A DNA stretch of 59,869 bases from Thermoactinomycetaceae bacterium (GTDB lineage Bacteria; Bacillota; Bacilli; Thermoactinomycetales; Thermoactinomycetaceae). The position numbers and the translations under genes were made by a program. Position 1 is the stretch's first letter; each line of letters opens with the position of its first letter. The notes below the pieces were generated by a model that saw only the letters and a list, made by a program, of their open reading frames with translations, was not told the origin of the DNA and searched no databases. This document shows positions 1 through 59,869 of this stretch, one piece after another. Location of the stretch: assembly GCA_025449975.1 (NCBI GenBank), contig JANWIG010000045.1:1-59869 (forward strand), given 5' to 3'.

Positions 1-29
1 AGTCGATCCGAGCTGGTGCTTTTCTATTA

Positions 30-452
30 TTATTTACTGCTCTCTTTATGTTGTTCAAACTCTTTAAGCCGGGCACTAAGTACTTTTAAGCGAGTCTTAA
101 GATCATCTTGCCAATCTATATCATTTAAGATTTTCGCTGTGCTCAATAGATCCAATGAGTGATCGATTTGCTCGCGAATCACATTTTCAGCATCATCGCC
201 TTGAAAACTTACACAGATTTCTTTCCATTCTACTAACATTTCAGGGGTGATCGTCTCACGGAGGGTTATTTCCTTCACTCGGTCTTCCTGTGCATATTCT
301 ACAACAAGATCAAATTCTTCCTTTACAGCTGGATGTACTACGATATTATTACATACTGGGCAACACAGTAATGGAACATGATGTACCTTTACTGACTGGT
401 GTTTTAACGTCCCCACCACACCAATCATACTAGCACCACAGCAGAAACTCAT
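30..452 (-). CDS. Hypothetical protein with Cys-rich zinc-finger-like N-terminus
   Basis: A 140-residue cytoplasmic protein with no signal peptide or membrane segment. The first 40 residues carry a CC pair near the start and a CCPVC motif about 25 residues later, which looks like a zinc-ribbon-type metal site. The rest is acidic and helical, ending in a charged Lys/Glu-rich helix. The ATG at 452 lies about 8 nt after GGAGGGG; an ATG two codons earlier is too close to that site. It is the gene after gcvH on the same strand, but the terminator at 571-609 separates them. I do not recognise the family; a YgiT-like zinc-finger regulator is one possibility. Confidence 0.75.
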   Translation of the reverse strand: MSFCCGASMIGVVGTLKHQSVKVHHVPLLCCPVCNNIVVHPAVKEEFDLVVEYAQEDRVKEITLRETITPEMLVEWKEICVSFQGDDAENVIREQIDHSLDLLSTAKILNDIDWQDDLKTRLKVLSARLKEFEQHKESSK

Positions 453-570
453 AGCCATTCCCCTCCTCTTTCCCCTTTGATGAAGAAAATTATCTGTTTA
501 CGGCTGATTTTCACTTATTTAGTACTTCTTATTTACCCTTACACCATTTTATTAAACCTAAAAAAAATAA

Positions 571-609
571 AATCTCCGTCCCCGATTTATGGAAATAGGG
601 GCGAAGATT
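571..609 (-). terminator. Rho-independent terminator of gcvH
   Basis: On the minus strand, AATCTTCGCCCC pairs imperfectly with GGGGACGGAGATT and is followed by a T-rich tract (complement of the A run at 561-570). It lies just after the gcvH stop codon. Confidence 0.75.
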
Positions 610-616
610 GGAAAAA

Positions 617-1000
617 TTAGTCTTGCTCTATGGTCTTGGCGTATTCCTCCGAGGAGAGAAGTTGATCCAAATCAGCCTCATTGGACATTTCAATCACGAT
701 CATCCAGCCATCGCCGTAAGGAGATTCATTTACTTTCTCAGGTGAATCTTCTAGGGATTCGTTGATTTCTATTACTTTTCCGCTAACGGGAGCATAAAGT
801 TCGGAAACGGTTTTGACCGATTCCACATTGCCAAACACTTCACCTGCGGAAAGCTCTTGTCCAACTTCTGGAAGTTCGACAAAGACAATATCACCTAGTT
901 CGGATTGGGCAAAGTCCGTAATACCAATCCGTGCGAGTTTTCCCTCTTTTTTAACCCATTCATGTTCGGCTGAATATTTAAGTGTTTGTGGTAGATTCAT
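617..1000 (-). CDS. gcvH: Glycine cleavage system H protein
   Basis: A 127-residue lipoyl carrier that shuttles the aminomethyl group between the P, T and L proteins of the glycine cleavage system. In many Firmicutes it also relays lipoyl groups to other enzymes. The lipoylation site is plain: a Lys in [15 protein letters not shown] at about residue 62, in the usual hairpin. Length is normal for the family. It stands alone without gcvT or gcvP, as in Bacillus subtilis (yusH). The start ATG is 7 nt after the end of a 43-nt inverted-repeat element, and an AAGGAGG site lies on the far side of that element (1055-1061), so translation initiation here may depend on the hairpin. No glycine riboswitch is visible upstream. 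Confidence 0.97.
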
Positions 1001-1007
1001 ATTTACT

Positions 1008-1050
1008 CCGTTACGAAAAACTGAGCCGTGTCTGTATTCTTCGTAAACGG
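1008..1050 (-). mobile_element. 43-nt terminal-inverted-repeat element between RBS and ATG of gcvH
   Basis: On the minus strand the element begins CCGTTTACGAA and ends AGTTTTTCGTAACGG, so its ends can pair into a stem of about 11 bp. Upstream is AAGGAGG plus 4 nt; downstream are 7 nt and the gcvH ATG. The same ends and the same spacing recur at 35916-36214 and 51027-51159. It looks like a minimal miniature transposable element or a structured leader. Confidence 0.7.
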
Positions 1051-1142
1051 ATTTCCTCCTTCCGATACACTCTCGTTGATAAGAGATTTCTACAAATTTT
1101 TATATCTTTTTTCACTATGAGCCAATCTTTTACTTATTATCC

Positions 1143-1200
1143 CCGTTACGAAAAACTTATAAAACTCGTTAAGAGCTTCTGTTTTCTTCCTGATTCATCG
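1143..1200 (-). repeat. Solo right end of the same repeat family
   Basis: On the minus strand this copy holds GATGAATCAGGAAG, AAACAGAAGCTC and TTTTTCGTAACGG in the same order as the right end of the element at 35916-36214. It can be read as DESGRKQKLL and, after a few codons, SFS-stop, resembling a worn tail of a TnpB-type transposon gene. No left end is recognisable next to it. It lies in the space between gcvH and the thioredoxin-fold gene. Confidence 0.6.
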
Positions 1201-1263
1201 TCTTGTGACTAAGATGCTCATTTGCAAGTCTTAAACATGATAATCAGTAAAGAGGTTCTTTAT

Positions 1264-1707
1264 TTAACCCTCATCTAAGATTCTTTTCATCGGTCCTTTT
1301 AACAAGGATAGAGCTTTGGCCCCTGCTGAGCGATGACGGAGTTTTCCTTCTTCGTCAAATAAGTAGAAGGCAGGCACATACTCATTCTCAAAAGCATCTA
1401 CGACTGAGTAAGAATTATCAATCCCTTGGGGATGTTTTAATTCATATTGTTTAATCGTTTCTTTCACCGGAGCAATCTCCAAGTCTTTTTCCGAGCGCGG
1501 CATATGGATTCCGACTACCACCAATTGAGGATATTCCTCTCTGATTTGGTTGACTTCCGGAAGGCTTTCTTTGCACATATGGCAACTGATCGACCAAAAG
1601 TGAACTAAAACAGGTTTGCCTTGCAACTCTTCTTTTGTGATTTCACCATTGACCCACTCGGTTATTCCGCTAATTTCGGGCATCGGTGTGCGCAAGCGTA
1701 GAGCCAT
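1264..1707 (-). CDS. Thioredoxin-fold redoxin (TlpA/ResA-like)
   Basis: A 147-residue thiol-disulfide oxidoreductase. The redox motif CHMC follows FWSISC at about residues 42-45, and the cis-Pro loop is in the YVPAFYLF segment near residue 115. Unlike ResA it has no signal anchor or lipobox, so it probably acts in the cytoplasm. It lies downstream of a peroxiredoxin on the same strand, suggesting a shared role in thiol redox balance, although a terminator at 1738-1761 separates them. Direct electron transfer between the two is inference. Confidence 0.88.
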   Translation of the reverse strand: MALRLRTPMPEISGITEWVNGEITKEELQGKPVLVHFWSISCHMCKESLPEVNQIREEYPQLVVVGIHMPRSEKDLEIAPVKETIKQYELKHPQGIDNSYSVVDAFENEYVPAFYLFDEEGKLRHRSAGAKALSLLKGPMKRILDEG

Positions 1708-1737
1708 TGTGAGCGTCTCCCTTCTATTGGCAAAAAA

Positions 1738-1761
1738 GGACCTAACTGAAACGTCAGGTCC
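1738..1761 (-). terminator. Terminator after peroxiredoxin gene
   Basis: Minus-strand stem GGACCTGAC / AGTTAGGTCC followed by TTTTTT, located between the peroxiredoxin stop and the next gene. Confidence 0.8.
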
Positions 1762-1773
1762 CTGTTATTCGAA

Positions 1774-2310
1774 TTAAATGTGTTTTTGACCTGGTCTCCA
1801 GTTAGCCGGACAACGACCACCACTTTGTAGCGCTTGAAGAATGCGAAGGGTTTCATCCACACTTCGTCCGATACTCAGATCCGTCACTACTTGATAACGA
1901 ATAATTCCCTCTGGGTCGATAATGAAGAGACCGCGTTTCGCGATTCCTTTTTCTTCTACCAACACATCGTATGCACGACTAACTACATGGTTGGTATCTG
2001 CACCTAGCGGGTAGTTTATTCTACCTAAGCCGTTTTCAGAACGTGGAGTATTGATCCATGCACGATGAGTAAATTTACTATCTGTACTTACGCCCACGAT
2101 ATCAGCATTTAATGCTTGGAACTCTTCATAGCTGTCGCTAAAAGCAATGATTTCCGTTGGGCAAACAAAGGTAAAGTCCATGGGATAGAAGAACAGGACA
2201 AGCCATTTCCCTCTATAATCAGAAAGCTTAATATTTTCATCTAATGCCTCAAGGTTCTTCGTGCTTTCCAATTCAAATTCAGGTGCTTTTTTACCTACTA
2301 AATGGGACAT
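1774..2310 (-). CDS. Typical 2-Cys peroxiredoxin (AhpC/TSA family)
   Basis: A 178-residue peroxiredoxin that reduces hydrogen peroxide and organic hydroperoxides. The peroxidatic Cys is in FYPMDFTFVCPTE (about residue 50), and the resolving Cys in GGRCPANW near the C-terminus. The start chosen is the ATG at 2310, preceded by GAGGAGGAAAGATTC; a longer frame reaching 2370 has no ribosome binding site and overlaps the promoter. A sigma-A-like promoter is visible at 2361-2389. The closest relatives are bacterial thioredoxin-dependent peroxidases (YkuU-like in Bacillus). I see no AhpF nearby. Confidence 0.95.
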   Translation of the reverse strand: MSHLVGKKAPEFELESTKNLEALDENIKLSDYRGKWLVLFFYPMDFTFVCPTEIIAFSDSYEEFQALNADIVGVSTDSKFTHRAWINTPRSENGLGRINYPLGADTNHVVSRAYDVLVEEKGIAKRGLFIIDPEGIIRYQVVTDLSIGRSVDETLRILQALQSGGRCPANWRPGQKHI

Positions 2311-2360
2311 GAATCTTTCCTCCTCGATATGTATTTGCCAGGCTTTCTCATAACAAGAAT

Positions 2361-2389
2361 AAAATAACATGTCCCCATATTAAGGTCAA
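2361..2389 (-). promoter_or_regulatory. Likely sigma-A promoter of the peroxiredoxin gene
   Basis: On the minus strand, TTGACC (2384-2389), a 17-nt spacer, then TATTTT (2361-2366), about 50 nt before the ATG. No clear PerR box is visible. Confidence 0.55.
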
Positions 2390-2507
2390 TACTATCTTAT
2401 ATTAAATACAATTTGAAAATATTTATCATCTCGAAAAATCACTCGCACGTTGTATTGTACAGAATGTGATCTCTGCTAACAAATGACTTGACGGAATGTC
2501 CGAGTAA

Positions 2508-2551
2508 GCCGCCTATTTCGTCTCCATTTAAACCATAACCAAAAAGGCGGC
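2508..2551. other. Inverted repeat after the ArsC-like gene
   Basis: GCCGCCT and AGGCGGC are separated by about 30 nt. It lies downstream of the ArsC/Spx-like gene and could end that transcript, but there is no good T-run on the minus strand. The remaining 2371-2569 region shows only AT-rich sequence. Confidence 0.35.
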
Positions 2552-2569
2552 ATTTTCGACTGTATTCTT

Positions 2570-2929
2570 CTATTTTACCCAAGTATCAGCAAACATCTCT
2601 TCTTTAAAGCCTACGGTTACCTTTTCACCATCGGTGACAATCGGCCGCTTGATTAACATACCATCCGAGGAGAGGACGTTTAGTTTTTCCTCATCGGTCA
2701 TTTCTTTCAGTTTTTTCGATAGCCCAAGCTGACGATATTTCTGACCACTTGTGTTAAAAAACTTTTGGATCGGCAAACCGCTTTTTTTAATCAGCTGTGC
2801 TAGCTCTTCTTTGGAAGGCGGTTCGTCTACGATCTGTTTTGCCTCATAATCGATCCCTTTTTCCTGTAAATATTTAAGGGCTTTGCGACAAGTACCGCAT
2901 TTGGGATATTGATAAACGATCAATGCCAT
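2570..2929 (-). CDS. ArsC/Spx-family protein (YusI-like)
   Basis: A 119-residue thioredoxin-fold protein of the arsenate reductase (ArsC)/Spx family. It opens with a beta strand and CGTCRK, a CXXC pair at residues 11-14, and carries the family's RPIV motif near residue 95. Spx itself regulates RNA polymerase, but this protein is closer in length and motifs to YusI of Bacillus subtilis, whose function is not settled. It starts 30 nt after the adenosyltransferase stop on the same strand and is probably the last gene of the btu operon. RBS is AGGAAA before the ATG. Confidence 0.88.
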   Translation of the reverse strand: MALIVYQYPKCGTCRKALKYLQEKGIDYEAKQIVDEPPSKEELAQLIKKSGLPIQKFFNTSGQKYRQLGLSKKLKEMTDEEKLNVLSSDGMLIKRPIVTDGEKVTVGFKEEMFADTWVK

Positions 2930-2959
2930 TACATTTTTCCTTTCTATATATAATGATCC

Positions 2960-3499
2960 TTAGCGTCTGTATTCAACATCTGCTACATTGGCTCGCACAT
3001 TGGCAAACCGAGCGACCACAAAAAAGAAGTCAGATAGCCGGTTGAGGTAACGGCGCACCTCTTCGTTTGTCTCTTGTTCACGAGAGAGGGTAACAACCAA
3101 TCGTTCTGCTCGACGCGTAACCACCCGACAAAGATGGAAAGCAGCGGAGAGTGAAGAGCCTCCAGGCAAAATAAACCGCCTAAGAGGTGGACATTCGGCA
3201 TCATATCGATCGATCCACTCTTCAAGCCGTGTGATCAGATCCGCTGTCACTTTATAATTTCTATTTTTCCCCACTTGGGCTAAATCACTACCTGCATCAA
3301 AGAGTTGGTGCTGGATCTCCGTTAGATGCACTAACAACTCGGGATAAAGCGACGGTTCCATGCGGGTAATCGCTTCACCGATCCAAGCATTTAATTCATC
3401 GATGGTTCCATAAGCTTCCACGCGGATATCGTCTTTATCTACTCTCCCGCCAATGACTCCTGTCTTTCCTTCATCACCCGTTCGTGTATAGATTTTCAT
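2960..3499 (-). CDS. yvqK: ATP:cob(I)alamin adenosyltransferase, PduO type
   Basis: A 179-residue enzyme that transfers the adenosyl group of ATP to cob(I)alamin, making coenzyme B12. The N-terminal TRTGDEGKTG is the family ATP-binding signature; RAERLV and a C-terminal LNRLSDFFF segment are also typical. It follows the B12 transporter ATPase by 13 nt, matching the known order yvrC-yvrB-yvrA-yvqK. So imported corrinoid can be adenosylated directly. RBS is GAGGTTAAAGA. Confidence 0.96.
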   Translation of the reverse strand: MKIYTRTGDEGKTGVIGGRVDKDDIRVEAYGTIDELNAWIGEAITRMEPSLYPELLVHLTEIQHQLFDAGSDLAQVGKNRNYKVTADLITRLEEWIDRYDAECPPLRRFILPGGSSLSAAFHLCRVVTRRAERLVVTLSREQETNEEVRRYLNRLSDFFFVVARFANVRANVADVEYRR

Positions 3500-3512
3500 T
3501 CTTTAACCTCGC

Positions 3513-4316
3513 TTATGTAATTTTCTCCTGTTTTCGCAAGTGACGCTTTGCTGATAGTAGCAGCTGGGGGACATGCCATTTGGGATGATCTAGAATAATG
3601 GGTTCCACTTCAAATACCCGATCAATCGCCTCAATCTGAAATACTTCTTCTGGACTTCCTTTTGTCCAGATCCGCCCTTCTTTGATCATCATGATCTGAT
3701 CACAATATTGTGCAGCTAAGTTAAGGTCGTGCAAGACCATGATTACCGTAAGCTGGTTTTCCATCCGATATTGATGCAATAAATCTAAAATAACCAACTG
3801 ATAATGAATATCCAAATAGGTCGTCGGTTCATCCAAAAGCAAAAGTTCTGGCTCTTGTACCAACGCTTTCGCGATGATGGCTCGCTGCCGTTCACCGCCG
3901 CTTAAGATGGATAATGGACTTTTTCGGTATCCCTCAATCCCTGTAAAGCGCATCATTTCCTGTGCTAACTCGCGATCTCGTCTGCTATTCCACCACCATT
4001 TGGTCTGATAAGGATACCTTCCCATTAATACCACTTCTTCGACAGTAAAGGGGATTTCTCCTAGTCCATCCTGCGCCAACACAGCGATTTTTTGCGCCCG
4101 TTCTTTCGGCTTATAGGAGGTAAGCTTTCGACCATCCAACCAGATCTCTCCCTGATCAGCCTTTTCCTCTCCCGAAAGAAGTTTAACCAACGTACTCTTT
4201 CCACTGCCATTGGGACCCACGATCCCTAAACATTCTCCTCGTTTGACATGCACATCAATCCGATCTAAGATCATTCGAGAAGAATAATATTTGACCAAGC
4301 CTTCTGCTTTCAACAT
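3513..4316 (-). CDS. btuD: B12/iron-siderophore-type ABC transporter ATP-binding protein
   Basis: A 267-residue ABC ATPase of the FecE/BtuD class. Walker A is GPNGSGKST (about residues 34-42), the signature is LSGGERQRA, and Walker B is LLLLDEPTTYLD. The operon context with an adenosyltransferase points to vitamin B12 rather than iron siderophore. It lies 16 nt downstream of the permease gene and would sit as a homodimer on the cytoplasmic face of the BtuC permease. Confidence 0.95.
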   Translation of the reverse strand: MLKAEGLVKYYSSRMILDRIDVHVKRGECLGIVGPNGSGKSTLVKLLSGEEKADQGEIWLDGRKLTSYKPKERAQKIAVLAQDGLGEIPFTVEEVVLMGRYPYQTKWWWNSRRDRELAQEMMRFTGIEGYRKSPLSILSGGERQRAIIAKALVQEPELLLLDEPTTYLDIHYQLVILDLLHQYRMENQLTVIMVLHDLNLAAQYCDQIMMIKEGRIWTKGSPEEVFQIEAIDRVFEVEPIILDHPKWHVPQLLLSAKRHLRKQEKIT

Positions 4317-4332
4317 TCTATCCTCTTCCTTT

Positions 4333-5352
4333 TCACTTTTTTTGCTGTTTTTTTAACAATAAAGCAAAAAAAGGCGCGCCAACAAAAGCCGTGATCACTC
4401 CAACAGGTAGTTCCCGTGGGCTGAGAAGAAGACGAGCAGCAGTATCTCCCCAAACCATAAAAATCGCTCCGGCAAGCGCGGATAAAGGGATGAGAGAACG
4501 GTGATCTGCTCCAGTCAACATCCGAATCATATGCGGGATCACCAATCCGACAAAGCCGATCGTCCCAGCAATGGAGACGGCGACAGCTGTAACGAAAGAA
4601 GCCAACAATAATAAGCCGAGCCGAATCCTCCCCACATTCATTCCCAAATGGATCGCCGAACGATCGCCCAGTCCGAGTAAATTGAGTTCTCGGCTAAACC
4701 TCCACGCAACCAGAAAACTTGCTCCCAAAACGGGCAATAAGATAAATACATGCTCCCAATCTCGTAAGACGAAACTCCCCATCAACCAATAGTGGATTCG
4801 TTGAAACTCATCCTTGGAGATCGTTAGAGAAAAGGTGAGAAAGGAACCAAACAACGCTTGAATCACAACGCCAGATAAGATCAGGGTTTCTGCCCGCAGC
4901 TTTTTATCTGCCAATCTTAGTACCAGAAGCAAAGCGAGAGACGCTCCACAAAAAGCATAAAGGGGAACCGTCCATTTTCCTAGTACGAGCGCTCCCCAGC
5001 CTGTTAAAATCGCGATGACTGCCCCTGTCGCTGCACCAGAGGAAATGCCTAAAATATACGGATCAGCCAGTGGGTTTTTCAAGATTCCTTGAAAAATCAC
5101 TCCGGCGATGGCGAGGGATGCACCAACAGCGGCGGCCAAAATCACTCGAGGCAAACGCAACTGCCAGACAATCGCATCTTCTGCTACATCGATATCAGTG
5201 GGAAGCGTGTCGTAAAAGAGATGAGCTATGATGATCTTCCATACTGTTACCATGCTAATCTCAGCACTACCGAGTGTAACTGCTAAACCAATAGAAAAAA
5301 GGAAGCAGAGGAAGAATCCTCCGCTCCACCAAAACAAACGATGCCAACTCAT
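4333..5352 (-). CDS. btuC: B12/iron-siderophore-type ABC transporter permease
   Basis: A 339-residue inner-membrane permease of the FecCD/BtuC family, with about ten hydrophobic helices. Family motifs include RLPRVILAAAVGASLAIAG and GTIGFVGLVIPHMIR near the C-terminal third, the latter contacting the ATPase. It begins 10 nt after the binding-protein stop, so it is translated from the same message. Vitamin B12 is inferred from the downstream adenosyltransferase. Confidence 0.95.
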   Translation of the reverse strand: MSWHRLFWWSGGFFLCFLFSIGLAVTLGSAEISMVTVWKIIIAHLFYDTLPTDIDVAEDAIVWQLRLPRVILAAAVGASLAIAGVIFQGILKNPLADPYILGISSGAATGAVIAILTGWGALVLGKWTVPLYAFCGASLALLLVLRLADKKLRAETLILSGVVIQALFGSFLTFSLTISKDEFQRIHYWLMGSFVLRDWEHVFILLPVLGASFLVAWRFSRELNLLGLGDRSAIHLGMNVGRIRLGLLLLASFVTAVAVSIAGTIGFVGLVIPHMIRMLTGADHRSLIPLSALAGAIFMVWGDTAARLLLSPRELPVGVITAFVGAPFFALLLKKQQKK

Positions 5353-5362
5353 GCTACTCTAC

Positions 5363-6295
5363 CTACTTCACTCGATCTGGATATAATGCTTTGGCAACCT
5401 CTTCGTATCCATCAAAAATACGTGGACCTGGACGAACTACCAAGTTTATATCCACTTTGACCACTCGTTTATTTTTTATCGCAGGGATCTGCTCCCAACC
5501 TTTTCTCTTTAAAATACTTTCTTCATCAGCATAGAGAGAAATAATCACATCGGGTTGCCATTGAATCACTTGCTCTGCTGTCACCTGAGGCCATCCTTCA
5601 AGACCGCCGGCGATATTTTTCCCACTTGCCAGTTGGATCAGATCATCGATAAACGTTCCTTTTCCCGCTGTATGAAGTTCAGGAGAAATCTCAACCCAAA
5701 CTTTTACCTTTTCGTTCTCATTTACTTTGCCGATCTTACGGAAGACATCTAATCGCTTTTGCATCATCTTTTTAACCAATTCATCCGCTTCATGAGGATG
5801 GTTGGTGACTGCGCCCACGATGGCAATCGACTCAAAGATTTTATCCATACTATCGGCATTTAAAACAAGCACTGTTAAACCGAGCTTTCTTAATTTATCA
5901 ATCGTTTCTTGACCATTTAACTTTTCAGCGATCACCAAGTCTGGCTTTAGCTCTAAGACTTTTTCAACGTTAACCGTCAAATCTCCCACTTTGGGAAGAT
6001 TTTTCACTTCTGCTGGATAATCATCATTGCTAGTAACGCCCACTAACGTTTCTTGTGCTCCGATGGCATAGATGATTTCAGTCGCACTGGGGACAAGGGA
6101 AACGATCCGTTCAGAGGCCTTTTGAAAGGTAAGCGCGTAGCCTGTTTGATCTTTAAGCTGGAGGGGATACTTCACCTTTCCTGGTTTAACCGGGGATGGC
6201 TGAGTAAATCCTGTGTTCTCTGTTGCACATCCTACTAAAAAGCTAAGTAAAAAAAGAAGGCTAATTACTGCGATGAACCAATTACGTTTAAACAT
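5363..6295 (-). CDS. btuF: B12-binding lipoprotein of ABC transporter
   Basis: A 310-residue class III solute-binding lipoprotein. The signal peptide ends in the lipobox LVGC at about residue 24; the mature protein has the two-lobed TroA/BtuF fold markers RIVSLVPSATEIIYAIGA and QPDVII. It captures corrinoid outside the membrane and delivers it to the permease. The ATG at 6295 is preceded by GAGGTGAAAAG; an upstream in-frame ATG at 6337 lacks a binding site. I searched the 240 nt upstream for a cobalamin riboswitch core and did not see one, so control of the operon is unclear. Confidence 0.94.
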   Translation of the reverse strand: MFKRNWFIAVISLLFLLSFLVGCATENTGFTQPSPVKPGKVKYPLQLKDQTGYALTFQKASERIVSLVPSATEIIYAIGAQETLVGVTSNDDYPAEVKNLPKVGDLTVNVEKVLELKPDLVIAEKLNGQETIDKLRKLGLTVLVLNADSMDKIFESIAIVGAVTNHPHEADELVKKMMQKRLDVFRKIGKVNENEKVKVWVEISPELHTAGKGTFIDDLIQLASGKNIAGGLEGWPQVTAEQVIQWQPDVIISLYADEESILKRKGWEQIPAIKNKRVVKVDINLVVRPGPRIFDGYEEVAKALYPDRVK

Positions 6296-6535
6296 CTTTT
6301 CACCTCGAAGGAGTACGGATTCCGAAAACGTTAACAATCATTAAGAGATATCAATAAAAAGTGAACATAACAATGGGAATAGTATCAGATTATGACCTTT
6401 TTCACAATCATTTGTTCAAACATATTATAAGAGATTTCTAGATAATTTGCGAATCTGCTATGCTATAGAAGCAGACCTTAATGAAGCAATGCGAACGATT
6501 ATAAGCCGAATTTTTTAAGAACAATCGTTGAAAGG

Positions 6536-7387
6536 ATGAGCGTTTTTACTATGCTTAAACAAAATTTTCTTATTGAAGTAGGGAAAGAAGATCGTGTCAT
6601 TCGTGGAGAAGTTCGCGCCCCAAAAGAGGCATCTAACTCTCCTGTCGTCATCATTTGTCACGGTTTTAAAGCCTTTAAGGATTGGGGATTCTTTCCTACA
6701 CTCGCAACCAAGTTAGCGGAAGCCGGCTTTGTCGCAATCACGTTTAACTTTTCGATGAATGGTGTCGGCGAAGATCCCGAAACATACTCAGAGTTAGAAA
6801 AGTTTGCTCACCTCACCTATAGCCGTGAACAAGAAGATTTGTCTTTGATTTTTCAGCATGTCCAAAATGGGACTCTTCCGCTTTCCGACCACATGGATCC
6901 CAGCCGGATCGGTTTGCTCGGCCACAGCCGTGGAGGTGGCAATAGTCTGATCTTTGCTCTTGAACATGACGAGATTAAAAGCGTTGTGATCTGGAACAGC
7001 ATCCACCGACCTCATGTTTTTGGTCCAGAAGTGATTCGTGAGCTTCAGGAAAAAGGACGATCTTCCGTTTACAACTCTCGCACCAAACAACATATGCCGA
7101 TTGACCGTGAAGTATTGGATGATATCGAACAAAACAAAGAACGTTATTATTTTCTCGAGAGATTAAGCCAACTGAAGCAGCCATTATTGATCGTTCAGGC
7201 AGATCAAGATCATCCTGGTTTCTTTGAAGGAGCGCAAGAGATGGCCAAACGGGCTCCTCAAGCAGAAATGAAAGTGATTCAAGATGCTAATCACACTTTT
7301 CGCGCCGTTCATCCGTTTGCAGGCATCACTCCTCAGTTGGCTGAAGCGATCGCTGAATCGACCCGATTCTTTCAACGAACTCTGTAA
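6536..7387 (+). CDS. Alpha/beta hydrolase (dienelactone-hydrolase-like)
   Basis: A 283-residue serine hydrolase. The nucleophile elbow is GHSRGG (about residues 126-131); the likely acid is in VQADQDHPGF and the His in DANHTFRAVHPF near the C-terminus. The HGFKAFKDWGFF loop forms the oxyanion-hole region. Substrate cannot be read from sequence; relatives are annotated as dienelactone hydrolase or acyl-peptidase-like. The start is uncertain: ATG at 6536 lies almost on top of AAAGG, and ATG at 6551 may be used instead. Divergent from the btu operon. Confidence 0.9.
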   Translation: MSVFTMLKQNFLIEVGKEDRVIRGEVRAPKEASNSPVVIICHGFKAFKDWGFFPTLATKLAEAGFVAITFNFSMNGVGEDPETYSELEKFAHLTYSREQEDLSLIFQHVQNGTLPLSDHMDPSRIGLLGHSRGGGNSLIFALEHDEIKSVVIWNSIHRPHVFGPEVIRELQEKGRSSVYNSRTKQHMPIDREVLDDIEQNKERYYFLERLSQLKQPLLIVQADQDHPGFFEGAQEMAKRAPQAEMKVIQDANHTFRAVHPFAGITPQLAEAIAESTRFFQRTL

Positions 7388-7416
7388 GCAACGCATCAGT
7401 CGCTTTGATGACAACA

Positions 7417-7455
7417 GGGATGCAGGGGGAAGCGATATTTACACCCCTGCATCCC
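7417..7455. terminator. Bidirectional terminator between hydrolase and ggt
   Basis: Perfect 12-bp arms GGGATGCAGGGG and CCCCTGCATCCC with a 15-nt loop, followed by T-rich DNA on the plus strand. It separates two convergent genes. Confidence 0.85.
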
Positions 7456-7484
7456 TTATCCTTCTTTGATGATCCCCTTTTTCT

Positions 7485-9263
7485 TTATTGATCAACAAAG
7501 CGTAAGCCGATCGCTGTGCTTTCCCGCGAAGAATCACCAACGCCATGAAATTCATTGGTATCTAAGTTGATCCACATCGTATTGGCATTGCCGATCTCCC
7601 GTGGAACTGCTTCAAACTGATGTCCACGTCGTTTAAGTTCTTCACGAGCCTCCGACGGTACGCCTTTTTCCCACCGAATAAACGGATACTGGATCGAATA
7701 GATCCGCGGTTCCTCTACTGCTGCTTTTAGTTCCATCCCCATCACGAGACGATAATAAATCACTTGAAAGATCGAAGAGATGATCGTCGTACCCCCGGGC
7801 GAACCGACGGTCATGATCGGTTTTCCTTTATAGAAAATAATCGTTGGCCCCATGCTGCTCCGTGGTCTTTTTCCTGGTTCTACTTCATTGGGACCACCAG
7901 GAATCGCATCAAAGTCGGTTAGCTCGTTATTGAGAAAAAATCCGTATCCTGGCACCATAATCCCCGTACCAAATTCTTGTTCAATCGTCGTTGTATAAGA
8001 TACAATATTCCCCCATTGATCAGCAATCGTATAATGCGTCGTCTGACCAGGCGGATATTCTTTTTGCATTTTTCCTTGCTTTACTGGTTTTCTCCCTTCA
8101 TATTTCCATGGATTCCCCGGTGGTACAGCCGGATTGGCTCGCTCACTTTGGACGAGTTTGGCACGTTCCTGAATATAGTCGGGATGAAGTAATCCTTTCA
8201 GCGGTATGGGTCCAAACTCAGGATCGCCCAGAAAAGCCGCACGATCAGCATAAGCGAGATGACTTACTTCCACAAAAAGATGGTAGAGATCCGCCGTACG
8301 TACAGATTGATTTTGGACTTGAACCGCATCCAGTAGTTTTAAGATTTGGGCTACGATCACACCAGCTGAGCTAGGCGGAGGGGTGGTGACAATTTGATAG
8401 CCACGATAATCGATTTCAAGGGGTTGGTCCAGCGTAACCTGATAACGCTTTAAATCTTCTAATGTCATCTTGCCCCCTTTTTGATTGACGACATCGACAA
8501 GGGCTTTGGCAACGACCCCATCATAAAAACCATCGATTCCCTTCTCTTGAATGATACGAAATGTTTTGGCTAAATCTTTTTGAACAAGCCGATCTCCCTC
8601 TTTTAATGGCTTCCCATGGGGTAAGAACAACTCTTTGGCTGCCGAACGGGACAATTTATCTCGATTGTTATCGATCGCTCTTGCTAAGATGCGATTGACA
8701 GGAATTCCTTTTTCAGCTAAGTCAACCGCTGGTTGAATCAACTGGGACATCGACCGCGTCCCAAAAAGTTGATGCGCTTTGTATAGTCCATGGACAGTTC
8801 CAGGCACACCAACCGCTTTCCCATTGGTCGAGCGGATTTCAAAAGGAATTTCTTTACCATTTTCATCTAGAAACAGGTTGGGATGAGCGGAGAGTGGAGC
8901 TCGTTCCCGACTATTGATGATGGTCACTTTTTTGGTTTTCGCATGATAGATGACCATAAACCCGCCCCCACCGATTCCTGACATCATCGGTTCCGTCACA
9001 TTGAGGGCAAAGTGTGTGGCGATGGCTGCATCAATCGCATTTCCACCTTGTTTTAAGATATCGGCACCCACTTTGGAGGCGAGCGGATGAGCGGTTACGA
9101 CCATGCCAGCATCTCCTTTTGCTTCGAGACTTGCAGCAGTCAGTTCTAGTTTTGGCTTTTTGAGCTGTACAGGTGTCGATTCTCCAATAGCGAAGAAAAA
9201 GATTGTACTGACCAATATCAAACAAATGACGGCAATTCCGATTTTCTTCCCATTGCTTATCAA
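7485..9263 (-). CDS. ggt: Gamma-glutamyltranspeptidase precursor
   Basis: A 592-residue exported Ntn-hydrolase that cleaves gamma-glutamyl bonds of glutathione or poly-gamma-glutamate. A hydrophobic N-terminal signal or anchor is followed by the large subunit. The autocleavage and catalytic Thr lies in QTTHYTIAD at about residue 410, and the oxyanion GSPGGTT motif follows about 80 residues later. Length is normal. The start is a TTG at 9263, preceded by GGGAGG with 9-nt spacing. The signal has no lipobox Cys, so the enzyme is probably secreted or membrane-anchored. Confidence 0.95.
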   Translation of the reverse strand: MISNGKKIGIAVICLILVSTIFFFAIGESTPVQLKKPKLELTAASLEAKGDAGMVVTAHPLASKVGADILKQGGNAIDAAIATHFALNVTEPMMSGIGGGGFMVIYHAKTKKVTIINSRERAPLSAHPNLFLDENGKEIPFEIRSTNGKAVGVPGTVHGLYKAHQLFGTRSMSQLIQPAVDLAEKGIPVNRILARAIDNNRDKLSRSAAKELFLPHGKPLKEGDRLVQKDLAKTFRIIQEKGIDGFYDGVVAKALVDVVNQKGGKMTLEDLKRYQVTLDQPLEIDYRGYQIVTTPPPSSAGVIVAQILKLLDAVQVQNQSVRTADLYHLFVEVSHLAYADRAAFLGDPEFGPIPLKGLLHPDYIQERAKLVQSERANPAVPPGNPWKYEGRKPVKQGKMQKEYPPGQTTHYTIADQWGNIVSYTTTIEQEFGTGIMVPGYGFFLNNELTDFDAIPGGPNEVEPGKRPRSSMGPTIIFYKGKPIMTVGSPGGTTIISSIFQVIYYRLVMGMELKAAVEEPRIYSIQYPFIRWEKGVPSEAREELKRRGHQFEAVPREIGNANTMWINLDTNEFHGVGDSSRESTAIGLRFVDQ

Positions 9264-9563
9264 GGTATAAGTCCTCCCATTTTGCCAATCATCTTCATCG
9301 ATGTACTTCTCTTTTAAGTAACCATATATTCAAATTGTGTCGAATGATTCTAAGTGAATATTTTTTAACAAAATACCATGATTTTTGGATGATAACTCGT
9401 TGCAAAATGACCATAAACCAATGAAAAAAATTAAATTATTTTCCTTATTTTATGAAAATTAATCGGTAACTTTGCTGGCATCTTCCCAACAAAGACCGTT
9501 CTGTTTTTCTTTTGGGAACATGTTATACTGGAATCTAGCAAAAAAATGGAGAGGTGGATTCGT
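9264..9563. other. Divergent intergenic region, ggt / DUF2797 gene
   Basis: About 300 nt of AT-rich DNA between two divergent starts. A TATACT -10-like box (about 9526-9531) points toward the plus-strand gene, but its -35 partner is weak. I see no repeat or RNA gene. Confidence 0.4.
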
Positions 9564-10358
9564 GTGGAGCAGATTGGATATCTTACCCCGCTGACTCATC
9601 AGCCTTCTAGTCCGGTTACGTATTATCTTTCTCTTGGCGAAGAGTCGATTACATTAAATGATATGCTCGGGGAAACGATTCAACTTACTTTTTTAGGGGA
9701 GAAAAGTTGTTGTTTTTGCGGTAGAAAGATTAAAAAAACATATAATAATGGTTACTGTTATCCTTGTTTTACCAGTTTGGCTCAAAATGATCTATGCATC
9801 GTAAAACCAGAGTTATGCCATTATCATTCCGGGACTTGCCGAGATCAAGCATTTGGGGAGAAACATTGTCATCAAGCCCACTATGTTTATCTTGCTTTAA
9901 GCAGTGATGTAAAAGTCGGAATTACACGCAAAGAAAATGCAATCCGCCGTTGGATCAACCAAGGGGCGATTGCTGCTGTACCGATTATGGAGGTCCCCTA
10001 TCGCAAAATGGCTGGCGATGTGGAGATTCTCTTAGCTAAGCATTTAAAAGACAAAACGAATTGGCGAAAGATGTTGAAAAACGAATATACGGAAACCGAT
10101 TTGCTACAGGTAAAGCAACGGGTGATCCCGTTGATTCCAGAGGAGTATCGGTCTTATCTTTTGCCTGATCAGTCTATTCAGCAATTTACCTACCCTTCTC
10201 TACAGGTTCCTAGCAAAATCATCCCACTCAATCTAGATAAAAAACCGTCGATCAAAGGCGAGCTCATCGGGATCAAAGCACAGTACCTCCTTTTTAAGAA
10301 TGGAGAAGTAGTCAATATCCGCAAACACACGGGTTATAAAGTTTCCTTTCACTACTGA
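9564..10358 (+). CDS. DUF2797 family protein
   Basis: A 264-residue cytoplasmic protein of the uncharacterised DUF2797 family. It has a Cys-rich middle (CCFCGRK, then CYPC, with further Cys and His residues to about residue 120) that probably binds zinc. A GIY-YIG-like stretch follows: VYLALSSDVKVGITR, then RRWINQGA. The start is placed at the GTG of VEQIGYL because GAGAGG lies about 10 nt upstream; an ATG six codons earlier overlaps that site. No nuclease activity has been shown for the family to my knowledge. Confidence 0.88.
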   Translation: MEQIGYLTPLTHQPSSPVTYYLSLGEESITLNDMLGETIQLTFLGEKSCCFCGRKIKKTYNNGYCYPCFTSLAQNDLCIVKPELCHYHSGTCRDQAFGEKHCHQAHYVYLALSSDVKVGITRKENAIRRWINQGAIAAVPIMEVPYRKMAGDVEILLAKHLKDKTNWRKMLKNEYTETDLLQVKQRVIPLIPEEYRSYLLPDQSIQQFTYPSLQVPSKIIPLNLDKKPSIKGELIGIKAQYLLFKNGEVVNIRKHTGYKVSFHY

Positions 10359-10385
10359 GCCCTGAGGTATGCCCTGATTTTAATA

Positions 10386-10538
10386 GTGACTTTTGCTGCT
10401 CTACTTTTCGGTACGATTTTGAAATGGCTAGGAAAGTGGGATCTCCCCAAACCATTTCGGAACTTGCTTCGGCCTTTTTTCTTTCATTTTGGAAGAGGTC
10501 GTAGAAACAAAAAGCAGATCAGAAAAAGACCGCTATAG
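10386..10538 (+). CDS. Possible 50-residue membrane peptide (doubtful)
   Basis: A GTG-started frame that follows the DUF2797 stop in the same phase and overlaps the 3' end of the convergent permease gene by 55 nt. It encodes a hydrophobic segment (VTFAALLFGTILKWLGKW) and a basic tail (RGRRNKKQIRKRPL), like a small single-pass membrane protein. The ribosome binding site is poor (GAGGT about 17 nt upstream). It may be a chance frame. Confidence 0.22.
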   Translation: MTFAALLFGTILKWLGKWDLPKPFRNLLRPFFFHFGRGRRNKKQIRKRPL

Positions 10539-11521
10539 CCAAATAATGGATAGAGATAGCGAACCAAGTTCGCAAAGCCAATAAAAGAGAGCAACGATCC
10601 GCTGAAGAGCAAAATAGCGATGACCCATTCACGGCGAATGGCAAGCGATTGATCTAGCCGATTGGTCAGTCCAAAGACATCGCCAATCAAGGTCGTAATG
10701 ATTTCGCCCCAGATCACGAGCAAAAATAAAAGACGAATCGCTTCACCCAGTTCCGTCATCATCCATCCCATCGGGATATCTGTATGGATCACTTGCTCCA
10801 GTTTTAACAGCATCGCTCCATTACTAATCAGCAAAGTCGTTCCTAATCCTAACGCTCCCAGCCATCCGCCCCAGCGAATGGTCGATTCATCGCTGATCGA
10901 TGCTCCCAATGGAACTAGTACAGCTTGAGACAAAACCAAGTTAAAGGCAACATAGGAAATAGCGGATAACAACCAATGCGGCATGGATCTTTTCGGAGCT
11001 TGTTCGAGAAGAAGACCGATTTCTCCACTGAACCAAACGCTCCAGCCAATCGTAACGACCAACAAAAACATCAGAGGAACGACCAGCGTATTGATCGATA
11101 AAATTCCGCTCATTCCTTTGGATACGACCCAAAAGGTGATCATCGCTGTCAAAAACAGTCCGAGATAGAAAGAAAGCTGGAGTTGTTCTTCAAATAAAGC
11201 ACCTGCTCCGGCAAGCATCGCCATAGTGACACCGCATAACATGATACTGACCAAATGACTCATCCAGCTACCTAGGCGCTTTCCAAATAAAAAGTGGTTC
11301 AGCTCTTGATAAGACTTTGCCTCCAGCCTTGCTCCGATCAACATCATCCGTACTCCCAACCAACCAAATAACAGCGTGCAGATGATGATTCCGATGAGGC
11401 TATACTTCCCATATACCGTAAAAAACTGTAAAATTTCTTGCCCTGTGGCAAATCCGGCTCCGATCACGGTTCCAATATACGTACAAGCCACGCGGATCAC
11501 TAAATTCCATTGGCGTTGCAA
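10484..11521 (-). CDS. YkvI-like integral membrane protein (LeuT-fold permease)
   Basis: A 345-residue membrane protein with about ten hydrophobic helices. The first helix carries TYIGTVIGAGFATGQEILQFF, an unwound-helix pattern typical of the YkvI family and of LeuT-fold transporters in general. The substrate is unknown. The start is a TTG at 11521, with GGGGGAGG and 6-nt spacing immediately before it; a longer frame to 11605 runs into the upstream gene and has no better site. Downstream of the PBP array on the same strand. Confidence 0.85.
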   Translation of the reverse strand: MQRQWNLVIRVACTYIGTVIGAGFATGQEILQFFTVYGKYSLIGIIICTLLFGWLGVRMMLIGARLEAKSYQELNHFLFGKRLGSWMSHLVSIMLCGVTMAMLAGAGALFEEQLQLSFYLGLFLTAMITFWVVSKGMSGILSINTLVVPLMFLLVVTIGWSVWFSGEIGLLLEQAPKRSMPHWLLSAISYVAFNLVLSQAVLVPLGASISDESTIRWGGWLGALGLGTTLLISNGAMLLKLEQVIHTDIPMGWMMTELGEAIRLLFLLVIWGEIITTLIGDVFGLTNRLDQSLAIRREWVIAILLFSGSLLSFIGFANLVRYLYPLFGYSGLFLICFLFLRPLPK

Positions 11522-11594
11522 TCCGATCCTCCCCCTTATCCCTGTTATCATTTTTATGGGACAAATAGGGAGGTTAGACCAAGTCAGGAAACAG

Positions 11595-12533
11595 CTAGTC
11601 TGCAAACGCCTTTAAAATTTGATTCTTTCTTTCGCGACTATTTAGAGCCAATGATTCTCTGATCGCTTGATCTCTTTCTTCCGGAGTAATCAGGGGATCA
11701 AAAGAGTCATTGTTATTGGCCATGACGGCTAACACTTTATTGACGCGCTGGCGAAGATTCTCTCGTGTTTCCGCACTGCGATAAGGATCAAACACACCCG
11801 GACCATTGATAATCGATACCAAAATCGCAACCTCTTGGGGAGTTAACGTCTCTTTATCCAACTCTTTTCCAAAATAAGCTTTCGCTGCCAAATAAACGCC
11901 TTGAATCTGATTTCCAAACTCAATTCCATTTAAATAGGTCTCCAGTATTTTATCTTTACTAAATTTTCTATCTAAATTCCATGCGACGGCGATCTCATTT
12001 AACTTCCGTGACATTTTTTGGGCATGGCTTTCGATCACGACATTCCGAGCCACTTGCATCGTAATCGTACCGCCACCTTGTTTTTCACCCAACAGCGTCT
12101 TGAGTGTAGCTCGGACCAAGGCAGAGTAGTCGACACCATCATGCCGATAAAAGCGAACATCTTCTACCTTAACAAAGGCATTGACCAGCATATCATTTTT
12201 GATACGAATTTTTTCAATCGGGATAAATTGGAAATAAATATCTTGATTATTTTTCTGAATAATTCGAGGACCTTGTGCCAGCTGATTCACTCTATCTAAC
12301 TTTTGAAATTGGGCAGCAAGCAACAGAGAACTGACAAAACCGGCCACCAGTAGGCTAGAAGTCGTAATAACGAGGAGAAACCATTTCCAATTAAATAGCT
12401 TGAGCCAGATTGGACGTCTTCGTCTTCTTCGTTTTGATGTTTTGGATGATGTTTCGATCACATTTATTCTCGCACTGCGAACCTTCGGAAGATATTCGAT
12501 CTTTCCTCTGGTTTGATCATAATCATCACGCAT
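11595..12533 (-). CDS. GT51 glycosyltransferase-only PBP paralogue
   Basis: A 312-residue type II membrane protein containing only the peptidoglycan glycosyltransferase (GT51) domain. A basic cytoplasmic N-terminus with PKVRSARI precedes a membrane segment at about residues 51-73. The catalytic Glu is in KVEDVRFYRHDG (about residue 124); motif 2 reads GGGTITMQVARN, and the second acidic motif is in NEIAVAWNLDR. The protein ends soon after the domain, with no linker or transpeptidase. It is much closer to its class A neighbours than to a classical monofunctional MtgA, so it looks like a shortened duplicate. It is the last of five tandem paralogues. Confidence 0.92.
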   Translation of the reverse strand: MRDDYDQTRGKIEYLPKVRSARINVIETSSKTSKRRRRRRPIWLKLFNWKWFLLVITTSSLLVAGFVSSLLLAAQFQKLDRVNQLAQGPRIIQKNNQDIYFQFIPIEKIRIKNDMLVNAFVKVEDVRFYRHDGVDYSALVRATLKTLLGEKQGGGTITMQVARNVVIESHAQKMSRKLNEIAVAWNLDRKFSKDKILETYLNGIEFGNQIQGVYLAAKAYFGKELDKETLTPQEVAILVSIINGPGVFDPYRSAETRENLRQRVNKVLAVMANNNDSFDPLITPEERDQAIRESLALNSRERKNQILKAFAD

Positions 12534-12663
12534 ATATTTTCTTCCTTTCTAGTCATTTCCTTCCATCATAAAATATCTATTTTTATTTTGAAACCTTTCT
12601 GTTTAAAATGTCCTTTTTAAAGATACTACCCGCTCTCTTACAAATTCAACCTCTCCACATAAA

Positions 12664-12689
12664 AAAGTCCAGCACAAGGGCTGGACTTT
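12664..12689 (-). terminator. Terminator of the 855-residue PBP gene
   Basis: AAAGTCCAGC / GCTGGACTTT stem, with a T-run in the minus-strand direction. Its core resembles the terminator at 15418-15439, consistent with duplication of gene plus terminator. Confidence 0.85.
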
Positions 12690-12702
12690 GCTATCGCGAT
12701 AT

Positions 12703-15270
12703 TTAATTGGAAATGGTCACTTGGATGGTAGCTGTTTTTTGGTTATTTGGATGGTTTGCATCGATGACTGTAACCCGATAGTAATAACTCTTCTCTCTAC
12801 CAAAGAACGATAACGCCCGATCCCAAAAACCTAGCTCGCCAACCTGATCGACATAACTGGTCGTAATCAGTTCGCGGGCAATCACTTCAAAATTCTGATT
12901 GTCTTCGGAACGCTCCACCATGTATTTGACTCCCTCTCCGGCATTTGTCCAGTTTAAGCTTACTTTTCCATCGCTATATTCACCTTTGACATCGATTTGT
13001 GGCAATGGAATGGCTGGATCACTGACCCCTTCCGGTCGAACAAATGCTTTCGGTGGTGTACCTTGAAGCGCAGTCGACATAATCTGCGAAAAAATACGGG
13101 CTGGAGCACCTGCACCGGTGATCTGATATTTTTCAGGTTGAGCACTACCTCCCTGCTTTTGATACTCTTCGAGATCCCCCGGCATCCCATTAAAGACGGT
13201 TACCGCCGTTACATACTCCGGCGTAAAACCGACAAACCAACCTTTATCTTTATTCTGCGTCGTTCCACTTTTACCAGCTACTTGCCGTCCGTCCACTAAA
13301 CGGGCCGACTTCGTCCCATCTGCGTCCATAATGTTGTTACGAAGCATTCTCGTCATATACCAAGCTGTCTGTTTATCGAAAACTTCCTTCGCTGTATATT
13401 CGGCTTTTACTGTCGTTTCTTCCTTCTCATCGGGGAGCTTTCCTTTTACTTCACGAATCACATGGGCTTCAAAATATTGACCTTCGTTGAGGAACGTAGC
13501 ATAAGCTTGTGCCATATCTTTGGTAGAAACCCCTTTGGTCAGACCTCCCAATCCGAGTGGTGAGTACTGTTTATCTTCGGCTACCAAAGGCAGACCCAAC
13601 TTTTTGCCATACTCAAAAGCTTTGTCTAGACCCACATGGTCTTTCAAAAGCCAAATCGTTGAGGCATTCAATGAGTACTTTAAAGCATTGCCCATGCTAA
13701 TATCTCCATAATACTTCAAATCAAAGTTTTGAATGGTTTTGCCACTGACGGTAATCGCCTCGTCTTTGAGCATCGTATTTTCATTAAATCCTCTTTCCTG
13801 TACAGCTGGAGCAAAAACAGTGAGCGGTTTGATCGTCGAACCAGGTTGATGCTGGTCAAAGGCTCGATTCCGCGTCAGCTTGGCTTGAAAATAACGACCT
13901 CCCCCAATGGCAACAATCGATCCATCTTTGGGATTGATCACCGTTACTCCCGCTTCTACTGCTCCGACAGGCATCTTTTTCCCATCAAAACTAATAAAAT
14001 TGTTCTCATTTTTTAAGGCCGCTTCCACCGCAGCTTGTACCTTAGGATCAATATTTGTATAGATTTTTAACCCACTTGTATTTAACTTATCATACTCAAA
14101 CTGTGGGTATTTTTCTTTCAATTCTTTTTCTATCAAATCGTCAAATGGGGTCGCCATGTATTTTTTCACATGGGCATTGAAATTAGATTCTGGTTGGATG
14201 TTGAGAGGAGCCTCTTGCCATTTTTTCTTCTCTTCCTCTGTGATCAATGGTTCCATCTCATTCTCTTCGGCCATCTCCGCTAAGACAACTTTTTGGCGTT
14301 GCTTTAATCGTTCTTTTCCCGTCTGCCCTGTACTATCCAATTTTGTACGATAAGGATTGTATCCGCTCGGGTTCTTGGGCAAACCCACTAAAATCGCCAC
14401 TTCACCAGGAGTTAACGACTCTTTGGTTAAGTCTTTATTAAAATACGCTTTTGCCGCCAATTGAACGCCATAAATGTTGTTTCCAAAGGTAATATGGTTG
14501 ATATACGCTTCTAGAATTTGCTCTTTCGTGTATTTTCTTTCCAGATTTAGAGCTACAGCCATTTCGCTTAATTTTCGGCTCATCGTCTGTACATAGCTTT
14601 CCAAGACCACATTGCGTGCCACTTGCATGGTAATCGTACCACCGCCTTGGGTTCGATCTGTAAAAATCGCCATGACGACAGCACGCATCAGTGCATAATA
14701 ATCAATCCCATTGTGCTGGTCAAATCGCACATCCTCAACTTTCTTAAAGGTCTCCACCAATAAATTGTTATGCTTTCTTAACTCACTAATCGGCACAAAC
14801 TCATACTTCTTTTTCTTCAACCTCGCAAACTCTTTATTGCTTTTATCGTAAATAATCGCTGAGGTATCTTGCTGATTCATTTTTTCGATGGGTAAGAAAC
14901 TACTACTGAGAACGATCGTTACCATTAATCCAACTACCAATAAGGTAGCCGTGGCAAAGACAAGGGCAAACCATTTCCAGTTAAAAAGCTTCAACCATTT
15001 ATATTTAGGAAGTAATTTGCCATTTTCCGCACGGGGAGAAGCCACTTGGGCAGGTTCCGAAACGGTCTTGCGCTCTGCCTTGCGCGGTTGTAATTTGGTA
15101 ATCTGTTCTCGAATCTTCTGCCATAGTGGCTGTTCTTGATTGGCGTTTTGCACTGGTTGTGATTTTGCGTTCTGTTTTGCCTTTTGTTTTGCCGTTCTTT
15201 CTTTGGCTTCCATTCTCCCGCTGCGAATTTTTGGTGTAAAATCGTCCTCTTTTTTCTTTCTGCTCAACAT
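12703..15270 (-). CDS. Class A penicillin-binding protein with fibronectin-like C-terminus
   Basis: An 855-residue bifunctional peptidoglycan synthase. A cytoplasmic N-terminus of about 100 residues starts with FTPKIRSGR and is rich in Lys and Gln; the membrane segment is at about 101-123. The GT51 Glu is E179 in KVEDVRFDQH. The transpeptidase motifs are complete: S478-T-I-K481, SLN at 533-535 and KSG at 667-669. A fibronectin-III-like module fills about 765-855. GT51 polymerises lipid II and the transpeptidase cross-links the stem peptides outside the membrane. It has its own terminator, and so may be transcribed separately. The paralogue upstream is very similar. Confidence 0.95.
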   Translation of the reverse strand: MLSRKKKEDDFTPKIRSGRMEAKERTAKQKAKQNAKSQPVQNANQEQPLWQKIREQITKLQPRKAERKTVSEPAQVASPRAENGKLLPKYKWLKLFNWKWFALVFATATLLVVGLMVTIVLSSSFLPIEKMNQQDTSAIIYDKSNKEFARLKKKKYEFVPISELRKHNNLLVETFKKVEDVRFDQHNGIDYYALMRAVVMAIFTDRTQGGGTITMQVARNVVLESYVQTMSRKLSEMAVALNLERKYTKEQILEAYINHITFGNNIYGVQLAAKAYFNKDLTKESLTPGEVAILVGLPKNPSGYNPYRTKLDSTGQTGKERLKQRQKVVLAEMAEENEMEPLITEEEKKKWQEAPLNIQPESNFNAHVKKYMATPFDDLIEKELKEKYPQFEYDKLNTSGLKIYTNIDPKVQAAVEAALKNENNFISFDGKKMPVGAVEAGVTVINPKDGSIVAIGGGRYFQAKLTRNRAFDQHQPGSTIKPLTVFAPAVQERGFNENTMLKDEAITVSGKTIQNFDLKYYGDISMGNALKYSLNASTIWLLKDHVGLDKAFEYGKKLGLPLVAEDKQYSPLGLGGLTKGVSTKDMAQAYATFLNEGQYFEAHVIREVKGKLPDEKEETTVKAEYTAKEVFDKQTAWYMTRMLRNNIMDADGTKSARLVDGRQVAGKSGTTQNKDKGWFVGFTPEYVTAVTVFNGMPGDLEEYQKQGGSAQPEKYQITGAGAPARIFSQIMSTALQGTPPKAFVRPEGVSDPAIPLPQIDVKGEYSDGKVSLNWTNAGEGVKYMVERSEDNQNFEVIARELITTSYVDQVGELGFWDRALSFFGREKSYYYRVTVIDANHPNNQKTATIQVTISN

Positions 15271-15417
15271 TTTTCACCCCATTCCATCTAGATCCTTCCC
15301 ATCCCCTTTTCCAGCATAATCATCTATCTTGTAAATTCTTTCTGTTTCAAATATATAGTTATCATTGTTACTACCCTTTGATCACTCAATTGGAACCTAC
15401 CTAGCAAAAAAAAGGAA

Positions 15418-15439
15418 AGTCCAGCAACTCTGCTGGACT
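15418..15439 (-). terminator. Terminator of the 873-residue PBP gene
   Basis: AGTCCAGCA / TGCTGGACT stem with a minus-strand T-run (CCTTTTTTTTG) after it. Confidence 0.85.
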
Positions 15440-15445
15440 ATCATC

Positions 15446-18067
15446 TTATCGAGGGTTAAAAAATTGGTCAAACCATCCGCCCCTCCCGGGTCGTTCTCTA
15501 TCGTGACCGCCACCACCGTTGCCATCCCCGTTATTTGGATTGTTATTCTCATTCTCTCCATGCGGATTGTTTCCGTCACCGTTTGCGGGTGGTGATTCTT
15601 CCTCTTGTTTTTTATCATCGGTTAAGGAGACCTTCACGGTACCCGTTTTATGATTATTGGGGTTTTCAGGATCAGTTGCTGTAACTTGATAATAAATCAC
15701 TTTCTCTTTCCCAAAGATCGATAATGCTTGATCAAGGAAACCTACTTCTACTTTATCAACAAAACTCGTATCTTTCAAATCGGTAGCAATCTCTTGATAA
15801 TTATTACCATCTTCGGAACGAGCTACTTTATAAACCACATTTTTGCCCGCTTCGTTCCAATTCAATTTTACTTCGCCATTTTTATAGGAAGCTTTGACAC
15901 GAAGCTCTTTAAGTGGGGCTGTAGGATCACTCACGCCTTCTGGCTTCACAAATTTCTTCTTCGGCTTACCCTCGTGGGCTTTATTCATGACGGTACGGAA
16001 TACATTGGCTGGTGCACCTGCTCCCGTAATATCATAATGTCGGTCTTTTTTATCACCATTTAGATTCGGTTCATTATACACATTGACCGCTGTTAGCAAA
16101 TCCGGTGTAAAGCCAACGAACCATCCTTTGTCTTTTCCTTGCGTCGTTCCACTCTTACCAGCGACTTCCCGATCACCCGATAGTCGCGCACTCGCTGTTC
16201 CATTGCGATCCATGATGTTATTGCGCAGCATCCGTGTCATATACCAAGCCGTTTGTTTAGAAAAGACTTGGACAGGCTCATATTTGGCCTCAATCTTCCG
16301 GTCTTCATCTTCGCCTGTCACCCGTCCCTCAACTGCTGTCACCAAATGGACAGGGAAATATTTCCCTTCATTGAGGAAAACGGAGTACGCCTGAGCCATA
16401 TCCAAAGTGGATACCCCTTTGGTTAACCCTCCTAATCCAAGTGGCGAAGGGTTTTCATCCTCCGGTTGAAGAGGCAAGCCTAGCTTTTTCCCAAATTCAA
16501 ACGCTTTCTTGTCCGTTACGTAATTTTCTAGCAACCAAATGGTGGAGGCATTGAGGGATTTTTTCAAAGCTTCTCCCATCGTAATATCTCCATAATATTT
16601 TAAATCAAAGTTGTTAATGACCTTACCCCTCACTTCGATTTTCTCATCTTTCAACATCGTATATTCATTAAAACCTTGATTCAGCTCAACAGCAGGAGCA
16701 TATACGGTAAGAGGTTTAATCGTTGATCCCGGCTGATGCTGGTCAAAAGCTCGGTTTCGCGTTACTTTCGGCTGGTAATAGCGCCCACCCCCGATGGCAA
16801 CAATCGTACCATCTTTGGGATTGATCACAACCGCACCGGCTTCTACCTCGGATCGAGGCATTTTCTTATTGGTTCCCCATTCACGGAACAAATCATTGTT
16901 TTGCAAGGCATCGGTCAAAGCTTTTTGCACTTTGGGATCAATATTGGTATAAATTTTTAACCCACTACTACTTAATTGTTTAAATTGAAACTCAGGAAAT
17001 TTCTCTTTAATCTCTTCAGCAATCAAACCATCAAATGGCGTAGCACGCGTTTTTTGTGTATATTTTTCTACGTTTGCTTTCGGCTGAAGCGGAAGTTTCT
17101 TTTCACTCCATTCCGCTTCTTCTGCTTCTGTAATCAGCGGATCCATATCGTCTTCACGTGCCATAATCATCAAAACCGTCCGTTGCCGCTTTTTTAAACG
17201 TTCTTTGTGTTCTTCCCCACGATATGGATTGTACCCCTCGGGTGCTTTCGGCAACCCTGCCAAGATCGCCACTTCACCAGGCGTTAACTTATCTTTGGTC
17301 AGATCTTTATTAAAATAAGCTTTTGCTCCCGCTTGGACTCCCCGCAAACCGTTTCCCATCGGGATATTATTTAGATAAGCTTCCAAAATCCGGTCTTTTC
17401 CATATTGGCGCTCTAAGTTCCAAGCCACGGCAATCTCTTTTAACTTCCGCGTGATGGTCTGCTCAATATCATCCAATACAACGTTCCGAGCGACCTGCAT
17501 CGTAATCGTTCCGCCACCTTCACGTTTCCCCATAAAGATGTTTTTTACAAAAGCACGTGCCAGCGCTTGAAAATCGACCCCTCCATGGTCATCAAAACGA
17601 GCATCTTCTACTTTTTTAACGGTCTCTACTAATAATTCATTATGCTTCCTCATCTGTTCAAGGGTGAGAGGCTCGACCAATTCTTTATTTAATCTTGCAT
17701 ACTCTTTTCCATCTTTGTCATAAATAATCGCCGGCGTATACTTCTTATCCATTTGCTCCAGTGGCAAAAACTCTGCACTCAACATAAGCGCGGTAGCAAA
17801 ACCACCCATCAGTAATACAGCTGTAGTAATAACGAGTAAGAACCACTTTAAGCTAAATAATTGCAACCATTTATTTTTGGGTGGTCCGGGTGTTCGCCTA
17901 CCACCTCCACCTGAGCCGGAAGGAGGTTGCTTTTTATTGGGAATGGGCAATTTATCACGAATTTTATCAAAAAAACCTACGTTTCGTGTACGCGTTGGAC
18001 TCATCCCAATCTTTCTTCTCCGTAAGCGTGGTGAAAAAGAAACATCTCTTCTCGTGTTATCCTCCAT
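15446..18067 (-). CDS. Class A penicillin-binding protein with fibronectin-like domain and Gly/Asn tail
   Basis: An 873-residue bifunctional PBP. The basic N-terminus begins with FSPRLRRRK, followed by a membrane segment near residue 90. The GT51 Glu is in KVEDARFDDHGG; the transpeptidase motifs PGSTIKPL, KSLNAST and AGKSGTTQ are intact. A fibronectin-III-like module follows. The last 50 residues are low-complexity, with Gly, Asn, Pro and charged residues, and end RGGWFDQFFNPR. The ATG at 18067 has GGGGGA and 6-nt spacing; an ATG eight codons earlier overlaps that site. The tail may reach into the wall or bind a partner. Confidence 0.94.
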   Translation of the reverse strand: MEDNTRRDVSFSPRLRRRKIGMSPTRTRNVGFFDKIRDKLPIPNKKQPPSGSGGGGRRTPGPPKNKWLQLFSLKWFLLVITTAVLLMGGFATALMLSAEFLPLEQMDKKYTPAIIYDKDGKEYARLNKELVEPLTLEQMRKHNELLVETVKKVEDARFDDHGGVDFQALARAFVKNIFMGKREGGGTITMQVARNVVLDDIEQTITRKLKEIAVAWNLERQYGKDRILEAYLNNIPMGNGLRGVQAGAKAYFNKDLTKDKLTPGEVAILAGLPKAPEGYNPYRGEEHKERLKKRQRTVLMIMAREDDMDPLITEAEEAEWSEKKLPLQPKANVEKYTQKTRATPFDGLIAEEIKEKFPEFQFKQLSSSGLKIYTNIDPKVQKALTDALQNNDLFREWGTNKKMPRSEVEAGAVVINPKDGTIVAIGGGRYYQPKVTRNRAFDQHQPGSTIKPLTVYAPAVELNQGFNEYTMLKDEKIEVRGKVINNFDLKYYGDITMGEALKKSLNASTIWLLENYVTDKKAFEFGKKLGLPLQPEDENPSPLGLGGLTKGVSTLDMAQAYSVFLNEGKYFPVHLVTAVEGRVTGEDEDRKIEAKYEPVQVFSKQTAWYMTRMLRNNIMDRNGTASARLSGDREVAGKSGTTQGKDKGWFVGFTPDLLTAVNVYNEPNLNGDKKDRHYDITGAGAPANVFRTVMNKAHEGKPKKKFVKPEGVSDPTAPLKELRVKASYKNGEVKLNWNEAGKNVVYKVARSEDGNNYQEIATDLKDTSFVDKVEVGFLDQALSIFGKEKVIYYQVTATDPENPNNHKTGTVKVSLTDDKKQEEESPPANGDGNNPHGENENNNPNNGDGNGGGGHDRERPGRGGWFDQFFNPR

Positions 18068-18304
18068 CTCTGTTCCCCCTTGGTACAGCATAAACGATGA
18101 GAAAAGGCACTGCTCACTTGTGTTGTCTTAATCTTTATCTATAGTAGAAAAAGCAACCATTTTACCGCTAAAATGATCAAAAAGAGTTTCCCTGAAATAA
18201 CACTACTCATTATAGCTTAAAATGGTCTTTAAATGGTGTCATCTTTACAAAAACTAGTTAGATTCATTCATCGTTCACTCATTTTTATCATTTGTACAAA
18301 AAAA

Positions 18305-18403
18305 GAACGACGAATATTACAGAATATTCCGTCTCGAACAGAATGCCCGTTTTTATCGGTTTTTCTGTCGTCAACCACAAATTCTGTAAATGATTCGTCG
18401 TTC
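18305..18403 (-). terminator. Unusually long hairpin terminator of the pseudo-PBP gene
   Basis: Arms of 21 and 23 nt (GAACGACGAATATTACAGAAT at 18305-18325 against 18381-18403) pair almost completely around a loop of about 55 nt. The minus-strand transcript then enters a run of seven T. It lies 31 nt after the stop codon at 18434. The loop itself contains GACGACAGAAAAA and CCGATAAAAACGG. Confidence 0.7.
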
Positions 18404-18433
18404 GATTCACCTAGGATAAAACGAAAAAAGCCT

Positions 18434-20431
18434 TTAGCGCACCGACGCTTCTGTCCATTCATTTTGCAACATAATTTCCCGAAACAATTGCGCTGGAACC
18501 CCATCGACTGACAAGTGGTAAAGTTCCTCATCTTCCTTTTGTCCATACTGATGAACAATCACAGTTGTAAGTAAATCCGGCGTATAACCTACAATCCAAG
18601 CTTGCTTTTGATCCTTTGTGATCGCACTTCTGCCGACGACATTGGGTAGTCTCGCCTGGGTGGGGAGCGACTGTGTAAATAGAGCATTGATCTGCGCAGC
18701 GATTTTGGGTTGGAACACCTGTTTTTGTGGATTATATAATTGGATCCTCTCTTCCCGACCATCCGGATAGGGAAACTTAATCTCGCGAATAATAAAAGCG
18801 GGTCGGTATGTCCCTTGATTGGCAAATACCGTATATGCTTGAGCAACTTCTTTGCTAGAAACCCCTTTATTCATCTCTCCTAATCCCAAAGCAAAGTAAT
18901 TTTCATCTTCTGTTTCAATCGGAAGACCTACGCGCTTGCCATAGGCAACCGCTGTATTTAACCCAATCTGATTAAGCAATTGCACAGTGGGAGCATTGAG
19001 AGATTCTTCCACCATTTTCTGAAAAGTGACTACACCCCGTACAGGCTGATTTCCATTATCGATCTTTCTTTCTTTGACGGTAAAAGGTTCATCCTTGACT
19101 AAGGAAGAAGCTCTTAGTCCTTCTTCTTCCATCGCTGGTCCATAGACCGTCAAAGGAGCCAAAATCGAACCAGGCGGATGTTTTTCCAAGGCACGATGCC
19201 GATAACCTGGACGATATTGTCGCCCGCTACCAACCGCGACAATACTGCCATCTTGAGGGTTGAGCACCGTAATTCCGGCATCCACCTTTTCCTTTGGCAT
19301 CTTTCTCCCCTGCTGATCGACAAACAGCTCATCTTTTTCTAACAGCTCATTGACCTTCTGCTGCATTTTGGGATCGATCGTGGTATAAATTTTAAGATCA
19401 TTATTAAACAGCTCATCCCCTTGCAGATGGGGATACTTCCGATTGATCTCTTCTCTAATTAACTCAAGAAATGGAAGATTGGCTATCTTCCTTTTATACA
19501 TAGCTAGATTGGACGAATCCTTGATCGGTAATGCTTCCTTGCTCCAATATTCCTTCTCCTTTTGCGTAATGAGGGGAGGCATCTCATCTTGACGAGCCAT
19601 TACTGCTAAAACCGTTGTCTGCCTTTTTTTTAATCGCTTTTTGTTGGCTTCTCCGCGATAAGGATTGTAGAGCGTCGTTCCTTGAGGCAAACCAGCGATG
19701 ACGGCTATTTCACCTGGATTTAGCTGATCTTTTTGCAGGTCTTTTCCAAAATATACTTTCGCAGCCGTCTGCACACCATAAATATTGTTACCAAACTCAA
19801 TTCGATTGAGATAGGCTTCTAGAATCTTCTCTTTCCCTTTGTCACGTTCCAAATTGAAAGCGGCTGCCATCTCTTTTAGTTTGCGACTAAGGGTTCTCTC
19901 CTGTGTACCAAGCACCACTTTCCGCGCCACTTGCATGGTGATGGTGCTGCCCCCTTGTTCTCCTTGACCTGTCAGTGTCGAGACAAGTGAGCGAAATAAG
20001 GCGTAAAAATCAACCCCGTTATGCTTATAAAAGCGAGCATCTTCTACCTTAATGATCGTCTCTACGAGGCGGCTATTTTTCTTCATTAAATCCTCTAACG
20101 AGATAAATTCATGGTAAATTTCCCTTTTTCCGACCGGATCTCGTTCCTTTGCCAATTGGATCAGCGGTTGGTTGCGATGATCATACAGCATCACACCCCC
20201 TTCATCGATCCTCTCTAAGGGCAAAAACTCTCCAGTCAACCAGATGGAGCCTGCCAGACCTACCATTAAAAGCAATGAAGAGCAAAAAACCAATAAAAGC
20301 CATTTTGCAACAAATCGAAGCCGCCATCTCCCTTCTGGCGGCTTAACAGGTGGTGATGAGGATGGGATCGTTCTTTTTTTCGTTTGAAGCCGTACACTAC
20401 GCACTTTCGGCATAAATCCCTCATCCGCCAT
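18434..20431 (-). CDS. Class A PBP homologue with degenerate transpeptidase
   Basis: A 665-residue paralogue. The N-terminus has FMPKVRSVR and the membrane segment is at about 43-65. The GT51 half is intact (E130 in KVEDARFYKH; STITMQVAR). In the transpeptidase half the active-site motif aligned with STIK of its neighbours reads S422-I-L-A425, so the catalytic lysine is replaced by Ala. The SLN motif (477-479) remains, and KSG is R601-S-A. It should therefore polymerise glycan but not cross-link. It also lacks the fibronectin-like module. The frame is uninterrupted, so the change is probably maintained. Start ATG at 20431 follows GGAGGG by 6 nt. Confidence 0.93.
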   Translation of the reverse strand: MADEGFMPKVRSVRLQTKKRTIPSSSPPVKPPEGRWRLRFVAKWLLLVFCSSLLLMVGLAGSIWLTGEFLPLERIDEGGVMLYDHRNQPLIQLAKERDPVGKREIYHEFISLEDLMKKNSRLVETIIKVEDARFYKHNGVDFYALFRSLVSTLTGQGEQGGSTITMQVARKVVLGTQERTLSRKLKEMAAAFNLERDKGKEKILEAYLNRIEFGNNIYGVQTAAKVYFGKDLQKDQLNPGEIAVIAGLPQGTTLYNPYRGEANKKRLKKRQTTVLAVMARQDEMPPLITQKEKEYWSKEALPIKDSSNLAMYKRKIANLPFLELIREEINRKYPHLQGDELFNNDLKIYTTIDPKMQQKVNELLEKDELFVDQQGRKMPKEKVDAGITVLNPQDGSIVAVGSGRQYRPGYRHRALEKHPPGSILAPLTVYGPAMEEEGLRASSLVKDEPFTVKERKIDNGNQPVRGVVTFQKMVEESLNAPTVQLLNQIGLNTAVAYGKRVGLPIETEDENYFALGLGEMNKGVSSKEVAQAYTVFANQGTYRPAFIIREIKFPYPDGREERIQLYNPQKQVFQPKIAAQINALFTQSLPTQARLPNVVGRSAITKDQKQAWIVGYTPDLLTTVIVHQYGQKEDEELYHLSVDGVPAQLFREIMLQNEWTEASVR

Positions 20432-20569
20432 CTTTCTCCCTCCATCTCGCAATAAAATATTTATTTGTTAAGCTGATTGACTTTCCCGTAGATACAAAAT
20501 TTTCGTTCCTCTTTTATAACATACCATGTCATCTGTCAAAGTTGTAGCCTCTCCTTTTGTCGCAATGAA

Positions 20570-20597
20570 AAACCCCAATGCGTTGGCATTGGGGTTT
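20570..20597. terminator. Terminator of the 900-residue PBP gene
   Basis: ACCCCAATGC / GCATTGGGGT stem with T-runs on both sides, directly after the stop at 20604. Confidence 0.85.
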
Positions 20598-20603
20598 TTT
20601 TTA

Positions 20604-23306
20604 TTACCACCAGAATCGCGGTAGGATGACATTCGGAGGAGGTGTGATCACAGGTGGCTCTTCAGGCTCCGGTTCTTGCGGAGGCTCCTCATCTCCTGGA
20701 TCTTGTGGATCTTCTTTGTATTGTCCTGGGATGTGGGCACAAGCAGCCGTGCTACCATTTTCATTTAAACATTCTATATAGTCTCTGCGACACTGCCGTT
20801 CATTCGATGTACCTTGACAAGCCTGACGCGCCAGCCCTTCACATTTTTCTCGATCTCTACTACAATCAATCCGATTGGGATCTTCTTCATCATCCTCTTT
20901 CGGACAACCTGGAGTATCTGGTTTCTCCTCACATTGCTGTTTACATTTCTCTTCATCGTAATCGGGACTATCTTTATCGCAGTAGTTTTTCTCTTCTTTG
21001 GACGCGCCAATCGTAATTGTCAGAACCGCTGATTGCAACGTTTCTCCTGTTTCTTTGTTTTCTGCTTTTACTTGGTAAGCATACGTTTTACCTACTTCTA
21101 CATTGGTATCCGAGTAGCTGTTTCCGGTGACTCCAGGTACGGCGTTGGTTGGTTCCCCTTCTCCGCGATAAAGCTGATAGGTAAATCCTTCACCGAGGTC
21201 TGTCCAACTTAATTGAATCGCTTTGCTTTCTTCATTGTATTGTCCTGTCAACTGAAGTGCGTCATCTGCTTCCTCTTTTGGCGGTGCTGGTTCTTCCACT
21301 CCGGATGGACGTTTGAAGTCTTCGATCGGGTCTCCCTTGGTCACTTCAGACATAAATTCACTAAAAATTTTGGCTGGAACCCTACTGGCGACCGGTGTGA
21401 TCGGCTGACTTACATTAAACACATTAACTGCCGCAATATACTCGGTTGTATAGCCGACAAACCAAACATCTTTTTCGTTCTGACTGGTTCCCGTTTTACC
21501 AGCAGTTGGACGCCCATCTTTGATTTGAGCAGCTGTTCCACTTCCATTTTGAACAACCATCTTCAGCATCCGCGTCATATAATAAGCGGTTTTTTCCGAA
21601 AAGACATCTTTGGTCTCTGGCTTATGCTTGTACGTTTTTTCATCAATCGGGTCATAGATTTCACGAATCGTAAAGGCCTTTTTAAATTTCCCATCACTTT
21701 GTGGAAAAACCGTATAAGCTTGTGCCATATCTAAGGTAGATACCCCTTTGGTTAAACCTCCCAAAGCCAAAGGTGAAATGTTCTTGTCCTCTGGCAACAA
21801 GGGGAGTTCCAACAGATCCTTCGCATAGTGATAAGAAGTATCCAACCCTACTTTTTCTCGTAACATGTCCACCGTAGAAGCATTTAACGAGTTCATGACA
21901 TTGGTCTTAAACTCGATCTCTCCATAATACCTTCCGGTAAAGTTCCGAATCTGTTTCCCGTCCACCGTTGTTGGCTTATCGACGATCTTTGTATGCTCAT
22001 TGTACCCATGCTTTTCGATCACCGGCGAATAGACCGTCAATGGCTTGATCGACGAACCTGGTTGAACGGGCTCTAACGCTCGATTTAAAGAACCTTTTTG
22101 ATACTGACGTCCTCCTCCTACGGCGACGATGGAACCATCCTTACGCAGAACAGTAATTCCTGCATCTATTTTATTGGGATTGATTAGCTTATTGGACGTA
22201 TCTACATACAAATCATGATTTTTGAGTACTTTATCCACAGCCTGTTGTACTTTTGGGTCAAGATTGGTTCGAATCGTCAAACCATGCGAAATCGAATTGT
22301 CGTTTAGCTCTCCTTTACTTTCCAACAGCTCTAACTCATTTCTCACTAATTGCAAATAAGCAGAGCCTTTTTCCCGTAAATGTTCTTTATGATATTGCGC
22401 CTGTTCTTCAATCCGTTTTTCACGGAACTTACCCGCCTCATCAACGGTAATCAGCGCTCCCATTTCATCTTCTTCCCGTGCCATGATCCCCAAGACCGTA
22501 TTCCGACGCTCTTCCGAACGCTTTCGGGTTTTTATATTTTGCGATACTGGATTATACATCGACGGAGATTTGGGTAGTCCGGCCAAAATGGCAACTTCTC
22601 CCGGAGTCAATGTATCTTTGTTAAGGTCTTTATTAAAGTAAACTTTCGCAGCCAAGCCTACTCCCCGAATTTGCGGATGGAAATTGATGTAGTTGAGATA
22701 AGCTTCAAGAATTTGGTCTTTGCTATAATTTTTACCTAAGTTCTGAGCGATCGCAAATTCCCTGATTTTACGGGTATACGACTTCTCTTTGCTATTTAGA
22801 ATAATATTACGAGCGACTTGCATGGTAATGGTTCCGCCACCCTCTGCTTTCCCCATTGCCACGATATTTTTTAACACTGCCCGTCCCAGTGCATAGTAGT
22901 CAACTCCATCGTGTTGATCAAAGCGGACATCCTCCACTTTTTTAATGGTATCGATCAACATTGGATTGGTTTTTTTCAATGTTTCCAACGTGACCAGCTC
23001 ACGGTCATCGCCGCCTTCCACTGTTAATCGTCCGATTTCTTTATTATTTACATCAAGGACCACCGAAGAATACTGAATCTTTTTTAATGCATCCAAGGAA
23101 TATTCTTCCGTTGTCATATAAATATAGGCTGCCCAACAACCGAGGACCACTCCAACCACGAAGGAGCCGATGAAAAACCATTTGAAAAACAATTTGAACC
23201 CACCAAAAAAATCACGAATCCAATTTCCACCATTATTCCCATTTGTTTTACGAGAAAGGCGTTTCCTTCGTGATAAAGTAGGTTGGTTCTGATGAAAGTC
23301 ATTCAT
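20604..23306 (-). CDS. Class A penicillin-binding protein with Cys-rich C-terminal tail
   Basis: A 900-residue bifunctional PBP and the first gene of the five-gene array. After a short basic N-terminus, a membrane segment lies at about 37-65. The GT51 domain has KVEDVRFDQHDG and GGGTITMQVARN. Transpeptidase motifs are PGSSIKPL, NSLNAST and AGKTGTSQ. A fibronectin-III-like module follows. The last 110 residues hold ten cysteines in acidic, Pro-rich surroundings, then a Pro/Glu tail ending PRFWW. The Cys-rich region would be outside the membrane and could form disulfides or bind metal; none of the four neighbours has it. It also lacks their PKVRS-type N-terminal motif. Confidence 0.95.
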   Translation of the reverse strand: MNDFHQNQPTLSRRKRLSRKTNGNNGGNWIRDFFGGFKLFFKWFFIGSFVVGVVLGCWAAYIYMTTEEYSLDALKKIQYSSVVLDVNNKEIGRLTVEGGDDRELVTLETLKKTNPMLIDTIKKVEDVRFDQHDGVDYYALGRAVLKNIVAMGKAEGGGTITMQVARNIILNSKEKSYTRKIREFAIAQNLGKNYSKDQILEAYLNYINFHPQIRGVGLAAKVYFNKDLNKDTLTPGEVAILAGLPKSPSMYNPVSQNIKTRKRSEERRNTVLGIMAREEDEMGALITVDEAGKFREKRIEEQAQYHKEHLREKGSAYLQLVRNELELLESKGELNDNSISHGLTIRTNLDPKVQQAVDKVLKNHDLYVDTSNKLINPNKIDAGITVLRKDGSIVAVGGGRQYQKGSLNRALEPVQPGSSIKPLTVYSPVIEKHGYNEHTKIVDKPTTVDGKQIRNFTGRYYGEIEFKTNVMNSLNASTVDMLREKVGLDTSYHYAKDLLELPLLPEDKNISPLALGGLTKGVSTLDMAQAYTVFPQSDGKFKKAFTIREIYDPIDEKTYKHKPETKDVFSEKTAYYMTRMLKMVVQNGSGTAAQIKDGRPTAGKTGTSQNEKDVWFVGYTTEYIAAVNVFNVSQPITPVASRVPAKIFSEFMSEVTKGDPIEDFKRPSGVEEPAPPKEEADDALQLTGQYNEESKAIQLSWTDLGEGFTYQLYRGEGEPTNAVPGVTGNSYSDTNVEVGKTYAYQVKAENKETGETLQSAVLTITIGASKEEKNYCDKDSPDYDEEKCKQQCEEKPDTPGCPKEDDEEDPNRIDCSRDREKCEGLARQACQGTSNERQCRRDYIECLNENGSTAACAHIPGQYKEDPQDPGDEEPPQEPEPEEPPVITPPPNVILPRFWW

Positions 23307-23478
23307 GGACGGATAAACCTCCCCATTTCTCTAATAATCGATCCCTTATTTCTATATAATAGAATATTTTCCATTTTATAGGAGATATGAGATTTCTTTT
23401 CCATCCCTTCAAACAAAAACGATGGTGAAGCATTAGGGGTTTCGCTACAAGCGATCAACATCAAAGAGGAGCAACTCA

Positions 23479-23508
23479 TTGAAATGCACATTTTTCTATT
23501 TTTAAAAT
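23479..23508 (+). promoter_or_regulatory. Likely sigma-A promoter of small membrane protein gene
   Basis: TTGAAA (23479-23484), an 18-nt spacer and TAAAAT (23503-23508), about 34 nt before the ATG at 23543. Confidence 0.55.
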
Positions 23509-23542
23509 GATCTATGGTATATTTGAAGAGAGGTGAAAAAAT

Positions 23543-23713
23543 ATGAATATCCAAGCTGCAGTTTTTGCTTGTCGATTTACGGGTGTGATTGGATTTCTAG
23601 CATCCATTTATCTGTTCCAACTATACGAGTGGCCTGGTCTGATTGCGGGGCTGATCGGCTCAAGTCTCTGGTTTCTTCTAGCCATCTACCTGAAACGTTC
23701 GTCTAAATCCTGA
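23543..23713 (+). CDS. Small membrane protein, 56 residues
   Basis: ATG at 23543 is preceded by GAGAGGTGAAAAAAT and a plausible promoter. The product has two hydrophobic stretches (about residues 5-25 and 32-50) joined by YEWPGL, and a short basic C-terminus (LKRSSKS). It is divergent from the PBP array. I do not recognise a family; the binding site and promoter make it likely to be real. Confidence 0.65.
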   Translation: MNIQAAVFACRFTGVIGFLASIYLFQLYEWPGLIAGLIGSSLWFLLAIYLKRSSKS

Positions 23714-23728
23714 TCTCCTTCCACTATC

Positions 23729-23789
23729 GGAATTGGTTTCTTAAGTTAATAAAACTTATTTTTATTCAACTTAAATATAAACCAATTCC
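23729..23789. terminator. Hairpin between convergent genes
   Basis: Perfect 11-bp arms GGAATTGGTTT and AAACCAATTCC enclose an AT-rich loop that itself contains TTAAGTT / AACTTAA. It could end both the small membrane gene and the dehydrogenase transcript. The remaining 23790-23956 is AT-rich without other signals. Confidence 0.5.
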
Positions 23790-23956
23790 TCCTTACAAGA
23801 ATAAACTACTTCTTATTAATTAATAACCTACTAAAAAATGGTCATCTCTGCCCATAAGTTTGTTACAAGTGTATTACATCTTTACTACAAGATTGTTTCA
23901 AGAGCCGTTTGGCATCTCTGAAACTAATATATTTTATTCTTATGATAATTTCAAAA

Positions 23957-24754
23957 TTATTTTTTATTGTTAAAACTACTTTTAGCCGGATCACTGCCAA
24001 TAAAATGGCTGCGCAGATCGAAACCGCCCGTTACAGGAATAATGGCTCCCGTAATAAAATCAGAATCGGGATGAACTAAAAAACGGACCACCCTCGCAAT
24101 ATCTTCTCCTGTCCCTGGACGCCCGACAAGGGAACGGGGATCTTTTTTTCCTTTGGCTTCTTGCTTAGAGGCTTCTTTATATGGATGGCGAATATCACCT
24201 GGACAGATCATATTTACCGTAATCCCATCCGCCGCTACTTCGTTCGCCAACGATTTGGTTAGCGAGACAAGACCGGTTTTGGCTGCAGCATATGCCGCAA
24301 ATCCTTCCCAAGCAACAGCCTGTTCTGCTCCAGTAAAACCAAAAGTGACTATTCTCCCTCCCCCCAACTTTCGCATGATGGGGATTACTTCTCTTGCGCA
24401 GTAGAATACACTGGATAAATTCCCATCTACCATCTGATGCCACTCCGAATCTTTTAGCTTAGCCAGAGGAGCTTGTCGCGCAATCGGACCGGCTGTACAG
24501 ATCAAGGCGTCGATTCTTCCCCAACGAGCCAACACTTTGGAGACCATTCGGGATACGTCGGCTGAATGGCTTACATCCCCCTGTATCATCAGAACTTCTT
24601 TCTCCTCTTCCTTTAGCTGCTGCTCTAACTGCTCGGCAGCCTGTTGACTCTGGCGATAATTGATCGCCAAATGGTATCCATCTTCTGCTAATCCTTTGGC
24701 AATCATTACACCTAATCCTGTGACTCCTCCCACGACCCAAGCTACCTTTTTCAT
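23957..24754 (-). CDS. Short-chain dehydrogenase/reductase
   Basis: A 265-residue classical SDR. The Rossmann motif is GGVTGLG at residues 9-15 (variant of TGxxxGxG), NLSS is near 110, and the catalytic pair is YAAAK at about 155-159. A C-terminal TGAIIPVTGGF matches the family. Its sequence style resembles the 3-oxoacyl-ACP reductase (FabG) group, but the substrate is unknown, and no fatty acid genes are nearby. RBS AAGGATG precedes the ATG. Confidence 0.92.
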   Translation of the reverse strand: MKKVAWVVGGVTGLGVMIAKGLAEDGYHLAINYRQSQQAAEQLEQQLKEEEKEVLMIQGDVSHSADVSRMVSKVLARWGRIDALICTAGPIARQAPLAKLKDSEWHQMVDGNLSSVFYCAREVIPIMRKLGGGRIVTFGFTGAEQAVAWEGFAAYAAAKTGLVSLTKSLANEVAADGITVNMICPGDIRHPYKEASKQEAKGKKDPRSLVGRPGTGEDIARVVRFLVHPDSDFITGAIIPVTGGFDLRSHFIGSDPAKSSFNNKK

Positions 24755-24819
24755 CTTTCGACATCCTTCCTAATCCCTTTTATCTTTCGCTTGCCTTGAA
24801 GGCAAACGATTATTTCTGC

Positions 24820-25740
24820 TCATGATTCTGAAGAAAGGCTCATTAGCAATCCTTGTATATCCGATGGCAATGGCGATTCCCAAGAAACCCATGTTTCCGT
24901 GCGTGGATGGAATAGTTCCAAGTGGGTTGCATGTAAAGCTTGGCGCTGCAACAAATGGGGATCCGTTCCTGTTCCATAAAGGGGATCACCGATGATCGGA
25001 TGTCCTAGCCAAGCAAGGTGAACGCGAATCTGATGGGTTTTCCCTGTCTCTAAGCGCAATTTCACCAATGTGGCTTTTTCCCACCGCCTAACCACTTGAT
25101 AATGGGTGATCGCTCGTTCGCCTAGCTCAAAGTTAACTTGGCGACGGGTTCCTTGATCCGGAAGGCGATAGATCGGAGCATCAATCGTTCCATCATCATC
25201 AGCCATCGGGTGATGAACGACTGCTAAGTACGTACGATGATAACGTTTTTTGGCCATCTGTTTGGCAAAATATCCATGGGCATACGCATGTTTCGCCACG
25301 ACGAGGAGACCGGAGGTATCTTTGTCTAAGCGAGTAACAGGTCTCATTTTATGGCTTTCCCCGCGCTGTTTCCAATGATAGAAAAGGCCATTGGCGAGGG
25401 TATGATCGGGATGGCGGCGAGTAGGGTGAACAACGATCCCCGCCGGCTTGTCAACGACGACGAGATCATCATCTTCGTAGACGATGTGAAACGGGACTTC
25501 TTGTGGTTCGATATAATCGGGTGTTTCTTCCCTCATCATCCGGATCGTAATTTGGTCTCCGGCTTGTACTCGTTCCGTAAAATATCTCAGTTGATCATTG
25601 ACAGTAACAAGCTGATTTTGTTTCAAGCGTTGCATCATTTTTTTAGAAAAGTGAAAACGGCTGGTTAGTACTTGTTTTAACATTTTACCATGTTCCGTCT
25701 CATCCACTTGATGGTAAAAAGTTGCTTGTGAATTTGTCAT
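24820..25740 (-). CDS. RluD-family 23S rRNA/tRNA pseudouridine synthase
   Basis: A 306-residue RNA pseudouridine synthase. An S4-like RNA-binding region covers the first 80 residues. The catalytic Asp is in RLDKDTSGLLVVAK, with the family motifs VVDKPAGIVVHPT before it and KTHQIRVHLAWLGHPIIGD after it. The ATG at 25740 is preceded by TGAGGTG; an in-frame upstream ATG at 25770 is not. Which uridine is modified cannot be told from sequence. Confidence 0.93.
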   Translation of the reverse strand: MTNSQATFYHQVDETEHGKMLKQVLTSRFHFSKKMMQRLKQNQLVTVNDQLRYFTERVQAGDQITIRMMREETPDYIEPQEVPFHIVYEDDDLVVVDKPAGIVVHPTRRHPDHTLANGLFYHWKQRGESHKMRPVTRLDKDTSGLLVVAKHAYAHGYFAKQMAKKRYHRTYLAVVHHPMADDDGTIDAPIYRLPDQGTRRQVNFELGERAITHYQVVRRWEKATLVKLRLETGKTHQIRVHLAWLGHPIIGDPLYGTGTDPHLLQRQALHATHLELFHPRTETWVSWESPLPSDIQGLLMSLSSES

Positions 25741-25825
25741 TTTGTAGGGCACCTCAAAATTTATCATCAAAGTTTAGCTGAGTTGGATCACACACGTTTC
25801 GAATGGTGGTTGGGAAGCGATCGCT

Positions 25826-26182
25826 TCAAGATACGATGGACTCAAGATAATAGGAATGAATGAAATAAATGATCGATCGGGCGATAAACCAAACGAGAAG
25901 ACATTGCCCAATGCCGCTTAACCCTCCTGTGATGAGTCGCAAGGTATTATTACTTTCTCTTATTTTGAAACGTTGTGTCAAGCCATCGATCAACATAGGA
26001 AATTGTAGTAGAACACCTAGGATCAGGTTCCAAAGGTGGTAAGGGATAAAATAGAAGAATGGTAAAAGGAGATAGGCTCCATAGATCGCTGTACACCGCG
26101 CACACAGCGGCATTTGCTTCCCATTGATAAAGATACTTCGATCTGGACGACGGTGACAGGGAATGATTGCTAACCATTTCAC
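25826..26182 (-). CDS. DUF2085 family membrane protein
   Basis: A 118-residue protein of the DUF2085 family, with the conserved CHRRPDRS and CARCTAIY motifs in the first 35 residues and three hydrophobic helices. The His/Cys pattern may bind a metal. The start is a GTG at 26182, with AAAGGAG upstream. Function is unknown for the family. Confidence 0.85.
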   Translation of the reverse strand: MKWLAIIPCHRRPDRSIFINGKQMPLCARCTAIYGAYLLLPFFYFIPYHLWNLILGVLLQFPMLIDGLTQRFKIRESNNTLRLITGGLSGIGQCLLVWFIARSIIYFIHSYYLESIVS

Positions 26183-26213
26183 TTGCTTTCACTCCTTTAC
26201 CTATAAATAGAAA

Positions 26214-26238
26214 GACCCGCCTTGGGAACAAGACGGGC
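26214..26238 (-). terminator. Terminator of the Cys-tail membrane protein gene
   Basis: Minus-strand GCCCGTCTTG / CAAGGCGGGTC stem followed by TTTCTATTTAT. Confidence 0.7.
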
Positions 26239-26266
26239 ATATGATCGATTCACAACCAAAACAGGA

Positions 26267-26527
26267 TTAGTCACAACCGCAATCACAGCAATCGCCACAG
26301 TCATCCAGTTTCTTTAGCTTCTTTGTGATCTTTTTGGAATACGATTTCTTTCTCTTTATCTTATACTTATAAAACCAGAATGTGCCTGCACTAATGAGAG
26401 AACTAGCTCCCAATAGAGATCCTGCAGCCATGAAATATCCGCCGGCTAAAAAGTGGATCCCAGCGATCAAGGTGCTAAAAAAAGACATGGTTAAGATAAA
26501 AAACATCTTCTTCTCACTCTCTTTCAT
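26267..26527 (-). CDS. Small membrane protein with CGDCCDCGC tail
   Basis: An 86-residue protein with two hydrophobic helices (about 8-30 and 32-52), a very basic linker (KIKRKKSYSKKITKKLKK) and a C-terminus with five Cys and alternating Asp: DDCGDCCDCGCD. The tail looks made to bind metal, and would be cytoplasmic if the basic linker is inside. I do not recognise a family. The start is uncertain; an ATG seven codons downstream is possible because no clear binding site precedes the ATG at 26527. Confidence 0.65.
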   Translation of the reverse strand: MKESEKKMFFILTMSFFSTLIAGIHFLAGGYFMAAGSLLGASSLISAGTFWFYKYKIKRKKSYSKKITKKLKKLDDCGDCCDCGCD

Positions 26528-26731
26528 CAGTAGGTTGTGCTACTTTCGTTTTTCTAACTAGGGTAGGATTACAAGAACATCTCTTTTGAGAAGAAGCATA
26601 TGCAAACAGGACTACTTCGCTGTTTCTTTTCCCAGATGATCAATGAATTATTTATTTAGCGTTTTTCTACATAAATATTATACTATGATAAAAAAATGTG
26701 ATACAAACATATTTTCAAAAGGTGGAGCTCC

Positions 26732-27502
26732 ATGACCTATTTTGATGCACATATTCATTTAGAAAAATATTCAGATCCAGCACTCGCAGAGATCTTACAA
26801 GATCCCTGTTTGGAAGGCGTATTAGCCGTTTCAATGGATTTAAATTCTTCTCAGCGAACTTTGACCCTTAAACAGCGTAATCCCCAAAAAGTCTCCATCG
26901 CCTGTGGCTTTCATCCAGAACAAGCGCTTCAAGATTGCACATCGCTGATCCAATGGATTCGACAACATGCTGATGAGATCGACGCCATTGGCGAGATCGG
27001 TTTGCCCTACTATTTGCAACAAGCGGCGCAAAAAGCCGGAAAGCCCTTTCCAACGGAAGCGTATCGGGAGTTGCTAGCTACTTTCTTGCAATTGGCCAAA
27101 GAGTTGGATAAACCCGTCGTCTTGCATGCTGTTTACGAGGATGCAAGAATAGCCTGCGACCTACTAGAAAAATACAAGATTGAAAAAGCACATTTTCATT
27201 GGGTGAAAACAGATCCAAAAACCCTGCGGCGCATGGCAGAGCGACAATATTATGTTTCTTTTACGCCGGATCTTCTATATAAGAAAAAAACAATGGATAT
27301 CGCTGCTGTCTATCCATTGTCACTTATTCTCGTAGAAACAGATGGTCCATGGCCATTCGAAGGTCCCTTCGCCAATTGCTCCACAACCCCTCGGTTACTA
27401 CCTAAAGTTATTGAAAAGCTCGCTTCTCTACGCCGTCTCCCGGTCCGCGAAGTAGAAGTGATTTTGCAACAAAATATTCAACGATTTTTATCTCGTCAGT
27501 AG
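26732..27502 (+). CDS. TatD-family metal-dependent hydrolase
   Basis: A 256-residue TIM-barrel hydrolase of the TatD DNase superfamily. Metal ligands are HIH at residues 7-9, Glu in IGEIGLPY, and His in VLHAV and HFHW; ETDGPWPF carries the final Asp. Members of this group act as deoxyribonucleases or on other phosphoester substrates. RBS GGTGGAG precedes the ATG. The stop overlaps the 3' end of the convergent lipoprotein gene by 7 nt. Confidence 0.9.
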   Translation: MTYFDAHIHLEKYSDPALAEILQDPCLEGVLAVSMDLNSSQRTLTLKQRNPQKVSIACGFHPEQALQDCTSLIQWIRQHADEIDAIGEIGLPYYLQQAAQKAGKPFPTEAYRELLATFLQLAKELDKPVVLHAVYEDARIACDLLEKYKIEKAHFHWVKTDPKTLRRMAERQYYVSFTPDLLYKKKTMDIAAVYPLSLILVETDGPWPFEGPFANCSTTPRLLPKVIEKLASLRRLPVREVEVILQQNIQRFLSRQ

Positions 27503-29172
27503 ACAACCCCTTTCCGCGTATGCGTTTTATTAAAAAGTTCAGGAGATGGGTCAAAATACTTTTCCTCATACTTCTTAATAAAGCGCCCATCTTCAAGGAC
27601 TCCCGCTCCCCATGTGGGATCCATCGAAATCCATCTCCCGTCTACCCATGCTTCCACCCAAGCATGTTGCTGTCCACCTGCTTCTCCTTCGATAAATCGG
27701 GCAGGTAGGTCAATGGAACGCAATAAAGCCAAGGTGAGAAAGGAAAAGTCTTGACAAACTCCTTTTCTTGTCGTCAGCGTTTTTAAAGCACCATCCGTCC
27801 ATTCATAATCGTTGTTTTTCAATTTTTCTAGATCATATTCAATATGTTTGGCCACAAACTCATAAATCGCCTTTACTTTTTCATAATCATTCTTTTTCCC
27901 TCTCGTAATCTGCTTGGCAAATTGACGAATCTCTGGGTCAGCGGATTGAATTCCCCTCGATGGCATCAAATCGCGAAGATCACGATCGGCATCGCTCCAC
28001 ACTTTCCAGCGGGCAACCGGATAAAAGCGGAAGGTTGTGGTCTTCGTTTGATTCACTTCGGGCACCAGCAAGGTGACTTGATACATCCCTGCACCAAATC
28101 TCAATCCTACTCGCCAATTAAAAAAACCTTCTTCAACAGGGACAAAGTAGGTAGCTTTATCTTTGCCTTTCATAATCTGGATTACAACATATTCGGTTTG
28201 CTTAGCCATAGGGGCTTTTGGATCGATTTCTCCTCGAATCGAATGTACGAACTTCGCCTGTAAGTATTCTTCCTCTGGCAAGAAGAGCTTTAAGCCACGT
28301 TGTTCATACAAATCGGTATATTGGATCTTTGAAGCGCTTTTCGCCAGCTGATTGTTTACGTAAAGGGTCGCTCCGATGACCTTTTGTTCTGGATTTTCTT
28401 TGGAAGGAATCCATATCTGTACTTCATATAATCCTACTCCATAAGGTAAAGGAAACTCCTCTTGTAGCTGCCCCTGGGGTGTCTGGATTTCCCTCTCCCA
28501 AGTTTGCTCCCCTTTGCGGATCCGAATATGTACTTTTTCCGTCGTTCCACTCCCATTGAGCTCAAAAAAACCATTCGCCGTTATGTATCCCCCATGGGGA
28601 TTCGTCAGCTTCCAGTCTCGTTGAATCGCTTCTTGACTGTATTGGATATCGAGCGCTAGTTCTGGATTTAGATTCATGACCTGAAAGGTAGTGACAGGAA
28701 GATACTCAGCCGAATGTTGCTCGGGAGCCATGATCTTCACTTGGTACAATCCATCACGAGCAAACAAGGTAATCTCTTGGGTAAAACGCCCCCCTTGGAT
28801 CGGCACAAAATAGGTGAAGGCATTTGGCAGCTTATTCGTTTTCGGCTCCAGTGCAACCACTTCTAATTTAATGAATTTTGTTTGAAGAGACTGCCATTTT
28901 TCAATTTTCCCACTCACTTGGAAAGACAAATTGGCGGCAAAACGTTCAAACTTTGGAGAAATCACTTCTATTCCAAGTCTCTTCCCATAATCAGTCAAGG
29001 TAAGCTCTTTGGAGGAGATCCGTTTGTTCCAAGTTTGCACTTGCAGATCCCAAAAGGAAGCTGCAACGGGTTGCTGAAAAGTAAACTGTGACCATTGAAA
29101 GCTACAAGCTGAGAGAGTCAGGATACTAGCTAAAAATAGTAGCAAAAAATATCTTAAAAGCTTTTCTTTCAT
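27496..29172 (-). CDS. Lipoprotein with C-terminal transglutaminase-like domain
   Basis: A 558-residue surface lipoprotein. The lipobox is TLSAC at about residue 22. Two to three beta-rich modules follow (repeated patterns such as YQVKIMAPE and YEVQIWIPS). A transglutaminase-like domain then occupies about 430-540, with Cys in RKGVCQDFSFL, His in GGQQHAWVEAW and Asp in ISMDPTWG forming the usual triad. Such domains act as proteases or transamidases. The ATG at 29172 follows GGGAGC by 7 nt. A cell-surface role is inferred. Confidence 0.88.
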   Translation of the reverse strand: MKEKLLRYFLLLFLASILTLSACSFQWSQFTFQQPVAASFWDLQVQTWNKRISSKELTLTDYGKRLGIEVISPKFERFAANLSFQVSGKIEKWQSLQTKFIKLEVVALEPKTNKLPNAFTYFVPIQGGRFTQEITLFARDGLYQVKIMAPEQHSAEYLPVTTFQVMNLNPELALDIQYSQEAIQRDWKLTNPHGGYITANGFFELNGSGTTEKVHIRIRKGEQTWEREIQTPQGQLQEEFPLPYGVGLYEVQIWIPSKENPEQKVIGATLYVNNQLAKSASKIQYTDLYEQRGLKLFLPEEEYLQAKFVHSIRGEIDPKAPMAKQTEYVVIQIMKGKDKATYFVPVEEGFFNWRVGLRFGAGMYQVTLLVPEVNQTKTTTFRFYPVARWKVWSDADRDLRDLMPSRGIQSADPEIRQFAKQITRGKKNDYEKVKAIYEFVAKHIEYDLEKLKNNDYEWTDGALKTLTTRKGVCQDFSFLTLALLRSIDLPARFIEGEAGGQQHAWVEAWVDGRWISMDPTWGAGVLEDGRFIKKYEEKYFDPSPELFNKTHTRKGVVY

Positions 29173-29219
29173 CACAAAAGCTCCCTCACACTTCTTATCT
29201 TCTTCGATCGACTGCACCC

Positions 29220-29562
29220 TCTATCCTCGATTTTATTATTTCATCTGATCTTGCAATCTGCAACCGAAGAATCGTTTAAAAGTCGCTCTTTTACCTATAT
29301 TCATGAAACAGAATCGTTTTTCCTGTTTTTCATTTCTATCTATCCCATTTTTTGCTATTTATTAATTAAACAAAAAAAGCGCATTCCGCTCCGGACTCAC
29401 CGAAGCTTCCTGCGCAAACCACCAAAATAGATTAGAAACCAAAGACCAAAACGAGACCAAACAACATAATGACCATAACAAATGAAAAAAGCACTATTAT
29501 CATACACCAAATTTAGCGGAATGTCCGTAAAAAAGGAGATATTTTTATTTTTTTTTCACTTA
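29220..29562. other. Intergenic region after ligA
   Basis: It holds a strong minus-strand terminator (29379-29415). A 20-codon hydrophobic GTG frame on the minus strand (29432-29494) lies between ligA and that terminator. The frame has no convincing ribosome binding site. The rest is AT-rich and I see nothing else. Confidence 0.4.
29379..29415 (-). terminator. Terminator downstream of ligA
   Basis: Minus-strand GCGCA / TGCGC and GCTTCGG / CCGGAGC stems separated by a symmetric GGAA/GGAA internal loop, followed by seven T. It probably ends the yerC-distal pcrB-pcrA-ligA transcript. Confidence 0.8.
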
Positions 29563-33794
<4,232 letters not shown>

Positions 33795-33825
33795 CTTTCC
33801 CTTCCTTTCCTACTCTTACTCTTCT

Positions 33826-34536
33826 CTATTTTCTTTGCGCTGTCTCCTTCACCCAAGCGACAGACGCAAGCGCTTGCTTAAGATCTTCATAAACCAAATT
33901 TCCAATCACGATCGTATCTGCCCAAGTCGCCATCTCCTCTGCCTGCGTTTGCGTGCGAATCCCTCCACCATAAAAGAGACGAGCTTTCCGCAAACCTCTG
34001 CGGGCTGCTCGAACCATCTCAATTTGACCATACGTCCCACTATACTCAATGTAAAAGATGGGCAAATGAAACAACTGATCGCTAAGACGCGCATAGGCAA
34101 TCAGATCTTCCGTGGAGAGGTTGGTATTGCAATGAGTCAGCCTACTCACTTTCGCCTCGGGATTTAAGATGACATATCCTTGCCCAGCTACCTTTTCCCA
34201 AGGAATCAGATCACCATAAGTACGAATCGCCTCATAATGCGCTCCCTTCAACCAGTAGGCATCCTCGGTATTTAAAACCGACGGAATCAAATAACCCTCG
34301 CATCCGAGAAGAATCGCCGAAAACGTTGAGATCTCTTGAACACAAGGGATTTCATAGGATTTTACGCGCTGCCAAAGCAGATGGGTATTTTCATAAGTAA
34401 TTCCATCGGTTCCTCCGATGATGATCGCATCTGTCTTTGAGGTACATATGCACTCTAACGCAGCATCTGAGAGGGGACGGTTGGGATCCAGCTTAAAGAC
34501 ATGTCGCCAAGTTCCAATTTGTCTGAGCAGACTCAA
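33826..34536 (-). CDS. pcrB: Heptaprenylglyceryl phosphate synthase
   Basis: A 236-residue TIM-barrel prenyltransferase that joins a heptaprenyl chain to glycerol-1-phosphate in Bacillales. Conserved pieces are KLDPNR, IIIGGTDG near residue 40, YIEYSGTYG and FYGGGIRT near 190. The start is a TTG at 34536, with GGAGGGTG upstream; longer frames have no binding site. Overall length matches the family. It is the first gene of pcrB-pcrA-ligA, with a terminator of yerC upstream. Confidence 0.95.
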   Translation of the reverse strand: MSLLRQIGTWRHVFKLDPNRPLSDAALECICTSKTDAIIIGGTDGITYENTHLLWQRVKSYEIPCVQEISTFSAILLGCEGYLIPSVLNTEDAYWLKGAHYEAIRTYGDLIPWEKVAGQGYVILNPEAKVSRLTHCNTNLSTEDLIAYARLSDQLFHLPIFYIEYSGTYGQIEMVRAARRGLRKARLFYGGGIRTQTQAEEMATWADTIVIGNLVYEDLKQALASVAWVKETAQRK

Positions 34537-34601
34537 CTCATCACCCTCCAAGCCAAAATGATCTCTTCCTATTATACATGACGAGTGCAAGTCCCTAAAA
34601 A

Positions 34602-34623
34602 AACCTCGCTCACTTGCGAGGTT
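34602..34623 (-). terminator. Terminator between yerC and pcrB
   Basis: AACCTCGC / GCGAGGTT stem with flanking A and T runs on both strands, following the yerC stop. Confidence 0.8.
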
Positions 34624-34644
34624 TTGGACGGATCGCCTATTTCC

Positions 34645-34947
34645 TTATGAAATTTCCTTTTTATCCAGACGTTCCAGAACCAGATTATAACCATCTGTCC
34701 CATAATGGAGACATCTTTTTACACGGGAGATCGTCGCCGTACTGGCTCCTGTCTCAGCCTCAATCTGATTATACGTATAGCCCGTTCTTAACATCCGAGC
34801 CACTTCCAACCGCTGCGCCAAAGATTTCATTTCACCAACCGTACATAAGTCCTCAAAAAACCGATAACACTCATCCATATTCTTTAATTGCAAAATAGCT
34901 GTAAATAGTTGCTCTATCTCCTCTTTTTTTAGCTTATTTAATTGCAT
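34645..34947 (-). CDS. yerC: YerC/TrpR-like DNA-binding protein
   Basis: A 100-residue member of the TrpR-like YerC/YecD family. The helix-turn-helix lies in YTYNQIEAETGASTATISRVKR (about 57-79), preceded by the family's EMKSLAQRLEVARML. It is a likely transcription regulator whose targets are unknown. The yerC-pcrB-pcrA-ligA order is as in Bacillus. An inverted repeat at 34958-34989 lies just before its ribosome binding site and might be its own operator. Confidence 0.92.
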   Translation of the reverse strand: MQLNKLKKEEIEQLFTAILQLKNMDECYRFFEDLCTVGEMKSLAQRLEVARMLRTGYTYNQIEAETGASTATISRVKRCLHYGTDGYNLVLERLDKKEIS

Positions 34948-34957
34948 CGCTTATCAC

Positions 34958-34989
34958 CCTACTACGCTAACTCCTTCTACCGTAGTAGG
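34958..34989. promoter_or_regulatory. Inverted repeat in the yerC leader
   Basis: Perfect 9-bp arms CCTACTACG and CGTAGTAGG separated by 14 nt, ending only 10 nt before the yerC start on the minus strand and touching GGGTGA. It could be an operator (autoregulation) or a hairpin masking the binding site. Confidence 0.45.
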
Positions 34990-35290
34990 TTTTCACCTCA
35001 CTTCAAATAAATTGGTTTGCACGGAATCCACTACCAGCCAGATAAAACTAGATTCCTATTATTTAAAAATGATCTATTCATCCATCTCTTCATAACGATT
35101 ACTTAAGCAGAAAAAACCAACGGTCAAACCTAACTGTCTATATTTTATAGATTTCGCCAAGTCACGTCTATTGATTTTCGCCATTTATTTACCTCTTCAT
35201 CGTATTAAAGCATACTTCAACATAAAACAGGAAAAAACCTTCTATATCTAGCTTATTTAATTTTTTCTACTATATAAACAGCGATTCGCC
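34990..35290. other. Intergenic, no gene seen
   Basis: About 300 nt of AT-rich DNA upstream of yerC and downstream of a membrane protein gene. No repeat, hairpin with a T-run, or promoter stands out. Confidence 0.4.
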
Positions 35291-35908
35291 TCAACCTTGA
35301 GACCGGTTCTTTTCCTTCGCAGCTTTTTGCCAAGCCAATCGTTTTCGTCTGATCCTCTCTTTTCTTCTCTCCCTCCTCTTTTCCAGCAAAAAGAGGAGAT
35401 TTAACCCTGCTGTCAAAACAATACTAGTGATTATCTGAATCCCCAAATGAATTTGGACATCCGGTTTCCAGAAAAGCGCCATCATCCAATAAACCAAAAT
35501 AAAAAAAGGGACATTCATAATCGAAAGAAAAAGAGCCCACTTTCGCGATGTCTCTTTTCTCTCAATCAGCAACATCCATGGAGAAAACAAAAGAATTATC
35601 CAGCTAATCAACATATACCAACGAACGGTTGTCACATCATCGGGGTTGATGGATAAGTCCAAATACCTTTCCAAAAGAAAGAGGAGTACCCGTAATACAA
35701 TCATGATAACAAAAGGCAAAATCACTCCAGCAAAAAGTCCGAGAAAAAAAGCTTGAACTACTTTTCGCTTCTTTTTTATAGCAGAGTAAACTTCACGGGA
35801 GATTAGCACAACAACGCCGATGGCTAGTAAAAACAATTGCTCCCATGGAATCTTGTTCGCATATAGATCCTGAAAGAAATAGATGAGCTCCTCAAACACA
35901 AGTTCCAT
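35291..35908 (-). CDS. Membrane protein, paralogue of 36314-36952
   Basis: A 205-residue protein with about five hydrophobic helices and a basic Arg/Lys-rich C-terminal tail. It is not recognised but is a paralogue of the next gene upstream: shared blocks include FFLGLFAG, RWYML, NVPFFILVYW and FWKPDVQ. The ATG is immediately downstream (7 nt) of the inverted-repeat element 35916-36214; the nearest AAGGAGG lies on the other side of that element. Confidence 0.82.
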   Translation of the reverse strand: MELVFEELIYFFQDLYANKIPWEQLFLLAIGVVVLISREVYSAIKKKRKVVQAFFLGLFAGVILPFVIMIVLRVLLFLLERYLDLSINPDDVTTVRWYMLISWIILLFSPWMLLIERKETSRKWALFLSIMNVPFFILVYWMMALFWKPDVQIHLGIQIITSIVLTAGLNLLFLLEKRRERRKERIRRKRLAWQKAAKEKNRSQG

Positions 35909-35915
35909 AATTATC

Positions 35916-36214
35916 CCGTTACGAAAAACTCATCAAACGCCATAAGAGTTTCTGTTTTCTTCCTGATTCATCGTGTCCTGCCGCACCATTTATTGTACTG
36001 TCGGTTGATCGAACACTCCACAGGTATCCATTCCCGTGTAGCTCACGGTGCCCATTCATGATATCCGATCCTAGACGGATCATGAATGAAAATTTGATTA
36101 GTTTCATCCTTTTTCTATCTAGAAGCACCTCACGGTAGCGATTCGATGATGATACACTTACCCCCTGCATCAAAATTACTTCTAGATAGAGACATTTTCG
36201 TTTTTCGTTAACGG
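35916..36214 (-). mobile_element. 299-nt inverted-repeat element between RBS and ATG
   Basis: On the minus strand it begins CCGTTAACGAAAAAC and ends GAGTTTTTCGTAACGG. Inside are a perfect CTATCTAGAAG / CTTCTAGATAG hairpin, an imperfect ATTCATGAT/ATCATGAAT hairpin and, at the right end, a frame reading AAGHDESGRKQKLL and later MSFS-stop that resembles the tail of an IS200/IS605-type TnpB. It is flanked by AAGGAGG plus 4 nt and by 7 nt plus ATG. I read it as a TnpB-element remnant, or a non-autonomous derivative of one. Confidence 0.65.
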
Positions 36215-36313
36215 ATTCCCTCCTTCCTATCTACACTTCATTTATAAGGAGATTTTGATCATTTTTCTAACTGTGATCTAGCTTCTCCACTCGATTTTAA
36301 GTGACTGTTTTTT

Positions 36314-36952
36314 TCAAACAGCGGGGATCTTGTCATGATCTTTACATTCCCTTTTCTTTTGCAGATTTTCCGTTCCAACTATAACTTTTTTCTTTCTTTT
36401 CCTTTCCTTAGGAGAAAACCATAGATACAAACCAAGTGTTAACGAGACGCTCATGACAAGCTGGATTTCGATTCCCACTTGTACTTCAGGTTTCCACAAG
36501 GAAGCGACTGCCCAATAGACGACCAAAAAAAACGGAACATGGATCAATGAAAGAAAAAGTCTCTTCCAACGGTTCTTTATCTTCGCTAGGAATACCAATG
36601 GAGAAACTGTAACCATCACCGCATTTACTAATGCATACCAGCGCTTGGTTTCTTGATCGTTCGGCTGAATCGATAACCCGAAAATCTCACTCATTATAAA
36701 ATAGACGATTCGGAAAACAGACATTACAGCAAAAATGACCAACATCCCAATGAATAATCCTAAAAAGAAATTAGGCATTACCTTTTCCTTCTCTTTGATC
36801 GCCTGTCTGATCCCAATACTGCTTATTATTAGCATATTAAAAAGAGCTAAAATCAAAAGTTCCATTGAAACTCTTCCAAAAATTACATCAACAAAGAACC
36901 AGAATCCTGTCTCCAAACCAATCTCTACAATCAATTCAAATAAATGTTTCAC
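36314..36952 (-). CDS. Membrane protein, paralogue of 35291-35908
   Basis: A 212-residue protein with about five hydrophobic segments, a basic Lys/Arg-rich tail and the same blocks as its paralogue (FFLGLFIG, RWYALV, HVPFFLVVYW, LWKPEVQ). The start is a GTG with AAAGGGGGG upstream. I do not recognise the family. The pair probably arose by duplication, and the repeat element lies in the space between them. Confidence 0.8.
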   Translation of the reverse strand: MKHLFELIVEIGLETGFWFFVDVIFGRVSMELLILALFNMLIISSIGIRQAIKEKEKVMPNFFLGLFIGMLVIFAVMSVFRIVYFIMSEIFGLSIQPNDQETKRWYALVNAVMVTVSPLVFLAKIKNRWKRLFLSLIHVPFFLVVYWAVASLWKPEVQVGIEIQLVMSVSLTLGLYLWFSPKERKRKKKVIVGTENLQKKRECKDHDKIPAV

Positions 36953-37192
36953 CCTTCCCCCCCTTTCTTCATCCTTCCTTATTTTAATTTAGTTAATAAA
37001 TTCTTTCTACATTATTTGAGTGAAAAATCTGTATACTATGAAAAATAGGAGTGCAAAATAGAGTATATTCTCTATAAATACGAAGAGAACCCGCCCTTCC
37101 TTCCGATCTTTTTGGACAGCTTTCACAAAAGACAACATTATGTGGTAAGATAATAAAGATTATTCCATCCTAAGTTAAAGGAGCTTACTTCG

Positions 37193-37627
37193 ATGAAAAA
37201 AGGATACATACTACTCGAAAACAATAACAAAATTGAGTTTGAACTGTATGATAAAGAAGCCCCGATCACGGTGAGAAATTTCGAAAAATTAGCCAATGAA
37301 GGCTTCTATAATGGCCTTACCTTTCATCGTGTCATTCCAGGTTTCGTCAGCCAAGGTGGTTGTCCCCATGGTACGGGAACCGGCTCCGCTGGTTACACCA
37401 TTCCTTGTGAAACCGATGGCAATCCCCATAAACATGGAGTAGGTGCCATTTCCATGGCTCATGCCGGTCGGGATACCGGTAGCTGCCAGTTCTTTATCGT
37501 GCATACACCACAACCTCATTTAAATGGTGTACATACTGTCTTTGGACAAGTGACCTCCGGTATGGAAGCAGTGCTCAATATGCACCCAGGCACCGTTATG
37601 AAAGAAGTAAAAGTATGGGATGAATAA
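37193..37627 (+). CDS. ppiB: Cyclophilin-type peptidyl-prolyl cis-trans isomerase
   Basis: A 144-residue cytoplasmic cyclophilin. The catalytic Arg is in [13 protein letters not shown] (about residue 45), with SCQFFI near residue 100 and [13 protein letters not shown] before the C-terminus. It speeds proline isomerisation during folding. The RBS is AAGGAG with 9-nt spacing. It is a stand-alone gene ending at a strong terminator. Confidence 0.96.
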
Positions 37628-37633
37628 AGCAAC

Positions 37634-37658
37634 AAAAAGGGGCTGAGTACCCCTTTTT
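37634..37658 (+). terminator. Terminator of ppiB
   Basis: AAAAAGGGG / CCCCTTTTT stem with a 7-nt loop just after the stop codon. Confidence 0.85.
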
Positions 37659-37677
37659 GTCGTCTATAAACCCAAAA

Positions 37678-37708
37678 AACCCAACGGCTCTCTTTAGAGT
37701 GCTGGGTT
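37678..37708 (-). terminator. Terminator of the amidase-like gene
   Basis: Minus-strand AACCCAGCACTCT / AGAGCCGTTGGGTT imperfect stem followed by TTTT. It lies downstream of the gene ending at 37770. Confidence 0.65.
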
Positions 37709-37769
37709 TGATCTATCTATATAAAGGAATATGAAATAGTTAAATAATAAAAGATATAATTTCCTAAGA

Positions 37770-38351
37770 TTACAACTTTGGACGACAACGATAAATGTTA
37801 GCAATCCCTTGAGCAATGCATTTGGCATATTCATCACGAAAGGATGCATCTCTAAGAAGAACATTATCTTTCGCATGAGTGATAAACAACGAACCGAGCG
37901 TAATCGCAGGCATTTCGACTTGACGCAATTCTGTCAACTTCCCATCATCTGTTTCGGTATCATTCTTTTTGCCCAGATCCATGATCCCGAACGTCCGTAG
38001 GAAGCTAGCAATCCGATTGTGCAACCAACATTGAATCCGCCGTGCATGGGAGCCGGCAATCACACTAACATAGGACGAAAAACCAGTTTCACTTGGGTCA
38101 GAAGAAGCATTTGTATGAATACTTAAAAATAAATCCGCTTGTTGACTATTCGCCCAACGACTTCTCTCATAAGGAGATTTATCTACATCCAGTGAGCGTG
38201 TCATCGTTACACGAATCCCATCATAATAATGAAGTTGCCGTTCGATTCGGTAAGCTAGATCGAGACACACCTCCTTTTCCTTGAGAGAAAAACCGACAGC
38301 CCCCGAATCTCCTCCACCATGACCGGGGTCTAAACAAACCAAAATACTCAT
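37770..38351 (-). CDS. Amidase_3-type N-acetylmuramoyl-L-alanine amidase homologue lacking the catalytic Glu
   Basis: A 193-residue zinc amidase fold (CwlC/LytC catalytic family) with no signal peptide, as in CwlC-type mother-cell amidases. Zinc ligands are visible: H11 in DPGHGG, E25 in SLKEKE and H79 in LSIHTN. The C-terminal catalytic segment, normally PAVLTE-x-GF with a Glu, reads MPAITLGSLF, placing Gly at about residue 153 where the Glu belongs. It has no wall-binding domain. The protein may be inactive or bind rather than cut peptidoglycan. RBS is GAGGTAAGG. Confidence 0.9.
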   Translation of the reverse strand: MSILVCLDPGHGGGDSGAVGFSLKEKEVCLDLAYRIERQLHYYDGIRVTMTRSLDVDKSPYERSRWANSQQADLFLSIHTNASSDPSETGFSSYVSVIAGSHARRIQCWLHNRIASFLRTFGIMDLGKKNDTETDDGKLTELRQVEMPAITLGSLFITHAKDNVLLRDASFRDEYAKCIAQGIANIYRCRPKL

Positions 38352-38714
38352 TTTCCTTACCTCACCTACCTACAACCAACCGTTCTAAAGTTTTCTTATG
38401 TTCTCTAGTTCACTTATTTCTACAAAAGTACATGTTACTTTCGTTTGGGAATGGGAAAAAAACCAAGTTCAGTTTACGTCACTGTTAATACTCCGATCAG
38501 TATGAAAATGGCTACATGGAACTGGAAAATTTAGTTGTTATACCATATATATCAATTTACTCTTTTGTTATATTACTCAACTTTCCCATTCTGCGCTAGA
38601 ACCAAACCATAACTGACAAAAATCCATCAAATGCACACAATCGTTCAAAAAATCATCACGAAAGGATCGATATGCCTATTATTTACATTATTAAAGTTGA
38701 CAATGATTTTCAAC
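38352..38714. other. Intergenic, no gene seen
   Basis: AT-rich sequence upstream of the amidase gene. I see no open frame with a binding site and no clear hairpin. Confidence 0.4.
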
Positions 38715-38961
38715 TTATTTATCCGTTAACTTTGAAAAGATATTGAACGATTCCTGCCATATCAAAGAGTCGAACAAGTCCCTTCCTTGCTCCAGTGTTG
38801 GAAAATCCACCTTTCATTCGCTCTTTCGGCAGCGATTGCTCATCGATCCCCCTAACAAGAGAAGGATCTAAAACAGAACAAACAAACTTCCAAGCAATTT
38901 CGCAAGCATGATAGTGAATTAAGAGAGCAGGATGACTACGCTCCCTGCTCCTATCACTCTC
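38715..38961 (-). pseudogene. Unassigned open segment, possible gene remnant
   Basis: A minus-strand stretch of 81 codons without stops, reading for example ALLIHYHACEIAWKFVCSVL and later RKGLVRLFDMAGIVQYL before the stop. It has no start codon near its beginning. The composition looks protein-like but could be chance. No family recognised. Confidence 0.3.
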
Positions 38962-39091
38962 TTACCACTCCTTCATAAAAAATAGTTTTCCTTTTATGCT
39001 AATGGGATATCCATCATACAGCATCTAATAGAAGTGATCCCTATCCTTATTTATTACAGTAGAGTGGCGCTTATGCTTGGGATTGAGCTAT

Positions 39092-39440
39092 TTATTTATA
39101 CGATTCGATGACATACATTTTCCCAAGTTTCCCTATTTCAGACAAATCCTTCGAATTCAATAAGCACATTAGTAGAATTTACGACAAAAAATCCCTCTTC
39201 CATGGCATTTATGAATATATTGTTAATGATTTATATTACCCGTTCCCTTCTTAAAACTTTATCAATATATTTTATATTAGTAGTGTCAATGAAATTCAGT
39301 TCAAAAGGAAAGGTTGTGGTTGAGTCTATCATGTAGTTTTTACTAAATGATACATAACCCTTGTTTCCTTTGTATAAATTTCCCACATTCTTGCAAGTTG
39401 ACACTACTTCGTTGCAACGTTCACCATAGTCAGTAATTAT
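39092..39440 (-). pseudogene. Decayed gene with in-frame stops and a frameshift
   Basis: On the minus strand a protein-like reading starts without a clear start codon. It contains GYVSFSKNYMIDSTTTFPF and NFIDTTNIKYIDKVLRRERV, then hits a TAA (39231-39233). It continues in the same phase with EEGFFVVNSTNVLIEFEGF to a TGA, and resumes in another phase as EIGKLGKMYVIESYK-stop. The continuity across stops suggests an old coding sequence of at least 115 residues. Family unknown. It lies divergent to the lipoprotein gene. Confidence 0.45.
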
Positions 39441-39475
39441 CTACCTACAAAAGTAATAAATGGGAGAGGAAGAAA

Positions 39476-41002
39476 GTGAAGAAGAAGGTATTTACTTTTT
39501 TCGTAGTCGGCGCTCTAGCTTTGGCTGGATGTTCGACTGAACCTGAACCACAGCCAGGTCCAGATTCGGGCTCAGTAAAACCTCCTCAATTGGACAAACA
39601 AGCCGCAACACAGGAGGAAGTCAATGATGCGGTTGAAAATGTTACTTATTATGATGAAGAGGAAACAACCCCGATCAAACCGGCAAGTGCACCAGAAGCA
39701 GAAGAAGTAATTAAGAAGAAGTTAGCAAAATCAAAAGAAAAAGTGAAAGAAGATCCAGAAGATCAAAAGTATCGTGATTTTGTAAGTGGTTTGTTGGCCA
39801 GCGGAGAAAATTTATCCGATAAAGAGCGGAAAGCATTATTGGAATATTGGAAGTACCTCGGTTCAATCGAAAGTAAACAAGCTAATGAAAAGATTAAACA
39901 AATTCTAAAGAAATTAAAAGAGGGCAAAGGTACGAAAGCGGATGTAGAAGAATTGAAAGGGCTACAACCGATCAAACCCGGTGTTGAGCTAAAAGATGAT
40001 AAAAAACCAAACAAACACCAAGATGAAGATGATGAGCTAGTACCAGAGCCAAAGTTTAGCGGAGATCCCGCACACAGAGGCGATCAAATTGGACCAGAGC
40101 CAAAGTTTAGCGGAGATCCCGCACACAGAGGCGATCAAATTGGACCAGAGCCAAAGTTTAGTGGAGATCCCGCACATAGAGGCGATCAACTAGTACCAGA
40201 ACCTAAGTATAGCGGAAACCAACCAAATGATGACGATCAACCAGGTAATAACAATGAGCAAGATCAACCTGGCAACAACGAACAAGGCAATGACAATGAG
40301 CAAGATCAACCTGGTAACAACGAACAAGGCAATGACAATGAGCAAGGTCAACCTGGCAACAACGAACAAGGCAATGACAATGAGCAAGGTCAACCTGGCA
40401 ACAACGAACAAGGTAATGACAATGAACAAGGTCAACCTGGCAATAATGAAGGCAGAGATCGCGACAAAGATAAGGACGAAGATAAAGACAAAGACAAAAA
40501 TAAAGAGAAAAACGGCTACGATCGAAAAGCAGCTAAAGAATACGCCTATCAATGGTGGAACAAACGAAACAATGAAGAGTTTGGCTACTACAGCAGAGTG
40601 TGGGGCGGATGCTACGATTGTTGGTATGACTGCACAAACTTCATTTCTCAAGTAGTTTATAAGGGTGGAATCAAACAAAGAACAAGCGGATCAAACCTTT
40701 GGTTCTACTCGGACAATGGTCCACATAACGCTTGGGGAGTAGCAAACTCGTTCTATAACCACTTTAAAAACCGCGCTAAATTGGTTCAAAACAAAAGTGA
40801 TCTAAAAATTGGTGACGTAATCGCTTTTGACTTTGATTCCAACAATCGGGTCGACCATACTGCAGTGGTTACCAAGCTCACTGAACATGGTGTTTTTGTA
40901 ACTCAACACACCTATGACAAAAAAGATTCCAATATCATTTCTTGGTTCTATACACCAGGTGCAAAACTCTATGCCTTTGATATGGGATCAGCTGACAACT
41001 AA
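39476..41002 (+). CDS. Repeat-rich lipoprotein with Amidase_6-like domain
   Basis: A 508-residue secreted lipoprotein, starting at GTG with GGGAGAGGAAG upstream. The lipobox is LALAGC at about residue 19. An acidic and helical region covers about 40-190. It is followed by three copies of a 17-residue repeat with KFSGDPAHRGDQ plus a partial fourth, then about five 14-residue repeats of the NDNEQGQPGNNEQG type, and a charged linker. The last 160 residues are an Amidase_6 (CHAP-like) domain with Cys in YDCTNFISQ and His in RVDHTAVV. It may cleave peptidoglycan at the cell surface. The repeats form a hydrophilic spacer. A terminator follows. Confidence 0.9.
   Translation: MKKKVFTFFVVGALALAGCSTEPEPQPGPDSGSVKPPQLDKQAATQEEVNDAVENVTYYDEEETTPIKPASAPEAEEVIKKKLAKSKEKVKEDPEDQKYRDFVSGLLASGENLSDKERKALLEYWKYLGSIESKQANEKIKQILKKLKEGKGTKADVEELKGLQPIKPGVELKDDKKPNKHQDEDDELVPEPKFSGDPAHRGDQIGPEPKFSGDPAHRGDQIGPEPKFSGDPAHRGDQLVPEPKYSGNQPNDDDQPGNNNEQDQPGNNEQGNDNEQDQPGNNEQGNDNEQGQPGNNEQGNDNEQGQPGNNEQGNDNEQGQPGNNEGRDRDKDKDEDKDKDKNKEKNGYDRKAAKEYAYQWWNKRNNEEFGYYSRVWGGCYDCWYDCTNFISQVVYKGGIKQRTSGSNLWFYSDNGPHNAWGVANSFYNHFKNRAKLVQNKSDLKIGDVIAFDFDSNNRVDHTAVVTKLTEHGVFVTQHTYDKKDSNIISWFYTPGAKLYAFDMGSADN
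40040..40217 (+). repeat. 51-nt tandem repeat in the lipoprotein gene
   Basis: Three nearly identical in-frame units (40040-40090, 40091-40141, 40142-40192) and a partial, diverged fourth. Units 1 and 2 are almost identical, a sign of recent expansion. Confidence 0.85.
40259..40446 (+). repeat. 42-nt tandem repeat in the lipoprotein gene
   Basis: About 4.5 in-frame units of 42 nt starting at 40259, 40301, 40343, 40385 and 40427, differing mainly by GAT/GGT changes. They encode an Asn/Gln/Gly/Glu-rich spacer. Confidence 0.85.
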
Positions 41003-41013
41003 AAATCGCTCAG

Positions 41014-41035
41014 GGGATGGCTTTCGGGTCATCCC
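41014..41035 (+). terminator. Terminator of the lipoprotein gene
   Basis: GGGATG / CATCCC stem followed by TTTTTT, 12 nt after the stop codon. Confidence 0.8.
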
Positions 41036-41282
41036 TTTTTTCATATCTTATCGGTCTAGCTATAAATATAACTAACAACACAACTAGATCTATATTGAAA
41101 CAGTTCTGCAAGAAGCTATTTACCTTAATAGAAATATCTATACTGTATCCCTCTTGCAGCTTAAAATACTACAGTTTAGCAATCCACCCCTCTACCATTT
41201 ATTAGTATATTAATTCTACATAATGATGATATATCTCCTCCTACTGATATAAGAATTATTCAATAAATTCAAAAGGAATAAA

Positions 41283-41854
41283 ATGCTGATCAGGGTGATG
41301 CACGCAAACGCAAATTTCGATGAATACGAGAAGCTGGGTGGGGCTTGGAAGGGAAATATTGATTGTCATAAAGAAAAAAGGATTGATTTTCAGGAAAAAC
41401 CGGATGGAATCTATATAAAAAAATCAGATAAAGATGATGCCATTCGATATTGCAGTTAGCTCTTTATGTACTCGATTGGAACAAACATAACAATTTATCC
41501 TTTTCCCGAGATAGGTCAGGAAACAGGTCAGGGAAAAGTTAGCGTCCAAACACCCAGTGGTGATTCATCTACTGGTCAAACCCCTGTTTTATTCGCTGAT
41601 AAAAATTCTATTCTCATTCAAATAGGGTGTACTCTTGAAAATAAGGGGATCAAGAGACTTTCATCTTTGCAGACAGAAAATTTATAGAAACTAAGCAAGT
41701 TGGAGAAAGACTGGACTTCACTCTTGGGTTAGAAGGAAAGCTTTTAGAACCTGGAATACATACGATTACTGCTGTTCAGTATGAAAATAATGATCCCAAT
41801 GGGAAAGTAATCGAATTTCATGAGACAAAGTATGAAGTGAAAGAGAAGCAGTAA
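41283..41854 (+). pseudogene. Broken gene: in-frame stop plus frameshift
   Basis: An ATG at 41283 with AAAGGA upstream starts a 58-codon frame that stops at TAG 41457. The same phase continues after the stop as MYSIGTNITIYPF and runs to 41687. Near 41650 the coding pattern switches phase and continues as ETFIFADRKFIETKQVGER through to TAA at 41854. Read through, it gives about 190 residues, a beta-rich, perhaps secreted or surface-type protein. The first 58 codons could also be an intact small gene. Family unknown. A strong terminator follows directly. Confidence 0.5.
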
Positions 41855-41862
41855 AGCTTAAA

Positions 41863-41902
41863 AAGCCTTACAACTAGAAAAAACATTCCAGTTGTAAGGC
41901 TT
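41863..41902 (+). terminator. Terminator after the broken gene
   Basis: Perfect 13-bp arms AAGCCTTACAACT and AGTTGTAAGGCTT with a 14-nt loop, then TGTTTTAT. Confidence 0.8.
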
Positions 41903-42023
41903 GTTTTATATATGATTAACTTCAACTAAGCCAAATCTCTCCGGATCTGATTCAACTATCCTAAATACAAAGCCTTTATTTATCAATAAGAGAAATTTAC
42001 ATTGTTATCTGCCTTAGCGGATG

Positions 42024-42060
42024 AACCTTGTCCAATCGTGATCAACGCTTCGACAAGGTT
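42024..42060. other. Inverted repeat downstream of unknown gene
   Basis: 9-bp arms AACCTTGTC and GACAAGGTT separated by 19 nt. No T-run follows on the minus strand, so terminator status is doubtful. Confidence 0.35.
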
Positions 42061-42134
42061 ATTCTACTGCTTGATCCTTTTCCTTGTCTCTACAGGCAAC
42101 TGTCGAAACGAGGAGGTTCCTTTTTTATTCGTTG

Positions 42135-42713
42135 CTACGTAAGCGAAGAATGATGGTACTCATATAGCAATTTTAAGTTTCTTTCATCAGCAGTATTGCA
42201 GTTCATTCTAACAATATCATCGATAAAAAAAGTAGATTCTCCATCGTCCAAGCCATCCACGGAAATTCGGGACAAGGTTACGGTTTGCGAGCGGACTTTT
42301 TTGACAAATCCAACGAGATTCATTTGTTCTTCTGTCTCATCCATGCAGATGGCAACGACGAAATTTCCCTCTTGAGCAATGATTAGCCCTTCTCTGAATA
42401 AATCCGATTGTAGAGTGACGGATTGAGGGAACAAATCTTCGTGTTGTTGATTTTGCAGTTGATAAAGTTGCGCCAATCTGCGCTCGTATTCTCCATTCAC
42501 ATCGACCCGAAAAACATCTTCTATTCGGCGAATCACATAGCCATCCGAGATCCCCTCTGGGGTCACATGTTTCATCGCAATCTGCTTTGCGGATAGTGAA
42601 TCGATATAACCCACTATCGCACACTCTGGATGGGAAGGATCTGTATATACGGCGACCATATCATTCCGCTTATATGCTTCTCTGAGGATCGATAAAAAGT
42701 CATTGATTCCCAT
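42135..42713 (-). CDS. Unknown protein made of two similar halves
   Basis: A 192-residue cytoplasmic protein. The first half (MVAVYTDPSHPECAIVGYID and onward to YERRLAQLYQL) and the second half (FVVAICMDETEEQMNLVGFV onward to ERNLKLLYEY) have the same layout: beta strands, a conserved DG-x-x-x-I-x-x-I segment, then an Arg/Leu helix. So it is an internal duplication of an approximately 85-residue beta-rich unit. I do not recognise it. The ATG at 42713 has GAGGTGG upstream; a GTG three codons earlier is less likely. Confidence 0.78.
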   Translation of the reverse strand: MGINDFLSILREAYKRNDMVAVYTDPSHPECAIVGYIDSLSAKQIAMKHVTPEGISDGYVIRRIEDVFRVDVNGEYERRLAQLYQLQNQQHEDLFPQSVTLQSDLFREGLIIAQEGNFVVAICMDETEEQMNLVGFVKKVRSQTVTLSRISVDGLDDGESTFFIDDIVRMNCNTADERNLKLLYEYHHSSLT

Positions 42714-42770
42714 TTGCTCCACCTCGCCCGATTCGTTATTTGGAATTTAGTGTGAACGAACTATTTTTTA

Positions 42771-43655
42771 CTATTTAGTAAATTGAAACCACATCCGCAA
42801 GATTCGGTCCAACGGATCTACTTCTAAGAGAAAATGTTGATTCACTCGATAACGTTCTTTCATTTGGGAAGAATCATCTATATCTCGCGGCATTTCAATG
42901 CAAAGGAGCGAACGATCTTGGTTTGTATAAAGCTTACATTCTGACCAGTCTTTCTTCTTTGGAAAATCTAACAAGGTGACTTTCCCTGTTTGGTACTCTG
43001 TTGGCCACTCAAGATTTTCCTTCTGTTCCCACTCAGAGGGTTCCATAGCCAGATCGATAAAATTGATCTCACCTTCATCATCAACTCTTATATGAATCGA
43101 AAGAATACTAATGATGGCTTTATGCTCCCTTTCTGGTTCAAACCGAATACAATACCCAGCTGAGCCTAGGGTAACCCATTTGGGGAGGTCTTCCTCTTTA
43201 ACTAGAACAACACGATCATATTTTGATGAAATCCCCTTATGAAAAGCAACTTTCGCATTCCTCGGCAACCTTTTACGATTAAAAGCTTCTTCCAGTGTGG
43301 CCAATATGGACATGATCATGGCAGAACCAATCGGAAAAGTCCATTTGTTAGAGGTACTTTGACAAGAAATCTCCAGCCACTGTGCCACTGGCGAAATATA
43401 ACAGAGCAAGTAGAACAATCCGACTAGAGAGAAATACCCAGCAACTGTCATCATTAGACTCATAAGGATCTTCGTTACTCCATTTTCCCTCATCCTTATA
43501 TAGTACAGCACCAAAAAGATAACATAGATCACTGCTGCAAAAAGGATATAATATCCAACATCGATCTCCTGACCAAAAAACTCGGATTGAAGGGTTATTC
43601 TCATTATGATAAGTAATACCATAACTGAAAATGTTTGGTACAAAAATCCCTTCAT
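42771..43655 (-). CDS. Unknown membrane protein with soluble C-terminal half
   Basis: A 294-residue protein with four hydrophobic segments in the first 130 residues and a soluble, beta-rich C-terminal half of about 160 residues with many charged residues. RBS is AAAGGAGGGAGATGGGAA before the ATG. No motif recognised. It lies upstream of the duplicated-domain gene, 57 nt away on the same strand, so the two are probably co-transcribed. Confidence 0.78.
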   Translation of the reverse strand: MKGFLYQTFSVMVLLIIMRITLQSEFFGQEIDVGYYILFAAVIYVIFLVLYYIRMRENGVTKILMSLMMTVAGYFSLVGLFYLLCYISPVAQWLEISCQSTSNKWTFPIGSAMIMSILATLEEAFNRKRLPRNAKVAFHKGISSKYDRVVLVKEEDLPKWVTLGSAGYCIRFEPEREHKAIISILSIHIRVDDEGEINFIDLAMEPSEWEQKENLEWPTEYQTGKVTLLDFPKKKDWSECKLYTNQDRSLLCIEMPRDIDDSSQMKERYRVNQHFLLEVDPLDRILRMWFQFTK

Positions 43656-43861
43656 TTCCCATCTCCCTCCTTTGGCTGACTACTAAAAGAATCTCACTGC
43701 TAGGATTCAGAGAGTAATAGCAGAAGTTGCCAAAAAAAGGATAAATCGTCATTTTAAACGGTTATTTCGACCGTTTTCATCATAGCATAATGAATATTTT
43801 TATCTGGTGTAGAAGTGAGTAAAAAGTGTGACATCTTTATGCGTTTTAGCAAACCTCAACA

Positions 43862-43893
43862 AAAAGGTTGACTCCCATTTGAGCCAACCTTTT
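43862..43893 (-). terminator. Terminator of the CrtI-type gene
   Basis: AAAAGGTTG / CAACCTTTT stem with T-rich flank on the minus strand. Confidence 0.75.
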
Positions 43894-43943
43894 GTTTTTT
43901 ATATTCCTCCTAGTGAGTCATAATCAAGAGCAAAACGTCTATT

Positions 43944-45389
43944 TTACACATTTTCCTGACGGATGATTTGAGCGACCATTTGACCGGCGATACAAGCTCC
44001 GATCACGCCATGTATATTGGGTAGCCAGTGACTCGCTAAGTATAAACCATTGATCGGTGTGACAGGTCCCATCGCATCGATCCAAGGCTGATCATACGAC
44101 TTCATCCAGCCATAAATCGCGCCTTTTTGATTTTTCGTATAGCGTTCGATTGTACTAGGGGTTGCTAGTTCATAGTGGACAAGCTGCTTTTTAAAGTTGG
44201 GTATTTTTGTGTCGATCAACTGGAGGATCTTTTCTGCAATCGCTTCTTTCCCATGTGCTTTTCTATCCTCTTCGATCGTTTGGTAGTCAGCGATCACCAT
44301 ACATGAGAGAACCGAGTGACCTTCTGGAGCCAAGGATGAATCCACCGCAGAGGGACAACAGATTAACATAAATGGATCTGAGTCCACATCCGAAGGATCG
44401 TAGAGATATTTCTTGTCGTCATCGAGTGGATGATTTGGAAAGAGAAATAGCTCATGCGGCAATTCCGTGTTCTTGATCGCTGCATAGAGGATGACGGCTG
44501 AATGGGAAGGTTTTAGTCTCCTCAGTCCTTGTCTATATTCATCTGGAAGAACTTTTTCATCGAGCAGCTTTGTCATGGTAGTCATGAGATCCGCGTTGGC
44601 GATAATCGTCTGTCCCTCATATCGATTCCCATGCTGATCGATCACCCCTTTGACCCGATTGCCATCGTAGATGATCCGCTCCACCTTTTTCCTCAATCGA
44701 ACATTGCCAGCATTCTGACATATGTATTGACTAAGCAATTGGGACATTTTTTGTGAGCCACCACGTGGATAGTAGGCACCATGATGATAAGAGGCCATCA
44801 TGCTAAACATAAATAAAGTAGATAACTGCTTGATCGGAACGCCGGCATAAGGATGTAAAGAGCTTAGTACCAACGAAGTGTGAGGATTTTGGAAACGTCC
44901 CGCTAAATATTCACCAAAAGATTGCATACTTAGCTGTTGCACTCTTGGACCGACTTGCTCCAAATCTCCTACTAAGAGAGCTTGACCAATGGTCTTAATT
45001 TCCTGGATTACCTCATAAACGGCTTCTCGATCTTCTGGAAACCATTCCCCCATGCGCTGCGCAAACAAATCCAAGTTGGCAGGAATCTCGTATTGGGACT
45101 CACCGATCCGGAGGTGATACATGGGATCGATTTCGATAAACTCCATTTGCTCCCCTAGTCCAAGTTGTTGGTATAAAGAGGAGATCGGTCCTCCTGGTCC
45201 ACATCCTCCGATTAGATGAACAGCTGCATCAAAGTTGAATTTTCCTCTTTTGAACATAGAAACACAACCGCCCACGACAGAATGTTGCTCAAGGACCAGC
45301 ACTCTCTGCCCTGCTTGTGCCAATAATGCTCCTGCTGTTAGTCCAGCAAATCCAGCTCCAATGATGATCGTATCATAGGTGTTTTTCAT
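43944..45389 (-). CDS. Phytoene desaturase/isomerase-like FAD oxidoreductase
   Basis: A 481-residue flavoprotein of the CrtI/CrtISO/retinol saturase group. The dinucleotide-binding motif is IIIGAGFAGLTAG at residues 8-20, with the second FAD-contact glycines GGCVSMF near 40. The C-terminal HWLPNIHGVIGACIAG segment is typical. These enzymes add or remove hydrogens in polyenes. The substrate is unknown; no carotenoid synthase gene is nearby. RBS is GAGGGAG. It starts 9 nt after the acetyltransferase stop, so the two form an operon. Confidence 0.9.
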   Translation of the reverse strand: MKNTYDTIIIGAGFAGLTAGALLAQAGQRVLVLEQHSVVGGCVSMFKRGKFNFDAAVHLIGGCGPGGPISSLYQQLGLGEQMEFIEIDPMYHLRIGESQYEIPANLDLFAQRMGEWFPEDREAVYEVIQEIKTIGQALLVGDLEQVGPRVQQLSMQSFGEYLAGRFQNPHTSLVLSSLHPYAGVPIKQLSTLFMFSMMASYHHGAYYPRGGSQKMSQLLSQYICQNAGNVRLRKKVERIIYDGNRVKGVIDQHGNRYEGQTIIANADLMTTMTKLLDEKVLPDEYRQGLRRLKPSHSAVILYAAIKNTELPHELFLFPNHPLDDDKKYLYDPSDVDSDPFMLICCPSAVDSSLAPEGHSVLSCMVIADYQTIEEDRKAHGKEAIAEKILQLIDTKIPNFKKQLVHYELATPSTIERYTKNQKGAIYGWMKSYDQPWIDAMGPVTPINGLYLASHWLPNIHGVIGACIAGQMVAQIIRQENV

Positions 45390-45398
45390 GCATCTCCC

Positions 45399-45965
45399 TC
45401 ACTTCATTTGTAGCGAATGACTCACTTTTGTCCACTCTTCTTTGATCATTCCATAAACGATGAGATCCACATAGTGGTCATACAACCAAGCGGCTTGCCT
45501 TAGACAACCTTCATTGAGAAAGCCAAGTCTCTCTGGAATCGCTCTACTCTTTTTATTCCCAACAGCGACACGAATTTCAACCCGATTTAGTTTCCATTCA
45601 TCAAAAGCATACTCGATCATGGCTTTCACTACTTTTGTCATGATTCCCTTTCCCTGAAATGCTTCACCCAACCAATATCCGATTTCTGTGCTACAATTAG
45701 ACCAATCCATTCTGCGATAACCAGAAACCCCGACCATCTCGTCATTCCAAAGGATCCCTAAATGAATCTCTTCTTTCTCTTTAAATCCTCTTAAACAAGA
45801 ATGGATAAATGCCTCACTATCTTCTTGCTCCTTTATTCCATCCACCCAAGGCAACCATTCACGTAAATATTCTCTATTGCGATCTGTTAATTGGAATAAC
45901 GATGGGGCATCACCCAGATCAAGTAGTTTCAATGTTAGTTCGTTATCGATCGGATATTCAAACAT
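45399..45965 (-). CDS. GNAT acetyltransferase (RimJ/RimL type)
   Basis: A 188-residue N-acetyltransferase similar to ribosomal-protein serine/alanine acetyltransferases. The acetyl-CoA loop is seen in YWLGEAFQGKGIMTK (about 97-111), followed by NRVEIRVAVGNKKS and the typical GF-x-x-EG end. The substrate is unknown. The RBS is AAGGAAG. It is the first gene of a two-gene operon with the CrtI-type protein. Confidence 0.9.
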   Translation of the reverse strand: MFEYPIDNELTLKLLDLGDAPSLFQLTDRNREYLREWLPWVDGIKEQEDSEAFIHSCLRGFKEKEEIHLGILWNDEMVGVSGYRRMDWSNCSTEIGYWLGEAFQGKGIMTKVVKAMIEYAFDEWKLNRVEIRVAVGNKKSRAIPERLGFLNEGCLRQAAWLYDHYVDLIVYGMIKEEWTKVSHSLQMK

Positions 45966-46026
45966 CCCCTCACTTCCTTTACCAGTTATTTGTTCCTCGT
46001 ATTATACAATATTTGCAAAGAGAAAA

Positions 46027-46050
46027 AGCAGTGGAAAAGGATCCACTGCT
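46027..46050 (-). terminator. Terminator of the flavodoxin gene
   Basis: AGCAGTGG / CCACTGCT stem with a T-rich flank in the minus direction. Confidence 0.8.
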
Positions 46051-46059
46051 CTTTTTTGC

Positions 46060-46575
46060 TTAACTACAACGATTGATCTCTCGGGCAAATTTTTTAATAT
46101 TATCCATTCGAATTAACGAGATTTTTCTTTTATTATGGCTAGAAAAGTTCGGATCTTTTTTGGCGAGTGCTTTCGCCACAGCCCGAATCGTCCATCTTTC
46201 GGCTAAGCTCATTTTTTCCATATGAAATTCTCCGCCAAAATCTTCTCTAACCATCGCATTTTCCAAGAGCGTCTTAGGAAAGTTTTGTCGAATCTGTTTT
46301 TCGCTCTCTTGCGGATTCATACAGCAGATAAACAAGCCAATCTTTTTATTTTGTAATCCCTTGATATTTTGATAACAAAACTTCTTAATTCCTTTATCAA
46401 TTTCACCGAGATAAACCGGACTACCAATTATCACAGTTTCGTATTTCCCGATATCTATGTCATCCTTCTCTCGAATATTAACTATGTGAACATCTCCCTC
46501 TAGCTCTTTCTTTAACATTTCTGCACACTTCTTTGTCGTCCCATATTTGCTCCCGTAAACGATTAAAGTATTCAT
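46060..46575 (-). CDS. Flavodoxin-domain protein (HemG-like)
   Basis: A 171-residue flavodoxin-like protein. The FMN phosphate loop is YGSKYGTTKK (residues 6-15), and VIIGSPVYLG near residue 50 forms the next flavin contact. Length and the C-terminal RAVAKALAKKDPNF fit the protoporphyrinogen oxidase HemG / flavodoxin-domain group, so it may reduce quinones or oxidise protoporphyrinogen. Function is inferred only from similarity. Confidence 0.85.
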   Translation of the reverse strand: MNTLIVYGSKYGTTKKCAEMLKKELEGDVHIVNIREKDDIDIGKYETVIIGSPVYLGEIDKGIKKFCYQNIKGLQNKKIGLFICCMNPQESEKQIRQNFPKTLLENAMVREDFGGEFHMEKMSLAERWTIRAVAKALAKKDPNFSSHNKRKISLIRMDNIKKFAREINRCS

Positions 46576-47027
46576 TCGCCAAGTTCCCCCTAGGCCTGTA
46601 TATACTTATAAAAGCAGCTCAACAAAGAGATCATCTCTGTCCACAAGTAAGTTATTGACAATTCAGGAAATTAAACTGCTTAAATGTTTATTATTTCACA
46701 TATTGATACATAGATGGGAAATTGAATTAATATTCAGTTGTATGAATGAAGGCATTGCGACATTTGTAAGATCTTTCTATTTGTCGTCTTGATCCTTTGT
46801 TGATCTATTATTATGATCGTGAACACTGTCTATTATATCTAAATTTTTTCCGATCGTCTAAGTGAAACAGTAAACAAAAAAAGGCAAAACCCGCCTTTGC
46901 GAAGCAAATAACTACCTCTCTAAAAATCAAGCACATTCTTTTGATAAAAAACAAAGAAGACCTAGAAAGAAATAGGTCCTCCAAATAAATGTGATCTGGA
47001 TAAATTCGCTTAAGCAGCTCCTGATTT
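46576..47027. other. Intergenic, subtilase terminator at one end
   Basis: No gene is visible in this 450-nt stretch. A hairpin at 46880-46898 (AAAGGC / GCCTTT) followed by a minus-strand T-run is a likely terminator of the subtilase gene. A second small stem, GACCTA / TAGGTC, lies at about 46960-46979. Confidence 0.4.
46880..46898 (-). terminator. Likely terminator of the subtilase gene
   Basis: AAAGGC, 7-nt loop, GCCTTT and then TTTTG on the minus strand. Confidence 0.6.
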
Positions 47028-49208
47028 TTAGTAAAGTCTATAGAAAGGTGACGAGTTCTGGAAGGGAACCATGAGATTTCTGGGGATCTGATTAAACAGA
47101 TCATACGGTTCCCGTGAGATTGGTTGACATAGCCATCTCTGTGAAGCAAACGGCTGCAAAGTGGAGAAAGTGGTCATGCTACTCGCAGGGGCAGGGATCT
47201 GTGGAATCGCTCCTGTCGCCGAGGCGGTTGTTTGAAGCGCATCCGCAGCCAGATTCACATCACGGATTTGGTTCTGCGGAGCAAACCCGCTAGGCGCTGA
47301 TCCCGATGCGACTGGTTGCATGTTCGGATTCCCGATGGGCATCATCGGTTGTGGCATTCCTCCCAACCCAGAAGTCATTATTGATGACATGTTGGGATAA
47401 TTCACTGGTGTCAATTGTGGCATGACCTCGCTAGGAGGAGTTATCGTTGGTTGGATCCCTTGCGGAGGATTCATTGGTACGACCCGCTGTCCCGTCGCAG
47501 CGGAAGAGGCTTCTTGCAACGCAGCCGAAGCATATCCGACATCATGGATCGGCTTCATCTGTGGCGCACTCACGGTGTTCACTGAAATCATCGATTGTAA
47601 TGCTGCGATGACTGGACCCAAAGTTGGTAGACCAGCACCTGTACGACCGAAGCCAAAAGAGTAAGGAACACATAAAGAACGAATTAAATGAAAAAGCGCC
47701 GCTACCCGTTGCGGTCCGCGCGTCTGATATTGGGTCTTAAATAACGGATGATGCGCCAGTAGCAGTGCGGCAATTCCCGTAATATGCGGGGCTGCCATCG
47801 AAGTTCCCGATTGTGAGGCAAAGGTTCCGCCAGGAATGGTGGAAATGATTTCTACCCCAGGGGCACAGACGGAGATTTCCGATCCAAAGCACGTAAAACT
47901 AGGCGAGAAAATCCCATCCGGAGCAACGAGCCCCGCTTGCACGGTCGTCGCTTCCCACGTATTGGGTTGAAGAAAATTCACATTTCCCACCGCTGAAACA
48001 GCAAAAGCCAGCCGTGAGCTAGCTGGATACTTCACCGTATCGCCCGAGTTGCCTGCTGCGACAATACAAGCAACACCGTTGAGAGCAGCATATTCCAGTG
48101 TCTCCTCAACGATGGGGTTGATCTCCGCATCTCCACCCAAACTCATATTGACCACATCAATCTGATGATCGATGCAGTAGTCGATCGCTTCAATGAGGCT
48201 ACTATACATGCCTCCTGGAAAAACACGAAGAATATGGATCTCTGCCTCTGGGGCAAAGCCACGCATCATGCTGCCATTGCTACTTCGAGCAGCGATAATC
48301 CCAGCACAATGTGTCCCATGACCGATCGTATCCTGATTCCAATTGCTTTGCTCTCTTTGATCAGTAAAGTCTTGACCGAGCTGAATATGGCGAAGCAAGG
48401 GATGGCTGTTATCACAACCGCTATCGATGATCGCAATCTTCACTCCAGCTCCATTTACTTCCTTTGGCAACCGATCCAATCCCATGATCCGCTGATTCCA
48501 GCCAAATTGAAACGACTGCGGAAATCCAGGAATCGTCTCAGAAAATGAGCGCAACCGAACCACATTGACTGAATCTGTGTTGATCTGCGGATTGGGCAGA
48601 TGCAGATTCCAATAACTATCTTGGGCCGTAACCGTCAAAAGGCGTGGTGGGCGGTCATCGATTGTGATTAATTCCAGCACCACTTCCCCTTTCTCATCGG
48701 TGATCCCTTGGGTTGGAAAAGCATCCCCGACAAGTTGAACCGTTACCTTGGAGAGTGGTTTGTCCTCTTGACCGAGCACACGAAATGGAATCTTAACAGC
48801 CGTTACTTTGGCTGTGGGAGAAAGGGTTTCAATTTGCGGTAATGCACGCTGGGCACGGATCGTATCCCCATATTTCAACGGCTTATCTCGAGCCATCACG
48901 AGGTTGGGAGGTAAGGTTTGTTGTAAAAGATTAGCCCGTTCGCGATCTATTTTAGCAACAATGATGTCTGTCGCCTCACCTACACCGGCACTCAGAGTCT
49001 GAACGGTTCCGTGCCCTCGACGAATCCGACGGACTACATCAATCCCCAATGCGGATATCAATTGGTTCATTGTTGACGCTGCCAACGGCTGTAATCCAGC
49101 CTTTCGCGCCTCCGGACTTCGGCGCGGGGCGATCATGTAGGTGGGGCGTTCTGATTTGAGTGCCACTACATTGGTACTTGGGTTTCGTTCGTTATCACGA
49201 GTGGTCAT
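47028..49208 (-). CDS. Subtilase (S8) protease without signal peptide
   Basis: A 726-residue serine protease. There is no signal peptide, so it is probably intracellular or released by another route. An N-terminal region of about 235 residues precedes the catalytic domain. It includes an RGHGTVQTLSAGVGEATDI segment and a beta-rich module. The triad is Asp in IIDSGCD (about 262), His in GHGTHCAG (about 297) and Ser in GTSMAAP (about 470); AAGNSG supplies the oxyanion Asn. The last 180 residues are low-complexity, rich in Pro, Met, Gln and Ala. The ATG at 49208 follows GGAGG by 8 nt. Four small genes lie upstream on the same strand. Confidence 0.93.
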   Translation of the reverse strand: MTTRDNERNPSTNVVALKSERPTYMIAPRRSPEARKAGLQPLAASTMNQLISALGIDVVRRIRRGHGTVQTLSAGVGEATDIIVAKIDRERANLLQQTLPPNLVMARDKPLKYGDTIRAQRALPQIETLSPTAKVTAVKIPFRVLGQEDKPLSKVTVQLVGDAFPTQGITDEKGEVVLELITIDDRPPRLLTVTAQDSYWNLHLPNPQINTDSVNVVRLRSFSETIPGFPQSFQFGWNQRIMGLDRLPKEVNGAGVKIAIIDSGCDNSHPLLRHIQLGQDFTDQREQSNWNQDTIGHGTHCAGIIAARSSNGSMMRGFAPEAEIHILRVFPGGMYSSLIEAIDYCIDHQIDVVNMSLGGDAEINPIVEETLEYAALNGVACIVAAGNSGDTVKYPASSRLAFAVSAVGNVNFLQPNTWEATTVQAGLVAPDGIFSPSFTCFGSEISVCAPGVEIISTIPGGTFASQSGTSMAAPHITGIAALLLAHHPLFKTQYQTRGPQRVAALFHLIRSLCVPYSFGFGRTGAGLPTLGPVIAALQSMISVNTVSAPQMKPIHDVGYASAALQEASSAATGQRVVPMNPPQGIQPTITPPSEVMPQLTPVNYPNMSSIMTSGLGGMPQPMMPIGNPNMQPVASGSAPSGFAPQNQIRDVNLAADALQTTASATGAIPQIPAPASSMTTFSTLQPFASQRWLCQPISREPYDLFNQIPRNLMVPFQNSSPFYRLY

Positions 49209-49310
49209 CTTCATCGCCTCCTATGTAATGTTTTTATAAAAACGCTAGCTATTTGAAGCGGTCCCAGCAAACCCGAACCTCTCTTGCTTACTTGGACAAA
49301 TGTATGAATT

Positions 49311-49338
49311 GCCACTAGGGCATCGTTCCCCCAGTGGC
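49311..49338 (+). terminator. Hairpin with plus-strand T-run
   Basis: GCCACTAGGG / CCCAGTGGC stem followed by TTTTTT on the plus strand, in the space between the subtilase gene and its 141-residue neighbour. The polarity is opposite to the genes on both sides, so it would stop antisense transcription or act as a hairpin in the message. Confidence 0.45.
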
Positions 49339-49385
49339 TTTTTTCGGCTGATCTATTCGATTTTCGATATCATCTGCTTCGTTAA

Positions 49386-49811
49386 TTAAAATGACATGCA
49401 CGCAGTTGGAGTCGCTACTGGTAAGAAATGATTCGCTCCCAACCACTCACTCATCAAACATTGCGGAGCCATTTGTGGAATCTGTTGGAATGGCAAGAAG
49501 TTTCCTGAGATTCTACCTAACGATCCACTCAGTTCTGCTTGTCCAAACACACTCCCGATTGCTCCTTGGGGAAGCATTTGTGCTACCGGTGGAGCCACGT
49601 TGGTCAATCCAATCGGGCTGCCTACCCATGGAGTTGTTGCCAGTGGAACTTGCGGTACAGTTTGGATTGGTAAGAAGCTACCAGCAATTCCGCTAACCAT
49701 ACTTCCTAGTACACTACCCCCAATTGCCTGTGGAACCATTGGTGTACCTGCTTGAAACGGTAAAATTTGATACCCAGGGGTTACAGGAGAAAGGTTTGTC
49801 ATGATTGACAT
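49386..49811 (-). CDS. Hydrophobic Gly/Pro-rich protein with internal duplication
   Basis: A 141-residue protein with almost no charged residues. Two similar blocks occur: GSVLGSMVSGIAGSFLPIQT with VPQVPLA after it, and GSVFGQ through to GRISGNFLPFQQIPQMAP. Pro, Gly, Gln and Ala dominate, as in the tail of the subtilase next door. It may be a structural (coat-like) protein or a protease substrate. RBS is GAGGTGA with 9-nt spacing. No family recognised. Confidence 0.78.
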   Translation of the reverse strand: MSIMTNLSPVTPGYQILPFQAGTPMVPQAIGGSVLGSMVSGIAGSFLPIQTVPQVPLATTPWVGSPIGLTNVAPPVAQMLPQGAIGSVFGQAELSGSLGRISGNFLPFQQIPQMAPQCLMSEWLGANHFLPVATPTACMSF

Positions 49812-49942
49812 GTTGTTCAGTCACCTCATTTTTCATAATTAAATGGTGTTCACACCACTGCAAATAATATCTACTTAGTGTTCTGTTTTTATGTATTTTT
49901 CTTTCTCCAGCCTTCCGTGTTGAAGAGATTCCTCTTCCCTTC

Positions 49943-50359
49943 TTAACCCAAAATAGGAATCCCCGTTATCCCTGTCGAACGTACATTTTCTACTTTTTGA
50001 TCAATTAGTTTTTCTATCTCACAAATCATATTTTTGCGAATAATGGCGATCGTTTGCAGGCGAAGTTGCTGGCATTTGGTTTCATTAATCCGATGATGAA
50101 TCGCCTGCTCAAACTGCTTCTGCAACTTCCAACCCACACTCGTTTGGAATAACTGAGCTGCTTGGGCATGAAACAGCTGGTTAAACAAGTTAGGCAAGAG
50201 ACGTTTAACCTTCTGTACATCTACTTTTAACTTAATCACTGTCTCCTCCGCAGACAGGAGATGGGTCTTTTGCTCCGTAACGACATCCGAATACTCTTTT
50301 AATAAGGTTGTAAGCAAAACGATCTCTTCTGGTGAACCTCGTAAAATAACCTCGATCAT
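49943..50359 (-). CDS. Small protein with RGSPEE N-terminus
   Basis: A 138-residue protein. The first 40 residues (EVILRGSPEEIVLLTTLLKE, then a beta strand) have the beta-alpha-beta layout seen in DUF3970-like proteins. The rest is a long helical segment with Lys, Gln and Leu, ending IRKNMICEIEKLID. The same N-terminal pattern occurs in the next two genes. RBS AAGGAG is 8 nt before the ATG. Function unknown. Confidence 0.75.
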   Translation of the reverse strand: MIEVILRGSPEEIVLLTTLLKEYSDVVTEQKTHLLSAEETVIKLKVDVQKVKRLLPNLFNQLFHAQAAQLFQTSVGWKLQKQFEQAIHHRINETKCQQLRLQTIAIIRKNMICEIEKLIDQKVENVRSTGITGIPILG

Positions 50360-50404
50360 TTTCTATTCTCCTTTTCTTACACACTTTTCATCCTAGCAAG
50401 CTAC

Positions 50405-50695
50405 TTACCAGTAAATCTCTTGCACCACCCCTCGGATCAATGTCACTCCATTATCCGACTTTTCGACTTGCGCCTGATCCAGATGAAACAGCAATTCCTT
50501 CCGGTTGGCTGTCGTTAATTGTAGAATCATCGTATTTTTCTCCTTATTTGCTAGATCAAACATAGCAAAAGCGATTGCCTGTTGAGTCATTTGGTGATCA
50601 TATAGCTGTGATTCCGTCACCACGTGGTATTCAGGAAGTAATTTAAATCCCTTCATAAATGTATTCACTTCTTTTGGATCGCCAAGCACTTGCAT
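50405..50695 (-). CDS. Small protein with LGDPKE N-terminus
   Basis: A 96-residue protein that opens MQVLGDPKEVNTFMKGFKLL followed by a strand (YHVVTESQ). It is the second of three proteins with this N-terminal beta-alpha-beta pattern; its C-terminal part is beta-rich. The start is the ATG at 50695, with AAAGGTG and 6-nt spacing. Function unknown. Confidence 0.72.
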   Translation of the reverse strand: MQVLGDPKEVNTFMKGFKLLPEYHVVTESQLYDHQMTQQAIAFAMFDLANKEKNTMILQLTTANRKELLFHLDQAQVEKSDNGVTLIRGVVQEIYW

Positions 50696-50725
50696 TCTCA
50701 ACACCTTTATCCACCTTCCTTGTTT

Positions 50726-51019
50726 TCACGCAAATAAATCAAACACTTTACCAAAAATCAATGTTTGTCCATCCATTTCGATGACTCGTCCATCTAACAA
50801 CTTCAGCTCAATCTCTTTTCCTTCATCTGTCATCATGGTCACCAACAACGATTCACGAGGCTTTTTCTCGACCTGTACGGTTGCCCCCACCCGTACTTGC
50901 CCTTTATGAAAATGATCCTTCTCGCGATAATGAGCGATCACTTCATACTGCCTGTGGGCACTTAGCTCCTGAAAAAACGTTTGGACCTCATCTGGATTTC
51001 CTCTGACAAATAGTTTCAT
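50726..51019 (-). CDS. Small protein with RGNPDE N-terminus
   Basis: A 97-residue protein that opens MKLFVRGNPDEVQTFFQEL followed by YEVIAHYREKD, the third with the same N-terminal layout; the last 50 residues are beta-rich. The preceding ATG at 51025 has no room for a binding site; the ATG at 51019 is exactly 7 nt after the inverted-repeat element 51027-51159, with AAGGAGG on its far side. Function unknown. Confidence 0.72.
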   Translation of the reverse strand: MKLFVRGNPDEVQTFFQELSAHRQYEVIAHYREKDHFHKGQVRVGATVQVEKKPRESLLVTMMTDEGKEIELKLLDGRVIEMDGQTLIFGKVFDLFA

Positions 51020-51026
51020 CTTCATT

Positions 51027-51159
51027 CCGTTACGAAAAACTTATGAAAATCTTTCCTGATTCATCGGATCCCCTTTTTACCTTACTCCCTATTCTGTTTG
51101 CTGTAGATCTCCATCGAAGCTATTTTCTCTTTGATCCTCTTCAAGTTTTTCGATCACGG
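51027..51159 (-). mobile_element. 133-nt inverted-repeat element between RBS and ATG
   Basis: On the minus strand it begins CCGTGATCGAAAAAC and ends AAGTTTTTCGTAACGG. Near the right end it carries GATGAATCAGGAAAG, as in the copy at 35916. AAGGAGG plus 4 nt precedes it, and 7 nt separate it from the ATG at 51019. It contains a 22-codon GTG frame (51158 to 51093; VIEKLEEDQRENSFDG) directly behind the AAGGAGG, which could be translated. Confidence 0.6.
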
Positions 51160-51554
51160 CTACCCTCCTTGCCTATTAAATTTGTGCGAACTTTCCACCT
51201 GACTAACTCTATACCTAGTTAGTAGAAGGTTAAGGAATAAAAGTTCCCTATAATACTTTTTACTAGAAATGATATGCGCTATGATTTGCCTAATAGTTCG
51301 GCTAGTTGTTAAAATTTCCATAACGCAATTATTCCATAAAATGGGTGATCTGGCAAATTTTAAAAACTATATCTAAATCTCCTGTTTTTTCCTTTAAATC
51401 TGGAAAATCTACCCTGTTTTCGTAGAAAAATGACCATATTATTGTCAAGAAATTGCCTAATTTAAAAAAAACGACAAAAACCAATCAACTACTTAAGTCC
51501 AAGTAGCACAACCAAAGTGAATCAGATCACCCATTCTTCATTTACACAAATAAA

Positions 51555-51598
51555 AAGAGACAGAACCTTATGATATTTCCCATAAGATTCTGTCTCTT
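51555..51598. other. Near-perfect hairpin
   Basis: Arms AAGAGACAGAACCTTATG and CATAAGATTCTGTCTCTT pair with one mismatch around an 8-nt loop. It may be a terminator of a plus-strand or minus-strand transcript, but no gene of known orientation ends here. Confidence 0.5.
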
Positions 51599-51633
51599 AA
51601 TGAAAATATTCCGTATTAGCCCTAGAAAGAAAA

Positions 51634-51669
51634 AAATGGCAACTCCGATCCAAAAAGAAGTCACCATTT
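51634..51669 (-). terminator. Likely terminator of the cysteine dioxygenase gene
   Basis: Minus-strand AAATGGTGACTT / GGAGTTGCCATTT imperfect stem followed by a T-run. Confidence 0.6.
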
Positions 51670-51771
51670 ATGAAAAAAATATGCACCAAGCAAAACAAAA
51701 AAGGAGATTACCAAAAATATAACATATCATTCTCTTTCATTTCAATCCATGACTCATCCGCTCATGTGAGA

Positions 51772-52338
51772 CTAACTCTCTTTTTTGCGTGAGAGTTTTA
51801 TTTCTTTGAGCCTTTGTCTTTGTTCGGTTGGCCACCACGCTCCACAATCATCACTTACAATACACATGGCGCATTTCTCTAAATCGTATACTTTCATATT
51901 GGAAATCGGTGGAGAATAGATGTGTAAGGTGACCAGCTCGCCGTCCGTCTGATTTTCCATATCATGCACCATCGCTCGAGCTGCGAAGAAAGAGGTATTT
52001 TCCGGTTCTACTCTGGTCACTTTTGGCACAGGGATCTTATCTTGAACCTCATAGATTGTATGCGTCGATTCTCCCTTCACCACAGAAACCCATCCATATG
52101 AGTTACCATGATCATGCGGAGCGCAACGAAAATAGTTGGCCCAATTCATTACTAAAATTTCGAGATGCTCATTTTTAAATAGCAATTTCCTTCCATAAGG
52201 AAATTCTCCTGCCTCTACTAAATAATCTTTTAGTTCTTCTAGTCGAATCTCCAGCGAATCAAGAGCATTTTTAAGTTCCTTCGGAGTGGGATTTTCTAAG
52301 TGACCAAATACAGAATGCAATTTTTCTTGTAAAGTCAA
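51772..52338 (-). CDS. cdo: Cysteine dioxygenase type I
   Basis: A 188-residue cupin enzyme that oxidises cysteine to cysteine sulfinate using iron. Ligands appear as HDHGNSYGW (the two His of the first cupin motif) and His in RAMVHDMEN. The start is uncertain: a TTG at 52338 follows AAAGG by about 9 nt, whereas the ATG at 52386 has no binding site. Stand-alone gene, divergent from the Old Yellow Enzyme gene. Family member known from Bacillus (YubC). Confidence 0.88.
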   Translation of the reverse strand: MTLQEKLHSVFGHLENPTPKELKNALDSLEIRLEELKDYLVEAGEFPYGRKLLFKNEHLEILVMNWANYFRCAPHDHGNSYGWVSVVKGESTHTIYEVQDKIPVPKVTRVEPENTSFFAARAMVHDMENQTDGELVTLHIYSPPISNMKVYDLEKCAMCIVSDDCGAWWPTEQRQRLKEIKLSRKKES

Positions 52339-52492
52339 GGAGACCAGCCTTTCTAAAATATTATTTTTGCTCTTATTATTATACATAAAAAACGGAATAT
52401 ACCCAACCCCGTATGGTATATAAGCGCCTATTTTTTTGTTAATAGCGTTGTGTTAGGATGATTATAAACTTCGTTCATTGGGGGATCTTGCC

Positions 52493-53602
52493 TTGAAACA
52501 TTCTATTCAATCTTTATTTTCTCCTTTTACTTTTAAGAATCTCACTCTCGCCAATCGAATGGTAATGGCTCCGATGACGAGAGGATTTGCCCTGGGTGGA
52601 GTACCTGGCCCAGAGATCGCCAAATATTATCGACGTCGAGCCGAAAATGGTGTGGGCTTAATCATAACGGAAGGAACTTTAATCGATCACCCTGCGGCTG
52701 CAAGCAGTCCTAACTGGCCAAATTTTCATGGTGAAGAAGCACTCGCAGGATGGGCTCAGGTGGTAAAGGCGGTTCATGAAGCAGGGGGACGGATTGTTCC
52801 CCAGTTGTGGCATGTGGGGATGCAACGAAGAGTTGGTAGTCTACCAAATCCCGATGCTTTGCCAATCGGACCTTCAGGTATAAATATCGATGGTGAAAAA
52901 ATCACAGAGCCGATGTCCGAAGCCGAAATCCTAACTGTGGTAGAAGCTTTTGGGAAAGCAGCTGGTCAGGCGAAACGCCTTGGATTTGATGGAATCGAAA
53001 TTCACGGAGCTCATGGTTATCTCATCGATCAATTCTTTTGGGAAAAAACCAATCAGCGCACCGATCGCTATGGCGGTAGCTTAGTGAAACGGACGCGCTT
53101 CGCTGTGGAAGTAGTGGAAGCTTGTCGAAAGGCAGTAGGTCCTGATTTTCCAATCATTCTCCGCCTGTCGCAATGGAAAGCGGGAGATTATTCAGCTAGA
53201 TTGGTAGAAAACCCTAATCAACTCGAGAAATTTTTAGCTCCTTTGGTCGATGCCGGTGTCGATATCTTCCATTGCTCTACACGTCGCTTCTGGGAGCCTG
53301 AGTTTGCCGGTTCTGATCTCAACTGGGCCGGTTGGATTAAAAAACTGACTGGTAAGCCGACGATTACTGTCGGATCCGTGGGACTAAAAAAAGAGTTTGT
53401 CGGTTCTTTAGGTGGTAAAGCCAATCTAGAGACCGGAATCGATCACTTGATCGAGCGCTTAGAAAAAGGCGAGTTTGATTTGGTCGCTGTCGGTCGTGCC
53501 CTGCTATCAGATCCAGAATGGGTCGCTAAGATCCGGGACCGTCGGGTGGATGAGATTGTTTACTTTAAGAAAGAAGATTTAAAAAGCACGGTATTGATCT
53601 GA
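52493..53602 (+). CDS. Old Yellow Enzyme-type NADH:flavin oxidoreductase
   Basis: A 369-residue FMN-dependent TIM-barrel ene-reductase. It has LANRMVMAPMTRG at the first strand, the substrate-binding His pair in GIEIHGAHGYLIDQF, the FWEKTNQRTDRYGGS loop and FDLVAVGRALLSDPEW at the end. It reduces activated C=C bonds in vitro; the physiological substrate is unknown. The start is TTG at 52493, with GGGGGA and 7-nt spacing. A strong terminator follows. Confidence 0.94.
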   Translation: MKHSIQSLFSPFTFKNLTLANRMVMAPMTRGFALGGVPGPEIAKYYRRRAENGVGLIITEGTLIDHPAAASSPNWPNFHGEEALAGWAQVVKAVHEAGGRIVPQLWHVGMQRRVGSLPNPDALPIGPSGINIDGEKITEPMSEAEILTVVEAFGKAAGQAKRLGFDGIEIHGAHGYLIDQFFWEKTNQRTDRYGGSLVKRTRFAVEVVEACRKAVGPDFPIILRLSQWKAGDYSARLVENPNQLEKFLAPLVDAGVDIFHCSTRRFWEPEFAGSDLNWAGWIKKLTGKPTITVGSVGLKKEFVGSLGGKANLETGIDHLIERLEKGEFDLVAVGRALLSDPEWVAKIRDRRVDEIVYFKKEDLKSTVLI

Positions 53603-53653
53603 TGGAAGACAGTATGCATCTAGAAAATCTACAACGTTCATGGTTCTAATGTA

Positions 53654-53690
53654 AAAGAAAGCCTACGGATTCGCTCCGAAGGCTTTCTTT
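53654..53690 (+). terminator. Terminator of the OYE gene
   Basis: AAAGAAAGCC / GGCTTTCTTT arms with an inner CGGA / TCCG pair. Confidence 0.85.
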
Positions 53691-53761
53691 CATCTATTCA
53701 ATGCTGAAGAGATAACCATCACCAGCTCACGAACCCGTCTCGACTCATTCTATATATTTGA

Positions 53762-53784
53762 ACTAATGAGCAATGCTCATTAGT
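53762..53784 (+). promoter_or_regulatory. Perfect palindrome, likely repressor operator
   Basis: 10-bp arms ACTAATGAGC and GCTCATTAGT with a 3-nt centre, about 78 nt upstream of the GTPase ATG and overlapping TTTGAA. It has the size and form of a TetR-family operator. No TetR gene is in the window. Confidence 0.6.
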
Positions 53785-53861
53785 TTCGTAGCAGATTTCA
53801 GGTTTCGATTATTATGCTAGAATAAAATAAATATCATTATCTTTCATGATAGGTGGTTGAG

Positions 53862-55100
53862 ATGTCAAAGGAATTAAAAGAGTCTGGTGAACTCTTATCA
53901 TATATAAAAGAGCAAATCGATAAACTCCCGATCTCAGATAGTAAAAAGGCGCAAATGCTCGAAAAACTGCTCTCCTTAAAACAAATGACGGTGGAAGCTC
54001 GGGCACCGCGAATTGCCTTAATCGGTCGACGTGGTTGTGGGAAGTCTTCCCTCATCAATGCGATGTTTGGTCGAGAAAAACAGTTGGTTAGTTCCGTGAA
54101 ATCAGGGACAGGCAAAGGAAAATGGCTTTGGTATCCGAGCGATGTAGAGAAAAAGATTCGTTTGCTCGATTCACGCGGTTTGGGAGAGAGCGAAAAGCCT
54201 ACAGAAGAATTTGTGGCTGAAACGCCATTGGAAGAGCTCATCCGAGCGGTAAATGAAGAACAACCTGATGTCTTTCTCTTTTTGATTAAGGCAAAAGAGG
54301 CAGACGCACGAATCAGCGAAGATCTGACCGAGTTAAACCAGCTGCGAACGATTGTAAAAGAGAAATACAATTACGATGTTCCGGTTATCTGTGCGATTAC
54401 ACAAGTAGACGAGCTGGACCCTCCCTATTATAAACAGTTGCCACTGGATGGACATGCGAAAAAAGCAGAAAATATTGACGCTGTTACCCGTCTGGTGACC
54501 AAGCGCTTTGCTGAAGCAGAGATTCCTCTGTTAACGGTCATTCCTGTCTGTTCATATATCGATTTTGATGAAAATGGAAACATTCTCTATGACATGCGTT
54601 GGAACATCGATCAACTCGCTTCCTATTTGGTCGATTCGTTACCCAATGAAGCCAAGTTAAAAGTAGCAAAAGCGATTCAGATCGTTTCGGTAAAAAAAAA
54701 GATGGCCTACTCGATCGTTGGTTTCGTCGCGGGAATCGCCGGTCTGATCGGAGCTGAGCCGATTCCGCTGGCTGATCTTCCCTTTTTGACGGCTTTGCAA
54801 GGATTGATGATCATCATGATCGGGTTTATTGCTGATAAGGAACTAAATAGCAAAACAGCAGCTGAATTTATCGCCGCTTTAGGCATAAATATTGGCATTG
54901 CGTTTGTGGCTCGAGAAGGAGTACGATCGATTGTTAAATTTATTCCCGGGCTTGGTAATGTCATTTCTGGAGTCGTCGCCGCTGGAGCCACCTACGGAAT
55001 CGGTGCGGCAGCCATCGCTTATTTTATTGAGGAAAAAAACATCGAACAAGCCAAAAAATCCTATCAAGTGGGGATGAAGAAGTATAAACAAGAAAAGTAG
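53862..55100 (+). CDS. Membrane-associated GTPase (Era-like, DUF697-type C-terminus)
   Basis: A 412-residue P-loop GTPase. Walker A is GRRGCGKSS (about residues 55-63), the switch II motif is LDSRGLGE and the G4-like motif is ITQVDEL. The last 150 residues hold hydrophobic helices (AYSIVGFVAGIAGLIGAEPIPLADLP, then IIMIGFIAD) as in DUF697-containing GTPases, so it probably attaches to the membrane. The ATG at 53862 has AGGTGG and 5-nt spacing; an in-frame GTG at 53853 falls in the site itself. The role is unknown; homologous GTPases are linked to stress or membrane remodelling. Confidence 0.88.
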   Translation: MSKELKESGELLSYIKEQIDKLPISDSKKAQMLEKLLSLKQMTVEARAPRIALIGRRGCGKSSLINAMFGREKQLVSSVKSGTGKGKWLWYPSDVEKKIRLLDSRGLGESEKPTEEFVAETPLEELIRAVNEEQPDVFLFLIKAKEADARISEDLTELNQLRTIVKEKYNYDVPVICAITQVDELDPPYYKQLPLDGHAKKAENIDAVTRLVTKRFAEAEIPLLTVIPVCSYIDFDENGNILYDMRWNIDQLASYLVDSLPNEAKLKVAKAIQIVSVKKKMAYSIVGFVAGIAGLIGAEPIPLADLPFLTALQGLMIIMIGFIADKELNSKTAAEFIAALGINIGIAFVAREGVRSIVKFIPGLGNVISGVVAAGATYGIGAAAIAYFIEEKNIEQAKKSYQVGMKKYKQEK

Positions 55101-55112
55101 GTAGAACACTAA

Positions 55113-55149
55113 AGAACAGTAGGAAGTCTATTTCACTTCCTACTGTTCT
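55113..55149 (+). terminator. Terminator of the GTPase gene
   Basis: AGAACAGTAGGAAGT / ACTTCCTACTGTTCT, perfect 15-bp stem followed by TTTTTT. Confidence 0.9.
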
Positions 55150-55502
55150 TTTTTATCTAAAATTAAAAATAAACGGATCATTTGACTAAGTAAATGATTT
55201 ACTTCATTTATCTTTTTCCTATTTTTTATTGTTGTTTAATGACATGATACAGCAGATCTCCTTTATTAGCCGAAAAAACCACGAAAATTCCTTTGCACAA
55301 TAATAAATTTTACAGTTATTTCATTTTTGTACAGTTTAAACTAGCTTATAACACACCATTCTTCCGAAAGTCATTTCGCTTGACAAAGGAAAATATGTTT
55401 ATACTCATTAAATATTAAATAATATTTTCATACTTTCTTTATAATATTGTTGCTTATCGGTTACACCTATGATATTCTTTTAGATAAGGAAGGAGTATAT
55501 AC
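55150..55502. other. Intergenic, AT-rich
   Basis: About 350 nt of very AT-rich DNA before the XRE gene. A TTGACA at about 55379-55384 may be a -35 box, but the -10 spacing is poor. No other structure seen. Confidence 0.4.
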
Positions 55503-55844
55503 ATGAGTCAGTATCATCTGGGAAACTATATAGCTAAACAACGAACTCATAAAAATTTATCAATCCGTAAATTAGCTCAGTTGGCAAATGTCAGTCATAC
55601 TGAAATCGCTCGAATTGAGAGTGGCGAAAGAAAACATCCTTCTCCATTGGTTTTAAAAAATATAGCTCATGTATTGGGGTGTAATTTCTTAGAAATGATG
55701 AGAATCGCCGGTTATCTTGAAGATGATCATCATACCGAAAGCATATCCTCAATATTTGCTGATCTTAGCACATTGACTAAAGAAGAAATTGAAGAAGTAA
55801 AGAAGTTTATTAAGCGCTTACGCCATAAGCACGATCAAAACTAA
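55503..55844 (+). CDS. XRE-family transcriptional regulator
   Basis: A 113-residue regulator with an N-terminal helix-turn-helix (SIRKLAQLANVSHTEIARIE at about 20-39) followed by RIAGYLEDD and a C-terminal charged helix. The layout resembles the SinR/YqaE type with a short dimerisation tail. RBS AAGGAAGGAG is well placed. It precedes the DUF1538 gene and may regulate it. Confidence 0.9.
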   Translation: MSQYHLGNYIAKQRTHKNLSIRKLAQLANVSHTEIARIESGERKHPSPLVLKNIAHVLGCNFLEMMRIAGYLEDDHHTESISSIFADLSTLTKEEIEEVKKFIKRLRHKHDQN

Positions 55845-55960
55845 TCCCCCTTTTTCTCTCCTTCCAATTTGACTGAGTGGGTTATCAAGCTCATTGAACA
55901 AAGGATCGGTCTTTTTTCACTCTCATGTTACAAATCTACTACAAAGGAAGTGAGTTATTT

Positions 55961-57439
55961 TTGAATGCTATTACCGAAAAGTTAAAAGAAGTTCTACTTG
56001 CTGTTCTACCAATTACGCTGATTGTATTGGTATTAAATTTTACAATCACTCCAATTGAAAACGACTTAATATTCAGATTTATCCTCGGGGCAATCTTGAT
56101 CATATTGGGTTTATCCATCTTTTTATTCGGTGTAGACATTGGAATTACTCCGATCGGTACGTTAATGGGAGGCTCACTCACCAAAAGTAATCGCATTTGG
56201 ATCCTTGTCGTTGCTGGTTTAGCTCTTGGCTTCTTTATCTCGATTGCTGAACCGGACTTGCATATTCTGGCTGGACAAGTCGACTTCGTTACATCGGGTT
56301 CCATTTCAAAAGTAAGTATTGTTGTCATTGTCTCGATTGGGATTGCGATCATGCTTGTACTTGGATTACTACGAATCGTCTATAACTACCCGTTAAATAA
56401 GCTCCTTACTATCGCCTATCTGATTATTTTCGGCTTAGCCTTCTTCACCTCTTCTGAATTTCTAGCAATCTCTTTTGACGCTTCAGGAGCGACCACGGGT
56501 GCCTTAACCGTCCCCTTTATTTTGGCACTTGCTGTAGGGGTTGCTTCATTGAAAAAGAACGGTAAAGCCTCTGAAGAAGATAGTTTCGGATTGGTTGCAG
56601 TCACCTCAACCGGTCCCATATTAACCGTCATTATTATGAGTATTTTATCCAAAACGGATGAAATATCTGGGAGTCTTGAATTTAATATTGCTAAATTTCC
56701 TTCGGTTATCGACCCGTTCATCCAGGTGCTTCCCACTATTTCCGGTGAGGTTATCTTGGCTCTTCTCCCCTTACTCCTTACTTTTCTCATCTTTAACTTT
56801 ATCTCTTTTAAACTCACAAGAAAGGCTTTTGTGAGGATCCTAAAAGGACTTTTATATACATTTATCGGGTTGGTTTTGTTCTTAGTCGGTGTCAATGCCG
56901 GTTTTATGGATGTAGGTGGAATGGTCGGACATGATCTCGCCGCATTAGATAATAGCTGGATCGTGGTACTTATTGGATTTATTCTTGGGCTTGTTGTAAT
57001 ATTAGCTGAACCAGCCGTATATGTATTAACCCATCAGATTGAGGATGTTACCAGCGGGTATATACGTAGAGGTGTCGTTTTAATTGCTCTGTCCATCGCT
57101 GTGGGGATGGCAGTAACGCTGTCGATGATCAGGATCATTGTCCCAGAAATACAGCTTTGGCATTTTCTACTTCCAGGCTATCTGATTGCGATCTTATTGA
57201 CCTATTTTGTTCCCAATTTATTTGTGGGAATTGCTTTTGATGCGGGCGGAGTCGCTTCGGGACCGATGACAGCCACTTTTATTCTCGCCTTTGCCCAAGG
57301 TGTAGCAGAGTCAGTAGAAGGAGCAAATGTATTAGTAGACGGTTTTGGAGTGATCGCCATGGTCGCTCTCATGCCCCTCATCACTCTGCAGATCTTAGGA
57401 CTCATCTTTAAGGTGAAATCTGTTAAAGGAGGTCTTTAA
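55961..57439 (+). CDS. DUF1538 family membrane protein
   Basis: A 492-residue membrane protein with about twelve hydrophobic helices in two similar halves: FLFGVDIGITPIG, SIAEPDLHILAGQ and FDASGATTGALT in the first, FLVGVNAGFMDVG, ILAEPAVYVLTHQ and FDAGGVASGPMT in the second. This matches the DUF1538 family, of unknown function but transporter-like. The start is TTG at 55961 with AAGGAAG about 10 nt before; an ATG at 55925 has no binding site. The stop is 3 nt before the PII-like gene. Confidence 0.9.
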   Translation: MNAITEKLKEVLLAVLPITLIVLVLNFTITPIENDLIFRFILGAILIILGLSIFLFGVDIGITPIGTLMGGSLTKSNRIWILVVAGLALGFFISIAEPDLHILAGQVDFVTSGSISKVSIVVIVSIGIAIMLVLGLLRIVYNYPLNKLLTIAYLIIFGLAFFTSSEFLAISFDASGATTGALTVPFILALAVGVASLKKNGKASEEDSFGLVAVTSTGPILTVIIMSILSKTDEISGSLEFNIAKFPSVIDPFIQVLPTISGEVILALLPLLLTFLIFNFISFKLTRKAFVRILKGLLYTFIGLVLFLVGVNAGFMDVGGMVGHDLAALDNSWIVVLIGFILGLVVILAEPAVYVLTHQIEDVTSGYIRRGVVLIALSIAVGMAVTLSMIRIIVPEIQLWHFLLPGYLIAILLTYFVPNLFVGIAFDAGGVASGPMTATFILAFAQGVAESVEGANVLVDGFGVIAMVALMPLITLQILGLIFKVKSVKGGL

Positions 57440-57442
57440 TCA

Positions 57443-58108
57443 ATGGACAATGATTCCGACAGAAAGCAATATGAATTGCTTTCTGTAATTGTCAATTTCG
57501 GATTGGGTAGCAAGGTCATCAAACTTGCTAAGAAAGAAGGAGTATCTGGGGGTACGATTTTCTTAGGGAAAGGAACAAGTAATAATTATATATTAAAGCT
57601 GCTTGATCTCGTCGATATTCGCAAAGAAATAGTGTTTATGATCTCGGAGAAACAAATCATCAAACAGGCACTAGAGAAAATCAATAAAAAGCTTTCTTTG
57701 AACAAACCAAATCATGGGATCGCTTTTACAATCTCTGTCACCAATATCTTGGGGGCCAGAAATTGCATCGCTCATAAAAACAATGAAAGTAGGGGTGACA
57801 AAAACGGCATGTATCAGGCTATTTTTGTGATCGTAGATCGAGGGAAAGGGGAATTGGTGCTCGACGCAGCCAATGCCGCTGGCTCCAAAGGGGCTACCAT
57901 CATTAATGCGAGAGGTTCAGGAATCCATGAGACCAGTACGTTATTTGCTATGCCCATCGAAGCAGAAAAAGAAATGGTCTTGATCCTATCCGAGAGAAAA
58001 TTAACCGATGCAATCACTTCTTCTGTCAGAGAAAAGCTCCAAATCGATGAGCCTGGCAATGGGATCATATTTATTTTAGATGTAAACGATACAATTGGCA
58101 TCCAATAA
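57443..58108 (+). CDS. Tandem PII-like regulatory protein
   Basis: A 221-residue protein of two PII-like (GlnB fold) units in tandem. Unit one ends with a NHGIAFTISVTNILG strand, unit two with GNGIIFILDVNDTIG. Each has the short loop after the second strand (GGTIFLGKGTS and GATIINARGSG). It lies 3 nt after the DUF1538 stop and is almost certainly translated with it. PII proteins control transporters by nucleotide-dependent binding, so it may gate the DUF1538 protein. Confidence 0.88.
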   Translation: MDNDSDRKQYELLSVIVNFGLGSKVIKLAKKEGVSGGTIFLGKGTSNNYILKLLDLVDIRKEIVFMISEKQIIKQALEKINKKLSLNKPNHGIAFTISVTNILGARNCIAHKNNESRGDKNGMYQAIFVIVDRGKGELVLDAANAAGSKGATIINARGSGIHETSTLFAMPIEAEKEMVLILSERKLTDAITSSVREKLQIDEPGNGIIFILDVNDTIGIQ

Positions 58109-58139
58109 TAATCTACGACATCACAGGATGAAAGTAATA

Positions 58140-58166
58140 ATAGTAGGAAGTGATAGCTTCCTACTA
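58140..58166 (+). terminator. Terminator after the PII-like gene
   Basis: TAGTAGGAAG / CTTCCTACTA stem followed by a T-run. Its core matches the terminator at 55113-55149. Confidence 0.85.
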
Positions 58167-58363
58167 TTTTTTGTATAGAAAAATATTTATCATTCACAAA
58201 TATCGTCAATGACATGATCCACTCTGGAACCTTTACTCCATGTCTATCCCACACTCTCACTATATCTCGTTTACTCTTTTCATAGACTTTGAGATGGCAA
58301 GTTCTCTTTGTTTTTTTCCAACAAGAACTGATAAAAAGACGTCTCTAAAGCACTCCTCTTTTA

Positions 58364-59410
58364 TCAATGTCCTGGATAACGACTTCTCCAGCTTAGATCC
58401 GGCTTATATCCTGTTAATAAATCCTCTGCAATCTGTGTGATCTCCTCTTTTAGCTCTACCTTTTCTAACCACTCATTCGGGATTGCGTCTATTCCGAGAT
58501 AAGCCCCAAGGATGTTTCCTGTGATCGCTCCGGTGCTATCGCTATCGCCATCGTGATTCACGGCAGCGATGATGGCCTCTTTAAAATCATGTTTAAACTT
58601 CAGAGCACAATAAATAGCAATCGCGAGGGCTTCTTCCGCGATCCAACCCTCCCCTAACTTTTGTATCGCTTCGACAGGTTCTAAGTCAGAGGAAGATAAT
58701 CGAACTGCTTCTTCCAAAGCCTGATAAACTTCCTCATGGTGATTATACTTGGTCAATTCCGCTAACACCTTTTGTACGGCGCTCTCCAGCTCATCTCCAC
58801 GGATGATGCAGGAGATGAGAAAGGAAAGAGCTCCAGCTGCCAAGTAGCCTGAGGGGTGCCCATGAGTGATGGCGGCAAAATCGACTCCCATATGAAATGC
58901 CTTTTCCGTAGGATAGGACAATCCAACCGGAGCCACTCTCATCACACCACCGCAGCCTTTGCTATGATTGATCGGTTGTTCGACTGTTCCTTGCTTCCCA
59001 CTTCCAAGCGCAGTTAAGCAAGTATTACCAGGTCCCCTTCGCTCATGAAGCTGCTTGATACCTAAAAGCCATCCATCATAGATAAAAGCCCATTCGTTCT
59101 GTCTGGAAGACCCCTGTGTGCTTAGCCATCTTTGGTAAGCATAATATACTACCGTCGGTACATGACAAATGCCTCTTTCACGCCATCTCGTTTCAGCGCG
59201 GAGAATTCCTTCAGCTGTAAACAGCGTCATTTGTGTATCATCCGTGATCTCCGCTTTTCCGGACGAAGCACAAACGAGATCCCTGATCCCACCATCTCCA
59301 TATCTTTTAGTGATCTCTCTATATTTTAGAAACTCCACAGGCCACCCCAAGGCATCGCCAATCGCTCCTCCCAATAAACATCCACGAAAAAATTCCAACT
59401 TTCTTTTCAT
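58364..59410 (-). CDS. ADP-ribosylglycohydrolase
   Basis: A 348-residue DraG-type enzyme that removes ADP-ribose from proteins or small molecules. Metal ligands appear in ITDDTQMTLF (Thr-Asp-Asp near residue 50) and NHDGDSDSTGAITGN near residue 290; GGAIGDALGWPVEF at the N-terminus is characteristic. The ATG at 59410 follows GAGGAG; a longer frame to 59488 lacks a binding site. Convergent with the PII-like gene. The substrate is unknown. Confidence 0.92.
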   Translation of the reverse strand: MKRKLEFFRGCLLGGAIGDALGWPVEFLKYREITKRYGDGGIRDLVCASSGKAEITDDTQMTLFTAEGILRAETRWRERGICHVPTVVYYAYQRWLSTQGSSRQNEWAFIYDGWLLGIKQLHERRGPGNTCLTALGSGKQGTVEQPINHSKGCGGVMRVAPVGLSYPTEKAFHMGVDFAAITHGHPSGYLAAGALSFLISCIIRGDELESAVQKVLAELTKYNHHEEVYQALEEAVRLSSSDLEPVEAIQKLGEGWIAEEALAIAIYCALKFKHDFKEAIIAAVNHDGDSDSTGAITGNILGAYLGIDAIPNEWLEKVELKEEITQIAEDLLTGYKPDLSWRSRYPGH

Positions 59411-59472
59411 CCCATCACTCCTCACTTTACCTAAGAGTATTCTCTCACACAGTGCTGAAAGAGTCGAAAAAG

Positions 59473-59502
59473 AAAAGCATCCCCTCAACAGAGGACGCTT
59501 TT
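59473..59502 (-). terminator. Terminator of the 87-residue gene
   Basis: AAAAGCATCC / GGACGCTTTT imperfect stem followed by a T-rich run in the minus direction, directly after the stop at 59503. Confidence 0.75.
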
Positions 59503-59766
59503 TTACTTGTCTATTTTATGTTCTTTATCAAACCAAACAATATGATAAACACGACCATTCCGAAAGCCCCATATACGAAATTTCTGACTAACGCGCAAGC
59601 TAATCATGGTCAAATCTTCTGATAAATGATCGGGCAATTTCGCTCTTATTGAACTTGGATCCCTATTTTCAAAATTGAATCCGTCTATTTTCATTAATTC
59701 TCCCCAAGTTACTTTCTCCACTTTTTTTAAAAAATTTAGAGGAGTCCACAAAAATGTACTAGGCAT
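59503..59766 (-). CDS. Unknown 87-residue protein
   Basis: A small, basic and hydrophobic protein ending RVYHIVWFDKEHKIDK. The pattern of the C-terminus (a beta strand, FGFRNG-like turn, then a strand with a His and Asp) is reminiscent of small toxin or RNA-binding proteins, but I do not recognise it. ATG at 59766 has GGGTGA and 5-nt spacing; a GTG three codons earlier is also possible. It starts 5 nt after the stop of the truncated gene at the edge. Confidence 0.65.
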   Translation of the reverse strand: MPSTFLWTPLNFLKKVEKVTWGELMKIDGFNFENRDPSSIRAKLPDHLSEDLTMISLRVSQKFRIWGFRNGRVYHIVWFDKEHKIDK

Positions 59767-59771
59767 AGACT

Positions 59772-59869
59772 TCACCCATTTTCAAAAGCCCCTTTATGCA
59801 TGACAGAAACTACTGTGATGGGAGCAAGCTTTTTAAATTTAATCTCACCTGTACCTGTTCCCATTAATC
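59772..59869 (-). CDS. 3' end of a gene, possibly GyrI/effector-binding-like (partial)
   Basis: The window cuts this gene. The last 30 or so codons read EIKFKKLAPITVVSVMHKG and then AFENG-stop, similar to the start of GyrI-like effector-binding domains (AraC/MerR regulators). The stop comes early for that domain, so it may be a fragment or another family. Confidence 0.4.
   Translation of the reverse strand, partial: LMGTGTGEIKFKKLAPITVVSVMHKGAFENG

Follow-up and report, generated by a model that had tools for sequence, protein, structure and literature searches.

Decayed IS607-family transposons in front of start codons: a probable transposon-borne Shine–Dalgarno sequence and stem in a Thermoactinomycetaceae bacterium

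In the genome of a Thermoactinomycetaceae bacterium, short elements with paired ends stand between a strong Shine–Dalgarno sequence (SD) and the start codons of unrelated genes. Sequence comparisons make it very probable that these elements are decayed copies of IS607-family transposons, and that their stem brings an SD of transposon origin to a distance of about 11 nt from the start codon of the host gene, so keeping the invaded gene translated. According to the mechanism proposed here, an IS607-family transposon (with a serine TnpA, the RNA-guided nuclease TnpB and a RAGATH-18 guide RNA) would insert between the SD and the start codon of a gene, because its target motif is the SD core. It would bring a spare SD inside tnpB and, some 4 nt further on, an arm able to pair with its own right end. 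Once transcribed into mRNA, arm and right end would anneal, looping out the intervening sequence, and the stem would leave some 11 nt between the transposon-borne SD and the start codon of the host gene, where ribosomes would still start. In the host copies the remainder has mostly decayed, whilst the SD and the stem would have been preserved, the host gene having come to depend on them. The arrangement of the elements, their ancestry, the target rule (taken together with a published motif), the conservation of the SD and arm and their co-variation are all documented below at the level of sequence.

Three elements in the window

The window, that is the whole stretch of DNA analysed (59,869 nt), contains the following features.

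1055..1061, minus strand: AAGGAGG, the SD of the gcvH element, followed by AAAT; element-borne by homology with other copies
1008..1050, minus strand: gcvH element, 43 nt, a bare hairpin in sequence, with left arm CCGTTTACGAAGAA and right arm TTTTTCGTAACGG
617..1000, minus strand: gcvH (TIGR00527, 177.7 bits), its ATG 7 nt past the 43-nt element
1143..1201, minus strand: right-end remnant of another copy, recognised by the right-end motif
36219..36225, minus strand: AAGGAGG, the SD of the second element by sequence, followed by GAAT
35916..36214, minus strand: second element, 299 nt, arms scoring -16.4 kcal/mol as a duplex
35291..35908, minus strand: ORF 3' of the second element, 205 aa, membrane-protein-like, no Pfam match
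51164..51170, minus strand: AAGGAGG, the SD of the third element by sequence, followed by GTAG
51027..51159, minus strand: third element, 133 nt, arms scoring -16.8 kcal/mol as a duplex
50726..51025, minus strand: ORF beginning MKMKLFVRGNPDE, 3' of the third element, 99 aa from the nearer ATG, its end reckoned from this length

An earlier note on this DNA had reported three inverted-repeat elements, and their coordinates, lengths (43, 299 and 133 nt) and spacings to SD and ATG were all confirmed, each element lying on the minus strand. AAGGAGG plus 4 nt precedes every one of them and 7 nt plus an ATG follows, so that 4 nt from SD to stem base and 7 nt from stem to ATG add up to 11 nt; the third has an additional in-frame ATG 1 nt past its end. 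The arm duplex of the gcvH element scores -14.8 kcal/mol, its right arm being the old right end of the transposon. Allowing up to three mismatches, the 16-nt right-end motif has five matches in the window against 0.69 expected (0 of 100 shuffles reach five), of which that at 31594 (plus strand, three mismatches) looks like a chance occurrence. The remnant at 1143..1201 has no left arm in the 1.4 kb upstream and no long ORF behind it.

The second element includes a RAGATH-18-like stretch (35960-36024) that at 40.5 bits falls under the Rfam threshold of 44.9. No RAGATH-18 match is found in the 43-nt and 133-nt copies, no TnpB domain (PF07282 or PF01385) in any of the three, and no match of any Rfam family at the gathering threshold in the window. 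We read the three as deletion derivatives of a tnpB-bearing element, on the strength of comparison with the fuller copies described below.

Copies across the host genome

The search that the earlier note had called for, using both end motifs across the host genome and recording distances, showed that the pattern is genome-wide, with a start codon 4–11 nt behind the right end. The 23 copies tabulated have the form AAGGAGG-4 nt-CCGTT..CG...CGTAACGG-4 to 11 nt-start codon with small variations (for example AGGGAGG and AGGGGGG in the SD, CGTGACGG and CGCAACGG in the arm). They range from 43 to 590 nt in length, and their arm duplexes from -14.6 to -22.1 kcal/mol. An ORF of at least 30 codons with an ATG, GTG or TTG start lies behind the right end in 21 of the 23; one of the others has a 26-codon ORF and the other an ORF with ATT as the sole candidate near the right end. 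At locus L030 (C42), a SpoIID/LytB-like ORF is without ATG, GTG or TTG near the right end and has an ATT at 8 nt that is possibly its start.

Allowing one mismatch, the right-end pattern has 22 matches in the whole genome and its reversed control a single match. AAGGAGG (in two cases AGGGAGG or AGGGGGG) and a left arm are present within 600 nt upstream of 19 of these matches, the three without being 1143, C25:23513 and C34:71238. The left-end pattern AAGGAGGnnnnCCGTTnnCGAAAAAC, with up to three mismatches, gives 23 matches as against none for its reversed control. Among 60 relatives the right-end pattern occurs zero to three times per genome, one occurrence being the sister element described below. 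The genes downstream are unrelated and include ffh, proS, the CCA-adding enzyme gene, rlmB, ftsK and gcvH, along with efp as a contig-end fragment; ffh and proS are essential.

Four copies have neither a RAGATH-18 match nor an open tnpB, and all four keep the SD and the stem (gcvH, 43 nt; C47, 79 nt; C18, 114 nt; C54, 126 nt), two of them still holding scraps of tnpB. The hairpin is also retained at C11:111542, although the right arm there departs from the consensus. No long ORF follows the arm-less copies at 1143, C34:71238 and C47:68986. In L027 (C25:23512/23513), a copy some 110 nt long, the left end comes after AAAGAGG and the right end 2 nt before an ATG; the internal SD and the arm are absent from this copy despite the ATG, making it the exception among the arm-less copies.

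Two further types of RAGATH-18 element in the host, at L310/L152 (C55) and L159 (C11:4726), have a similar layout in front of start codons. Their arms, TTGCTACG/CGTAGCAA and GGCTAC/GTAGCC, were spotted by eye and the duplexes scored.

Ancestry of the elements

The fullest copies hold tnpB together with a RAGATH-18 RNA and the elements are therefore best described as decayed IS607-family transposons. In the C61 copy, whose right end lies 7 nt before ftsK, tnpB is open over 277 aa (PF07282, 58.5 bits; PF01385 is also matched) and is without a stretch that a 376-aa sister TnpB has. The RAGATH-18 of this copy scores 57.5 bits against the Rfam threshold of 44.9, and C55 (53.2 bits) and C47 (52.1 bits) also exceed that threshold in the host genome. 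The 586- and 590-nt copies can be read as coding for the C-terminal half of TnpB, followed by a non-coding end. A sister element in a related genome (G021, L143), located between AAAGGAGG and AAGACGATG, is apparently intact: it has an IS607 TnpA (NF033518, 221.5 bits), a TnpB that is 71% identical, RAGATH-18 and the same right end. A search for TnpA in the host genome gave just two short N-terminal matches (24.7 and 22.5 bits), for which reason the host copies look like fossils; as this search gave no such TnpA as the sister has, the window copies are classed as non-autonomous remnants, not as IS607/RAGATH-18 transposons proper. A search with the Y1 transposase profile (PF01797), made on the assumption that tnpB was of IS605 type, gave no match.

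These fuller copies change the meaning of AAGGAGG. The earlier note had taken it to be the SD of the host gene; it is instead element sequence, and in tnpB-bearing copies it consists of tnpB codons. In the C61 copy the frame runs straight through it (N-K-E-G-S-R-Y-R-K-T). By homology, the SD before each copy belongs to the element, standing mid-tnpB in the tnpB-bearing copies and in intact relatives and being followed by the arm complementary to the right end. Insertion appears to have been targeted to the SD of the host gene itself, which would now be found at the left end, about 1.2 kb 5' of the right end in the largest copy (where it reads AAGAAGG).

Conservation of the SD and the arm in related elements

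The comparison drew on 102 RAGATH-18 elements whose right end could be recognised, taken from the host family, from a 398-genome sample of the class and from named contigs, mostly of Bacillota. Of 80 loci, 60 were scanned for RAGATH-18 and 45 were positive; further listed matches were used in part (L242-L270 in part), not all. The resulting 113 elements comprised 111 distinct ones, nine of which were dropped as having no AACGG/AGCAG right-end motif. L310, in which the AACGG/AGCAG rule misplaces the motif, was kept in the 102 and counts as a miss. Elements sharing 10-mers were grouped into clusters, which are not fully independent by descent; the loci were selected on similarity. Duplex scans over long windows proved too noisy and were replaced by scans with 15-nt right-end arms.

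Within the 860 nt preceding RAGATH-18, the SD of greatest strength falls at the tnpB site in 73 of 99 elements and, in nine more that have no tnpB, at the corresponding position (three elements with too little upstream sequence were left out); the interval for the tnpB site makes up 11% of the stretch scanned. The best pairing partner of the right end is also at this site in 73/102 elements and 54/76 sequence clusters, as against 116/612 for right ends with their inner letters shuffled and the last five kept; in 29/102 elements it is elsewhere. Among elements with the best partner at the site, the SD just before the arm has a mean strength of -14.6 kcal/mol compared with -2.8 for the tnpB background, and all 73 SDs are within the top 5%. 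A joint SD+arm score reaches its cut-off at the site in 85/102 elements and in 100/204 with shuffled inner letters, and, being dominated by the SD, fails to discriminate the arm.

The match between arm and right end was examined with the site defined by the SD, since a first swap test, won by 54/54 clusters, was biased by having its site picked by the element's own arm. In the SD-defined test, which took in the 88 elements with a clear SD at the site and used for comparison the right ends of other clusters with the same last five letters, an element's own right end pairs better than those of other clusters in 58/67 clusters (mean 3.5 kcal/mol, p=1e-10). Arm and right end change together on both sides at several positions; for example, over 53 clusters, and leaving unpaired cells uncounted, position -2 is T-A in 23 and C-G in 21, and position -4 is T-A in 29 and C-G in 23.

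At the tnpB site the SD is read in all three codon frames with differing amino acids (42 clusters with an open frame), examples being AAG GAG GGA, GGA GGT GAA and GAA GGG AGG, and thus is not a by-product of one protein motif. The site favours AAG among lysine codons (p=8e-4) but shows no such shift to GAG among glutamate codons (p=0.86). Ten RAGATH-18 copies without a TnpB match, from three genomes (L271-L273 in G001; L290, L294, L295 and L300 in G012; L251, L285 and L286 in G022), have a strong SD and arm about 110 nt before the RNA, and are possibly independent shortenings that retained the device. When whole leaders (271–725 nt) are folded, the arms keep at least eight expected pairs in 58/73; the remaining 15, with fewer than eight predicted pairs between the arms, include the intact sister L143. 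Averaged over the folds, SD openness is 0.64. A start codon stands near the internal SD in cis in 14/85, in which internal initiation is thus possible.

Target motif and empty sites

AGGAG is the core of the SD. As far as the accessible part of PMC11061315 reports, it is also the usual target-adjacent motif of RAGATH-18-guided IS607 TnpBs (AGGAG in 18 of 22 strains, GAGGG in four), which would account for insertion between the SD and the start codon; IS607 insertions are described as occurring at GG in excerpts of PMC6188088. An ORF of at least 40 codons starts within 21 nt of the right end in 89/102 elements, at 5–11 nt in 75 of these, and no ORF of 40 codons is directly downstream in 13. The frequency of an ORF with ATG behind the right end is 72/102 as compared with 272/1980 for random positions. 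Each of eight left ends chosen by eye comes after GGAGG, GAGG or GAAGG; their boundaries are uncertain by up to 4 nt and not all are a perfect AGGAG. When related copies are aligned pairwise, the alignment stops precisely at the right-end motif for 19 of the 26 pairs, and no more than 2 nt away for 24.

The gcvH gene offers a view of the empty site. By eye, GGAGG (once GAGGGGG) is found about 7–10 nt before the ATG in 20 of 21 informative relatives, one further genome aligning only from residue 2. Both same-genus relatives have 7 nt between SD and ATG, which is the spacing of the right end to the ATG for the window copy. The remaining one of the 21 (G008) belongs to another genus, and its gcvH leader (L323, ~1466-1500) reads AAGGGAGG-AAAT-CCGTacataACGG-GAAAGA-ATG, with a 13-nt mini-hairpin between SD and start that may be either an older, further shrunken copy or an independent hit.

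Placement of the SD and comparison with phage T4

The elements have the sequence pattern of a split ribosome-binding site: a strong SD stands at too great a distance from the start codon, and the two are separated by a segment able to pair. In 15 copies the 20 nt before the start score only -2.5 to -8.4 kcal/mol, compared with -12.2 to -16.7 for three distal SDs. From sequence we infer that the arms pair inside cells and that ribosomes initiate from the distal SD. Phage T4 provides a precedent, in which, in the accessible portion of PMC3014915, a stem shortens the spacing of SD and AUG from 27 to 11 nt in gene 25 and from 22 to 5 nt in gene 38, and mutations that weaken the gene 25 structure lower translation. 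The likeness is that a stem between SD and AUG cuts the spacing, here to 4+7=11 nt in the window copies. In T4, by that account, only a short piece of the phage's own mRNA intervenes, whereas here the looped stretch is transposon sequence of 43 to ~600 nt that recurs in front of unrelated genes and is conserved across a clade of transposons.

Alternative explanations

The earlier note had offered three explanations: a mobile element that targets the spacer of the ribosome-binding site, a T4-like stem that brings the SD to the start codon, and removal of the element by IStron-like splicing. Two of these hold together, the mobile element being borne out by the RAGATH-18 and TnpB relics and the published target motif AGGAG, and the stem finding support, at the level of sequence, in a conserved SD and arm that covaries with the right end. 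Splicing, which would take the element out of the mRNA and join AAGGAGG to the start codon, is unsupported for these copies. IS607-family IStrons with GG-ending targets and CGG ends do exist, according to the available part of PMC4227781, and a group I intron (RF00028) is present in three elements of our own set (L196, L199 and L297) out of the 70/102 judged, each of which had 1950 nt or more of upstream sequence in the scan. A weak hit in L190 (40.6 bits against a threshold of 50) was not counted, and that element is outside the 102. No group I intron is found in the window at the Rfam gathering threshold, however, or at a looser threshold in four loci from the same genome (L096, L075, L074 and L102), and the smallest copies are only 43 (a hairpin) and 79 nt long. 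The three intron-bearing relatives are without the SD and arm: a strong SD+arm is at the site in none of them but in 58/67 other elements (p=0.004), a contrast that bears less on the arm, as the score is governed mainly by the SD. Two of them have no ORF beginning past the right end. Nine intron-free elements are also without a strong device, and two of these (L191 and L198) have right ends like two of the intron-bearing ones. On this evidence we regard splicing as very improbable.

A role for the stem within the transposon itself, in guide RNA maturation or the control of TnpB or TnpA, with the resemblance to an SD merely coming along, is somewhat easier to entertain and still unlikely. The pairing is present in tnpB-bearing elements and ends at the scaffold–guide junction, and the ten copies without a TnpB match do keep RAGATH-18. 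Yet SD and stem persist in copies that have lost both RAGATH-18 and an open tnpB, the SD is found in three codon frames, and the two of 11 RAGATH-18 hits in the host that were read as arm-less (C47:68986 and C34:71269) likewise lack a long ORF downstream. Least credible of all is host regulation, in which the leaders would be RNAs of the host that use the stem to mask or free the start region on a signal. A structured leader common to genes of many functions might suggest this, as might the 299-nt leader, which folds better than its own shuffles (z -2.8, 0/100), but the bodies vary from 43 to 590 nt, the downstream genes are unrelated, the SD sits outside the stem and the ancestry is that of a transposon.

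Relation to known elements and implications

The preferred reading, in which the stem serves to place a transposon-borne SD, combines parts that are each known (IS607, RAGATH-18 and the split SD) into a combination that we did not find in the open-access literature searched. Known IS607 transposons with RAGATH-18-guided TnpB, such as ISFba1, resemble the elements in TnpB, in RAGATH-18, in the IS607 TnpA of the sister, in G-ending junctions and in insertion after an AGGAG-like motif; they differ in that the host copies are decayed, with TnpA represented there by two short N-terminal matches. The accessible text of PMC11061315 mentions neither the identity of the motif with the SD nor an internal SD or arm, and has no match for Shine, ribosome or start codon. 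Likewise, the open-access literature searched yielded no text equating the motif of RAGATH-18 TnpBs with the SD or describing such transposons as carriers of an SD of their own. Group B IStrons (IS607 plus a group I intron, for example BcISt1) share, in excerpts of PMC4227781, the IS family, GG-ending targets, a device that renders insertion harmless and a stem enclosing the ORF region. They remove themselves by RNA splicing, whereas the intron-less copies described here would act on the placement of ribosomes.

More broadly, it is probable, with rather less assurance than for the host copies themselves, that a widespread clade of RNA-guided transposons in Bacillota targets ribosome-binding sites and carries a transferable SD and long-range stem, and that the host remnants have become obligatory leaders of core genes. 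Insertion into a ribosome-binding site should be very damaging, yet copies precede ffh, proS, ftsK and gcvH. If the reading is correct, the survival of a clade whose target motif is the SD would be explained by the replacement start site that it carries, and the transferable SD and stem would constitute a translation-level alternative to the self-splicing of IStrons, adding another route to harmless insertion beside safe sites and splicing. The natural loops of 43 to ~600 nt make long-distance split ribosome-binding sites testable, and for annotation they carry the warning that the SD of a gene may stand hundreds of nucleotides upstream.

Other repeats in the window

Two further repetitive regions were noted in the window. 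Positions 11595-23306 hold tandem penicillin-binding-protein-like genes with strongly repeated segments (the three genes tested have transglycosylase and transpeptidase domains), and positions 39980-40492 hold tandem repeats of 51 and 42 nt within the gene of an Amidase_6 protein.
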